A DNA stretch of 45,387 bases from Pseudomonadota bacterium (GTDB taxonomy: Bacteria > Pseudomonadota > Gammaproteobacteria > Steroidobacterales > Woeseiaceae). Below are positions 1 through 45,387 of the stretch, piece after piece. A program made the position numbers and the translations under genes. The stretch is taken from positions 1-45,387 of the forward strand of contig JACZWL010000026.1 in NCBI GenBank assembly GCA_022572185.1, read 5' to 3'. Within the stretch, counting starts at the first letter, position 1, and the number at the start of each line of letters is the position of its first letter. The notes under the pieces are model-generated. The model ran no database searches and was not told the origin of the DNA. It saw only the letters and a list, made by a program, of their open reading frames with translations.

Positions 1-363
1 CAGCACTCGCTCTTTCGGCCTACACACCAGGATTCAGCGCCCGATTTCAATTCCAGGGCACTCGACGTTAGGATAGAATTTCCTATCCTTCGCGCCGAAT
101 TTTTGCACCTTATTGGTTAACGACGAAGCGTATATGTGTAAGGCGGTTGATCGCGGCATGGTCATATCGCGGATCCAACTGGTCGAAAAATCCGGAACAA
201 AGCCCGGCACGTGGCGACATTCAGACCACGAAGGGCGACTAGGTCTTGTGCCCACTTTTAGTCGTACTTGATGTACTGCAAGGTGGGTTCACGAATTAAC
301 CGCGGCCAGCTGAAGAGTGGTAAAATATCCCGATTCGCGAACGACAGCATTGCGGAGGTCGAA
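1..363. other. Left-edge stretch without a supported gene
   Basis: I see no recognisable gene here. A 73-codon open frame on the minus strand (34-255) has no clear ribosome binding site and no family I recognise. The only functional signal is at the right end: GGAGG at 354-358, the ribosome binding site of the next gene. Confidence 0.4.
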
Positions 364-741
364 ATGGCAGAGAACTTATACAATACCCGTTTGAGCGACG
401 AAATCAAAATTTCGCCGGCCGCAGCCGCGCAGCTCTCCTCGCTGATCGACGACGAAGAGGGTGTCGACGGGATCCGGATCTACGTGTCCGGTGAGGGTTG
501 CAGCGGCATGAGCTACGCTATGACCTTCGTGGAAAAGCCGAATCAATACGATTGCGTGCTCGAATTAGGTGGCATGAAAATGTACGTTGATCCGGTCGCG
601 CTGGGTTTTTTGGAGGGCGTCGAAATCGATCATCAAACCGAAGGCCTAAATGAAAGCTTTGTTTTCAAGAATGCCTTTGCCAAACCGGGCGGCAGCGGCA
701 CCTGCGGCGGCTGCGGCGGCGCCGGCGGCAATAGGTACTAA
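364..741 (+). CDS. HesB/IscA-family (A-type) iron-sulfur carrier protein
   Basis: A-type carriers bind and hand over Fe-S clusters or iron during cytoplasmic Fe-S assembly. The 125-residue product has the family's single-domain size. The first conserved cysteine is Cys46 in GEGCSGMSY. The other two are Cys114 and Cys117 in a glycine-rich tail (GTCGGCGGAGG). The usual C-terminal motif is CxC (CGCG), so the CxxC spacing here is a variant. The ATG at 364 is chosen because GGAGG lies five bases upstream; an open frame back to 268 has no such signal. The 3' end overlaps the next gene by 92 bases in another frame. It could be an ErpA-like or unassigned A-type carrier; no isc or suf genes are nearby. 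Confidence 0.85.
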   Translation: MAENLYNTRLSDEIKISPAAAAQLSSLIDDEEGVDGIRIYVSGEGCSGMSYAMTFVEKPNQYDCVLELGGMKMYVDPVALGFLEGVEIDHQTEGLNESFVFKNAFAKPGGSGTCGGCGGAGGNRY

Positions 742-1978
742 AGAACGACTACTACTGATTGGGCAGCCGGGCAGTTATCGAATTGCCCCATACCTCAACG
801 CGGCTCGACGCATGGGACTGGAAGTACTGGTCGCGTCCCGCGGCGAACACTCACTGATTTCCGAAATTCACCAGGGCTTGCACGTAGACCTGGACGATCC
901 CGATAGCGCACTCACAAGCATCCTGGAAATTGCCCGAGGGGCACCGTTTGCCGGTGTCCTCGGCTGCGACGACACAACGGTGGAACTCGCAGCCCTTGCA
1001 GCGGATGCACTCGCGTTGCCGCATAATCCGCCGGCGGCCGCACGGCTGACGCGGCGTAAAGATCTGGCTCGCGCTCACCTGACGAAATCGGGGTGTGCGG
1101 TTCCCATCCATCGGCTCGTCGATCTTAGCCGCGCGCTCGAAGATCAGGTCGCGGGGCTGACCTGGCCGTGCGTCGTCAAGCCGCTGAATCTCTCCGCAAG
1201 TCGCGGGGTTATTCGCGCCAACGACTTCGCCGAATTTGTCACTGCGTGCAATCGTATCGGCAACATCATCGCGGGATCAAATGACGATTTCGAACGCACA
1301 CACGTACTCGTCGAAGCGTATATCGATGGGTTCGAAGTCGCATTAGAGGGATACCTACACAACGCTGAACTGAAAACGCTGGCGCTGTTTGATAAACCTG
1401 AACCGCTGTGTGGACCCTTTTTCGAAGAGACCATTTACGTAACGCCCTCGCGCTTGAGCCAGTCGACCCAATCTCGCATCGTGCAAAGCGTTGCCCAGGC
1501 CTGTCGAGCCTACGGTTTGCGTACCGGGCCGATACACGCCGAATTGCGGATCGATGAGCGCGACGCCTGGATACTGGAAGTTGCCAGCCGCACGATCGGC
1601 GGAGACTGCTCTCGCAGTCTGGACATGGGCGAGGAATTCAATCTCGAGGAGTTTGTGATCTCGCTTGCCATCGGCAAACCGCAAACGCCAAGGACTCCCG
1701 ACGAGGCGCGCGGGGTGATGATGATCCCTATCAAGGAGCGCGGGATCCTGCGGCGTGTCGAGGGCCTACGCGATGCGCAAGGTGTCGCGAATGTGGTAAG
1801 CGTCGATATCCTGGTTCGATCGGGTCACGAATTGGTGCCGCTGCCGGAGGGCAACCAATACCCCGGATATATATTTGCGCGAGGCCAGTCCCCCAGCGAG
1901 GTGGTCAGTGCGCTTCGTCAAGCGCACTCACGGTTGAACTTCGTGGTCGCGCCGATTCTCAAGCTGATCGCCGAATAA
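650..1978 (+). CDS. ATP-grasp domain protein (carboxylate-amine ligase-like)
   Basis: ATP-grasp enzymes join a carboxylate to an amine or thiol through an acyl-phosphate. The 442-residue product has an N-terminal pre-ATP-grasp fold (about 30-130), a central ATP-binding region with VVKPLNLSASRGV (Lys for ATP), and the metal-binding stretch ILEVASRTIGG, followed by a C-terminal domain with EGNQYPGYIFARG. The substrate is unknown; the carbamoyl-phosphate/biotin-carboxylase type of fold is the closest. The ATG at 650 has GAAGG five bases upstream, which supports it. It overlaps the A-type carrier gene by 92 bases, and the overlap makes an alanine-rich leader (residues 14-27) from the other frame's glycine codons. 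ATG at 671 is an alternative start. Overlap suggests translational coupling. Confidence 0.75.
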   Translation: MKALFSRMPLPNRAAAAPAAAAAAPAAIGTKERLLLIGQPGSYRIAPYLNAARRMGLEVLVASRGEHSLISEIHQGLHVDLDDPDSALTSILEIARGAPFAGVLGCDDTTVELAALAADALALPHNPPAAARLTRRKDLARAHLTKSGCAVPIHRLVDLSRALEDQVAGLTWPCVVKPLNLSASRGVIRANDFAEFVTACNRIGNIIAGSNDDFERTHVLVEAYIDGFEVALEGYLHNAELKTLALFDKPEPLCGPFFEETIYVTPSRLSQSTQSRIVQSVAQACRAYGLRTGPIHAELRIDERDAWILEVASRTIGGDCSRSLDMGEEFNLEEFVISLAIGKPQTPRTPDEARGVMMIPIKERGILRRVEGLRDAQGVANVVSVDILVRSGHELVPLPEGNQYPGYIFARGQSPSEVVSALRQAHSRLNFVVAPILKLIAE

Positions 1979-2015
1979 ATCCCGCCATTGAACTATCGCT
2001 GGTAGCGCTGCAGTT

Positions 2016-2303
2016 TTATTTCTTGCTCCCGCCGCCCGCCTGATAGCCGGCCGGTAATTGGCCGTAGTCACCTTCTGCGAAAAAGAATCCGCGCATGTGC
2101 TTTTCGATCAATTCGATATGCTCGGTATCGGCCGTAGTAAGCCCGTTCTCATTGATGATGGTGGTAAGCCGTTCGAGCCACTGTTGCCAACCCTCGCTGG
2201 ACACGTTTTCGTAGATGCGCTGGCCCAGCTCGCCGGGATACGGTGATTTCTCCAGACCTTCGGCGTCCTCATTCAAGACAACGCAATGTACTATTCTCGT
2301 CAT
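2016..2303 (-). CDS. yggX: YggX, probable Fe(2+)-trafficking / oxidative damage protection protein
   Basis: YggX is a small cytoplasmic protein that helps protect Fe-S clusters from oxidative damage and may carry ferrous iron. The 95-residue product matches the family over its whole length: MTRIVHCVVLNEDAEGL at the N terminus, YPGELGQRIYENVSSEGW, then WLERLTTIINENGL and a disordered GGGSKK tail. The ATG at 2303 gives the usual family length. It converges on the ATP-grasp gene; with the Fe-S carrier at 364 it forms a small iron/Fe-S neighbourhood, although on the opposite strand. Confidence 0.93.
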   Translation of the reverse strand: MTRIVHCVVLNEDAEGLEKSPYPGELGQRIYENVSSEGWQQWLERLTTIINENGLTTADTEHIELIEKHMRGFFFAEGDYGQLPAGYQAGGGSKK

Positions 2304-2431
2304 GGCAAATTTTAACGCGAAGCGATTTTATATCGTTATGGTTCGGCCTTCGATTATCGCAGCAAACGTCGCACTGGGATACTTAGCGAGATACCTCCCT
2401 GGTCCCTCGTGAGGCACCCCGGCAACAGCGC

Positions 2432-3310
2432 TTATTCACCCCCGGCGGCGCACACTGCCTCGACAACGCCAGGGCGGCAATTTATCGAAATGATGCTGCC
2501 CTCAACCGCGGTCCCGACCCCGACCCTGCCCCCGTCGCGGTAGGACTTCGCTTCTGTCAGCCGGTAGATTCGGCCGTCGACCCCGCACGGGAAAACGATC
2601 CCCGGCGACCGCGTTGCACAAATAAAGTTGTACATGCGTCGTGCCGTCCAGCGCGTGTTAACCGCGTAGTCATCAGGCGAGGGGAATCCCTGATACGAAG
2701 CGTCACCATGCGATTGGGCGCAGCGCTTTAACGAGCCACCTTCTATCGAGCACATGGTCGCTTCGACCAAGCGGCTCCCGGCTTCCGCGAGCCGGCTGTT
2801 CGCCTGGTGTCCATTCACGCCGTCGGGCATCGTGACACGCGTTTGCGCGACGACATCGCCCGCATCGATCTCCGCGGTGACCCAATGCAGGCTGATGCCA
2901 AATGACTCCACACCGGCACGAAACTGCCAGAACACGGGCGCCGGTCCGCGAAAGGTCGGCAGCAACGACGGGTGCAAATTGAAGCAGCCATAGCGCGGAA
3001 TCGAAACGATGTTGTCGGGTAGTTTTCGCCCAAAGCAGGAAACCAGAATAACGTCGGGGGCAATTCGGGCAAGTCGCTCAACTGCAACCGACCAGTCTCC
3101 GACCAGTTCGATCAGCGGAATAGCGTGCAACAACGCCAGCGATGCGAGCGCGGTCGAACGCTCAACGAGCACGGGAAATTTTGGGTTGTGAAGAGCCGAC
3201 TTGCGTTGGCCTTCGACAGCGATGGCGACGACCGAGCGGCCTGCCGCTATCAGCGCGCGCAACGGAATATACGACAGCGAGCTCGGCGAGCCAATGTAGA
3301 CGATTTTCAC
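2432..3310 (-). CDS. Formyltransferase-family protein (Fmt-like)
   Basis: The family transfers a formyl group from 10-formyl-tetrahydrofolate, as in methionyl-tRNA formyltransferase. The catalytic Asn-His-Asp set is visible: Asn111 and His113 in NLHPSLLPTFRGPAP, and an Asp at about 149 in EIDAGDVV. The C-terminal third (from about 200) resembles the Fmt C-terminal OB-like domain only weakly. The GTG at 3310 is preferred because VKIVYIGSP is the expected start of the Rossmann-like domain; the open frame runs back to 3448 but overlaps a sulfatase scar there. At 292 residues it is a little shorter than bacterial Fmt (about 315). Whether it is the housekeeping Fmt or a sugar/amino-sugar formyltransferase cannot be decided here. 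Confidence 0.75.
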   Translation of the reverse strand: MKIVYIGSPSSLSYIPLRALIAAGRSVVAIAVEGQRKSALHNPKFPVLVERSTALASLALLHAIPLIELVGDWSVAVERLARIAPDVILVSCFGRKLPDNIVSIPRYGCFNLHPSLLPTFRGPAPVFWQFRAGVESFGISLHWVTAEIDAGDVVAQTRVTMPDGVNGHQANSRLAEAGSRLVEATMCSIEGGSLKRCAQSHGDASYQGFPSPDDYAVNTRWTARRMYNFICATRSPGIVFPCGVDGRIYRLTEAKSYRDGGRVGVGTAVEGSIISINCRPGVVEAVCAAGGE

Positions 3311-3543
3311 TGCACAGCGCCCCGACGGCGCGTCACCCGTTTTTGATCTAAAAGCCGAAAAACGAAAGTTTCCGTGATGCCGCTTTCCGCGAAGCCCTCC
3401 AAAGACGAGTAGACGGACTCGTCGGTGGTATTGGGGATACCGTACCATTCGTCGAATCCCTGGTCCGGTACTGACAAATTAACTTCTCGGCTCGTGCCAT
3501 TTTCCGTGCATGCACGACTTATGTGGCCGTAGCACAATTCCAA
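3307..3543 (-). pseudogene. Arylsulfatase fragment (degraded)
   Basis: The translation contains VPDQGFDEWYGIPNTTDES followed by SLEGFAESGITETFVF. This is the middle part of type I arylsulfatases, downstream of the GKWHLG region. Neither the N-terminal formylglycine motif (CxPxR) nor the rest of the enzyme is in the flanking sequence, so only about 60 residues of a roughly 500-residue enzyme remain. The left part runs straight into a transposase fragment and the right part into the formyltransferase start. I infer that an IS6-type insertion and later deletions destroyed the gene. Confidence 0.7.
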
Positions 3544-3746
3544 GACGCAAAGGCGCGTTGTCGGAATACTCGATAGTGTTTGGCCGATATCAAATGCCGC
3601 CCAAGATTGAAAAGATTGTAGACAGCAGCGTGCGTGCTCAGAAACCGTTGCGCCTGATGCGTTGACTTGAATCGCCGCATACCTCGCTCCCTAACTCTGG
3701 TTGGCTGATGAGAAAGCTCGGCTCGATTATTGGCGTATTCGGAAGT
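3519..3746 (-). pseudogene. IS6-family (DDE) transposase C-terminal remnant
   Basis: In the frame read leftward from about 3746 the product contains NNRAELSHQPTRVRERGM, then RRFKSTHQAQRFLSTHA and VYNLFNLGRHLISAKHYR. This is the C-terminal part of IS6-type transposases, including the catalytic Glu of NRAE. The upstream D-D part of the catalytic domain is absent; the open frame continues to 3869 with unrelated residues that overlap the next gene. No inverted repeat is visible at either side. It is a dead IS fragment that abuts the sulfatase fragment. Confidence 0.75.
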
Positions 3747-3819
3747 GTCATACGTACTGGGGGAAGTCCACCACGCTCGAAAGCGGACATTGGCATGTAG
3801 TTGGCTGCTGCCACAGAAA

Positions 3820-4200
3820 TTAGCCCAGACCATGGCCGCCAACAGGTGACGTCTCGAAGCGATCACCAAATCCCGCGATCATCGGCCTTCCATTCGCAAT
3901 TGCTTGTTGCACGGATTCAAGCGAAAGTGACCCTTCGTGGCTTTCCTTACTATCCCAGACCTCGGTAATCCACAAAACGTTGTCGTCCGCCAAATCTTTG
4001 GCGATGATATAGCTTAAGCAGCCCGGCATGTCCGTCGTTCCTTCGAGCAGAATAGCAATTAGCTCATTGCGTTTGCCATCATGGGCGATCATCTTGCCAA
4101 TAATCCCGTACATCTCAGACTTTTCCTTCAATGAATGGCAACCGCATAGCGAAACAAGCGCTGCCATGCAAGTGACCAAAGTAAATTTCCGGCGGTTCAT
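3820..4200 (-). CDS. Lipoprotein with antibiotic-biosynthesis-monooxygenase (ABM) domain
   Basis: The 126-residue product starts MNRRKFTLV, with a short hydrophobic segment ending in SLCGC, a plausible lipobox. The rest matches small ABM-fold proteins such as putative quinol monooxygenases: GKMIAHDGKRNEL, PGCLSYIIAKD, ITEVWDSKESHEGSLS, and the typical C-terminal FETSPVGGHGL. These are dimeric ferredoxin-like proteins, some with quinone monooxygenase activity; the substrate here is unknown. An export signal is unusual for the family. A TTG at 4209 in frame is an alternative start; the ATG at 4200 is preferred. Its 3' end overlaps the open frame that carries the IS6 remnant, so the gene lies right at the scar. 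Confidence 0.75.
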   Translation of the reverse strand: MNRRKFTLVTCMAALVSLCGCHSLKEKSEMYGIIGKMIAHDGKRNELIAILLEGTTDMPGCLSYIIAKDLADDNVLWITEVWDSKESHEGSLSLESVQQAIANGRPMIAGFGDRFETSPVGGHGLG

Positions 4201-4614
4201 CTTATCCAAATTCGCTCGAGAGAGTCCGGTCAGTATATAGATGTGTCCAAGCCTTGCTGAATCCCGGCAGCTATGTGATCGTCGTACGGGTCAATCCCGA
4301 TTCAAATCGGATGGTCTGATTCAAGAAATGGGGTCGTACATTCCTACACTCGTCAGGGCTGAACATTACAGAAGTCTTAGGATCAGTGCGTTCAGGGAAT
4401 GGAAAGCAGTAGTGGCCTGAACAAACTTTGCCAAGTTGTGCTTATCCGCCGAATTTAATTTTTCAGTACCACAAATGACATTGTTACTAACTAAGTGGTT
4501 CGGTATGTCGCACAGCGCCATTCACCTGGTGACTGCGGTCGTTTTGCGTATTCGATAGATACTGATTCCAAACGCGACACTGAGCCGTGCAAAGGAATTC
4601 TGTTTCGGGGGAGT
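4201..4614. other. Intergenic region without recognised features
   Basis: About 414 bases lie between the ABM lipoprotein and the LysR gene, both on the minus strand. I find no open frame with a credible start, no tRNA and no strong hairpin. It must hold the promoter of the ABM lipoprotein, but I cannot place one with confidence. Confidence 0.4.
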
Positions 4615-5529
4615 TCAAAGGGAGTCGCCGAATCGATGCGCAAGCCGGACAATTAGAAAGTCGAGAAATGCACGCACCTTCGGTGTCGCGCCGCGACGAC
4701 TAGGGAATATCGCATGAAGCTCAGTCAACCGACCCGTCCAATCATCTAAGACACGAACGAGTCGATTTTGGTAATCGCCGAAGTGCATGTAACTGGGCAG
4801 GATCGCAATTCCGCCCCCGTCCGCCACCATTCGCCTCAAGGTGTCGAAGTCGTTAACTGACGCGCGCGGGTTTATGACCACCTGTTCGGTGATATCGCCC
4901 GTTGAAAGCGTCCATTGATTGCTGCCTCGCATATCACTCATCACCAGACAGTCGTGGTCTTGAAGATCTTCCGGATTCTGTGGCGTGCCTCGTGCCTTGA
5001 GGTATTCAGCACTGGCATACAGGAATAACCGCCATTGGCCGAGACGGCGCGCAACCAGACTTGAATCCTGAAGGGCGCCGATCCGAATCGTCAAATCAAA
5101 TCCTTCATCAATGACATCAATCAGACGATTCGTCCAGACCAGCTCAAACTGCACCTCTGGGTACTGCGCCATAAATTCAGCGGCCATTGGCGCAAGCAGA
5201 TGTTGACCCACATTGACCGTAGCGCTAACTCGTAAGGTACCGCGTGGAATCTCCATGGCTTGCTCGACGTAGAGGTCAGCATCATCCGCCTCGTCGAGCA
5301 TCCGCCGGCAATGCCGATAGTAGATGTCGCCAATCTCCGTGACGTGAACCTTTCGGGTCGTGCGTTCCAGCAAACGCACACCTAGCCGCTCCTCAAGACT
5401 GGCGATTCGGCGGCTGATATTCGATTTGGGCAGCTGCGTTGCCTCTGCCGCCGCGGTAAATCCACCGTGTTCCACAACGTAGGTGAAGACGGCGAGCTCG
5501 TTCAAATCTCTGATTCGATTATCCCTCAT
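4615..5529 (-). CDS. LysR-family transcriptional regulator
   Basis: The 304-residue length is standard. Residues about 10-68 are the winged helix-turn-helix (LAVFTYVVEHGGFTAAAEA, then LPKSNISRRIASLEERLGV), followed by an effector-binding substrate-like domain (about 95-295). It is closest in style to the regulators of AzoR/pirin type redox genes. It is divergent from the pirin cluster, with 97 bases between the start codons, which suggests it controls that cluster. An 8-3-8 palindrome sits directly upstream of its ATG and could be its binding site and an autoregulatory operator. The inducer is unknown; an electrophile or quinone is a reasonable guess from the target genes. Confidence 0.93.
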   Translation of the reverse strand: MRDNRIRDLNELAVFTYVVEHGGFTAAAEATQLPKSNISRRIASLEERLGVRLLERTTRKVHVTEIGDIYYRHCRRMLDEADDADLYVEQAMEIPRGTLRVSATVNVGQHLLAPMAAEFMAQYPEVQFELVWTNRLIDVIDEGFDLTIRIGALQDSSLVARRLGQWRLFLYASAEYLKARGTPQNPEDLQDHDCLVMSDMRGSNQWTLSTGDITEQVVINPRASVNDFDTLRRMVADGGGIAILPSYMHFGDYQNRLVRVLDDWTGRLTELHAIFPSRRGATPKVRAFLDFLIVRLAHRFGDSL

Positions 5530-5548
5530 ATGAGACAGTATGTCTTAT
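5530..5548. promoter_or_regulatory. Candidate LysR operator (8-3-8 palindrome)
   Basis: ATGAGACA and TGTCTTAT are separated by GTA; seven of eight positions are complementary. The palindrome starts one base upstream of the LysR start codon and about 78 bases upstream of the pirin gene. Position and symmetry fit a LysR recognition site, but no protection data exist. Confidence 0.45.
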
Positions 5549-5626
5549 GCAAGGTTATTTATCTAGTTTGTAGAACAACGTAAATTAGTCTCCGAAATCA
5601 GGACAAGACTGAATTGGAGATGAGTC

Positions 5627-6301
5627 GTGGAAATACTGCACAGAGATGACCTTAAACGTGGCGGCTTCGGCGGATTGAAGGAAACCCGTATGGTGATGGA
5701 CCGGCGCGTATTTGAAGGCAGGGCAAACCCCGGTACCTGGGAAGGTATTGGCAACTTCGTGTTTCTGGCCGATGCCCGTTACCTGCCAAAAGGCGAAACC
5801 GGACACCACAGCCACAAGGAAATTGACGTTCTTTCGGTGATGGTCGAAGGGCGACTCGCTCACGAGGGTTCGCTGAAGCACGGCCAGTCGATGGACGGCC
5901 ACGATATCCAGGCACAGCGAGCCGGAGGGGAAGGCTTTTCACACAACGAGGTCAACCCCGACGACACCGAAAACCGAATGATCCAGCTCTGGGTGCTTCC
6001 GGAGCGCGCGGGAGAGCCGGCCGGTTACAAGCTGTATCAGCCGAAGGGCACAAAACTAACGCGTGTCTACGGTGGCTCGACCGATCAGGACGAGACCTTC
6101 GATAGCCACACGCTGATCGATGTCGGGCTTCTTTCAGCCGGCGAAAAAGTTGCGGTCGACGGACCCTTCCTCGCATACGTCACGCGCGGATCGGGACACA
6201 TCAACGGCGAAACAGTCGGAGATGGCGACCTCATTCGAGGCGAAAACCTCGAGTTCAAGGCGGTGGAGCCCACACAACTGATCGTGGTGCACACCGATTA
6301 A
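5627..6301 (+). CDS. Pirin-family cupin protein (quercetin dioxygenase-like)
   Basis: Pirins are bicupin proteins with one metal site; some bacterial ones act as quercetin 2,3-dioxygenases or regulators of central metabolism. Here the N-terminal cupin has metal-ligand candidates His61, His63 in TGHHSHKEIDVLSVMVEG and a second His in EGFSHNEVNPDD. The 224-residue length suits the short pirin form. The start is GTG at 5627, with GGAGA six bases upstream. It is the first gene of a five-gene plus-strand cluster divergent from a LysR regulator. Which reaction, if any, it catalyses cannot be told from sequence. Confidence 0.88.
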   Translation: MEILHRDDLKRGGFGGLKETRMVMDRRVFEGRANPGTWEGIGNFVFLADARYLPKGETGHHSHKEIDVLSVMVEGRLAHEGSLKHGQSMDGHDIQAQRAGGEGFSHNEVNPDDTENRMIQLWVLPERAGEPAGYKLYQPKGTKLTRVYGGSTDQDETFDSHTLIDVGLLSAGEKVAVDGPFLAYVTRGSGHINGETVGDGDLIRGENLEFKAVEPTQLIVVHTD

Positions 6302-6322
6302 TCCAACTAAGGAGAAAATACC

Positions 6323-6916
6323 ATGGCATACAAACGATTTAATGCCGATAACGCAGCAATGGTGCTTATTGACCACCAAGTCGGAACCATCGAGTGGATG
6401 CATTCCGCACCGAAGAAAGACGTGATTCGCAATGTGCTGGCGCTCGCGAAAACGGCGAAGGAACTGGGCATGCCCGTCGTGCTGACCAGCAGCCAGGAGG
6501 ATCAAGTTCAAGGCCCAATGTTGCCGGAACTGAAGGAAATCTTGCCGGAGGCGTATGAAAACCGAGTAAAGCGAGGCGGCATTGCCGATGCATTCGACGA
6601 TCCGAATTTCGCCGCCGCCGTCGAAGCCACGGGGCGTAAAAAGCTGATCATGGCCGGGCTGCTGACTGAAGTCTGCTTGCTCTACCCGGCGCTCAATGCG
6701 CAGGACGAGGGCTACGACGTCCAAGCGGTGGCCGATGCGTCGGGATCCGGCACCAAGATGGCTGATGAGATCGCCATCGCACGCATGCGACACGACGGTG
6801 TTGTGGTCACGAGCACAATCCAGGTCATGTCTGAACTGGTGTTCAACTGGGCCGAAGGCGCGGGACCAAAGATTCTCCCTGTTCTGCAAGAAATTTATGC
6901 AGATCTCGCGGCTTAA
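6323..6916 (+). CDS. Isochorismatase-fold cysteine hydrolase (YcaC-like)
   Basis: The family uses an Asp-Lys-Cys site to hydrolyse amides or related bonds. Candidates are Asp17 in VLIDHQVG, Lys83 or Arg84 in NRVKRGGIADAF, and Cys118 in LLTEVCLLYPAL. The 197-residue product resembles E. coli YcaC along its length, for example EATGRKKLIMAGLLTEVC. AAGGAG sits eight bases upstream of the ATG, 21 bases after the pirin stop, so the two are probably co-transcribed. The substrate of YcaC-like proteins is unknown. Confidence 0.88.
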   Translation: MAYKRFNADNAAMVLIDHQVGTIEWMHSAPKKDVIRNVLALAKTAKELGMPVVLTSSQEDQVQGPMLPELKEILPEAYENRVKRGGIADAFDDPNFAAAVEATGRKKLIMAGLLTEVCLLYPALNAQDEGYDVQAVADASGSGTKMADEIAIARMRHDGVVVTSTIQVMSELVFNWAEGAGPKILPVLQEIYADLAA

Positions 6917-6937
6917 CATGACCCGAGGATATGCAAA

Positions 6938-7159
6938 ATGACGATAAGTCCCAAAGGCGCTGAACGATTGATGACGCTGTTCATCGCTGCCGGTATGAGT
7001 TTGCTCATGTCGGCAGCGATGCTCTTATTCAACATGGGACTGACGCCCGATTTTTGGTCGGCGTGGATGAAGAATTGGGTGGTATCGACTGCCGTTGCTT
7101 ACCCGGCCGCCCTTGTAGTTGTGCCGCTCGCGCGCCGGGTCACCGGTCGAATGACCTGA
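6938..7159 (+). CDS. DUF2798 small membrane protein
   Basis: The 73-residue product has two predicted membrane segments (about 10-31 and 46-65) joined by a short loop with GLTPDFWSAWMKNW, the pattern of DUF2798 proteins. Function is unknown. It starts 21 bases after the hydrolase gene and precedes the azoreductase-like gene; DUF2798 genes are often found beside small redox enzymes, which fits an accessory role in this cluster. Confidence 0.75.
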   Translation: MTISPKGAERLMTLFIAAGMSLLMSAAMLLFNMGLTPDFWSAWMKNWVVSTAVAYPAALVVVPLARRVTGRMT

Positions 7160-7224
7160 TTCACGACCTCATTAAACCCGCACAAGTATTTGCAACTTTG
7201 ACAACTATCTGAGGAGACCAACCT

Positions 7225-7839
7225 GTGACTAAATCAAGCATCAATATCTTACGCATCGATTCGAGCGCCCGCAGAGACGGCTCCGAGACCCGCGCCTTGA
7301 CTGACGCGTTCATCAACCACATCGGGGCTAGCGCCGACACCACGATGATTCATCGGGACCTAGCCGCGGACCTACCGGACTTCGTGAACGAGACCTGGGT
7401 CGGCGCCGCCTTTACCGACCCTAATGCCCGCTCTGATACGCAAGTGGCCGCGCTTGTCGCTTCCGACGCCTTAGTCGCGGAGCTCGAGGCCGCGGACATG
7501 ATCGTGATTGGCGCGCCGATCTACAACTTCTCCATTCCCGCGGTGTTGAAGGCCTGGATCGATATGGTGGCCCGCGCAAGGGTGACGTTCCTCCACACTG
7601 AAGACGGTCCGGTAGGCCTTCTGAAAAACAAGCAAGCCTACGTGATGATCTCACACGGGCCCGGGGGCACAACCATTGGCAGCGCGACGGATTTCGCCAC
7701 GCCGTATCTCAGGCACCTACTTGGCTTCATTGGCATTCACGATGTGGAGTTCATCTCTGCCACGGAAGTCAAAGAGGACTCGCGTCGGTTAGATGCAGCA
7801 CTCACCGGCGTGCAATGGCACACTCAAGAGGCAGCGTGA
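7225..7839 (+). CDS. azoR: FMN-dependent NAD(P)H azoreductase/quinone reductase (AzoR-like)
   Basis: AzoR-type flavodoxin-fold enzymes reduce quinones and azo compounds with two electrons and protect against electrophiles. The product (204 residues) has the FMN phosphate loop (LRIDSSARRDGSETRAL, residues 9-25), the signature APIYNFSIPAVLKAWIDMV (about 94-112) and SHGPGG (about 147). The start is GTG at 7225 with GAGGAG upstream. In a cluster with a pirin and a LysR regulator it is the most interpretable gene, and suggests that the cluster answers quinone or electrophile stress. Confidence 0.9.
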   Translation: MTKSSINILRIDSSARRDGSETRALTDAFINHIGASADTTMIHRDLAADLPDFVNETWVGAAFTDPNARSDTQVAALVASDALVAELEAADMIVIGAPIYNFSIPAVLKAWIDMVARARVTFLHTEDGPVGLLKNKQAYVMISHGPGGTTIGSATDFATPYLRHLLGFIGIHDVEFISATEVKEDSRRLDAALTGVQWHTQEAA

Positions 7840-7847
7840 GGCAAACC

Positions 7848-8480
7848 ATGAAACTTCTAAATCATGAAGCCGAGTTTGAGCGGGCCTGGGCCGATCGCAG
7901 CAACACGCGATTCGAGCTGCCCCCGATCGACGTCAACCGGGTACTCGCCGAGCACTACCGCACGAGCGAACCGCTCACGTTCACCCGCACCATGCTGTGG
8001 GACATGGAGGTGCGGAAGGCATGGAGGCCCGACCGCTATATCCCATCCGTTGTACGGGAGGGGAGCGCCCACGCCTGGGGCCGGAGTTCGGCGGCCGACG
8101 GAACGGAATCCTTCGTACGGTCATCGCAGCAGCGACTTTGGCTTGAGCCCGTGGAATATGGGCTGGTCCTGGAACAAGTCTGCCTCAATCCCACGCAGCA
8201 GAAGGTTTCTTTCATCGGAGCAGCGGAACTTGCCGATCGCGACAGCAACCTTCTTCACGCCGGTGCGGGACAGCCTCTGTTTCATGTCGAGCACTCGGTT
8301 GACGGCGACGAATCGCAACCACTGAACAGGTGGCGTATCGCTCACCTCACCGACAGACTCGAGCACAGGCTGACTGAGCGGTTTACACTCATGGCGAACG
8401 ACGTGTGGCTGCCTGAGTTCATTGAGATCTACATCCGAAGTGACCTGGACATCAAGCTGACCCGTCGCGACATCTCCTGA
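7848..8480 (+). CDS. Hypothetical protein, last gene of the AzoR cluster
   Basis: I do not recognise this 210-residue protein. It has no signal peptide or membrane segment, is rich in Trp, Arg and acidic residues, and carries FTRTMLWDMEVRKAWRP near residue 50, and LEPVEYGLVLEQVCLNP and LANDVWLPEFIEIYIRSD-like stretches later. The ATG at 7848 is preferred over 7815, which would overlap the azoR end. Only eight bases separate it from azoR, so it probably belongs to the same operon. Confidence 0.65.
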   Translation: MKLLNHEAEFERAWADRSNTRFELPPIDVNRVLAEHYRTSEPLTFTRTMLWDMEVRKAWRPDRYIPSVVREGSAHAWGRSSAADGTESFVRSSQQRLWLEPVEYGLVLEQVCLNPTQQKVSFIGAAELADRDSNLLHAGAGQPLFHVEHSVDGDESQPLNRWRIAHLTDRLEHRLTERFTLMANDVWLPEFIEIYIRSDLDIKLTRRDIS

Positions 8481-9035
8481 CCCTCGTTGGGCTTCAGCGT
8501 TGGTGCCACTGAGAAGAAGTGTGAGATGAAACGAGCATTTTCCGCTGGAAGCAGCATCATTGAAGAAGATGCCCTTAGCAGAACAGGAAGAATGGAACGC
8601 CTTCTCGATCTGGCTATGAAGGACCGCTTATGGCGAAAGCGGCAACTCAGGATCCACACATATCGTGCATTCAACCAGAACAACCTGGCTCGTCACCGAG
8701 TCGCTCGAAGCTAGACGCATACATCTGCCAGAGTACTGCGGGAAATTTGCGTGTTACGGCTGCCGTTGATTGAGCCTGCCAAGTACAGGTAGGCCGATGA
8801 ACAAAAATCAGCGAAAATACGCCAATTTTCCCCATAGGTACCGATTTAGAGCATAGTCAGTAAATCGAACTCTGCGCAATTCGATGCGTCGTTTGCAGTT
8901 GTGCTGCTATGTGCCTGCTGGGCTTGCTAGTGATGGCCACAGCATAGGCTGCGCAAAATGTATGAAATGCAGAGTGTAACTAAAGTGCGTTGTCGCTCAC
9001 TGCCCCGCGCAACGCTCCGCCAGCTGATAACGTGC
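8481..9035. other. Gene-poor stretch at the left edge of the defence/IS island
   Basis: About 555 bases without a gene I can support. A 62-codon frame from ATG 8526 to 8714 follows a purine-rich stretch, but the product looks like no family I know and is matched by an equally long frame on the other strand. The section from about 8760 on is visibly AT-richer than the core genes. No hairpin with a T-run was found. Confidence 0.4.
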
Positions 9036-9275
9036 TTAAGTCACACCAAGACTCACCAGTTTGTTGTGTACTTCTTTCGCACGCTCCAACAACTGATCAT
9101 AAGTCCATATTTCGTCAACGTTTGATGATTCGAGCATCAGCTCAATATATGAATTCATATCTTCGTGACTTGCGAAAGACTGCTGGTTTGAGCGACTCAT
9201 AATTACGGCCGTCTTGTGCTTAGTGGCGATCCCCGGAAATCTATCCTTTATCTCCGTATAGTGATTTTTGATTTC
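9036..9275 (-). pseudogene. C-terminal part of the Shedu-like nuclease, beyond the amber codon
   Basis: Directly after the TAG at 9278-9276 the same frame stays open for 79 codons and ends in TAA at 9038-9036. It reads EIKNHYTEIKDRFPGIATKH, then KTAVIMSRSNQQSF, and ends with IWTYDQLLERAKEVHNKL. This is the expected C-terminal pattern of DUF4263 proteins: a Pro-Gly turn, a beta strand before a polar loop, and a final TYDxLLERAK helix. An internal ATG at 9200 could make a 54-residue piece but has no good ribosome binding site. I infer that it is the tail of the upstream gene, cut off by one substitution (CAG to TAG is the simplest). Confidence 0.75.
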
Positions 9276-10511
9276 CTATTGGAGCCATTCACCAGTTTGG
9301 AATGCTGCCTGATTGAAATCTTGCCTAGGGTGGCCTTTTCTCGTTGCCATCCCTTTGGACGGCCTCTCTATCTCGATTAGTTTGTAAGACCGATCCCGGT
9401 AGGAAATTATGCAATCGGGCTCTACGTGAACCTTTCCTATCGGCGATTTTTCACCCGCGGGATACTTAAATTTGGGCTTACTTTCACAGACGCCATAAGC
9501 GTCCAACAGAATCGGGTTTTCTTCTAGATACGAATGGAAAATATCCTCTGTTTCGGTAGCTTGTTGATGAAGAAGATCCTGCAAGCCGTCGATAGCCTGC
9601 TGGAGGTTGTCGAGGACAGTGTTAAATTCCCCAATCCAATCATCACTGCCGAATGAGATAGTGCCTCCGCCTTCAGGTCGCCGCGATATGTATTGGCCAA
9701 AATCCCTACGAACGTCGGCTTTAACTCGCACCCGAATATTTCTACAGTCCCAAGCTGCTTTTTCTCGATGCACAAGCACTTCGAGGTAATCATAAAATGT
9801 TTGTGAGTTTTCATCGGCCGGGAAAAACCCAAGCTGCCGAATTATTTGTGGCCCCCAAAAGTCGCTAGAATTATCTGGCAATTTGATATCCAAAACCCTA
9901 CAAAAGGCTCCATAGGTAAGTCGGGCGATAGCATCGCTCAAGGACAGGTCATAGGAATCTATTTGGATGCATCGATCGCCAGCGACTTTTTGCGTCGTTG
10001 CATCAATTGGTTCGCCAACAGTTCCTTCCCAAACTGCCTCTTCCAGCTTTTCCTTTGAGACAATTCTATATATCCCCAATTTCGTCCCTTGTTCGGCCAG
10101 TTCCTCCAGTAACTGAGTTACGCGATCAGGGGTCACAGTTGGTTCGTAGTCAATTTTTAGCGCCGCGCCGCCAGATTTCCGCCACTGATACTCCGGTGAA
10201 GTTTTGGAGTCAAAAATTACAACTCCATCATTGAGGACCATGCATTTCAGTCGCGCTGCGTTTAGATAGGGAGATATTGGAAATTTCGGATATCCGCCGC
10301 CTTTTGGCGGAGGTGCGGTGAATCGTTCATATTCGGATATGTACGCCGAAACATAGCGCTCCAAATACTTGCTGATATCTGACGAAGACGCCATTTGTGC
10401 AGGCAAGTTTTCTCCATTTTTTGTTTTCATAGCACGCGTGCGCCAGACCAAAATGGCTATAGAAACGGCGCCAAGCCCCGCGCCAATTGCAATTAAGCTA
10501 GTTGCTTCCAT
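9276..10511 (-). CDS. Membrane-anchored Shedu-like (DUF4263) nuclease, ended early by an amber codon
   Basis: Shedu proteins are single-gene anti-phage nucleases with a C-terminal PD-(D/E)XK domain. This 411-residue product has one membrane segment (about 4-23), a middle region I do not recognise (about 45-310) and the nuclease domain from about 323: FHSYLEENPILL, then VEPDCIISY (Asp366), KLIEIERPSKGMATRKGHPR (Glu380, Glu382) and QDFNQAAFQTGEW. The last catalytic position is Glu in IEIE rather than Lys. Translation stops at TAG 9276-9278 inside the domain, although the frame continues with matching sequence. The region is AT-richer than its surroundings, and an IS5 copy lies 233 bases upstream. 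Probably inactive as it stands, unless the amber codon is suppressed. Confidence 0.78.
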   Translation of the reverse strand: MEATSLIAIGAGLGAVSIAILVWRTRAMKTKNGENLPAQMASSSDISKYLERYVSAYISEYERFTAPPPKGGGYPKFPISPYLNAARLKCMVLNDGVVIFDSKTSPEYQWRKSGGAALKIDYEPTVTPDRVTQLLEELAEQGTKLGIYRIVSKEKLEEAVWEGTVGEPIDATTQKVAGDRCIQIDSYDLSLSDAIARLTYGAFCRVLDIKLPDNSSDFWGPQIIRQLGFFPADENSQTFYDYLEVLVHREKAAWDCRNIRVRVKADVRRDFGQYISRRPEGGGTISFGSDDWIGEFNTVLDNLQQAIDGLQDLLHQQATETEDIFHSYLEENPILLDAYGVCESKPKFKYPAGEKSPIGKVHVEPDCIISYRDRSYKLIEIERPSKGMATRKGHPRQDFNQAAFQTGEWLQ

Positions 10512-10743
10512 TTAGCCGACCGCAGCTATGATTCTAGCGCGTCGCGATCTAAAGCATACACGTAAACATTCTTCTCTTGAGGCAACCACGGACCGCCATG
10601 CAAGAATATCCGGCTCATTATGCGGCAAAACAATCTCAGAAATCGTACTACACCTCGGTCGACACGAACCGCCGCGATATAGAATCGAGGTAGCGATTCT
10701 TCGCCTCTAGGTTATGTCGGCGTATTATCGGCCTATCCGTTAG

Positions 10744-10761
10744 GGAAGCTCTGATTTATTC
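10744..10761 (+). repeat. IS5 left terminal inverted repeat
   Basis: GGAAGCTCTGATTTATTC begins right after the TTAG duplication and matches the reverse complement of the right end at 14 of 18 positions. Confidence 0.85.
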
Positions 10762-10814
10762 AGTGAAAGGTTATAATACAGATCGTTATTCAATGCCGCA
10801 CGGAGATATTGATA

Positions 10815-11771
10815 ATGCGTCAGCAAACGCTCGCCGATAATGGTTTCGAACGTTTTCGCAAGCGAACGCGTCGGGAGACGTTTTTGCTGGAGATGGATCA
10901 GATTATTCCGTGGCGCGATCTGTGCAAAGTGATCAAGCCGTTCTATCCGAAGCGAAAGGGTGCGGGCCGCCCAACAGTTGGATTGGAGCGGATGCTGCGC
11001 ATTCATTTTCTGCAACACTGGTTCAACCTCTCAGATCCGGCGGTTGAAGAGGCACTGTACGATTCACGTGCCATGCGCAGTTTTGTTGGCATCGATCTGG
11101 GTCGCGAACCGGCACCGGATGAAACGACGGTGTGTAAGTTCCGCCATTTGCTGGAGTCACACAACCTGGGCGGCCAGCTATTCAGCCTGATTAACGAATA
11201 CCTTGAGGAGAACGGTCTCAAAGTCAGTACCGGCACGATTGTGGATGCCACCATCATTGATGCACCGACCTCGACCAAGAACAAAGATAAAAAGCGCGAC
11301 CCGGAGATGCACCAGACGAAGAAAGGCAACCAATGGTACTTTGGCATGAAGGGGCATATTGGTGTCGACAGTAAGACCAAGCTGATCCATTCGGTGGCAG
11401 CCACCGCGGCGAACGTACACGACAGCCAGTTACTGGGGGACCTGTTGCACGGCGATGAAACCCGGGTGTGGGGAGATTCTGCCTACTCGGGCCAGCGCGA
11501 TGTCATTGTAGAACACGCGCCGCATGCCAAGGACTTTACCAACAAAAAAGGTGCTCGCAATCGGCCGTTAAGCGCCGAGGAGAAATCGAAGAATCGCACC
11601 AAGTCGAAGGTCAGGGTGAAAGCCGAGCATCCGTTCCTGATTCTCAAGCGAATCTTTGGTTTCAATAAGGTTCGTTATCAAGGCCTGGACAAGAATGCCA
11701 ACCGCCTGTTTGTTGCTTGTGGGCTAGTGAATTTGTACATGGCGCGCAGACAATTATTGCGACCAACATAG
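10815..11771 (+). CDS. IS5-family DDE transposase
   Basis: The 318-residue transposase has the N-terminal DNA-binding part (KRKGAGRPTVGLERMLRIHF) and the DDE domain: Asp in GTIVDATIIDAPTS, Asp in VWGDSAYSGQ, and Glu in KAEHPFLILKRIFG. It ends with VACGLVNLYMARRQLL, as in the IS5 subgroup. ATG 10815 is preferred over a TTG six bases earlier; GGAG lies nine bases upstream. No frameshift or internal stop is present, so it should be active. Confidence 0.95.
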   Translation: MRQQTLADNGFERFRKRTRRETFLLEMDQIIPWRDLCKVIKPFYPKRKGAGRPTVGLERMLRIHFLQHWFNLSDPAVEEALYDSRAMRSFVGIDLGREPAPDETTVCKFRHLLESHNLGGQLFSLINEYLEENGLKVSTGTIVDATIIDAPTSTKNKDKKRDPEMHQTKKGNQWYFGMKGHIGVDSKTKLIHSVAATAANVHDSQLLGDLLHGDETRVWGDSAYSGQRDVIVEHAPHAKDFTNKKGARNRPLSAEEKSKNRTKSKVRVKAEHPFLILKRIFGFNKVRYQGLDKNANRLFVACGLVNLYMARRQLLRPT

Positions 11772-11913
11772 GACAGGTGCGTCTGAAATTTACCATTGAT
11801 CAAAAAAACCGTGCATAGCGGTAAAACAAACGGACTAAACGCCCCAATCACAAAGCATTTTCCAAATATTTGAACGCGTAATAAAGAAATTACTTCAACA
11901 CATTTGAAAACAC

Positions 11914-11931
11914 GAATTGATCAGACTTTCC
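11914..11931 (-). repeat. IS5 right terminal inverted repeat
   Basis: The plus strand reads GAATTGATCAGACTTTCC, followed at once by the TTAG target copy. It lies 142 bases after the transposase stop. Confidence 0.85.
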
Positions 11932-12056
11932 TTAGATTATTACTGTAAGGTCAATAGCTTATAAAGGATGGTTAAGCTTGGCCAAGGCGACCTCAAACGT
12001 TTTTGTCGACTATGCGATTTGGCAGGTATTTTGATAATTTGAATGCTTAGTTAAAA

Positions 12057-12143
12057 GCCCAGGTGGCGGAATTGGTAGACGCGCGGCGTTCAGGTCGCCG
12101 TGTCCTTACGGGTGTGCGAGTTCGAGTCTCGCCCTGGGCACCA
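12057..12143 (+). tRNA. tRNA-Leu (anticodon CAG)
   Basis: The acceptor arms GCCCAGG and CCTGGGC pair over seven bases, and the CCA end is encoded. The anticodon stem CGGCG/CGCCG carries the loop TTCAGGT, with CAG at 12091-12093. A D-arm with GGTAGAC, a long variable arm and GTTCGAGTC complete a class II leucine tRNA of 87 bases. It stands just right of the Shedu/IS5 island; no att repeat is seen. Confidence 0.97.
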
Positions 12144-12152
12144 AATGCGACA

Positions 12153-12173
12153 GGGCTCCCCAAGAGGGAGCCC
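12153..12173 (+). terminator. Terminator after tRNA-Leu
   Basis: GGGCTCCC and GGGAGCCC form a perfect 8-bp stem around the loop CAAGA, followed by GTTTCTATTCT. It starts nine bases after the tRNA CCA end and is a plausible Rho-independent terminator with a weak T-run. Confidence 0.75.
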
Positions 12174-12212
12174 GTTTCTATTCTGGCGTGTAAGAATTTA
12201 TCTCCCTCCTGA

Positions 12213-12530
12213 CTTGTCTGCAACGCGCCGCCCGATGAATCGGAAGCAGTGCAATCCGAGAGCCTTACAACCGCGAAACCCCAGCCCTATGTCGCCCCTG
12301 CTCAGCCGGACATCAAAGCGCCTGCTGCTGCTGAAATGGATGGCGAAAAACAATCAGCGCAGCCGGAGATCGAGATACCTCCGTTAGTCCAGAAAGTAGA
12401 CATTACGACAATGAGTGTCGCGGACCTGGATCGCCGCTGCCCCTGTGCGGTGTCGCCGCGGCGGCGCTATACTGGAGGCCTTGGGCCTGCTATATCGTCA
12501 ATGCTTTCAGAGGCATGCACAGATTATTGA
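12213..12530 (+). other. Open frame of doubtful status before the transglycosylase gene
   Basis: A frame open from 12213 to a TGA at 12530 contains a Pro/Ala/Glu-rich stretch (PQPYVAPAQPDIKAPAAAEM) and then VQKVDITTMSVADLDRR. The composition looks more like coding sequence than chance, but there is no clear start (GTG at 12249 lacks a ribosome binding site), and the end overlaps the next gene. It may be the remnant of a longer gene. I assign no function. Confidence 0.3.
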
Positions 12531-13165
12531 AAACTTCGGTTAAGAATGCTGCGGCTCCCTTGCGGGCAGGCTCTCTGCTGTTGGGCGCGCTCTGGATTGT
12601 CGTGACTGGCGCCTGCGCTACGGCCCCGCCGGCAAACGTCGAGGACATCTGTGCGATCTTCGAGGAGAAGCGCGGCTGGTACAAAGCTGCGAAGAAATCG
12701 GAAAAGCGATGGGGCACCCCGAAACACGTGCAAATGTCGATCATTCGCCAGGAATCGTCGTTCAGGTTCGATGCGAAACCGCCGCGGACCAAACTATTGG
12801 GGTTTATACCCTGGAAGCGTCCGTCGGACGCCTACGGCTATGCACAGGCGCTGGACAGTACCTGGGAATGGTACAAGGATGACAGCGGTCGACGATTCGC
12901 GGACCGTGATGACTTCGATGACGCCATTGACTTCGTTGGCTGGTACACGAACATGTCCAACAAGTCCGTGGGTATCTCGAAATGGGATCCTTATAATCAG
13001 TATCTCGCTTACCATGAAGGCCACGCCGGTTGGCGTCGCGGAACCTACCGGCGAAAAAGCGGGCTCAAGAAGACAGCCCGCCAGGTCGACTACCGGGCGA
13101 GGGAATGGGGCGCGCAGCTGCAGCGCTGCGAAGACGACCTCAACGATGGCTGGTGGATATTCTGA
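12515..13165 (+). CDS. Transglycosylase SLT-like lipoprotein
   Basis: The product (216 residues) has a signal peptide with lipobox VTGAC (Cys34) and a lysozyme-like fold: Glu80 in MSIIRQESSFRFDAK is in the position of the catalytic Glu of SLT domains, followed by DAYGYAQALDSTWEWYK, VGWYTNMSN and YLAYHEGHAGWRRGTY. It resembles uncharacterised lipoproteins of the COG4764 type. It is probably outer-membrane attached and acts on peptidoglycan, but activity is not proven for this group. It stands alone on the plus strand. Confidence 0.82.
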   Translation: MHRLLKTSVKNAAAPLRAGSLLLGALWIVVTGACATAPPANVEDICAIFEEKRGWYKAAKKSEKRWGTPKHVQMSIIRQESSFRFDAKPPRTKLLGFIPWKRPSDAYGYAQALDSTWEWYKDDSGRRFADRDDFDDAIDFVGWYTNMSNKSVGISKWDPYNQYLAYHEGHAGWRRGTYRRKSGLKKTARQVDYRAREWGAQLQRCEDDLNDGWWIF

Positions 13166-13318
13166 CGCCGGTTATTTGGCAAGTCGTAGTGCCCGCGCAT
13201 CGCTGTACCGTTCAGCTACGGACGCGACGTGATGCTGAAGCATTGGCGAGCGTCGTGTCATGGTATGGCAAACGAAATCCCTGAGAGGATCGAAAGCGGA
13301 CGTTTCCCAAGGTGACGC

Positions 13319-14380
13319 TCACACCGGGAATTGCGACAAACTCAGCAAATCGAATTGATTGGCATATGCGTGCACAGCGGGTGTGCCTCCAAGGTGCATG
13401 AGCAATATTCTGCAGCCACTTGCAAAACGACCATCGTTCGCGAGTGCCAGCAGCTCCCGTACCGCCTTGCCTTCATAGACGGGGTCAGCAATTAGCCCTT
13501 CCATCCGCGCAAGCAGGCGTATTGCGTCGAAAGTCTCACTTTCGGCCACACCGTATGGACTTTTGTCCGCCGCAATTACCTCTATGTCGGTTGCCGAGAC
13601 CCGGACTGACATTCCTATCTCCGCAAGCGCATCATTTGCCAGTCGCATCACTCGCTCCCGCTTTATGCTGGTTTCGTCATCGTCGGAGACGCCAATGACG
13701 CGAGTTTTCTCGCCCATCGCTGCAAAGCCAGCGACCAGGCCAGCCTGCGTACTGCTGCTGCCCGTGCAGTGGACGACGTAATCAAAGTGAACGTCAAGCG
13801 CCTTGCTCTGCTTGACGATTTCTGCTGCGCAGGCCATGTAGCCCATGCTGCCGAGCCGGTGCTCGGAAGCACCAGCTGGTATCAAGTAAGGAAGATGGCC
13901 GCAGCCCCTGAGGTATTCGCAAAATTCGATTAAGGGACTCTGGTCCTCGATCGGCCTTTCAGTCTCGTCCAGGAACATTTCGGCTCCCATAATGCTACTC
14001 AGAAGAACATTCCCTACCTGCCGATAGACCGGACCTGCATCTTTTGTCCAACCAAAATGCAGCAGGGCACATTTCAGTGTGCATTTCGCTGCTGCCGCCG
14101 CCGTTTGCCGCGTATGGTTGGATTGAATCGCTCCGCCGGTGACCAACATGTCAGCGCCGGTTTCAATGGCATCTCCGACCAGGAACTCGAGTTTGCGAGT
14201 CTTGTTGCCGCCACCTTCCAGGCCGGTCAAGTCATCTCGCTTGATCCATAACTCCTGACCGTCCAGTTGCCCACCGAAGTTATCCAGCCGGTGTATCGGC
14301 GTTGGCAATTGCGCCAACGCGGCTCTTGGCCTCTTGGCTAATTCAAGCAATAATACGTTGATATTATTTTCGTCGAGCAC
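13319..14380 (-). CDS. D-cysteine desulfhydrase / ACC deaminase family PLP enzyme
   Basis: These fold-type II PLP enzymes break D-cysteine to pyruvate, ammonia and sulfide, or deaminate 1-aminocyclopropane-1-carboxylate. Visible motifs are LPTPIHRLDNFGG, WIKRDDLTGLEGGGNKTRKL (PLP lysine about Lys60), GGAIQSNHTRQTAAAAA and CTGSSSTQAGLVAG for the phosphate. The GTG at 14380 is chosen because GGAGAG lies four bases upstream; the open frame extends to 14470. The 353-residue size is normal for the family. Separating D-cysteine desulfhydrase from ACC deaminase needs alignment of substrate residues. Confidence 0.85.
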   Translation of the reverse strand: MLDENNINVLLLELAKRPRAALAQLPTPIHRLDNFGGQLDGQELWIKRDDLTGLEGGGNKTRKLEFLVGDAIETGADMLVTGGAIQSNHTRQTAAAAAKCTLKCALLHFGWTKDAGPVYRQVGNVLLSSIMGAEMFLDETERPIEDQSPLIEFCEYLRGCGHLPYLIPAGASEHRLGSMGYMACAAEIVKQSKALDVHFDYVVHCTGSSSTQAGLVAGFAAMGEKTRVIGVSDDDETSIKRERVMRLANDALAEIGMSVRVSATDIEVIAADKSPYGVAESETFDAIRLLARMEGLIADPVYEGKAVRELLALANDGRFASGCRILLMHLGGTPAVHAYANQFDLLSLSQFPV

Positions 14381-14734
14381 AAGTCTCTCCGAATGCTTCG
14401 AAACCAGAGTTTGGAGCAATTTGCTGGACGAGACAATGAGCCAACCGCGGCATCTCTCGGTCGAGAACAATCACTCCACGCCTACTTTTGGCCGAAAGCT
14501 AAACTGACCCGACACCGACATAATGCACCGAGAAATTACCTTAGGAAATCACCGTAAGTTCAAGTTAAACTTCTGGCGATGTGTACTGACGAGCCAAAGA
14601 AGACGTTGACACAACCCTGCAAACTGCGATAGCAGGCTCCGATATTAGCGGCAGCGGCTGAATAATCTGCACTTATTGATGGTATATTCAGGCCACCCGA
14701 TGTGTTCATATGAAATTCAAATCAGGAGATCACC
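14381..14734. other. Divergent intergenic region
   Basis: About 354 bases separate the PLP enzyme gene and the exported protein at 14735, which are divergent, so promoters for both must lie here. TATATT at 14683-14688 is a possible -10 element for the rightward gene, without a convincing -35. The ribosome binding site AGGAG at about 14723 is clear. No other feature is seen. Confidence 0.4.
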
Positions 14735-15262
14735 ATGAAAAATAGAATAATCAGTGCCTGTGTTTTTGCTGGCCTGCTTGCAGGCGGCCTGGCGCTGGCG
14801 GATGACGATGAAGCGATGATTGCCAGTGCGAAAAGCGCAGGCCCTGCCAGCGTCACATCCAAAGCTACCATCAAGACACCTGATGGCAAAATCTTGCAGG
14901 CGGGCTCAAACAGCTACACTTGTTATCCTCAACAGGAAATTATCGGTCCGATGTGCAATGAGGCAGTTTGGGATGCTCTCATCGGCGCGATGTTGAAAAA
15001 GGAAAGCTTCGAGCATAATAAATTCAGCGTGTCCTACATGCTGGCCGGCGAAGGCACTGCCCTCGGAGTCAGCAACAGCGATCCCTTTGCCAGCGACCCT
15101 GCCGCAAGTGACGACTGGGTCAAGGAAGGGCCTCACCTGATGATTGTTGTTCCCGATAGTGCAATGCTCGAAGGATTGTCCACAAACCCAGCTGATCCGG
15201 TATATGTCATGTGGAAAGACACACCGTATGCACACATCATGGTCAAAATCGCTGCTGATTAG
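14735..15262 (+). CDS. Exported hypothetical protein
   Basis: The 175-residue product starts with a clear signal peptide (MKNRIISACVFAGLLAG, cleavage near residue 22 after ALA), so it is periplasmic. The mature part has two cysteines close to each other in SYTCYPQQEIIGPMCNEA, which may form a disulfide. It ends with PVYVMWKDTPYAHIMVKIA. I know no family name for it. CAGGAG lies about eight bases before the ATG. A strong hairpin follows the stop codon by ten bases. Confidence 0.75.
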   Translation: MKNRIISACVFAGLLAGGLALADDDEAMIASAKSAGPASVTSKATIKTPDGKILQAGSNSYTCYPQQEIIGPMCNEAVWDALIGAMLKKESFEHNKFSVSYMLAGEGTALGVSNSDPFASDPAASDDWVKEGPHLMIVVPDSAMLEGLSTNPADPVYVMWKDTPYAHIMVKIAAD

Positions 15263-15272
15263 CAATGCATCA

Positions 15273-15305
15273 GGGTCAGTTCTTGCGCGGTGCAGGAACT
15301 GACCC
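15273..15305 (+). terminator. Long hairpin after the exported protein gene
   Basis: GGGTCAGTTC and GAACTGACCC pair perfectly, and the inner TTGC/GCAG bases extend the stem to 14 pairs with one U-G pair; the loop is GCGGT. AGGTTTCTTT follows. It is likely a terminator, although the T-run is interrupted. Confidence 0.65.
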
Positions 15306-15519
15306 AGGTTTCTTTGGCGATTCAACGTCCGCTGAATCAGGCTTTGCCTGGACGTCTGCTTTTGGCAGCGACCTCAGACGGTCGACGCAGCACAGGCGTT
15401 ACACTTCTCTGCCGGCGTTTCGAAGTCCTGCGTCTTTCTCGCTCAAAAGTCGTTTTGTCGGCTACATGACGATAACATCACAATTCGATGTATAGCTACG
15501 ATGTTGTTTCATCATCGGG

Positions 15520-16098
15520 ATGACACTTCCTGTCGATGAAAAAGGAGCTCCCCCTAAGAAGCAGGTGCACTACAAGTTTCTTCTGCTCTGCATCCTGCTG
15601 GTGAGCTACTTCTCTTATCTCAGTTTTCAATACGACGTAAGGACAGGTGGAATTGCATCTGCTCTAACCTGGACTTTTTTTGTTCTATGTACGCCGATTG
15701 CAGACGCCGGCATCTTATTGGACTTCCCGCTCAGGCTTATATTCGGCATTCGAATGCTGATTTCGGAAATTGCTGTTTGGGCTTTAGCGATCACCATAAA
15801 TATCGTTTCATTGCTTTACTTCGCCGAATATTACGAAACAACCAAGCTGACGATGCTCTTGCATGCAATTCTTACCATGCGTTATCCATATTGGGGTGTG
15901 ATTTTGCTAGCTGGGGCGGGCACATTTCTCTCGATTCGATTTGCCGATGAGCTCATGGATGTTGCCCATCACAGGGACAGGAACTTTTTTCACCGCCATG
16001 CTTTCAAGCATGAGATCGTAATTATTGTGTTTTTTGTGTTCGTTCTTATTGGATACTACAAGCTCATAGCTTCGCTCGGCATTGAAACCAAGCTCTGA
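15520..16098 (+). CDS. Hypothetical integral membrane protein
   Basis: A 192-residue protein with about five membrane segments: about 19-37, 46-64, 78-100, 121-140 and 165-185. The loop after the fourth segment has FADELMDVAHHRDRNFFHRH, a His/Asp-rich stretch that could bind metal. I do not recognise the family. The ATG at 15520 has only a weak upstream CGGGA. It lies between the exported protein and the choice-of-anchor B lipoprotein, on the same strand but with wide gaps, so a shared transcript is not certain. Confidence 0.7.
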   Translation: MTLPVDEKGAPPKKQVHYKFLLLCILLVSYFSYLSFQYDVRTGGIASALTWTFFVLCTPIADAGILLDFPLRLIFGIRMLISEIAVWALAITINIVSLLYFAEYYETTKLTMLLHAILTMRYPYWGVILLAGAGTFLSIRFADELMDVAHHRDRNFFHRHAFKHEIVIIVFFVFVLIGYYKLIASLGIETKL

Positions 16099-16366
16099 AA
16101 GGCGGATAGCAATCCGTGCCTGCCGATTGGACTTGCCGCGGTATCATAGACACACTCGAGCCTCATTTTGAGGCATGTTCAAATGCCTCCGGACTAAGCC
16201 TGCTGAGATGGCTGTGGCGGCAACAATTATTTATCCAGGGCGCCGAATTGCCGGGGCGACAATGTCGCTGTGTAGGAGGGACATCACAGATTCCAGCAGC
16301 AAATCAGCAGACACTATTACTCGCAAGGATGGTCGAGTTAAATATGGTCACGGTCAGGGGGAGCGC

Positions 16367-17614
16367 ATGACGACACATGGGAAGCTTTTCGCTATTGCGG
16401 CTTGGGCCATGATCATCAATGGCTGCGGAGGTGGCGGGAGCAGCGTACCGCCCACTGCTCCTGCCCCACCAACATCGCCTCCGCTGCTCAGCACCGGTCC
16501 GGCGACCTGTACCGGTGGCAGTGCCGGCGATTTTTTCTGTTCCGGTATCTCTCTCCGCAAACGAGTGTCGCTTGAAACGATGGGCGGCACGGCGGGCAAC
16601 GACATCTGGGGCTGGTTTGATATGCAATCGGGTAATGAGTATGCCTTGATGGGCATGACGAACGGCACGGCCTTCCTTGATGTCACAAATCCGGAGAGTC
16701 CGGTCTTCCTCGGACGGCTACCTACGCAAACTGCGGAATCCGCCTGGCGCGACATCAAGGTCTATCAGGATCACGCGTATATCGTCGCAGATGGCGCGGG
16801 TGCGCATGGCATGCAGGTCTTCGATCTGACGCACTTGCGGGGACTGGTGGCGCCTCAGACATTTTCCGCCGATGTTGTGTACGGCGACTTCGGCAGAGCC
16901 CATAACCTTGCGATCAACGAGGAGTCGGGATTCGCCTATGCCGTTGGAACGGATACATGCGGGGGCTTGCACATGATCGACATCAACATACCGATCAATC
17001 CGATGTTTGCAGGCTGTTATTCTCTTTCTGAGACACATGACAGCCAGTGCGTCATATACCAGGGACCGGACGCAGTTCATCTGAATCGCGAGATCTGTGT
17101 GAGCTCTAACGGAAATGACGCAAATCAAGATTTTGTCGAGGTTGTCGATGTCGATGACAAAACTGATCCCGTGCGAATCTCATCAACGGCTTATTCAGAA
17201 GCTAGCTTCGCCCATCAGGGCTGGTTGACCGAGGATCATCGCTTCTTTTTGTTGGGCGATGAGTCCGACGAGTCCAGTTTCAACGTGCCCACACGGACTC
17301 ACGTATTCGACCTGTCAGATCTGGATGCCCCGGTGTATGTGTTCGCTTATGAGGCTGCGAGTGCCGCAATAGATCACAACCTGTACGTACTCGGCAGGCG
17401 TGTATTCCAGGCTAACTACACGTCCGGGTTGCGAGTGCTGGAGTTTGGCGATCTGGCCAACAGAGAATTAATGGAAATCGCTTTCTTCGACACGTTTCCG
17501 GCCAGCGATGCCACTGATTTTTCGGGTGCATGGAGCGTATACCCTTACTTGCCATCCGGGACCATCATTGTCAGTGACAGAAATAACGGGCTGTTCATTC
17601 TTTCGCTCCCGTAG
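16367..17614 (+). CDS. Choice-of-anchor B family lipoprotein
   Basis: The 415-residue product begins MTTHGKLFAIAAWAMIINGC, a lipoprotein signal with Cys20, followed by a Gly/Ser/Pro-rich linker. The rest is the repeated beta-propeller-like pattern of choice-of-anchor B proteins: GNDIWGWFDMQSGNEYALMG, TAFLDVTNPESPVFLGRL, SAWRDIKVYQDHAYIVAD, FGRAHNLAINEESGFAY and AGCYSLSETHDSQCVIYQG. Such proteins sit on the cell surface or are exported; their role is unknown. The open frame extends to 16175, but the ATG at 16367 with GGGGGAG just upstream and the lipobox decide the start. Confidence 0.85.
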   Translation: MTTHGKLFAIAAWAMIINGCGGGGSSVPPTAPAPPTSPPLLSTGPATCTGGSAGDFFCSGISLRKRVSLETMGGTAGNDIWGWFDMQSGNEYALMGMTNGTAFLDVTNPESPVFLGRLPTQTAESAWRDIKVYQDHAYIVADGAGAHGMQVFDLTHLRGLVAPQTFSADVVYGDFGRAHNLAINEESGFAYAVGTDTCGGLHMIDINIPINPMFAGCYSLSETHDSQCVIYQGPDAVHLNREICVSSNGNDANQDFVEVVDVDDKTDPVRISSTAYSEASFAHQGWLTEDHRFFLLGDESDESSFNVPTRTHVFDLSDLDAPVYVFAYEAASAAIDHNLYVLGRRVFQANYTSGLRVLEFGDLANRELMEIAFFDTFPASDATDFSGAWSVYPYLPSGTIIVSDRNNGLFILSLP

Positions 17615-17993
17615 CGAGACTGACCAGCCGCTTCGCTACCGAAAGAGTCCGCTGGAAGATTTCGCCGAGACGCGGCTCTAAATTCATCGGCTCCGCCGCT
17701 GGCGAGCCCTCGTCCGTCAGCCGGGAAGAACGAGCATCCCGCTCCCTGCCGCAGGACCAGTTTCTGCCGGCGTCCTGTGCACCGACGCGCTGCGCGCAAA
17801 AAACACCCAAGCACCTGATTTTGCCACTCAGGGCGGTGCCAGGACCCATCCTCACCTGTTCCTCAGCACACCATCAGGAATTCTTACAAAAACAATTACT
17901 TTTCAATCAGTAACTTACAAGCGTTCATCCCTACATTTGATTCCACGGCAACGGGCCTTGCCGCAACGGCAGAAAGCCAAAACGGAGTCAGAG
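17615..17993. other. Intergenic region before the phospholipase D gene
   Basis: About 379 bases. A small inverted repeat (GTAGCGA at 17612-17618 and TCGCTAC at 17633-17639) overlaps the preceding stop codon and may help termination. The last 120 bases are AT-rich and probably hold the promoter of the next gene. No gene is supported; an open frame on the minus strand (17545-17814) has no clear start. Confidence 0.4.
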
Positions 17994-19553
17994 ATGAACA
18001 GCACAAACCGCAACAAGACATTCGCTCAGGCAGCACTCAAGAGTGCCGCATGCCTGGTGCTTCTGAACACAGTGCTGTCGGGATGTGCCAGCAGCCCTGA
18101 TGCCCGGCAGGCAAGCTTCGTTGATGAATTGGAGATTTACGAGGAAGTCGCAGTTCAAGGCCCGCTTGCGGATCCGCGGCGTATCCGCAGCAGAAAAAGA
18201 GTACGAAAGGCAGCCGGTGCATCGCAAGCCGCCGTTTTGTATGCCCGCTCCATTTACATCGATCCGATTAACCGGCCGGTATCAAATGCGGCGTCACTCG
18301 CCTCTTTCGTTTTGAAGTCAACGACCGGCTTTTTCCGTCGCCTGAGCCTGGACACGATCCAGCTTCCGTCTCTGGAGAACACGGCGATCCCCGATGTCGT
18401 CCATGGCGATGGCATGGATCTCGAGCAGTGGGAGAAAGACCTCGACAAGATCGTCGGCCACAGGAGCTCGACCGGCAAGATCGACTTCCTGGTCGATGGC
18501 GAGCAGTACTTCCCGCGTTTGCTGGAGTCTTTCAGGGATGCGGAGGAGTCGATCAACATACGGACCTACATCTTCGACAACGACGACTTCGCCGTTGAGG
18601 TCGCGGACATTCTCAAAGAAAAATCAAAGGACGTGAAGGTCCGGATCCAGATTGATGCCCTCGGCAACCTGGTGGCAATGCAGGCGGACGCAAAATCTTT
18701 GCCAGCCAGCCACAACGGCCCGCTGTCGATTTCCCGGTACCTGCGCAAGGACTCGAAGGTCAAGGTACGAAATCGCGCGAACCCGTTTCTGTACATGGGA
18801 GATCACACCAAGACCACGATCATCGATAAAAAGATAGCTTTTGTCGGTGGCATGAACATAGGGCGCGAGTATCGCTACGACTGGCACGACCTGATGATGG
18901 AGGTCAGCGGCCCGATCGTTGACCAGCTGCAATACGATTCAGACAAGGCATGGGCCCGGGCCAGCGTATTCGGCGATGCCGCCAATTTCCTGCGTATCCT
19001 GGGCGGCAAAAAGAAGCGTGCCGGTGATGCAGGCTACCCGGTGCGCACTCTCTATACACGTAATTTCGATTCACAGATTCACCGGGCACAGCTTGCCGCC
19101 ATTCGCCGGGCGCAGAGCTACATCCTGATCGAGAACTCTTATTTCGCCGACGACCTGATCACCTATGAGCTGATCAAGGCACGCCGCCGCGGTGTTGACG
19201 TCCGTGTCATTCTGACTGCGGATGGGAATCACGGAACGCTGAATGCCAGCAACCAGGTTGCTATCAACACGCTGCTCGACCACGGCATCCGGGTATTCGC
19301 CTACCCCCGTATGAGCCATGTCAAAGCGGCCGTTTTCGACGGCTGGGCCTGTGTCGGTTCGGCGAACTATGACAAGCTAAGCCTGGAAGTTAACAAGGAG
19401 CTGAATCTCGCCACATCGCATAAGGAAACCGTTGACAGGCTTCTGGACGAGTTGTTCATCCCTGATCTGGAGATGTCGCGGGAAATTACCGAGCACGTCG
19501 ACGTGTCGGTCGCTCAACTCCTGACGGAAAAACTAGTTGACGAGTTGCTGTAA
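17994..19553 (+). CDS. Phospholipase D-family lipoprotein (cardiolipin synthase-like)
   Basis: The 519-residue product has a lipoprotein signal (VLSGC, Cys31) and two PLD domains with HxKxxxxD motifs: HTKTTIIDKKIAFVGGMNIG and HVKAAVFDGWACVGSANYD. PLD enzymes form a covalent phosphohistidine and cleave or transfer phosphodiester groups; cardiolipin synthases and the DUF-type envelope PLDs share this plan. ATG 17994 is preferred, with GGAG seven bases upstream; the open frame reaches 17937. The lipid anchor puts it at the envelope, so a phospholipid substrate is likely, but not proven. Confidence 0.87.
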   Translation: MNSTNRNKTFAQAALKSAACLVLLNTVLSGCASSPDARQASFVDELEIYEEVAVQGPLADPRRIRSRKRVRKAAGASQAAVLYARSIYIDPINRPVSNAASLASFVLKSTTGFFRRLSLDTIQLPSLENTAIPDVVHGDGMDLEQWEKDLDKIVGHRSSTGKIDFLVDGEQYFPRLLESFRDAEESINIRTYIFDNDDFAVEVADILKEKSKDVKVRIQIDALGNLVAMQADAKSLPASHNGPLSISRYLRKDSKVKVRNRANPFLYMGDHTKTTIIDKKIAFVGGMNIGREYRYDWHDLMMEVSGPIVDQLQYDSDKAWARASVFGDAANFLRILGGKKKRAGDAGYPVRTLYTRNFDSQIHRAQLAAIRRAQSYILIENSYFADDLITYELIKARRRGVDVRVILTADGNHGTLNASNQVAINTLLDHGIRVFAYPRMSHVKAAVFDGWACVGSANYDKLSLEVNKELNLATSHKETVDRLLDELFIPDLEMSREITEHVDVSVAQLLTEKLVDELL

Positions 19554-19733
19554 GGGTTAAAGCATCGCCGGAGCCGTGGCCGATCAGGAGCAACTTATGC
19601 GGGCATTCGGGCGCCACCGATAATCAACAGCTTGCCAACGTCCTGCGCAGCCGGAGAAACAGCATTGCCGCGCATTGCATTCACAATCAGGTCCGCGCGG
19701 TCTACAGTACGGGTATAAGAAGAATCACGGCGG

Positions 19734-20150
19734 GTGGACAAGCAAATGGGCTTATCAATAGGCATTGCGACGCTTCTAATCCTCGCGCTTGTCTTTTTCT
19801 TTTTTCGGTCTAAACGGCCAGCACCCGATAAGCGACCAGCCGCCAGGAGACCTGTAGACCCAAGCGCAACAGGCGAATTTCACGCCGTATCGCTCAAGTT
19901 CGCCTCGAGCGCCTGCGCTGCCGCCAAAAGCCTGGAAGGCAAACGGTTTCTTTCAAGCGCGGCGCCACGAATTCCACTCCCTGATTGCGACGTGCTGGAC
20001 TGCAAGTGCCGCTTTATACACCACAAAGACCGCCGTGATGGCGATGACCGAAGAGATCCTTACGCGCCCAGCATTACCGGACGGACCGGGTCGTTCCAAA
20101 AGGAACGGCGAAAACGGCGGGAGCGAAGAGAAGACTCCGACCCGCTATGA
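19734..20150 (+). CDS. Small membrane-anchored protein with Cys/His/Arg motif
   Basis: The 138-residue product has one membrane segment near the N terminus (about 8-25) and a basic, polar cytoplasmic part. The interesting part is DCDVLDCKCRFIHHKDRRDG then DDRRDPY: a CxxxxCxCxFxHHxDRRxxxDRR pattern that would suit metal binding. A second RRKRRERRED run follows. I have no name for it. The start is GTG at 19734 or ATG at 19746; neither has a strong ribosome binding site, although GGTGG precedes the ATG by eight bases. Confidence 0.65.
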   Translation: MDKQMGLSIGIATLLILALVFFFFRSKRPAPDKRPAARRPVDPSATGEFHAVSLKFASSACAAAKSLEGKRFLSSAAPRIPLPDCDVLDCKCRFIHHKDRRDGDDRRDPYAPSITGRTGSFQKERRKRRERREDSDPL

Positions 20151-20172
20151 ATCCCGATCGCCGACGAGCCGG

Positions 20173-20805
20173 CTAATAGCCGAAGTTTGCAACTGACGCC
20201 TGATAGTTTGCGAGCTGCTCCTCGTGCCGCGCGCGATCGTCAACGAGGATCAGAATCTCCGTTTCAAGCTGGCCGTTACGCTCAGACAGGTCTTTCAGGT
20301 CCGCCAGCAGCAAGATCCGATCTTGCACCGTCGTCTCTGTGGCGATCAAGAGAGCTTCCTTTTCGCGGATCAGGTCTTGATTACGTTCCAACTCCCGCCG
20401 ATTGGCGTTGATCTGATAGGTTGCGGAATTGACGTTGGCCTGCAATTCATGAAGGTGATACCCGGCGCGATATGCGTCGAGGAACTCGACTTCCATTTCG
20501 GCGGAGCAGACTCCGTTGTAGTGGCCGCCTCTCGCACCTAGATTATAGCCGCGCGATGGCTGACAAAAATCCCGCAGTCCTTCCTCGCGCCCGGCCCGGT
20601 ATGCCTGCAGGTCGGGTGTGACGCCATGCTTCGCACACGCCTTGCGATGTTCCCCAAGACGCTCGGCACCGTAGCCCCTGGAACCATCTTCAAAACCGAT
20701 CATTTGCCAATCGCTGGTCACGCACTCGTCACCACTCATCGTGGCGCAGCCGCCAAGGCTCAAAAGTACGGTAACTGTAAGAATTCCTGCCCATTTGCTA
20801 ACCAT
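20173..20805 (-). CDS. DUF2799-type lipoprotein
   Basis: The 210-residue product has a lipobox LSLGGC (Cys20) and the DUF2799 pattern: CVTSDWQMIGFEDGSRGYGA, then RRKAC-like EHRKACAKHGVTPDLQAY, GREEGLRDFCQPSRGYNLG and a Cys-containing NGVCSAEMEVEFLDAYRAG. After residue about 120 a long coiled-coil-like helix follows (ELERNQDLIREKEALLIA), which is longer than in the minimal family. Outer membrane location is likely. Function unknown. Convergent with the gene to its left, separated from the next by 240 bases. Confidence 0.82.
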   Translation of the reverse strand: MVSKWAGILTVTVLLSLGGCATMSGDECVTSDWQMIGFEDGSRGYGAERLGEHRKACAKHGVTPDLQAYRAGREEGLRDFCQPSRGYNLGARGGHYNGVCSAEMEVEFLDAYRAGYHLHELQANVNSATYQINANRRELERNQDLIREKEALLIATETTVQDRILLLADLKDLSERNGQLETEILILVDDRARHEEQLANYQASVANFGY

Positions 20806-21044
20806 GTCATGCCCCGTAATTAAAGATCTGGAGTCAAAAAATCACTGTGCCGTGACCGTAGCAGGCCTATCACGCGAGCGGCTGTGACAGTATTCACAAA
20901 TCAACCGCAGAGTGCCGGGACAGGCCAGATACATAGGCCCCGCCGCCATTCAAAAGACCTTCAATGTGATCTGTGTCACAGGGGACGAGACGCCCCGCCA
21001 TGCTAACCTGCGCTATTCGGAATCTGCCGTCAGGACACGCCTGT

Positions 21045-21917
21045 ATGAATCCAGAGGCTTTAAGTGGCGCAGCGTCGATCGCGCTGCTTAGCACCATTGT
21101 GTTTTTGCTGCTTGCAAAATCGTGCCAGGCCATCGCCAGATTCGTCGGCAGCACAAGCCGCTTCCCGGCCAGCATCATGCATGAGCCAGCGCAGCGATTT
21201 CGGGACGAGATGGATCATCTCACACGCCGCCTTCATGTGTATCTGACATCTGCGCTCGTTTTTGTCGTTGTTTTTGCGGTTAGCTATTTCCTCAGGCCCG
21301 GAGCACTTTTCAGCACCCTGCCAACCTGGCAATTGGCGATAATACTCGCGGTCTTGTCCGTTGTTTCGCTATACGAGGCTTACCGATTTGTCACTGTGCT
21401 GCTGGCCAGACGCCGAGCTGCCTTCCTGCGTGATGCCAATATCGCCGCCGGCCATGAATTACAGAAACTCACGGCTAACCGGAACCGTATATTTCACGAC
21501 GTGCCCTGTGGCACCGGCATTATCGATAACGTCATCGTCGGTTCCCACGGCATCTATACCGTAAACATCGTTGCCCGCAGAACGCGCAAAGACAACACCG
21601 TCCGTCTGACCGGCGACACCCTCGAATTTGCTCCCGGCAATTATTCTTTGCCGCTCGGCGAGTTTGCGCAACGCGCGCAGCAATTGGCGCGCGAGCTCCG
21701 GAAAGTCCTGAAGCATGACGTGCGCGTTCGCTCCGTCGTTGCAGTGCCCGGATGGGAAATCGACTCACAGTCAAGTGACGAGCATCTGATCGTCAACGAA
21801 CGCAATCTTGCAATGCTGCGTGGTTGGAAAGACCAGAATGATTACCTGTTGAACGAAGAGGTCGAGAAGCTTCAGAAACTGTTGGCCGCTCGCTGTATGC
21901 GGTTCGGCAAAAAATAA
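21045..21917 (+). CDS. Membrane protein with a NERD-like domain, active site altered
   Basis: The 290-residue product has three membrane segments (about 9-27, 66-83, 96-120), then a domain with the shape of the nuclease-related domain: AAGHELQKL, RIFHDVPCGTGIIDNVIVG and SHGIYTVNIVARRTRKDN. In NERD proteins the strand after the Asp reads IExK; here it is VNIVAR (about 173-178), so the Glu and Lys needed for cleavage are missing, while Asp161 is kept. It is probably not a nuclease but may keep the fold. ATG 21045 is chosen because CAGGA lies about nine bases upstream; the open frame begins at 20973. Confidence 0.65.
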   Translation: MNPEALSGAASIALLSTIVFLLLAKSCQAIARFVGSTSRFPASIMHEPAQRFRDEMDHLTRRLHVYLTSALVFVVVFAVSYFLRPGALFSTLPTWQLAIILAVLSVVSLYEAYRFVTVLLARRRAAFLRDANIAAGHELQKLTANRNRIFHDVPCGTGIIDNVIVGSHGIYTVNIVARRTRKDNTVRLTGDTLEFAPGNYSLPLGEFAQRAQQLARELRKVLKHDVRVRSVVAVPGWEIDSQSSDEHLIVNERNLAMLRGWKDQNDYLLNEEVEKLQKLLAARCMRFGKK

Positions 21918-21993
21918 CGCCGTTTTCTTCCTGTCGGCATTAGTCGTGCAGGCGCTCCTGTGCGTCGTGCCAACTGTCGTGCTACCGGTTTCC

Positions 21994-22159
21994 AGCAGGC
22001 TGCTGAAAAACCCTGTTATTCGGTCGCCTGCTGGCCGGTACAGGGATGTACCGTCATTTTCGCTGGTTGCAAGCCATTGAAAATGTAAGCGATCCGAAAA
22101 TAGCTCTTTTCGGATCGCGTGGTTGAATAAGTCATGGATGACTTTTTCAACATTCTGCT
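21994..22159. repeat. MITE-like element, 166 bp, with terminal inverted repeats
   Basis: AGCAGGCTGCTGAAAAA (21994-22010) matches the reverse complement of the right end (22143-22159, TTTTTCAACATTCTGCT) at 14 of 17 positions. Inside are a perfect 12-bp hairpin (22089-22100 with 22107-22118) and a second 14-bp stem (22122-22135 with 22138-22151, one mismatch). No coding frame is present. The right end holds the last bases of the hydrolase gene, including part of its stop codon. No clear target duplication is seen. Confidence 0.65.
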
Positions 22160-22958
22160 AGTGATAAAAGAGCTTGCGCAGCCCGCTAATTTCAAACGGT
22201 GCCCATTCGCCTTCCGCCTGTCTCAAGCGATCGGCGAGTGCGAAAAATACCGTCGGATTGAATCCCATGCCGAAGTGACTCATGTTGATTCCAATATTTT
22301 CGACGTTTTCGCCGGGCGGAACTTTTGCAATCTTCCATGAAACAATGGCATCGGTTTTACTGTAAATCGCTGTAACCGGCACGTCAGGTATCGGCTCATG
22401 AAGTTTATCGATGCGTCTTCGAATATCCTGATCCTGCAGACTCATGCCCGATACGAATTCGTACAAACGCCAGACATTTGTCGCGACCGGATCGCCTACC
22501 GGGCTACCGAGGGTAATTACGGTGCGGACGAACTGTGGATTCCGGCGCGCCATTTCCCTTGCGAATAGCCCGCCGAGACTCCAGCCAACGAGACTGATCT
22601 TGCCGCCGGTCTCCTCGAACAACAGTTCGAGGCGCTCATCGAGAAGTTTTTCGAGGTCACGCTGCCATGTCAGTCCGACGTTTCTGCCGAGTTCCCAGCG
22701 TTGAGCGTCGTATCCCCAGCGCCTCATATACTGGCGCATTACTCGCATGGACCTGTCAGTGGCCAGAAAACCGGGCAATGTCATTACCGCATGCCCGTCG
22801 CCGGGTGCCAGGCTGCTCAACAATGGATGCATCGGGATGAGTGCAGTCGCCTCGGTCAGTGCCCGGGGCGCTTCCAACAAGGTCAGCAACCATGATGGCG
22901 GACTGACGTCGTCCACCTTTGTTGCCCTGCCCGGCCGCTGGTCGCGAGACTTGTGCAT
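22158..22958 (-). CDS. Alpha/beta hydrolase (esterase/lipase-like)
   Basis: The 266-residue product has the nucleophile elbow LVGWSLGGLFAREMA (Ser127), then YSKTDAIVSW for the Asp and MSHFGMGFNP for the His. It has no signal peptide. Substrate is unknown; the small size fits esterases or lipases. The stop codon lies in the right terminal repeat of the MITE-like element, so its last residues (LRKLFYH) are partly encoded by the element. The original C terminus may have been different. Confidence 0.83.
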   Translation of the reverse strand: MHKSRDQRPGRATKVDDVSPPSWLLTLLEAPRALTEATALIPMHPLLSSLAPGDGHAVMTLPGFLATDRSMRVMRQYMRRWGYDAQRWELGRNVGLTWQRDLEKLLDERLELLFEETGGKISLVGWSLGGLFAREMARRNPQFVRTVITLGSPVGDPVATNVWRLYEFVSGMSLQDQDIRRRIDKLHEPIPDVPVTAIYSKTDAIVSWKIAKVPPGENVENIGINMSHFGMGFNPTVFFALADRLRQAEGEWAPFEISGLRKLFYH

Positions 22959-23100
22959 GTCTGACTATACCCGATTCACTGCAATAGAGATAAATGACTA
23001 TGTAGCATTTTTAATAGAATTCAATAAGTTATGGTAATAATCTCAACAAGATCTCCAGTTTGCTTCGCGCTCCCCGTGAATCCGCCTGCAAACCCGGGCT

Positions 23101-23646
23101 TCAGACAGCAGCGGCCGTTCGGCCGGCCGCTTCCAGCCGTTCCGCCGCATCCTTGAATTGCGCCTGCGCCTTGTGCAGATACGCGGAAGCCTCGGCCTCG
23201 TAGTCATCTGCGGCTGCCGACCACACGCGGTTCACGTAGCGCTCGCCTGCCGCGAAATCGCTCATGATATCGGCATACGTCTGCAGCCCATACAAGTGCA
23301 CCATACTTTCGCGTGCATCGGCAAAGCGGCGCAGGTCATCGCGAAGCTTGTCGTCAATCGCGTTGCGCAAAGCAGTTGTCGATATCGATGCCGAGTCGCT
23401 TATGATTTGCTCAAGGTCCCGGACGATATTGCTCAGAGACTCGCTGAGCTCTGCTCGATTTGCCGTCAGCACACTCTCGGAACGGGCGTCACCCCGAGTC
23501 AGTTTCTTGATAATCAAAACGCCGATAATCGCGACGCTGGCCGCCGGTACGAACAAGTTCCAGTTCGTCATCTGCGTATCGAGCGCCGTTGAATATGCCG
23601 CCACCAGAAAACCACCGATCAGTAACAGATAGCTCATTAGTTTCAC
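23101..23646 (-). CDS. Hypothetical membrane protein with a coiled-coil tail
   Basis: The 181-residue product has two membrane segments (about 5-22 and 31-47) followed by a long alpha-helical, probably coiled-coil part (LTANRAELSESLSNIVRDLE, ISTTALRNAIDDKLRDDLRR). The start is GTG at 23646, with GGGAGA about five bases upstream; ATG 23637 is an alternative. I do not recognise it. It follows the OPT transporter by 62 bases on the same strand and may be co-transcribed with it. Confidence 0.7.
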   Translation of the reverse strand: MKLMSYLLLIGGFLVAAYSTALDTQMTNWNLFVPAASVAIIGVLIIKKLTRGDARSESVLTANRAELSESLSNIVRDLEQIISDSASISTTALRNAIDDKLRDDLRRFADARESMVHLYGLQTYADIMSDFAAGERYVNRVWSAAADDYEAEASAYLHKAQAQFKDAAERLEAAGRTAAAV

Positions 23647-23708
23647 AGCGGTCTCCCGATTCGGTGGCAAAGCGTCCTGGGATCTGTTTTCTTCATCGTT
23701 TTCGATTC

Positions 23709-25424
23709 CTAGGCCGCCGATAACACGTATTTGATGGCATAGCCGACACCGATGAGCGCTTCACCAACGATGAGCCCGGCAGCAATGGGAATACCGACGC
23801 CCTCGCTCCATGACTCGCCCTTGTAACGGTCGGCAAGTTCACGGCAAAGTGTACCGAGTGAATAGGTCAGCACAATATTGAACGGCAGATAAAAACCGAG
23901 GCCGACGGTAATACCGAGACCGCCGATCACTGCCGACAGCAATCCACCCAATACTGCCCCTGCGGCATATTTCTGCGTCGGCACATCACCCCCCAGAATG
24001 CCTTCAACCATGCTTGCCAGAGCCTGTCCCTGCGGTGCCGGCAGTCGTTCACTGCCCAATGTGAACGCTTCGTGAAGAACGAATATAAGACCGATCACGA
24101 CGATGGGGCCGAGCCATGCGCCGATAAACTGCCCCATTTGCTGCATGCGTGGCGACGCCCCGACCAGATAACCTGTTTTCAGATCGAGCATCAGGTCAGT
24201 CGCTTGCGACATCGCAACACTGGTGGCAGCACCGACCATGATTGCTGCGACTATCGAATCACCGCGTTCCATGCCGTGTGTCATGATGATGAGCAGCGTG
24301 ATGCCGATCAGCGTCATTCCTGATAAAGGAGACCAGTTCGTGCGGCCAATCGCCTCCGAAAGAATGATGCCGGACATCCAGATCCAGAGCGTACCGAGCA
24401 CTGCCATGCCTATGCCGCGAATAAGGCCGACTGACTCAACGGATGTCACGGCGATGATCGCCAGCACGATTGCGGCCCCGATAATCGCGATGTAAAGAAG
24501 CTTGATCGGCATCTCATCGGAAGACGCGGCCGAGTCGATCCGCGACGCGTTTTGCATCGATTTCACGGCGCTGATGATCAAAGGCAGGGCGAGCGCAACA
24601 CCCATCACCGCGCCGCCAATCAGCATGCCGATGCCGAGTGGCCGGTAAAGCATCAGACGCAGCTGCCCCGGATCGCTGATGGCTGCGCCCATCTGATCGA
24701 GCGGAAAACTACCGGTCGCCGCCAGCAACGGCGACAGGAACCAGTAGGCAACAAACCCGCCGATGATGAACGCGACACCGCCACGTCCGGCAATGAATCC
24801 CGTGCCGATCGTCAGGAGCGAGATGTACCAAACGCCGTTCATGTAATCCGGCAATCCGATTACGGCACCCAGGTTCCAGTTACTGACATCGGTTTGCTGA
24901 GAAATGATATGTACGATCGCACTGGCAGCGGCGGCGGTCAGCAGAATAATGGCTTTCCGCACACCGGCACCCGGAGACTTCAGGATCGTTGCCACCGCTA
25001 CGCCGCCCGGATAGGTCAGTCGCTCGAAGTCGATCATGTGCTTGCGGAGCGGAATAATAAAGGCAATGCCGAGAAATGCGCCGGCTATGCATCCGAAAGT
25101 CAGAATGACCGGATCAAACTTGTCCCCGTAACCCAGGATAAATATTGCCGGCACAGAAAACATCATGCCGGACGACGCACCATTCACGCCACTGGCAATC
25201 GTTTGAACGATATTGTTCTCGATGATGCTCTTGCGCCGTAGCATCCCCCGTAGGATTCCGAAGCCAAGGATGGCGGCAAGCTCTGATCCCTCGATCGAGA
25301 AACCTAAAATCAATGCGGCATAACCAATCGAGATCGCGATAATTACGCCGAGAAACCAACCGACGATGACGGCAGTCCATGTAAGTTCGGGGTATGCTCT
25401 GTCAGCTACTGCATTCGACGACAT
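23709..25424 (-). CDS. OPT-family oligopeptide (or metal-chelate) transporter
   Basis: OPT proteins are proton-coupled importers of oligopeptides or metal chelates. The 571-residue product has about 14 membrane segments and typical stretches SELAAILGFGILRGMLRRKS, ASGVNGASSGMMFSVPAIF, LTYPGGVAVATILKSPG and GLGITVGLGFYLPFN. The N-terminal residues are polar and there is no signal peptide. It is followed by a hypothetical membrane gene and preceded by a patatin-like gene on the same strand. Substrate cannot be told from the sequence. Confidence 0.92.
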   Translation of the reverse strand: MSSNAVADRAYPELTWTAVIVGWFLGVIIAISIGYAALILGFSIEGSELAAILGFGILRGMLRRKSIIENNIVQTIASGVNGASSGMMFSVPAIFILGYGDKFDPVILTFGCIAGAFLGIAFIIPLRKHMIDFERLTYPGGVAVATILKSPGAGVRKAIILLTAAAASAIVHIISQQTDVSNWNLGAVIGLPDYMNGVWYISLLTIGTGFIAGRGGVAFIIGGFVAYWFLSPLLAATGSFPLDQMGAAISDPGQLRLMLYRPLGIGMLIGGAVMGVALALPLIISAVKSMQNASRIDSAASSDEMPIKLLYIAIIGAAIVLAIIAVTSVESVGLIRGIGMAVLGTLWIWMSGIILSEAIGRTNWSPLSGMTLIGITLLIIMTHGMERGDSIVAAIMVGAATSVAMSQATDLMLDLKTGYLVGASPRMQQMGQFIGAWLGPIVVIGLIFVLHEAFTLGSERLPAPQGQALASMVEGILGGDVPTQKYAAGAVLGGLLSAVIGGLGITVGLGFYLPFNIVLTYSLGTLCRELADRYKGESWSEGVGIPIAAGLIVGEALIGVGYAIKYVLSAA

Positions 25425-25468
25425 TTATTCTTGATTCTTTCTTGTCCGGCGATGTGCGACGAAGACTA

Positions 25469-26536
25469 TCACAACGGCTGGAGTCGCGCCGCCAGCCGGC
25501 CATTGTCCATCACATCGGCAAGGTCATCCGCCAGTTCCCTGCACGCGTTAACGGTCTTTCTCCAGGATTGCATGCGTTGGTCCTGATCCATTCTTAGAAA
25601 ATCAGTCCTGTCCGGAATCTTGGCAAATGGCAGGCGGGACACGAATTCGGCGGAGGGGCATATCAGTATGGTCCGGTCTGTGTGTTGCGGATTCGGTTTT
25701 CTCCAGGACAGCTTCTTGTCGAACCAGCCCGGAATCAGCCGCTCGGAAAAGTGAGGGAACAGCGTCAGGCGATCCGGCTCACAGAGCGGCAGATCGAGAT
25801 GGTAATCAATGACGCCTCCGTCGCGGTAGACGCCTTTTGGCGCACCCTTGATATTTTCGACGCCCGCCATGACCAGCGGAACGGAAGCGGACGCCGCTGC
25901 CGCATCGACAATATTTTCCTCTGAAAGCATAATCTGTTGCAGCGGAAATCCTTTTGCGTCAAAGAATGGCGGCAGGTCGCGACCATCATAAAAAAGTCCT
26001 CGAGAAAAAAAGGCGCCCAACGCGCGTCGATTGATCAGGTTTGCCGTTGCGGCGACTGTCAGACCGAAACTCAGCGGCAATCTCGAGTCGCTCGACGTCA
26101 AAAAACCGCTGCGCACCGTCATTATGTGGCTCCGCAAAACCGGATGCGAGACGACTTGCGCCGCGCCATGTTCGTCGAACAAGTGATGCAAAATTTCACG
26201 CGCTTTGCCTGAAATCTCCTGCATATCGGGATTCGGCGAATAGGTCTGGTCGAGATATGCGGACTCGAAGCGATCGATCGCAGCCAGCGGGTCGGATTGT
26301 GCATAACAGGAGTGACGCCACGAGCCGATTGATGAACCTATCAGGTGAACGGGTGCGGCAAGTTTGGGCAGTACGCGGTCGGCGATGACGCGATCAACCT
26401 GGCTCAGGACCAGCCATTTCGCACCACCGGACGCGCCGGCAATCGTGCCGATTCTGTCGACGGAAAAGCCGTGCTTTCGCACATCTTCGAAGGCGGCGGG
26501 ACCCGCTTTGAAAAGTAGTGAACCGTTTCCCTTCAC
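25469..26536 (-). CDS. Patatin-like phospholipase family protein
   Basis: Patatins use a Ser-Asp dyad to hydrolyse acyl esters. This 355-residue product has GASGGAKWL near residue 34 in the place of GxSxG, and GVYRDGGVIDYH at about 231 in the place of the DGG/DGA motif. GSSIGSWRHSCYAQSD follows the nucleophile by about 30 residues. The start is GTG at 26536. It lies 101 bases after purA on the same strand; a GC-rich palindrome is in the gap. It has no signal peptide. Confidence 0.8.
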   Translation of the reverse strand: MKGNGSLLFKAGPAAFEDVRKHGFSVDRIGTIAGASGGAKWLVLSQVDRVIADRVLPKLAAPVHLIGSSIGSWRHSCYAQSDPLAAIDRFESAYLDQTYSPNPDMQEISGKAREILHHLFDEHGAAQVVSHPVLRSHIMTVRSGFLTSSDSRLPLSFGLTVAATANLINRRALGAFFSRGLFYDGRDLPPFFDAKGFPLQQIMLSEENIVDAAAASASVPLVMAGVENIKGAPKGVYRDGGVIDYHLDLPLCEPDRLTLFPHFSERLIPGWFDKKLSWRKPNPQHTDRTILICPSAEFVSRLPFAKIPDRTDFLRMDQDQRMQSWRKTVNACRELADDLADVMDNGRLAARLQPL

Positions 26537-26561
26537 CGGATTTACCCGATCAGTAGTTTTC

Positions 26562-26587
26562 GGGGACGAACCCCGCGGGGCGTCCCC
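26562..26587. repeat. GGGGACG palindrome, dispersed-repeat type
   Basis: GGGGACG (26562-26568) and CGTCCCC (26581-26587) flank an inner CCCC-GC-GGGG. The core GGGGACGAACCCC and the flanking CCCCATTT recur at 34732-34770. It lies between purA and the patatin-like gene and could slow or end transcription. Confidence 0.5.
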
Positions 26588-26637
26588 ATTTCGATCCCGC
26601 GTGCCTTGTCCGCAGTGCCCGGCGCCACTATCGACTC

Positions 26638-28135
<1,498 letters not shown>

Positions 28136-28224
28136 AAAACTTACTCACAAGACTTTGAGCCATCGTCAATACGTTACGATGGCTGATGTTTTTTCAGAAT
28201 TTGTCGCCTGCAAGCTACCAGCAG

Positions 28225-29097
28225 CTAACGTTTACCACTCGACTGATTCAGGTAACGGAAGAACTCGTTGTTCGGATCCAGCACGAGTATATCGCCGGGC
28301 TTGCCCATTGAATTTCGATAGGCATTGATGCTGCGATAGAAAGCATAGAATTCCGGATCCTTGGTGTACGCGCTCGCATAGATCTCGGCGGCACGCGCAT
28401 CACCTGCACCTCTGAGTATCTGCCCGTCTCTGTAGGCATCGGCAAGGATGATCGTCCTCTCCTTGTCGGCAGACGACCTGCGTTGTTCAGCAATTTCATG
28501 ACCCTGCGCCCGGCGCTCTGCCGCAACTCTCGCCCGTTCCTCGCGCATCTGCGCGTAAACAGAATTCCTGACGTCGTCCGGGAATTCCACCTGCTTGACA
28601 CGAATGTCGATGAGCTCGACACCGAGCCCCTGTGCGGTAGTTGATGCCATAGCAAGCATATCCCGCCTTAACTCCGCGCGTCCGACCGATATTGCTTCCT
28701 GCACCGAACGTTTGCCGAACTCGGTCACAATCGCGTTATTGATAATCTCCGCCAGGCGATCGCTCGCAACGCGCAGTATTCCGCCTGTCGAGGTGTAGAA
28801 CTGAACTGGATCGACGATTCTCCATTTGACAAAGGAGTCGACCTGCAATGCCAGGCGTTCGGCGGTAAATATGCGCTCCGGCCTGTCGCTGATCGTCAGA
28901 ATGCGCTTGGGAAACCTGCGCACAGTCTGATAAATGGGAATCTTGAAGTGCAGCCCCGGTGCGTAGTCGGACTCGACCACTTTACCGACCTGCAATTTGA
29001 TCGCCAGTTCGCGTTCATTGACCGTGAACGCCGACAGACCAATCGTGACCAGGATCAGTCCGGTAATGACTACCGCTGCGAATCTGCTGCCATTCAT
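28225..29097 (-). CDS. hflC: HflC, FtsH protease regulator subunit
   Basis: HflC and HflK form a large complex in the inner membrane that modulates the FtsH protease. The 290-residue product has one N-terminal membrane segment (about 7-25), then the SPFH/prohibitin domain (about 20-180, with TVNERELAIKLQVGKVVE and VDSFVKWRIVDPVQFY) and a helical tail (ERARVAAERRAQGHEIAEQ). ATG at 29097 overlaps hflK's stop by four bases (ATGA), typical of coupled translation. Confidence 0.96.
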   Translation of the reverse strand: MNGSRFAAVVITGLILVTIGLSAFTVNERELAIKLQVGKVVESDYAPGLHFKIPIYQTVRRFPKRILTISDRPERIFTAERLALQVDSFVKWRIVDPVQFYTSTGGILRVASDRLAEIINNAIVTEFGKRSVQEAISVGRAELRRDMLAMASTTAQGLGVELIDIRVKQVEFPDDVRNSVYAQMREERARVAAERRAQGHEIAEQRRSSADKERTIILADAYRDGQILRGAGDARAAEIYASAYTKDPEFYAFYRSINAYRNSMGKPGDILVLDPNNEFFRYLNQSSGKR

Positions 29098-30212
29098 TGC
29101 CGGGTCCTCCTGTCGCGGGAGGGAGTCGGCTCAGAACGCGATCCACCGATCATCATTGCCGATTGTTCCCCAGCCGACCGACTCGTTGCAGATTCACTCC
29201 TGGCCCTGTCTTGTTCACCAATCAGTTTGTCAAGCGGCAGGTAAAGCAGATTGCCGCTGCCCTGCGAATCTATAAACACCTTGTTGGAGTTGGCGTACAC
29301 CTCTTCGATCGCCTCGATATAGAGCCGATCCCTCGTTACGCGCGGCGCTTTTTGATATTCCGTGAGCAGCGCCGTGAATCTCGCCGCATCGCCAGCAGCG
29401 TCGGCTATGACGCGGTCGCGGTACGCCTCGGCATCCTGGAGGACGCGAGCAGCTCTGCCACGCGCCTTCGGAATAATGTCTTTCGCGTAAGTATCGGCTT
29501 CGAGAACGAAGCGATCGCGATCATTGCGCGCCTTTTGTGTGTCGTCGACGGCCGCCTGAACCGCCTGCGGATAGTCCAGTTTCTCCAGACTGATCGAAGT
29601 GACCGTAATTCCTGCTCCGTAGCTATCCAGGGTTGCCTGAAGAATTTCGCGGGTACTCGGCGCGATCTGGTCGCGTCCCTCGGTAACCAGCGCCAGGAGG
29701 GTACTCGTTCCAATCACCTCGCGTAGAGCGCTTTCGGTAACGTCGTGGAGTGTCGATTCGGGATCGACGACTTCAAAGCTGTACTTCACCGGATCGGAGC
29801 GCCGAAACTGAACAACCATCTGAATGAATACGTATTGTTCGTCGGCCGTCAGGATCTCGGTGCGGAACGGATAATTGTCGACAGCATTCGTATTGACGAT
29901 ATCAACCGTTTCTATTGGATAAGGAAAGTGCCAGTGCAGGCCCGGTAATGTCGTGACGGTATAAGCACCAAATCGCTGCAGTACTCCGCGCTCCGCCTCA
30001 TCGACGCGATAGAGCCCCGTCAAGGCCCAGGCCACGAGAAGCAACACGGCAAGAATATAGCCGCCGGACGATCCCGCGGACGGACCACCGCCACCACTGA
30101 GGATGCCACTCAAGCGTTTTTGCCAATTCCGAACAATCTTGTCCAGGTCGTTCGGCGTCCCATCCTTTTTCTTCCAAGGATCCTTGCCGTTTCCAGGTTC
30201 GTTCCAGGCCAT
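29094..30212 (-). CDS. hflK: HflK, FtsH protease regulator subunit
   Basis: The 372-residue HflK partner has the characteristic N-terminal MAWNEPGNGKDPWKKKDG region, a glycine-rich stretch, one membrane segment (about 50-67) and the SPFH domain (YRVDEAERGVLQRFGAYT, LHWHFPYPIETVDIVNT). The C-terminal region is Arg/Ser-rich and ends in a low-complexity tail. It forms the HflKC complex with the next gene and follows hflX by 11 bases. Confidence 0.96.
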   Translation of the reverse strand: MAWNEPGNGKDPWKKKDGTPNDLDKIVRNWQKRLSGILSGGGGPSAGSSGGYILAVLLLVAWALTGLYRVDEAERGVLQRFGAYTVTTLPGLHWHFPYPIETVDIVNTNAVDNYPFRTEILTADEQYVFIQMVVQFRRSDPVKYSFEVVDPESTLHDVTESALREVIGTSTLLALVTEGRDQIAPSTREILQATLDSYGAGITVTSISLEKLDYPQAVQAAVDDTQKARNDRDRFVLEADTYAKDIIPKARGRAARVLQDAEAYRDRVIADAAGDAARFTALLTEYQKAPRVTRDRLYIEAIEEVYANSNKVFIDSQGSGNLLYLPLDKLIGEQDRARSESATSRSAGEQSAMMIGGSRSEPTPSRDRRTRQ

Positions 30213-30223
30213 GTCTTCCTACA

Positions 30224-31543
30224 TTATCTCTGTTCGGCAAGCTCGGAGGATTCCGCAGTTGCCACGTGCTCTAAAATATCAGCGGGCAGATGCTCGCGTT
30301 TCAACAACCTTGAGAATGCCCGCTCATCCAGGTTCAACTCCAGCAGCCATCCACCATCCTCGAGAGCAGTTTCCTGCTGCACCGCGCCCAAGTCGAAAAG
30401 CACCGCACGAAGCCGGCCCTGACTGGGTTTGAGGCGAATGGTGCCGTTGATCTTTTTGCGGCGCAGGCGATCCCCGATTACTTCGAGCAACAGCGGGATC
30501 CCCTCGCCGGTCATCGCAGATAGCCAGACCGCCCGTCCTTCACCCCTGCGATTATTCGTCAGACGCGATCCACGATGCAACTTATCGATTTTATTGTACA
30601 CCCTTATCTGTGGAACCTGATCGGCATCCAGCTCTTTTAGTACTGCATTGACCTGCCTGACCCGTTGCCAGCGATCGCCATCGCTCGCGTCGATCAGGTG
30701 CAGAATCAGATCGGCCTCCTTCGTCTCCTGAAGCGTCGAACGGAATGAGGCAATCAACTCGTGCGGCAAGTCGCGAATGAAGCCGACGGTATCAACGAGA
30801 ATCGTGTGGCTGCCGTCAGGCAACGCCAGTTTCCTCATGGTCGGATCCAGCGTCGCAAACAGCTTGTCCTCTACATAAACACCGGCATTGGTCAGCGAAT
30901 TGAACAGGGTAGACTTGCCGGCATTGGTGTAGCCGACTATTGCGACGGTCGGTATCTCTGCACGGACGCGATTCTGCCGGTTCATCGCACGGCGGCTGCC
31001 GACCTGGTCGAGGCGCGCTCTTAGCTGACGGATCCGCTTACCGATAAGGCGACGGTCGGTCTCCAGCTGAGTTTCGCCGGGTCCACGAAGCCCGATGCCG
31101 CCTTTTTGCCGTTCGAGGTGGGTCCAGCCACGGACCAGTCGCGTCGATAAGTGCCTGAGTTGCGCCAGCTCGACCTGCAGTTTGCCTTCGAATGTGCGCG
31201 CCCGCTGGGCAAAAATGTCGAGAATCAGGCCGCTGCGATCAACAACCCGGCAGCTCAGACTTTTTTCAAGATTGCGTTCCTGGCTCGGACTCAGTGCCGC
31301 GCTCAAGATAATTAATTCGGCATCGTTCTTTCTGACGCTGTCCGAGAGTTCCTCGACTTTCCCCTTGCCGATGAAAAAGCGTGCGTCGGGTTTCTTGCGT
31401 GCACTGACAAGCTGATCGACGACGATAGCCCCAGCCGATGTCGCCAATTCAACAAACTCCTCACGTTCGATGCTATCCGGAGCCCCGCCGGCCGCCGTAT
31501 GAAGCAAAATTGCACGTTCGCCGCTTCGCGGTCGCTCAAACAA
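30224..31543 (-). CDS. hflX: HflX ribosome-splitting GTPase
   Basis: HflX binds stalled 70S or 50S ribosomes and helps recycling under heat or antibiotic stress. The 439-residue product has the N-terminal HflX domain (about 1-180) and the GTPase: GYTNAGKSTLFNSLTNAG, DTVGFIRDLPHELI and VYNKIDKL. It starts with TTG at 31543; upstream there is no ATG or GTG in frame before a stop. GGAGG lies six bases before the TTG, inside an 18-bp tandem repeat. The hfq stop lies 68 bases upstream. Confidence 0.94.
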   Translation of the reverse strand: MFERPRSGERAILLHTAAGGAPDSIEREEFVELATSAGAIVVDQLVSARKKPDARFFIGKGKVEELSDSVRKNDAELIILSAALSPSQERNLEKSLSCRVVDRSGLILDIFAQRARTFEGKLQVELAQLRHLSTRLVRGWTHLERQKGGIGLRGPGETQLETDRRLIGKRIRQLRARLDQVGSRRAMNRQNRVRAEIPTVAIVGYTNAGKSTLFNSLTNAGVYVEDKLFATLDPTMRKLALPDGSHTILVDTVGFIRDLPHELIASFRSTLQETKEADLILHLIDASDGDRWQRVRQVNAVLKELDADQVPQIRVYNKIDKLHRGSRLTNNRRGEGRAVWLSAMTGEGIPLLLEVIGDRLRRKKINGTIRLKPSQGRLRAVLFDLGAVQQETALEDGGWLLELNLDERAFSRLLKREHLPADILEHVATAESSELAEQR

Positions 31544-31591
31544 ATACGACCTCCGGGAGCAATACGACCTCCGGGAGCAATACGACCTCCG
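31543..31591 (-). repeat. 18-bp tandem repeat carrying the hflX ribosome binding site
   Basis: AATACGACCTCCGGGAGC on the plus strand occurs twice (31543-31560 and 31561-31578), followed by 13 bases of a third copy. On the coding strand each copy supplies GGAGG, so three Shine-Dalgarno-like sites lie in a row between hfq and hflX. The last one is used for the hflX TTG start. Confidence 0.85.
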
Positions 31592-31611
31592 AAAGACGTG
31601 TGTCGATGTGC

Positions 31612-31860
31612 TTAGTCGTCAGATTCTCCAGATTCGTCGTCCGGGAGGGGTATACGAACATTTCGTGCCGGCACGACAGTTGATATCGCGTGTTTGTAGA
31701 CCATTTGGTTAACACTGTTCTTCAAAAGCACAACAAACTGATCAAATGAATCGACCTGGCCCTGGAGTTTGATTCCATTCACCAGATAGATTGAAACAGG
31801 CACCTTTTCCTTTCTTAATATATTGAGGAACGGATCCTGCAACGATTGGCCCTTAGCCAT
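31612..31860 (-). CDS. hfq: Hfq RNA chaperone
   Basis: Hfq is the hexameric Sm-like RNA chaperone for small RNAs. The 82-residue product has the Sm1 part ([19 protein letters not shown]) and Sm2 ([16 protein letters not shown]), and a short acidic tail ([10 protein letters not shown]) instead of the long E. coli one. ATG 31860 has GGAGA eight bases upstream. It lies in the usual place between miaA and hflX. Confidence 0.97.
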
Positions 31861-31990
31861 TTTGGGTCTCCTTATTTTTGTATTTGCCCATTCTTGAACA
31901 CAGCATTCCGGTGGCCCCGGTTGCCCATATACCACGCTCAGCCCAAAGCGGGGAAAATTCTATCATAGGCTACTCACAACAAGTCGAATT

Positions 31991-32917
31991 TCAGCTCAAA
32001 TGTTCGTCAAGAAGCGACAATATGGCCTCGAAAGCCTTGTCTTCAACCGGGTCGAATGGGTTCAGTTGCCTGTCGGAGCGCAGCCACGTCAGTTGTCGCT
32101 TGGCCAATTGCCGGGTAGCCGCCAGTGCTTTGGCTGCGGCCGTCGATAGATCGTATGCGCCATCCAGGTGAGACCAAATCTGCCTGTAACCAACGGCACG
32201 CATCGACGAACTCTGACCGCTCAGGCCGGGCCGCTTGCGCAGCGTCTCGACTTCCTCGACGAAGCCATTTTCGAACATCCCTTGCAGTCTGGCGCCAATG
32301 CGCTCATGCAGCAGCGCGCGCGACCCGGGCACAAGAGCAATCTTCAGGAATGCGGCGGCGGATCGCCGGTTCCCGGTCTGCCATTCGGTCATCGTTCTGC
32401 CGCTGATCTCGAAAACCTCAAGCGCCCGCTGAATCCTCTGACTATCGTTGGGGTTGATCCTGGCGGCTGCGTCCGGATCAATGTCTGCAAGTTTTTCATG
32501 CAATGCGGCCCAGCCGACAGAAGCTGCATCGGCGTTCAGTCCGGCCCTCACCTGCGGGTCTGCCTCCGGCAATTCGGCAATTCCCTCGGTCAAGGAATGG
32601 AAGTACATCATCGTGCCACCAACGAGTAACGGTATGCGCCCAGCGTCGCGAATCTTGCGCATCTCCGCTTCGGCGTCTCGCACGAAGTCACCCGCCGAAT
32701 AACTTTCCTCCGGATCGCGTATGTCGATCAGTCTGTGGGGGGCACGTTTCAGTGTTTCCGCATCGGGTTTTGCGGTGCCAATATCCATACCACGATAGAC
32801 GAGCGCCGAGTCGACGCTGATAATTTCGAGCGGAAGTTTTTCACGAAGGCGAATGGCCAACTCGGTCTTGCCTGACGCGGTCGGCCCCGCCAGACAAATC
32901 GCAGCTTGTTTCGGCAT
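31991..32917 (-). CDS. miaA: tRNA dimethylallyltransferase
   Basis: MiaA adds a dimethylallyl group to A37 of UNN-reading tRNAs, the first step toward ms2i6A. The 308-residue product begins MPKQAAICLAGPTASGKTEL (P-loop) and has SVDSALVYRGMDIGTAKP, GGTMMYFHSLTEG and the C-terminal ATRQLAKRQLTWLRSD. ATG 32917 fits the family; the open frame reaches 33001. It follows mutL by 16 bases. Confidence 0.96.
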   Translation of the reverse strand: MPKQAAICLAGPTASGKTELAIRLREKLPLEIISVDSALVYRGMDIGTAKPDAETLKRAPHRLIDIRDPEESYSAGDFVRDAEAEMRKIRDAGRIPLLVGGTMMYFHSLTEGIAELPEADPQVRAGLNADAASVGWAALHEKLADIDPDAAARINPNDSQRIQRALEVFEISGRTMTEWQTGNRRSAAAFLKIALVPGSRALLHERIGARLQGMFENGFVEEVETLRKRPGLSGQSSSMRAVGYRQIWSHLDGAYDLSTAAAKALAATRQLAKRQLTWLRSDRQLNPFDPVEDKAFEAILSLLDEHLS

Positions 32918-32933
32918 TGAAATTGCTGCCTGC

Positions 32934-34706
32934 CTAACGTCCGCGAAGGAAGAGCCGGTCCAGTTCAGCCATGCTGATGTTAGTCCAGGTTGGCCTGCCA
33001 TGATTGCACTGATCGGCCCTGTCTGTTGTTTCCATTTCGCGAAGCAGCGCGTTCATTTCGTCGAGGGTGAGCGACCGGTTGGCTCGTATCGAATGGTGGC
33101 AGGCCATCGTTGCCAGCAGCTCGTGACACGCGTCTTCAACCTGGTTGCTGCGATCCGCTGCCTGCAAGTCGGACAGAATATCCCGAACCAGGCCTTCGAC
33201 ATCAGCTTGATTCAGGAGCGCCGGAACCTCGCGAACGACGATACTGGTTGGCCCTCCCGGAGAGATCACGAGCCCCAGTCGGCTGAACTGGTCGGCTTGT
33301 TCGTCGGCAAGCACGGCTTCACTCTCGGAAACTGCGATCGTCACCGGCACCAATAATGGCTGACGAACGATTTCCTTGGTGTCGAATGATCCCTTCAGTT
33401 TTTCGTAGACGATTCGCTCGTGTGCTGCATGCATATCGACGATGACAAGTCCGTCTGCATTTTCGGCCAGCACATAGACACCGGCAAGCTGCGCGATTGC
33501 AAAACCGAGTGGCGGAACGTCGACGGCGTCGGCAACCGCTACGGCCTCGCCTGCCGGTCGCGGACCAGCCAGGGCTCGGTACGCGCCGATTGCCTCCGCG
33601 ACAGCCGCAGATGAGGGCGCGCCGCCGCCGGCCAGCGGCATCCATCTCTGCCCGGGGGCGTTGGACCTTGCGGGCACCGATGCCAACGGTACGACGGCGT
33701 GACCACCGGGCCGCGTTTCACTCAATGCATATTCGATGGCCTGGGACACCATGCCGTGCACGCGCCGGCCGTCCCGGAACCGGACTTCGTGCTTGGCAGG
33801 GTGTGCATTCGCATCCACCAGCGCGGGATCCATGCTGAGGCTCAGCACATAGGCCGGAAACCGGCCCTGGAAAAGAACGTCGCGGTAGGCATGTCGGGCG
33901 GCGTGCCTGAGTGTCTTGTCGGTAATACTGCGGCCATTGACGAACCAGAACTGAAGATCCGGCTGGCTGCGATTGAATGTCGGCAATCCAAGCCATCCTG
34001 ACAGCGCAATATCCTCGTCCTCCCGGTGTATGAAAACCACCTGCGTCGCAAACGCCTCACCGCAGATCCTGCTCACTCGTTGCAGGCGACCGTCGTCGTC
34101 TGTCGCCGAGGCGAGCTTGAGAACCGTACGCCGGTTGTGTGTCAACGTGAATGCAACATCCGGCCGTGCCAGTGCGAGCCGCCGAACCCACTTGTCGATG
34201 TGATTGAATTCGGTCCGTTCGGTACGCAGGAACTTTCGTCGTGCCGGCGTGTTGTAAAAGAGGTCGTGCACCTCGACTGTACTGCCGGCAGGGTGAGCGG
34301 CCGGGCGAGGCGAACTGACAACACCCTTGTCTGCCTCGACCTGCCACGCCGAATCACCGGCCGAAATCCGGGAGCAGAGCGTAAGACGCGCCACCGAGGA
34401 AATGCTCGGTAATGCTTCACCGCGAAATCCCAGGGAGGCGACCGCCTGCAGGTCCTCGATGCTGGTAATCTTGCTGGTCGCATGCCGGGCCAGCGCCAGT
34501 TCCATTTCATCTTTGGGAATGCCGGATCCGTTGTCACGGACGCGGATCAGTTTTTGCCCGCCCGACTGGATATCGACGACGATCGCACTTGCACCGGCAT
34601 CCAGGCTGTTTTCCACGAGTTCTTTTACAACCGAGGCCGGCCGCTCGACGACTTCGCCGGCAGCGATCTGATTGACCAGGTGGCCTGGCAACTGGCGAAT
34701 GGGCAT
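32934..34706 (-). CDS. mutL: DNA mismatch repair protein MutL
   Basis: MutL connects MutS mismatch recognition with downstream strand removal. The 590-residue product has the GHKL ATPase (motifs VKELVENSLDAGA, VRDNGSGIPKDE, RHATSKI, LGFRGEALPSI), a proline/alanine-rich linker (about 330-400) and the C-terminal dimerisation domain. The C-terminal endonuclease motif DQHAxxE is replaced by VDMHAAHERIVYEKLK, the nick-less form typical of Gammaproteobacteria with MutH. Confidence 0.97.
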   Translation of the reverse strand: MPIRQLPGHLVNQIAAGEVVERPASVVKELVENSLDAGASAIVVDIQSGGQKLIRVRDNGSGIPKDEMELALARHATSKITSIEDLQAVASLGFRGEALPSISSVARLTLCSRISAGDSAWQVEADKGVVSSPRPAAHPAGSTVEVHDLFYNTPARRKFLRTERTEFNHIDKWVRRLALARPDVAFTLTHNRRTVLKLASATDDDGRLQRVSRICGEAFATQVVFIHREDEDIALSGWLGLPTFNRSQPDLQFWFVNGRSITDKTLRHAARHAYRDVLFQGRFPAYVLSLSMDPALVDANAHPAKHEVRFRDGRRVHGMVSQAIEYALSETRPGGHAVVPLASVPARSNAPGQRWMPLAGGGAPSSAAVAEAIGAYRALAGPRPAGEAVAVADAVDVPPLGFAIAQLAGVYVLAENADGLVIVDMHAAHERIVYEKLKGSFDTKEIVRQPLLVPVTIAVSESEAVLADEQADQFSRLGLVISPGGPTSIVVREVPALLNQADVEGLVRDILSDLQAADRSNQVEDACHELLATMACHHSIRANRSLTLDEMNALLREMETTDRADQCNHGRPTWTNISMAELDRLFLRGR

Positions 34707-34731
34707 AACAGGATATTAACGCAATTAAGCC

Positions 34732-34768
34732 GGGGACGGACCCCGGGACAGACCCCGGGACAGACCCC
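34732..34768. repeat. Short tandem repeat CCCCGGGACAGA between amiB and mutL
   Basis: GGGGACGGACCCC is followed by two 12-bp copies of CCCCGGGACAGA (34741-34752, 34753-34764) and a last CCCC, then ATTTAATT. It resembles the palindrome at 26562 (GGGGACG-ACCCC ... CCCCATTT). It fills most of the gap between two genes. Confidence 0.75.
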
Positions 34769-34774
34769 ATTTAA

Positions 34775-36097
34775 TTACGTACCGGCGAAAACCGGAATTC
34801 TTAGGGTCTGACCGATGCGTAATCGATTGCTTGATAGTCTGTTGGCAGACCTGATCGCCGACATGCTGACGTTATATCGCTCCGCGATTTCGCTCAGCGT
34901 ATCGCCGCGGGAAATCACGTAGCTGACCTGCTTCGCCGGTGTGCGCTTGAGATCCATGGCGATCCGCGTATCCGGCGGCGGATTCTGGTAAAAATAGCCA
35001 CGGATTCCCGCCATGATTGCAAAGGCGAGCTTTTTCTGGTGTGCACGGTCCCTGAGCTTCTTCTCTTCGTACGGATTCGATATGAAATTGGTTTCAACGA
35101 GAATCGACGGGACATCCGGCGATTTAAGCACCAACAGACCTGCCTGCTGCACTTTCCATCGATGCACCGTGCCTACCTTGCCGAGCTCTCTGATGACATT
35201 TGAGCCAACGTCGAGGCTCGCGCTAAGCGCCGCATTCTGAGACAAATCGAGCAGCACCGAAGCCAGTACGGGATCTTTATCCGCCAGCGATACGCCACCG
35301 ACGAGACCGGCGGAATTTTCCCTTTGAGCCAGTCGCTTGGCCGCTTCATCGCTCGCGCCTTTTAACGACAGCACATAGACGGTTGCGCCGTTGGCGCGGC
35401 GATCGCTGATGGCATCGGCATGTATAGATACGAACAGATCGGCCTTGTTACGTCGGGCGATCTCCATGCGCACGCGGTGATCAACGTAGTAGTCGCCCTT
35501 GCGTACAAGAATCGCTCTCATACCCGGTTCGTCTTCGATTCGACTGGCAAGCAATCGTCCAATAGCCAGCGCCACGTCCTTTTCCTTCACTCTGGCACGG
35601 CCTACCGCACCCGGGTCATAACCACCATGCCCGGGATCGACTGCAATGACGATATCCCTGCCGCGGACGTAACCCTCCGACGCACGCCTGACTGCCTGCA
35701 GGTTGCCCTGCCGCTGCAAATCGATCACCAGCCGGTCGCCATACTGGTGGTTCGGCCCCGCGGTGAAACTCTTTGACCGGACCACTTCATTGAGATCCAG
35801 CACGACCCGCAGCTGGCCGTTTGCTCGCACACCGGTTCGAATCGCTTTGATCACACCAGTGCCCGCCGGTAATCGGACCAGGGAGTCGGAGAGTCTGCCG
35901 TTTTTCAGATCGACAACGAGGCGGTCCGGCCCACGCAGCGTGAATATGTTGTACTCAGTCGGCCTGCTCAGATCCAGTACGACGCGTGTCTTGCCGTTTT
36001 CTGCCCAAACCCTGATGTTTTCGACCGTGGTCTCCGCTTGCCCGACGACCGGGGTCAGCAGCAGAAGGCTAATCACTATGAGGCGCAGCCGGGGCAT
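34775..36097 (-). CDS. amiB: N-acetylmuramoyl-L-alanine amidase, AMIN and LysM domains (AmiB type)
   Basis: The enzyme cleaves the amide bond between MurNAc and the stem peptide during cell separation. The 440-residue product has a signal peptide (LRLIVISLLLLTPVVGQAE), an N-terminal AMIN domain (about 22-120), an Amidase_3 domain (VIAVDPGHGGYDPGAVGRA, with Zn ligands His and Glu, and VETNFISNPYEEKKL) and a C-terminal LysM (YVISRGDTLSEIAERYNVSM). The AMIN plus LysM form is AmiB-like. The ATG at 36097 fits the signal peptide; a promoter-like pair lies upstream at 36140-36167. Confidence 0.95.
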   Translation of the reverse strand: MPRLRLIVISLLLLTPVVGQAETTVENIRVWAENGKTRVVLDLSRPTEYNIFTLRGPDRLVVDLKNGRLSDSLVRLPAGTGVIKAIRTGVRANGQLRVVLDLNEVVRSKSFTAGPNHQYGDRLVIDLQRQGNLQAVRRASEGYVRGRDIVIAVDPGHGGYDPGAVGRARVKEKDVALAIGRLLASRIEDEPGMRAILVRKGDYYVDHRVRMEIARRNKADLFVSIHADAISDRRANGATVYVLSLKGASDEAAKRLAQRENSAGLVGGVSLADKDPVLASVLLDLSQNAALSASLDVGSNVIRELGKVGTVHRWKVQQAGLLVLKSPDVPSILVETNFISNPYEEKKLRDRAHQKKLAFAIMAGIRGYFYQNPPPDTRIAMDLKRTPAKQVSYVISRGDTLSEIAERYNVSMSAIRSANRLSSNRLRIGQTLRIPVFAGT

Positions 36098-36139
36098 GTC
36101 TCTGAATTGGATCTCGAACAAGCAGGATTATGTCCGATC

Positions 36140-36167
36140 AGTATACAAATCTGAGCAAAAAAGCCAA
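36140..36167 (-). promoter_or_regulatory. Candidate sigma70 promoter for amiB-mutL
   Basis: On the minus strand TTGGCT (36167-36162) and TATACT (36145-36140) are separated by 16 bases, with TG before the -10 element. It follows the terminator at 36292 and lies 43 bases before the amiB start codon. Confidence 0.55.
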
Positions 36168-36291
36168 TGTTTTCTGTTCAAAATTATGAAGATACCGGAT
36201 GTTTTTAAAGAGAAAAGTGCGATCGTGTGAAAGCAGGGCCCGTGCAAATGAGGGCCGCAGCGCCGAAAAAACGTGGCACTCAGAAAATTAA

Positions 36292-36346
36292 GGGGTCGAA
36301 CCGCTAAGACAAGTGGGCGTGCCGCTTGTCTTAGCGGTTCGAGCCC
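36292..36346. terminator. Strong bidirectional terminator between tsaE and amiB
   Basis: TCGAACCGCTAAGACAAG (36296-36313) pairs perfectly with its reverse complement (36325-36342); GGG and CCC flank with one mismatch. The loop is 11 bases. On the plus strand TTTTTCTCG follows; on the minus strand CTTAATTTTC follows. It ends the nnr-tsaE transcript and separates it from amiB-mutL. Confidence 0.8.
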
Positions 36347-36359
36347 TTTTTCTCGTTTT

Positions 36360-36806
36360 CTATAGACCCGCTCGCAAAGCCTCCCGGCCCCGATCGCTGA
36401 GGCCCGAGATTTCGGCGTTTCTGCCCTTGCCTGAATAACTCAACTCGATCAGCAAATCACCCTGCTCGGTGAGCCCATCTGCCCGGTCCGGCCATTCGAT
36501 GAGCAGCAGACCGTCGCGAAGGTCCGCCCAGCCAAGGAATTCGAGTTCGCTCGCGTCTGCGATGCGATACAGATCTACGTGATATACCGTCCTGTCATCG
36601 ATGCGGTAAGGTTCGACCAGCGTGTAGGTCGGGCTCGGTACTATCCCTTCATGTCCCAATGCCCGCAGCATCGATCGAGCAAGCGTCGTTTTGCCGGTAC
36701 CCAGTTCTCCCTGCAACAGGATCATCCAGCCGCCCGGATCCTCTGGAAGTAATGTGACCAGGTCTCTGCCGAGTTCTTCTGTCGCGGCCGCGTCCCGAAG
36801 TTCCAT
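36360..36806 (-). CDS. tsaE: tRNA threonylcarbamoyladenosine ATPase TsaE
   Basis: TsaE is the ATPase of the TsaB-TsaD-TsaE complex that makes t6A37 in tRNAs. The 148-residue product has LLQGELGTGKTTLARSML (P-loop), SPTYTLVEPYRI and YHVDLYRIADASELEFLGW, all family signs. The ATG at 36806 gives the normal length; a GTG at 36842 would overlap nnr by 17 bases and is less likely, having no ribosome binding site. It sits behind nnr as in E. coli (yjeF-yjeE). Confidence 0.93.
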   Translation of the reverse strand: MELRDAAATEELGRDLVTLLPEDPGGWMILLQGELGTGKTTLARSMLRALGHEGIVPSPTYTLVEPYRIDDRTVYHVDLYRIADASELEFLGWADLRDGLLLIEWPDRADGLTEQGDLLIELSYSGKGRNAEISGLSDRGREALRAGL

Positions 36807-36825
36807 TTCTAGTGGTCCAACAAGG

Positions 36826-38325
36826 TTATTTTGATGGGCCACTGGTCTGCGGATTTACCAGGGGTCTGAGTTCCCGCAAGACATCTGATGCAATCAAGCC
36901 GCGCTGACCGGTTTTTGAGGCTACATCGCCGGCGCGAGCGTGAATCTCGACGCCAAATACACCCGCCTGTTCGAACGACATGCCCTGCGCCAGGAACGCT
37001 GCAATGACACCGGTCAGCACATCGCCCATGCCGGGAGAAGCCATGCCCGGATTTCCCGAACTGCTGATCCAGGGCGGGCCGCCCTGCGACGAAACAAGCG
37101 ATCCGGCTCCTTTTAATACAATCGTGCCGCCATACTTATTGCTGAGTGCATCGATCGCGCTCAAGCGATCTTCCTGAATTGCACCAGCTGTCGTGCCAAG
37201 CAGTCGGCCAGCCTCACCCGGGTGCGGCGTCAATATCCAGTTGTCGCGGCGCACAGGTGAGGCGGCGAGCAGATTCAGTGCGTCCGCATCGACAACCATC
37301 GGTAAATCAGACTTGATGATTTCGCCAAAGAGACTGCGACCCCACTTGTCAATTCCGAGACCTGGTCCGATCGCGAGCGTGTCGACTTTGTTGAGCAACG
37401 GCTTCAAATCGGACAGTTCGTCGATCGCATGACACATCAGTTCCGGCCGGCCAGTTGATATCGTCGCGGCATGGGACGGATGCGTTGCAACGCTGACCCG
37501 GCCGGCACCGCTGCGCAGCGCTGCCTCTCCCGCCAATCGAATTGCGCCCGGCATGCCGGGCCCACCGCCGACCAGCAACAGATGTCCGAAATCTCCTTTG
37601 TGAGCACTTCTTTTTCTTGCCGGTAACTCGCACAAGAACGTGTCGTAGTCGATTCTGCGCAAAAGTACTTCCGCGTCATCGTAACATTTGCCGGGAATCT
37701 GCAGGTCCGAAAACCGCAATTCACCGACACAGTCAGGGCCATCGTGCAGAAATAGCCCTGTTTTCAGGCCGACGAACGTCACGGTCAAATCGGCGCGCAC
37801 TACTGTGCCGCGGATCGCGCCGGAATCACCGTCGAGGCCACTCGGGATATCGATCGCCAGCACGGGCGAGGCATGGGAGTTGATCGCATCCACAAGGTCC
37901 GCGAGCTGTCCCTCGACGTCGCGCATCAGTCCACTGCCGAGTAAGGCGTCGACAATCAGGTCGGCATGTGGATCGGGAGCGCCGTCCCAGGCCATGACGA
38001 CGCCGCCGTCGGCAACGAAATCGCCGTAAGCAGTTGCCGCATCGCCTTTCAGTTTGTCCGGCGGCGTCACCGCAATGACAGAAACGACAACTCCCTGTTG
38101 CGCCGCAAGTCGTGCGAGTACGTAGCCGTCGCCGCCATTGTTGCCCGCACCGCAGAAAATCTGCCATCGTTTCGCCTCGGGAAAGAAACTGAAGGCCTCG
38201 TTCAGCACCTCCATGGCTGCCGAAGTCATGAGCGTATAGCCGGCGATGCCGAGACCGTCAATCGCGGCGCGGTCAACCTGGCGGACGCCTGCTACCGAAT
38301 AAATACTGTGGGGCCAGTTACACAT
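36826..38325 (-). CDS. nnr: Bifunctional NAD(P)HX epimerase / ADP-dependent dehydratase
   Basis: Nnr repairs hydrated NAD(P)H. The N-terminal YjeF_N half is the epimerase (FFPEAKRWQIFCGAGNNGGD, about 45-65, VDALLGSGLMRDV); the C-terminal half is the ADP-dependent dehydratase (AIGPGLGIDKW, ILTPHPGEAGRLLG, GNPGMASPGMGDVLTGVIA). The 499-residue length is normal. ATG 38325 is preferred; the open frame starts at 38364 but would reach into the divergent queG gene. Confidence 0.94.
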   Translation of the reverse strand: MCNWPHSIYSVAGVRQVDRAAIDGLGIAGYTLMTSAAMEVLNEAFSFFPEAKRWQIFCGAGNNGGDGYVLARLAAQQGVVVSVIAVTPPDKLKGDAATAYGDFVADGGVVMAWDGAPDPHADLIVDALLGSGLMRDVEGQLADLVDAINSHASPVLAIDIPSGLDGDSGAIRGTVVRADLTVTFVGLKTGLFLHDGPDCVGELRFSDLQIPGKCYDDAEVLLRRIDYDTFLCELPARKRSAHKGDFGHLLLVGGGPGMPGAIRLAGEAALRSGAGRVSVATHPSHAATISTGRPELMCHAIDELSDLKPLLNKVDTLAIGPGLGIDKWGRSLFGEIIKSDLPMVVDADALNLLAASPVRRDNWILTPHPGEAGRLLGTTAGAIQEDRLSAIDALSNKYGGTIVLKGAGSLVSSQGGPPWISSSGNPGMASPGMGDVLTGVIAAFLAQGMSFEQAGVFGVEIHARAGDVASKTGQRGLIASDVLRELRPLVNPQTSGPSK

Positions 38326-38350
38326 CGGGAAGCTCTGATTATACTGATTG

Positions 38351-39466
38351 ATGTCGAGGATCATCCGATTGAATCAAATCAGTAAAATCCGCAAGCCCGA
38401 TCTGCAGGACCTGGCAGCTCATATAAAAGAATGGGCCAGGGAGCTTGGATTTCAGCAGGCGGGCATCAGCGATATCGATCTGCATCAGGCCGAGAAGCGC
38501 CTGGCCCAGTGGCTGGCCCGGCAGTTCCACGGCGAAATGCACTATATGCGCCAGCATGGATTGAAGCGCAGCCGACCGGCGGAGCTGGTCCCGGGCACCC
38601 TCCGCGTCATTTCCGTGCGCATGGATTACCTGCCGGAGGAGCAGGCAAGGAGCGCAGAGCTGCTCGACCACCCGTCCAAAGCCTATATCTCCCGCTACGC
38701 GCTGGGACGCGACTATCACAAAGTACTGCGCGGCAGGCTCAAGGCGCTGGCTCGGAAGATTACAGACGACACGGGCGCATACGGCTATCGCGTTCTCGTC
38801 GACAGCGCTCCCGTCCTCGAAAAGCCGCTGGCGGAAAAAGCCGGTCTCGGCTGGATCGGCAAACACACGAATCTGATCAACAAAGACGCCGGTTCGTGGT
38901 TTTTCCTCGGCGAGTTATATACCGACCTGCCACTGCCGGTGGACAGGCCGGCAGAATCGCATTGTGGCAGTTGCCGGGCCTGTCTGGATGTCTGCCCGAC
39001 CGGGGCGATTGTCGGGCCATACGAACTCGATGCACGACGTTGCATTTCCTATCTGACCATCGAACTGAAAGGCGCGATCCCGGTGGAATTTCGCAAACTG
39101 ATCGGCAACCGAATATACGGTTGCGATGACTGCCAGATTTTTTGTCCCTGGAACAAGTTTGCGAAACCAACGGGCGAGTCGGACTTCGCCCCGCGCCACG
39201 GCCTGAGCAGCAGTGACCTGACGGACCTTTTTCGCTGGTCCGAAGAGACCTGGCTGGCCAGGACCGAAGGCAGTGCGATAAGGAGAATCGGTTACCAACG
39301 ATGGCTGCGCAATATCGCCGTCGCGCTCGGCAATGCGGAATCAACGCCCACGGTCATCGATGCTCTGAACGCCAGGAGCGATACCGGTGACGAACTCGTC
39401 GACGAGCACGTGCACTGGGCCATACAACAACATAAGCTTGTTGAATCCAGGGCAGAAAATAATTAA
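38351..39466 (+). CDS. queG: Epoxyqueuosine reductase
   Basis: QueG reduces epoxyqueuosine to queuosine in tRNA with cobalamin and two [4Fe-4S] clusters. The 371-residue product has the N-terminal DUF1730 region (ALGRDYHKVLRGRLKALA, VLVDSAPVLEKPLAEKAG), and cysteine motifs CGSCRACLDVCPTGAIVGP and CDDCQIFCPWN. The C-terminal HEAT-like repeat follows. TTG 38348 lies directly before the chosen ATG. It is divergent from nnr as in E. coli. Confidence 0.95.
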   Translation: MSRIIRLNQISKIRKPDLQDLAAHIKEWARELGFQQAGISDIDLHQAEKRLAQWLARQFHGEMHYMRQHGLKRSRPAELVPGTLRVISVRMDYLPEEQARSAELLDHPSKAYISRYALGRDYHKVLRGRLKALARKITDDTGAYGYRVLVDSAPVLEKPLAEKAGLGWIGKHTNLINKDAGSWFFLGELYTDLPLPVDRPAESHCGSCRACLDVCPTGAIVGPYELDARRCISYLTIELKGAIPVEFRKLIGNRIYGCDDCQIFCPWNKFAKPTGESDFAPRHGLSSSDLTDLFRWSEETWLARTEGSAIRRIGYQRWLRNIAVALGNAESTPTVIDALNARSDTGDELVDEHVHWAIQQHKLVESRAENN

Positions 39467-39481
39467 ATAAGGACGTAAAAC

Positions 39482-40357
39482 GTGTTTGAAACGACGCACA
39501 CAGATTATCTTGTGCCATTCGATGGCAGCTTCAGCGTTGCGAATTCGCCGACACATCCATCGATCACTGAAAAGTGGCGCATGAAAAATCGACTCGAGAC
39601 GGCAATCGAACAGCTCGACGATTTGCAGAGGGTTCTCTGGGCGAGCGACAGCCACGCCTTGCTCGTCATTTTCCAGGGCATGGACTCTTGCGGCAAGGAC
39701 AGCACGATTCGGGCCGTAATGCGTGGCATAAATCCTGCGGGTTGCCAGGTCTTCAATTTCAAACAACCCTCTAAAATGGATCTGGATCACGATTTTCTAT
39801 GGCGCACTTCGCGATGTGCGCCCGAGCGCGGGCGCATCGGCATATTCAATCGCAGTCAGTATGAAGAGGTACTCGTTGTCCGGGTACACCCGGAGCTGTT
39901 GAAATCACAAAAATTGCCGGGAGAAATCAACCTGGACACAATCTGGGACGAGCGGCTGGAGTCGATTCACGACCAGGAAAAGCACCTGGCCAGAAACGGC
40001 ACGGTCATTCTCAAGTTCTGGCTGAACGTATCTCCCGAGGAGCAGAAAAAGAGATTACTGGCGCGGCTCGATGACCCGGGCAAGCACTGGAAATTCAATG
40101 CGGGCGATATTGCGGAAAGAATGCACTGGGACGCCTACATGCAGGCATACGAGGCTGCATTGAACAGGACATCGCGCCCCTGGGCGCCCTGGTATGCGAT
40201 TCCGGCGGACAGCAAGCCCTATATGCGAGCCCGGGTCGCCGAGATCATTGTGCACGCGCTCGCCGGACTCGGCCTGGCCTATCCGCAACCATCCACCGAG
40301 GAGAAGGAAAGATTCGAAGAGGCTCGAATACACCTTTCCGGACCGGGCGGACAATAA
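39482..40357 (+). CDS. ppk2: Polyphosphate kinase 2 (PPK2) family protein
   Basis: PPK2 enzymes move phosphate between polyphosphate and nucleoside di- or monophosphates. The 291-residue product has the Walker A region LLVIFQGMDSCGKDSTIRAV, where the usual ACGKDGT is replaced by SCGKDST, the Walker B region GIFNRSQYEEVLVVRVHP, and a lid region (HWKFNAGDIAERMHWDAYMQ). Its size fits the one-domain class. Start is GTG 39482 with AAGGA eight bases upstream. It follows queG by 15 bases and probably shares its transcript. Confidence 0.92.
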   Translation: MFETTHTDYLVPFDGSFSVANSPTHPSITEKWRMKNRLETAIEQLDDLQRVLWASDSHALLVIFQGMDSCGKDSTIRAVMRGINPAGCQVFNFKQPSKMDLDHDFLWRTSRCAPERGRIGIFNRSQYEEVLVVRVHPELLKSQKLPGEINLDTIWDERLESIHDQEKHLARNGTVILKFWLNVSPEEQKKRLLARLDDPGKHWKFNAGDIAERMHWDAYMQAYEAALNRTSRPWAPWYAIPADSKPYMRARVAEIIVHALAGLGLAYPQPSTEEKERFEEARIHLSGPGGQ

Positions 40358-40432
40358 GACCCCGGTATGTGATGAATTTCTGGAGAAATGCGAACGACGC
40401 GATGCGGCACTCTGGCGCGCCGAAGATGCGGG

Positions 40433-41281
40433 CTATATCGTCACAATGATATTGTCGATCAGCCGCGCAGCACCGAGGCGCACCGCAGCCAGGATTACGA
40501 TCTCATCGTTGTCCCGGTCGGGAAGTTGCAGGTTTTCGGCACGGCGGATGCCGACGTACTCGGGATCAAAACCGGCGTCACTCAACACATCCATCGCCTG
40601 TTGTTCGAGTTCCGTATAATTTCGTTTGCCCGCCTGCAATTCGTTGCCTATACCCTGCAGGACAGAGTAGAGCGTTGGCGCTACCGCCCGTTCCTCGTCG
40701 CTCAGATATTGATTACGGGAGCTGAGCGCCAGCCCGTCAGCCTCGCGTTGTGTCGCCCCTGACACAATCTGCAACGGCAGTCGCAGGTCGTCCACCAGGC
40801 GTCGTATGACCAATTGCTGCTGAAAATCCTTTTGCCCGAATATCGCGACATCCGGTTGAACGATATTGAAAAGGCGGCTGACGACAGACGTAACCCCGTC
40901 AAAGTGACCCGGTCGGAATACACCGCAAAATTCCGCAGTGATCACCGGCACGGTGACCGACGTTGCGTTATCGATTCCGAATGGGTACATCGTCTCTACA
41001 TCGGGTACGAACAACAGGTCGGCTTTGACCCTTTTGAGGCGCCGCTTGTCACGCTCGAGCGTACGCGGGTACTGATCAAAGTCATCAGTCTCGCCAAATT
41101 GCGTTGGATTGACAAAAATCGACACGACAACACGCTCGGCATGCTCACGCGCCAGAGAGACCAGGCTGAGATGACCGTCATGCAGATTGCCCATGGTGGG
41201 CACAAGGGCAATATGCTCGCTACTGTGTCGCCAGTCGACAAGCTGCTCTCGCAGGGCTTCACTGGTACTGACTTCTAGCAC
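40433..41281 (-). CDS. panC: Pantothenate synthetase
   Basis: PanC joins pantoate and beta-alanine with ATP. The 282-residue product has ALVPTMGNLHDGHLSLV, VVSIFVNPTQFGETDDF and AIFGQKDFQQQLVIRRLV. The GTG start at 41281 lies nine bases after the panB stop, so the two pantothenate genes form one operon. No panD is near. Confidence 0.97.
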   Translation of the reverse strand: MLEVSTSEALREQLVDWRHSSEHIALVPTMGNLHDGHLSLVSLAREHAERVVVSIFVNPTQFGETDDFDQYPRTLERDKRRLKRVKADLLFVPDVETMYPFGIDNATSVTVPVITAEFCGVFRPGHFDGVTSVVSRLFNIVQPDVAIFGQKDFQQQLVIRRLVDDLRLPLQIVSGATQREADGLALSSRNQYLSDEERAVAPTLYSVLQGIGNELQAGKRNYTELEQQAMDVLSDAGFDPEYVGIRRAENLQLPDRDNDEIVILAAVRLGAARLIDNIIVTI

Positions 41282-41290
41282 GTATTTGTC

Positions 41291-42121
41291 TCAGGAAAAG
41301 CAGTGTTCGGGCGCAGGATATTTTCGATCTTTTACAGCCTGCACGTAAGCTTTGATCGCGTCCAGAGGCGACTGTTGACCTACCGTGAAATTCTGCACAA
41401 ACCGCGGCGTGCGCCCCTGTGTAATGTCCAGGATGTCATATAGAACCAGTATCTGGCCATCAACAGACGGACCGGCTCCGATTCCGATGACCGGTACCTG
41501 GACTGTTTCGGTGATTGCTTTGCCAAGCTCGTTAGGAACACATTCCAGCAACAATAGGTCCGCGCCGGCCCCCTCCAGTTTCCTGGCGCTTTTGATCATC
41601 TGTTTGGCTTTGTCAGGCTCCCTGCCCTGCACTTTGAACCCGCCGATCTTGTGAACCGACTGCGGTTTGAGCCCCAGGTGTGCACAGACCGGAATATCGT
41701 GCTTTGCCAGATGCTCGACGATTTCAACCTGACCGTCTCCGCCTTCGAGCTTGATCATCATCGCACCGCCGTCCTGCATCATGTGCACGGCGTTATCCAG
41801 CGCCTGCGCCGGCTCGACATAGCTCATGAAAGGCATGTCCGATACGAGGAATGCGCGGCGCAAGCCCCGGGCGACATTGCGCGTGTGATAAATGATATCG
41901 GAGACCGTCACAGGGACTGTCGTATCGTGCCCCTGAATCACCATGCCCAACGAATCGCCGACAAGCACCAGATCGACTCCGGCTTTGTCAACGAGCACCG
42001 CGTAACTGGCATCGTAGGCGGTCAGGCAAACGATGGGCTGACCATCCGATTTCATTTTTGCGAGCGTCGCCACGTTGACCGGCGGCTCAGCCATTCCACG
42101 CTGTTCAAGCTGCGTATACAT
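41291..42121 (-). CDS. panB: Ketopantoate hydroxymethyltransferase
   Basis: PanB makes ketopantoate from alpha-ketoisovalerate and 5,10-methylene-THF. The 276-residue product has CLTAYDASYAVLVDKAGVD, LVGDSLGMVIQGHDTTVPV, VCAHLGLKPQSVHKIGGF and PVIGIGAGPSVDGQILV, all typical. ATG 42121 follows the deoxynucleoside kinase stop by 16 bases. Confidence 0.97.
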   Translation of the reverse strand: MYTQLEQRGMAEPPVNVATLAKMKSDGQPIVCLTAYDASYAVLVDKAGVDLVLVGDSLGMVIQGHDTTVPVTVSDIIYHTRNVARGLRRAFLVSDMPFMSYVEPAQALDNAVHMMQDGGAMMIKLEGGDGQVEIVEHLAKHDIPVCAHLGLKPQSVHKIGGFKVQGREPDKAKQMIKSARKLEGAGADLLLLECVPNELGKAITETVQVPVIGIGAGPSVDGQILVLYDILDITQGRTPRFVQNFTVGQQSPLDAIKAYVQAVKDRKYPAPEHCFS

Positions 42122-42137
42122 TCACGATTTTCCTGAT

Positions 42138-42812
42138 TCAGGCGAGCGCGATGGCAGCAGGATTGAAAAAATGCCGTCCGCCCGTGGTCCGCAGAATTTG
42201 CTGATACAACTCCTCATAATCCGATTCATTATGAACCGGATCAATGGTTGACGCGTTGACAATCAGAAGCGGCGATTCATCATAACTGTGGAAGTGACGT
42301 GCATAAGCTTCCGTTAACCTTTCCAGATAGCGACGATCGATCAGGCGTTCATACGGTATTCCGCGTCTCGCGATTCTCTGTAGCAGGGCATCGACCGTCG
42401 CCTGCAGGTAAATGACGAGATCCGGAACCGGCGCCTCAATTTCCAGTTTCTCGTAAATCTGTTCGTACAAGGTGAGTTCCTCGCGATCGAGATTCAATTC
42501 GGCGAATAACCGGTCCTTGTCAATCAGGAAGTCCGCCACCCGGACTGGCGAGAACATATCAGACTGGCGGAGCTCCTCTAACTGGCGTGCACGCTGAAAA
42601 AGAAAGAATAACTGCGCAGGCAACGCCGCACTTCGACCGCTACGATAAAAGCGCTCAAGAAACGGATTTTCCGTGAGATGCTCGAGCACGACTTCGCCGC
42701 GAAAACTATCGGCCAACCGCCTTGCCAGGCTGGATTTTCCGACGCCGATCGGACCTTCGACAACGATGAAGCGTGGCGCGTCACCACTCTTTTTGATTTC
42801 TCGGACTGTCAC
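42138..42812 (-). CDS. Deoxynucleoside kinase family protein
   Basis: Members phosphorylate deoxynucleosides with ATP. The 224-residue product has the P-loop VVEGPIGVGKSSLARRLAD, then LEHLTENPFLERFY, FLIDKDRLFAELNL for the substrate-binding Glu/Arg region and ERLIDRRYLERLTEAYARHF for the lid. The substrate (dA, dG or dT) is not clear. It is between folK and panB, as in many Gammaproteobacteria. Confidence 0.9.
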   Translation of the reverse strand: MTVREIKKSGDAPRFIVVEGPIGVGKSSLARRLADSFRGEVVLEHLTENPFLERFYRSGRSAALPAQLFFLFQRARQLEELRQSDMFSPVRVADFLIDKDRLFAELNLDREELTLYEQIYEKLEIEAPVPDLVIYLQATVDALLQRIARRGIPYERLIDRRYLERLTEAYARHFHSYDESPLLIVNASTIDPVHNESDYEELYQQILRTTGGRHFFNPAAIALA

Positions 42813-42827
42813 GGTTGCATCACTTTA

Positions 42828-43337
42828 TCAGGTCAGTTTCTCTATGCGGGGCTTGGTCGTATCTACGGCTGCAGCAAGCCTGCACACACTGCCCAACCCC
42901 GGAATTCGTAAGTGCGGTGCGATATCGCACAAAGGCAACAATACAAAATTTCGCTGGCTAATGCCCGGGTGCGGCACTTTTAGATCCTTCTCGTCAATCG
43001 ATACACCGGAATAGACCAGCAGGTCGAGATCGATTATGCGTGGCCCCCACTTGATATCGTCGTGCGACCGCCCCTGTGCCCGCTCGATCTCCTGCAGACG
43101 CCAAAGTAAAGTGGCGGCATCCAGTTGAGTCAGCAATGCGCTCACCGCATTGATGTAATCGGGCTGATCCGAGCCGTCCAGGGGCGCGGAGCGGTACAGT
43201 GGCGATGTCTTTACAAGTACCGTGGCGTCGATAGCGCCGAGCGCCGCGGCGGCCCGCTCCACCTGTTTCCGCGGAGAGCCGAGATTACTGCCAACACCTA
43301 TATAGGCTGGCCGCCAACGCGGCCCCCGGGTGTTCAC
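42828..43337 (-). CDS. folK: 2-amino-4-hydroxy-6-hydroxymethyldihydropteridine pyrophosphokinase
   Basis: FolK adds a pyrophosphate to 6-hydroxymethyl-dihydropterin in folate synthesis. The 169-residue product has YIGVGSNLGSPRKQVERAA, SPLYRSAPLDGSDQPDYINA and WGPRIIDLDLLVYSGVSI. The GTG at 43337 is preferred: AAGGGA lies just upstream, and it overlaps the pcnB stop by four bases (GTGA). A longer open frame back to 43463 overlaps pcnB fully and is less plausible. Confidence 0.94.
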   Translation of the reverse strand: MNTRGPRWRPAYIGVGSNLGSPRKQVERAAAALGAIDATVLVKTSPLYRSAPLDGSDQPDYINAVSALLTQLDAATLLWRLQEIERAQGRSHDDIKWGPRIIDLDLLVYSGVSIDEKDLKVPHPGISQRNFVLLPLCDIAPHLRIPGLGSVCRLAAAVDTTKPRIEKLT

Positions 43338-44662
43338 GATTCCCTTGCCGGCGCCGCCCGCCGCCGGCGCGGCCTCCTCCTGCGTTGTTTCGTGCCGGGT
43401 TTGGGTCCGATCTGAAAGCTCGCGGCCCGATGCTGTGCGTCTTGCTTTTGCACGTCCGTCCAAAACTGGCCGACCTTACCTTCAAGCTCGCCGACGCTGA
43501 CGCGCAACATCATAAAGTCATAGGCCGCACGAAAACGGCGATGTTCCAGAAGCTTCAGCGCTCTTTTCCCTTTCATCACCAGGAACCGGGGTTGCATTGC
43601 GAGCATCTCGCGCATGGGCGCAGTAAAGCGCTTGGGAAGGGAGATACGCGGCTGCTGCAGACCAGAAACCTGGTAGGCAGCCACCGCCAGGGACTGTGAT
43701 TCCGACATCTTCTCCTTGGACCGTAATTTTTCGGCCAGGCGACGCACCGGCGCCCAGAGAAATACGCCGATCAGGAACATGGGCGTCACGGACTGGTCAG
43801 CCGCCACGCGTTTGTCGGAATTTCTAACTGCCGCAGTTACAAACCTCAGGAAATTATCGTCGCTTTCAAGCTCATCATCCGTCTCACGAAAGAGTTGTGC
43901 AAAAAGATTGTGCTTTCTGAGCAATGCAAACGTTTTTTCCGCATATCCCGTCTGAAAAAGTTTTAGGAACTCATCAAAAAGTCGAGCCGCCGGAACGTTC
44001 GCAAGAAGATCCGTAAGCTCTCCTATGGCCTCGATGATTTTGGCGTCAATCCTGAAATCGAGTTTCGCGGCGAATCTCACTGCACGAAGCATTCGTACCG
44101 GATCTTCACGGAGTCGTTTGCGTGCATCGCCGATCACTACGATCCTGCGATTTTCGATGTCTTTTACACCACCGACATAATCCCAGATACTGAAATCAGC
44201 AATATTGTAATAGAGCGCATTACACGTGAAATCCCGCCGCCAGACATCTTCGTCGATGCTGCCATAAACATTGTCACGCAGAATTCGGCCCTCGTGATCA
44301 TGCGCCACATCGACATGCTTGTCATTGCCATCTGCCGGAGCCCTGAACGTCGCAACCTCGATAACCTCCCTTCCGAAGCGGATATGTGCCAGCCTGAACC
44401 GCCGCCCAATGAGGCGGCAATTGCCGAACAGGGCCCTGACCTCTTCGGGGTGCGCGTTAGTCGCAATATCGAAGTCCTTCGGATGCAACTCGAGCAACGC
44501 ATCACGCACCCCGCCGCCTACCAGAAACGCCTGAAATCCCGCCTTGTGCAACCGGTAGAGGACTTTGAGCGCGCTCTTGGAAATTTCTGCCCGCGATACA
44601 TTGTGGGCCGGGCGGGGAATGATTTTGGGCTTTCTGCGTTTTTGAGACCCGCTGCTTTTCAA
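43334..44662 (-). CDS. pcnB: Poly(A) polymerase I
   Basis: PcnB adds poly(A) tails to RNA, promoting decay. The 442-residue product has the nucleotidyltransferase core (FLVGGGVRDALLELHPKDFD, Asp-x-Asp in DFDIAT), RRDFTCNALYYNIADFS and the RNA/head region VRMLRAVRFAAKLDFRID. The basic tail (KQRRRRPRRRRAAPARES) is typical. Start is TTG 44662, with GGAAA about eight bases upstream. The end is coupled to folK. Confidence 0.95.
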   Translation of the reverse strand: MKSSGSQKRRKPKIIPRPAHNVSRAEISKSALKVLYRLHKAGFQAFLVGGGVRDALLELHPKDFDIATNAHPEEVRALFGNCRLIGRRFRLAHIRFGREVIEVATFRAPADGNDKHVDVAHDHEGRILRDNVYGSIDEDVWRRDFTCNALYYNIADFSIWDYVGGVKDIENRRIVVIGDARKRLREDPVRMLRAVRFAAKLDFRIDAKIIEAIGELTDLLANVPAARLFDEFLKLFQTGYAEKTFALLRKHNLFAQLFRETDDELESDDNFLRFVTAAVRNSDKRVAADQSVTPMFLIGVFLWAPVRRLAEKLRSKEKMSESQSLAVAAYQVSGLQQPRISLPKRFTAPMREMLAMQPRFLVMKGKRALKLLEHRRFRAAYDFMMLRVSVGELEGKVGQFWTDVQKQDAQHRAASFQIGPKPGTKQRRRRPRRRRAAPARES

Positions 44663-44742
44663 TAGAGTTTCCGCTTGAGGATTGGAAATGCCGCCGTATC
44701 ATAACAGCCCCCGCGAAGCGCGGTCAGGTCAATAAAAGCTGC

Positions 44743-44818
44743 GCTCCCTTCGTCTAGCGGTTCAGGACGCCGCCCTCTCACGGCGGTAACAGGGGTTCGA
44801 ATCCCCTAGGGAGTGCCA
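44743..44818 (+). tRNA. tRNA-Glu (anticodon CTC)
   Basis: Acceptor GCTCCCT pairs with AGGGAGT (first pair G-U), the discriminator is G, and CCA is encoded. The anticodon arm CCGCC/GGCGG carries CTCTCAC with CTC at 44777-44779, and GGTTCGAATCC forms the T-arm. 76 bases. The sequence to its right looks foreign, so its 3' end is a candidate attachment site. Confidence 0.96.
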
Positions 44819-44906
44819 TATAAATCAACTAGTTATTGACAACTTTGGACGATAGCTGGAAAAAATACCCAAAAAATAGCCAATATCTCGATCACAAATT
44901 CGTCAG

Positions 44907-44934
44907 TTGACATAGTCTTCCCTCGGCGTATCTT
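44907..44934 (+). promoter_or_regulatory. Sigma70-like promoter of the leader at the right edge
   Basis: TTGACA (44907-44912) and TATCTT (44929-44934) are separated by 16 bases. Transcription would begin near 44941, exactly at the base of the first leader hairpin. It is the best promoter-like pair in the window. Confidence 0.7.
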
Positions 44935-44938
44935 AAGC

Positions 44939-45023
44939 GAGCCGAAGAGGTGCGGTTACACCTCCCGGCTCTAACCAAAGCCAGCACATAGGTACTGACG
45001 ATGGCTGATAGCGATGCTATCAG
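44939..45023 (+). ncRNA. Structured leader, C4/P4-CI immunity RNA-like (hypothesis)
   Basis: GAGCCG (44939-44944) pairs with CGGCTC (44966-44971), and inside it AGGTG pairs with CACCT (44948-44952 with 44959-44963), giving a two-part hairpin with loop CGGTTA. After CTAACCAAAGCCAGC a second, perfect 8-bp hairpin follows (CTGATAGC at 45005, GCTATCAG at 45016, loop GAT). The same order of promoter, nested GAGCCG-type hairpin, second hairpin and terminator is known from the antisense immunity RNAs of phages P1, P7 and P4. The resemblance is by memory of the pattern and needs a covariance-model search. Confidence 0.5.
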
Positions 45024-45031
45024 AATAAAAG

Positions 45032-45066
45032 GCACGATTACCCTAACGGGTGGTCGTGCTTTTTTT
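45032..45066 (+). terminator. Intrinsic terminator/attenuator before the first element gene
   Basis: GCACGATTACCC (45032-45043) pairs with GGGTGGTCGTGC (45048-45059) over 12 positions, two of them U-G, around the loop TAAC, and is followed by seven T. It lies upstream of the ORF at 45097, so it would stop the leader before the genes unless antitermination occurs. Confidence 0.8.
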
Positions 45067-45096
45067 GTGCCCGCTGGATTCACCAATAGGGGAAAT

Positions 45097-45303
45097 ATGA
45101 TGAATGAAGCAACACCGATACAACCGAAAGTAGACAACAGCGTTGAGATCTCAAACCTGCTGAAGGAGTTGGCGGCAGTAGGCGACCTACTTATCTTTGT
45201 TCAGGAAGGGGCGCTAATGGATAACACTATTGAGGGGGTTGGCCTTTTAGTAAACCGTTATGCCAGACGCATTGATCAACTGCTTTGTGGAGGTGCGTCA
45301 TGA
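45097..45303 (+). CDS. Small hypothetical protein of the element at the right edge
   Basis: The 68-residue product starts MMNEATPIQPKV; AGGGGA lies about six bases upstream of the ATG at 45097. It is helical and acidic in the middle (EISNLLKELAAVGDLLIFVQ, NTIEGVGLLVNRYARRIDQL). I do not recognise it; small helical proteins like this are common in the early regions of phages and satellites. The open frame reaches 45001, but that start would lie inside the leader hairpin. It ends in an ATGA overlap with the next gene. Confidence 0.6.
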   Translation: MMNEATPIQPKVDNSVEISNLLKELAAVGDLLIFVQEGALMDNTIEGVGLLVNRYARRIDQLLCGGAS

Positions 45304-45387
45304 GTGAAGCCATTCAATCGAAAGACGACAAGAAACTCAGCTACACCATCATGGTCGATCCTCCCGGCGCACACTGGGAAGACACCA
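45300..45387 (+). CDS. Partial hypothetical protein, cut by the window end
   Basis: The frame starts at ATG 45300, with GGAGG about seven bases upstream and overlapping the previous stop (ATGA). The visible 29 residues begin MSEAIQSKDDKKLSYTIMVD and end PPGAHWEDT. Family unknown; overlap and ribosome binding site support a real gene, co-translated with the one before. Confidence 0.55.
   Translation, partial: MSEAIQSKDDKKLSYTIMVDPPGAHWEDT

Follow-up and report, generated by a model that had tools for sequence, protein, structure and literature searches.

In the Woeseiaceae genome assembly GCA_022572185.1, a minus-strand reading frame for a Shedu (SduA) nuclease is interrupted by a single in-frame TAG, which falls before the last sixth of this gene for a virus-fighting, DNA-cutting protein. 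Family models match on both sides of the stop, the stop is absent from the ten relatives examined, and the part of the gene beyond it is no more decayed than the part before it. With a probability of roughly 0.78, we interpret the locus as a probably laterally acquired Shedu gene, of the type described by PADLOC model PDLC00404 and with an E-x-E motif, that was recently inactivated by the TAG. The gene is probably undergoing loss at its present site, where the entire tail can still be read. The analyzed stretch of DNA (45,387 nucleotides; referred to here as the window) is contig C15 (JACZWL010000026.1) of a draft genome of 3.14 Mb in 99 contigs.

A Shedu frame with one in-frame TAG

The frame occupies positions 9036 to 10511 on the minus strand and comprises 491 codons besides its TAA, including one internal TAG. 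Read directly, it runs from an ATG at 10511 to the TAG at 9276 to 9278, which is codon 412 and follows the residues ...QDFNQAAFQTGEWLQ. Past this stop, a tail of 79 more open codons (9039 to 9275) leads to a TAA at 9036 to 9038. These positions exactly reproduce the split frame described in a first-pass annotation. Where a functional Shedu gene would be uninterrupted, this one is broken at codon 412; its translation revealed no other stop or shift, and codon usage favored the frame both before and after the TAG. No second copy was found in the same genome at an E value of 1e-3.

Assignment to Shedu was supported by two family models that cross codon 412, so that the earlier description of a Shedu gene split by one in-frame TAG stands. 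The nuclease domain family PF14082 (SduA_C) matched the read-through protein at residues 320 to 475 (positions 9087 to 9554, minus strand), spanning the TAG, with an E value of 3.3e-13 and 50.6 bits (cut-off, 27); the part before the TAG alone still scored 35.9 bits over profile positions 2 to 85 of 159. PDLC00404, the PADLOC SduA model, matched the whole protein, at residues 44 to 489 (8.6e-165). The model starts after the N-terminal extension of the window protein and meets the stop at about model position 376 to 377. The tail alone matched model positions 378 to 453 (2.1e-24), so the proposed likeness of these 79 codons to the DUF4263/Shedu family was confirmed. NCBIfam gave no match to the protein at 0.001.

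The putative catalytic stretch, D366...E380-x-E382 (9366 to 9416, minus strand), lies wholly upstream of the TAG, and all three residues were invariant in a six-row alignment. D366 and E380 provide the catalytic Asp and first Glu expected of Shedu, a role suggested by the fold. An AlphaFold model built from six sequences had a mean pLDDT of 49.7 and was usable only at about residues 294 to 484. Its nuclease part resembled the PD-(D/E)xK fold of E. coli SduA (8ps4 and 8ps5; Z 10.9 for 8ps4, over 183 residues at 5.0 Å) and of B. cereus Shedu (8ti8 and 8ti9; Z 9.4 for 8ti9, over 156 residues). By sequence, a profile of six relatives and the window protein, tail included, found B. cereus Shedu at 3e-5 and E. 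coli SduA at 0.011, the latter mainly in the tail. The window protein alone, or a profile of the closer relatives, gave only a chance match in the PDB and found neither solved Shedu; the distant relatives L004 and L003 as queries found nothing there.

The stop site and the E-x-E motif in relatives

Ten relatives were collected, and PF14082 matched all of them. Five closer ones, with 38 to 48% identity along the aligned parts, came from a Cellvibrionaceae MAG (L010), Pseudomonas sp. Irchel 3E13 (L011), and IMG/VR contigs (L006, L013, and L015). They were found by a fixed-spacing E-x-E...Q...W pattern and then by alignment. All five share the E-x-E site, and no interruption was seen in any of them (L006 extends past the end of its contig). 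They differ from the window copy in that no N-terminal membrane segment was found and that the stop site has one codon fewer. The other five (L003, L004, L005, L007, and L012) are distant.

A Shedu gene of this type is rare. The window protein alone as a query found no relative in genome contigs or viral contigs, nor did it find one in plasmids or phages, where a relative used as the query likewise found none. E. coli genomes gave no match by blastn, an alignment with three distant homologs led to one pattern with 67 candidates and no relative, and an ENP..LLDAYG pattern also found no relative. The 21 bases around the TAG had no match in viral contigs, and a final scan of viral contigs returned only the same three contigs again. 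Genomes around the host were sampled in overlapping sets with different thresholds, which yielded matches in 0 of 368 genomes at 1e-20, 0 of 106 at 1e-5, 0 of 320 at 1e-3, 1 of 397 at 1e-6 (G586), 2 of 395 at 1e-4 (G012 and G1085), and 1 of 78 at 1e-3, which was G586 itself; a protein query against 59 other genomes at 1e-3 matched none. Besides the window's own genome, only G586, G1085, and G012 matched among the sampled genomes, all of them weakly. Since 60 sampled genomes included no genus mate of the window genome, there was no near relative by which to date the stop.

At the stop site, sense codons were present in all nine relatives aligned by motif and in the tenth, L012, which had no motif match in the alignment script because its spacing differs; read by eye, it has a Tyr at the stop's distance from the Trp. 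The stop is therefore seen only in the window copy, and none of the ten relatives ends at this codon. After the conserved Trp409, the window copy continues with L-Q-stop-E-I-K, and the closer relatives continue after the same Trp with K-H-Y-I (L011, L013, and L006), V-H-Y-I (L010), or K-H-F-I (L015). The interval from Trp409 to Ile414 thus spans four codons in the window copy versus three residues in these five. Placing of the gap varies: one alignment sets Tyr, Phe, or Trp against the stop (among the distant relatives, Trp in L007, L003, and L004 and Tyr in L005), and others set His there. Since L003 and L004 can be aligned without a gap at the stop site, as in another alignment, an extra codon is established only in comparison with the five closer relatives. 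It adjoins or equals the TAG, and the stop itself may be the added codon. The first-pass annotation had noted that there was no insertion, which is true of the reading frame but not of the comparison with the five closer relatives. It had also proposed a recent change from CAG to TAG. Under every gap placing, the five closer relatives have no Gln among the three residues that separate the conserved Trp from the Ile; because of this and of the extra codon, such a plain step is unsupported, though still conceivable.

At the place of IEIE in the window protein, E-I-K and E-V-K occur in the two solved Shedu proteins, according to a profile alignment in which the E. coli stretch scores poorly. In place of the Lys of E-x-K, the window protein has Glu382, and a Glu was likewise found in 10 of 10 relatives (nine by alignment and L012 by eye). 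The motif had been called unusual, which holds against the two solved Shedu proteins but not within the group, where E-x-E is common to all ten relatives. Patterns that included all or part of this motif supplied six of the ten. The remaining four were picked independently of it: the PADLOC profile found L003, L004, and L005, and a different stretch gave the match to L010. Because Pfam and PADLOC still assign the group to SduA, we take E-x-E as the mark of a Shedu subgroup (L003, L004, L005, L006, L007, L010 to L013, and L015) and not as a reason for exclusion. Replacement of Lys by Glu occurs in restriction enzymes, BamHI being the example in passages of a review (PMC4081073). The likeness to the BamHI-type active site, which according to the same passages has Glu for the usual Lys, is an analogy of one residue and implies no closer kinship.

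Age of the break and origin of the gene

Of the residues invariant among the five closer relatives, the window copy kept 45 of 65 in residues 40 to 319, 43 of 52 in the part of the nuclease domain upstream of the stop, and 22 of 30 in the tail. Retention in the tail did not differ from that in all upstream columns (22/30 versus 88/117; Fisher p 0.82). In a rough simulation, which takes the upstream rate of keeping as given, the joint chance of such retention and of no new stop was 0.04 after 0.1 neutral substitutions per site and <0.01 after 0.15. The break has therefore probably been followed by no more than about 0.1 neutral substitutions per site. As decay in the tail does not exceed that elsewhere in the gene, the break is either recent or a sequence error that does not exist in the cell. 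The undecayed tail and the absence of the stop from ten relatives agree with the earlier view that a fresh pseudogene is the simplest explanation.

The TAG is known here from one draft assembly and might be absent from the living cell. A sequencing or assembly error, or a minority allele with the gene intact in most cells, would leave an undecayed tail just as a recent inactivation or a read-through stop would, and it would also suit a single private lesion in a draft of 99 contigs without a second lesion in the gene. We nevertheless consider this explanation unlikely, if worth keeping in mind, since the window copy also exceeds the five closer relatives by an entire codon at this very site, for which one miscalled base is insufficient, and no other stop or shift occurs in the frame.

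Recent inactivation would have struck a gene that was probably acquired laterally. GC content was 0.42 to 0.48 along the Shedu frame, compared with 0.55 for the window and 0.53 to 0.61 for 25 other gene models. Among the relatives, an integrase gene was found near L013, and phage baseplate and other phage-type genes were found beside L011. Both observations fit a lateral origin.

Upstream of the Shedu gene, the plus strand carries an IS5-family element at 10740 to 11936 (transposase, 10809 to 11771), whose left end was placed from contig breaks and whose right end was placed by eye. The starts of contigs C1 and C35 fall within copies of this left end (100% and 87% identity, respectively). The element was rejected as the cause of the break, its left end being 228 bases from the ATG. 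A tRNA-Leu (CAG) gene follows at 12057 to 12143 (plus strand), beside the low-GC segment. The idea of an island marked by a repeated tRNA end was rejected, the window containing one match only, as was the use of conserved synteny to show an empty site, with no tRNA beside the SLT gene in the loci of 11 relatives. Elsewhere in the window, we observed a PLD-domain protein (17937 to 19553) that weakly matched PADLOC DrmC (5e-8) and may be an ordinary phospholipase D, a protein with a NERD (nuclease-related) domain (20973 to 21917; 7e-6), and a piece of an IS240-type DDE transposase, probably a remnant (3519 to 3869).

A second shortened gene was seen in another genus of the same family, where the distant relative L005 (contig C61 of G012, at the contig end; 1444 to 1929) ends at nearly the same place, covering SduA_C positions 4 to 89 of 159. 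IS66-type genes lie directly beside it. This truncation is probably an independent loss, and its end beside IS66-type genes suggests that such losses happen in this group.

Expected loss of function and its meaning

Translation of the gene would end after 411 residues, with the putative catalytic residues D366, E380, and E382 still made. In the structure model, which is weak at residues 385 to 420 (pLDDT of <50 at 385 to 399 and of about 58 to 59 at 401 to 420, around the TAG), the stop is predicted to fall within a helix at 401 to 416. The product would lack the end of this helix, which follows the active-site strand, together with the subsequent beta-strand (432 to 437) and the last helices (449 to 462 and 471 to 487) of the PD-(D/E)xK domain. 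With its nuclease domain thus incomplete, the truncated protein most likely is unstable or lacks activity. For E. coli SduA, passages of a review (PMC12904381) describe binding of DNA ends by an N-terminal clamp and nicking at a fixed distance, and they state that the N-terminal parts vary among Shedu systems. By analogy, an intact relative would be a one-gene nuclease in which the variable N-terminal part senses phage DNA and the C-terminal domain cuts.

It is also conceivable, if quite improbable, that the 411-residue product is useful itself, for example as a DNA-binding sensor or as a dominant partner without cutting. The N-terminal part and the putative catalytic residues precede the stop and are partly conserved, and the pre-TAG part still exceeds the Pfam cut-off, which speaks against inactivation. 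Relatives, however, keep the tail, except for L006, which runs off its contig, and L005, which is apparently cut beside IS66-type genes; moreover, the tail is modeled to supply a strand and helices of the nuclease domain.

A still smaller chance is left for useful read-through of the TAG, by suppression or context, with some full-length nuclease being made and the stop acting as a dosage brake on a toxic enzyme. Heterologous expression of Shedu leads to toxicity according to the same review (PMC12904381), the tail is undecayed, and the frame is coding on both sides of the TAG. TAG, however, is an ordinary stop in the window, where it ends 7 of 25 gene models, including conserved ones with matches to adenylosuccinate synthetase, a band 7 protein, and MutL. 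These endings bear out the first-pass annotation on TAG as a normal stop, and genetic recoding, already judged unlikely there, was rejected. In the genome, 34 tRNA matches were found, of which 33 were typed and one weak match was not called by ARAGORN. None of the 33 has a CUA anticodon, in a list that is incomplete since it contains no Asp, Phe, or Ile tRNA. Rfam at E values up to 1 found nothing over 8400 to 12600 except the tRNA, and no relative examined has a stop at this site.

The most elaborate version, a membrane-tethered E-x-E Shedu whose dose is limited by a leaky amber codon in the nuclease domain, with rare read-through giving the active enzyme, is the least probable of all. Codons 1 to 39 (10395 to 10511, minus strand) form an extension with a hydrophobic segment, in a frame that scores as coding, with a helix predicted at residues 7 to 26 (pLDDT of <50). 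No such extension was seen in the closer relatives, whose starts lie near codon 40; in four of the five, in-frame starts reach no further than 5 codons ahead of the corresponding position, and L006, which reaches its contig end there, was excluded from this comparison. The protein had been described as membrane-anchored; a hydrophobic N-terminal segment is indeed present in the frame, but the start is uncertain, with the closer relatives beginning near codon 40.

Most likely a recently inactivated gene, the window copy adds one broken member to a known one-gene defense family and represents ordinary loss of a defense gene. The part of the finding that might repay work is the rare E-x-E subgroup, whose intact members near phage-type genes could show whether the Lys matters in Shedu.
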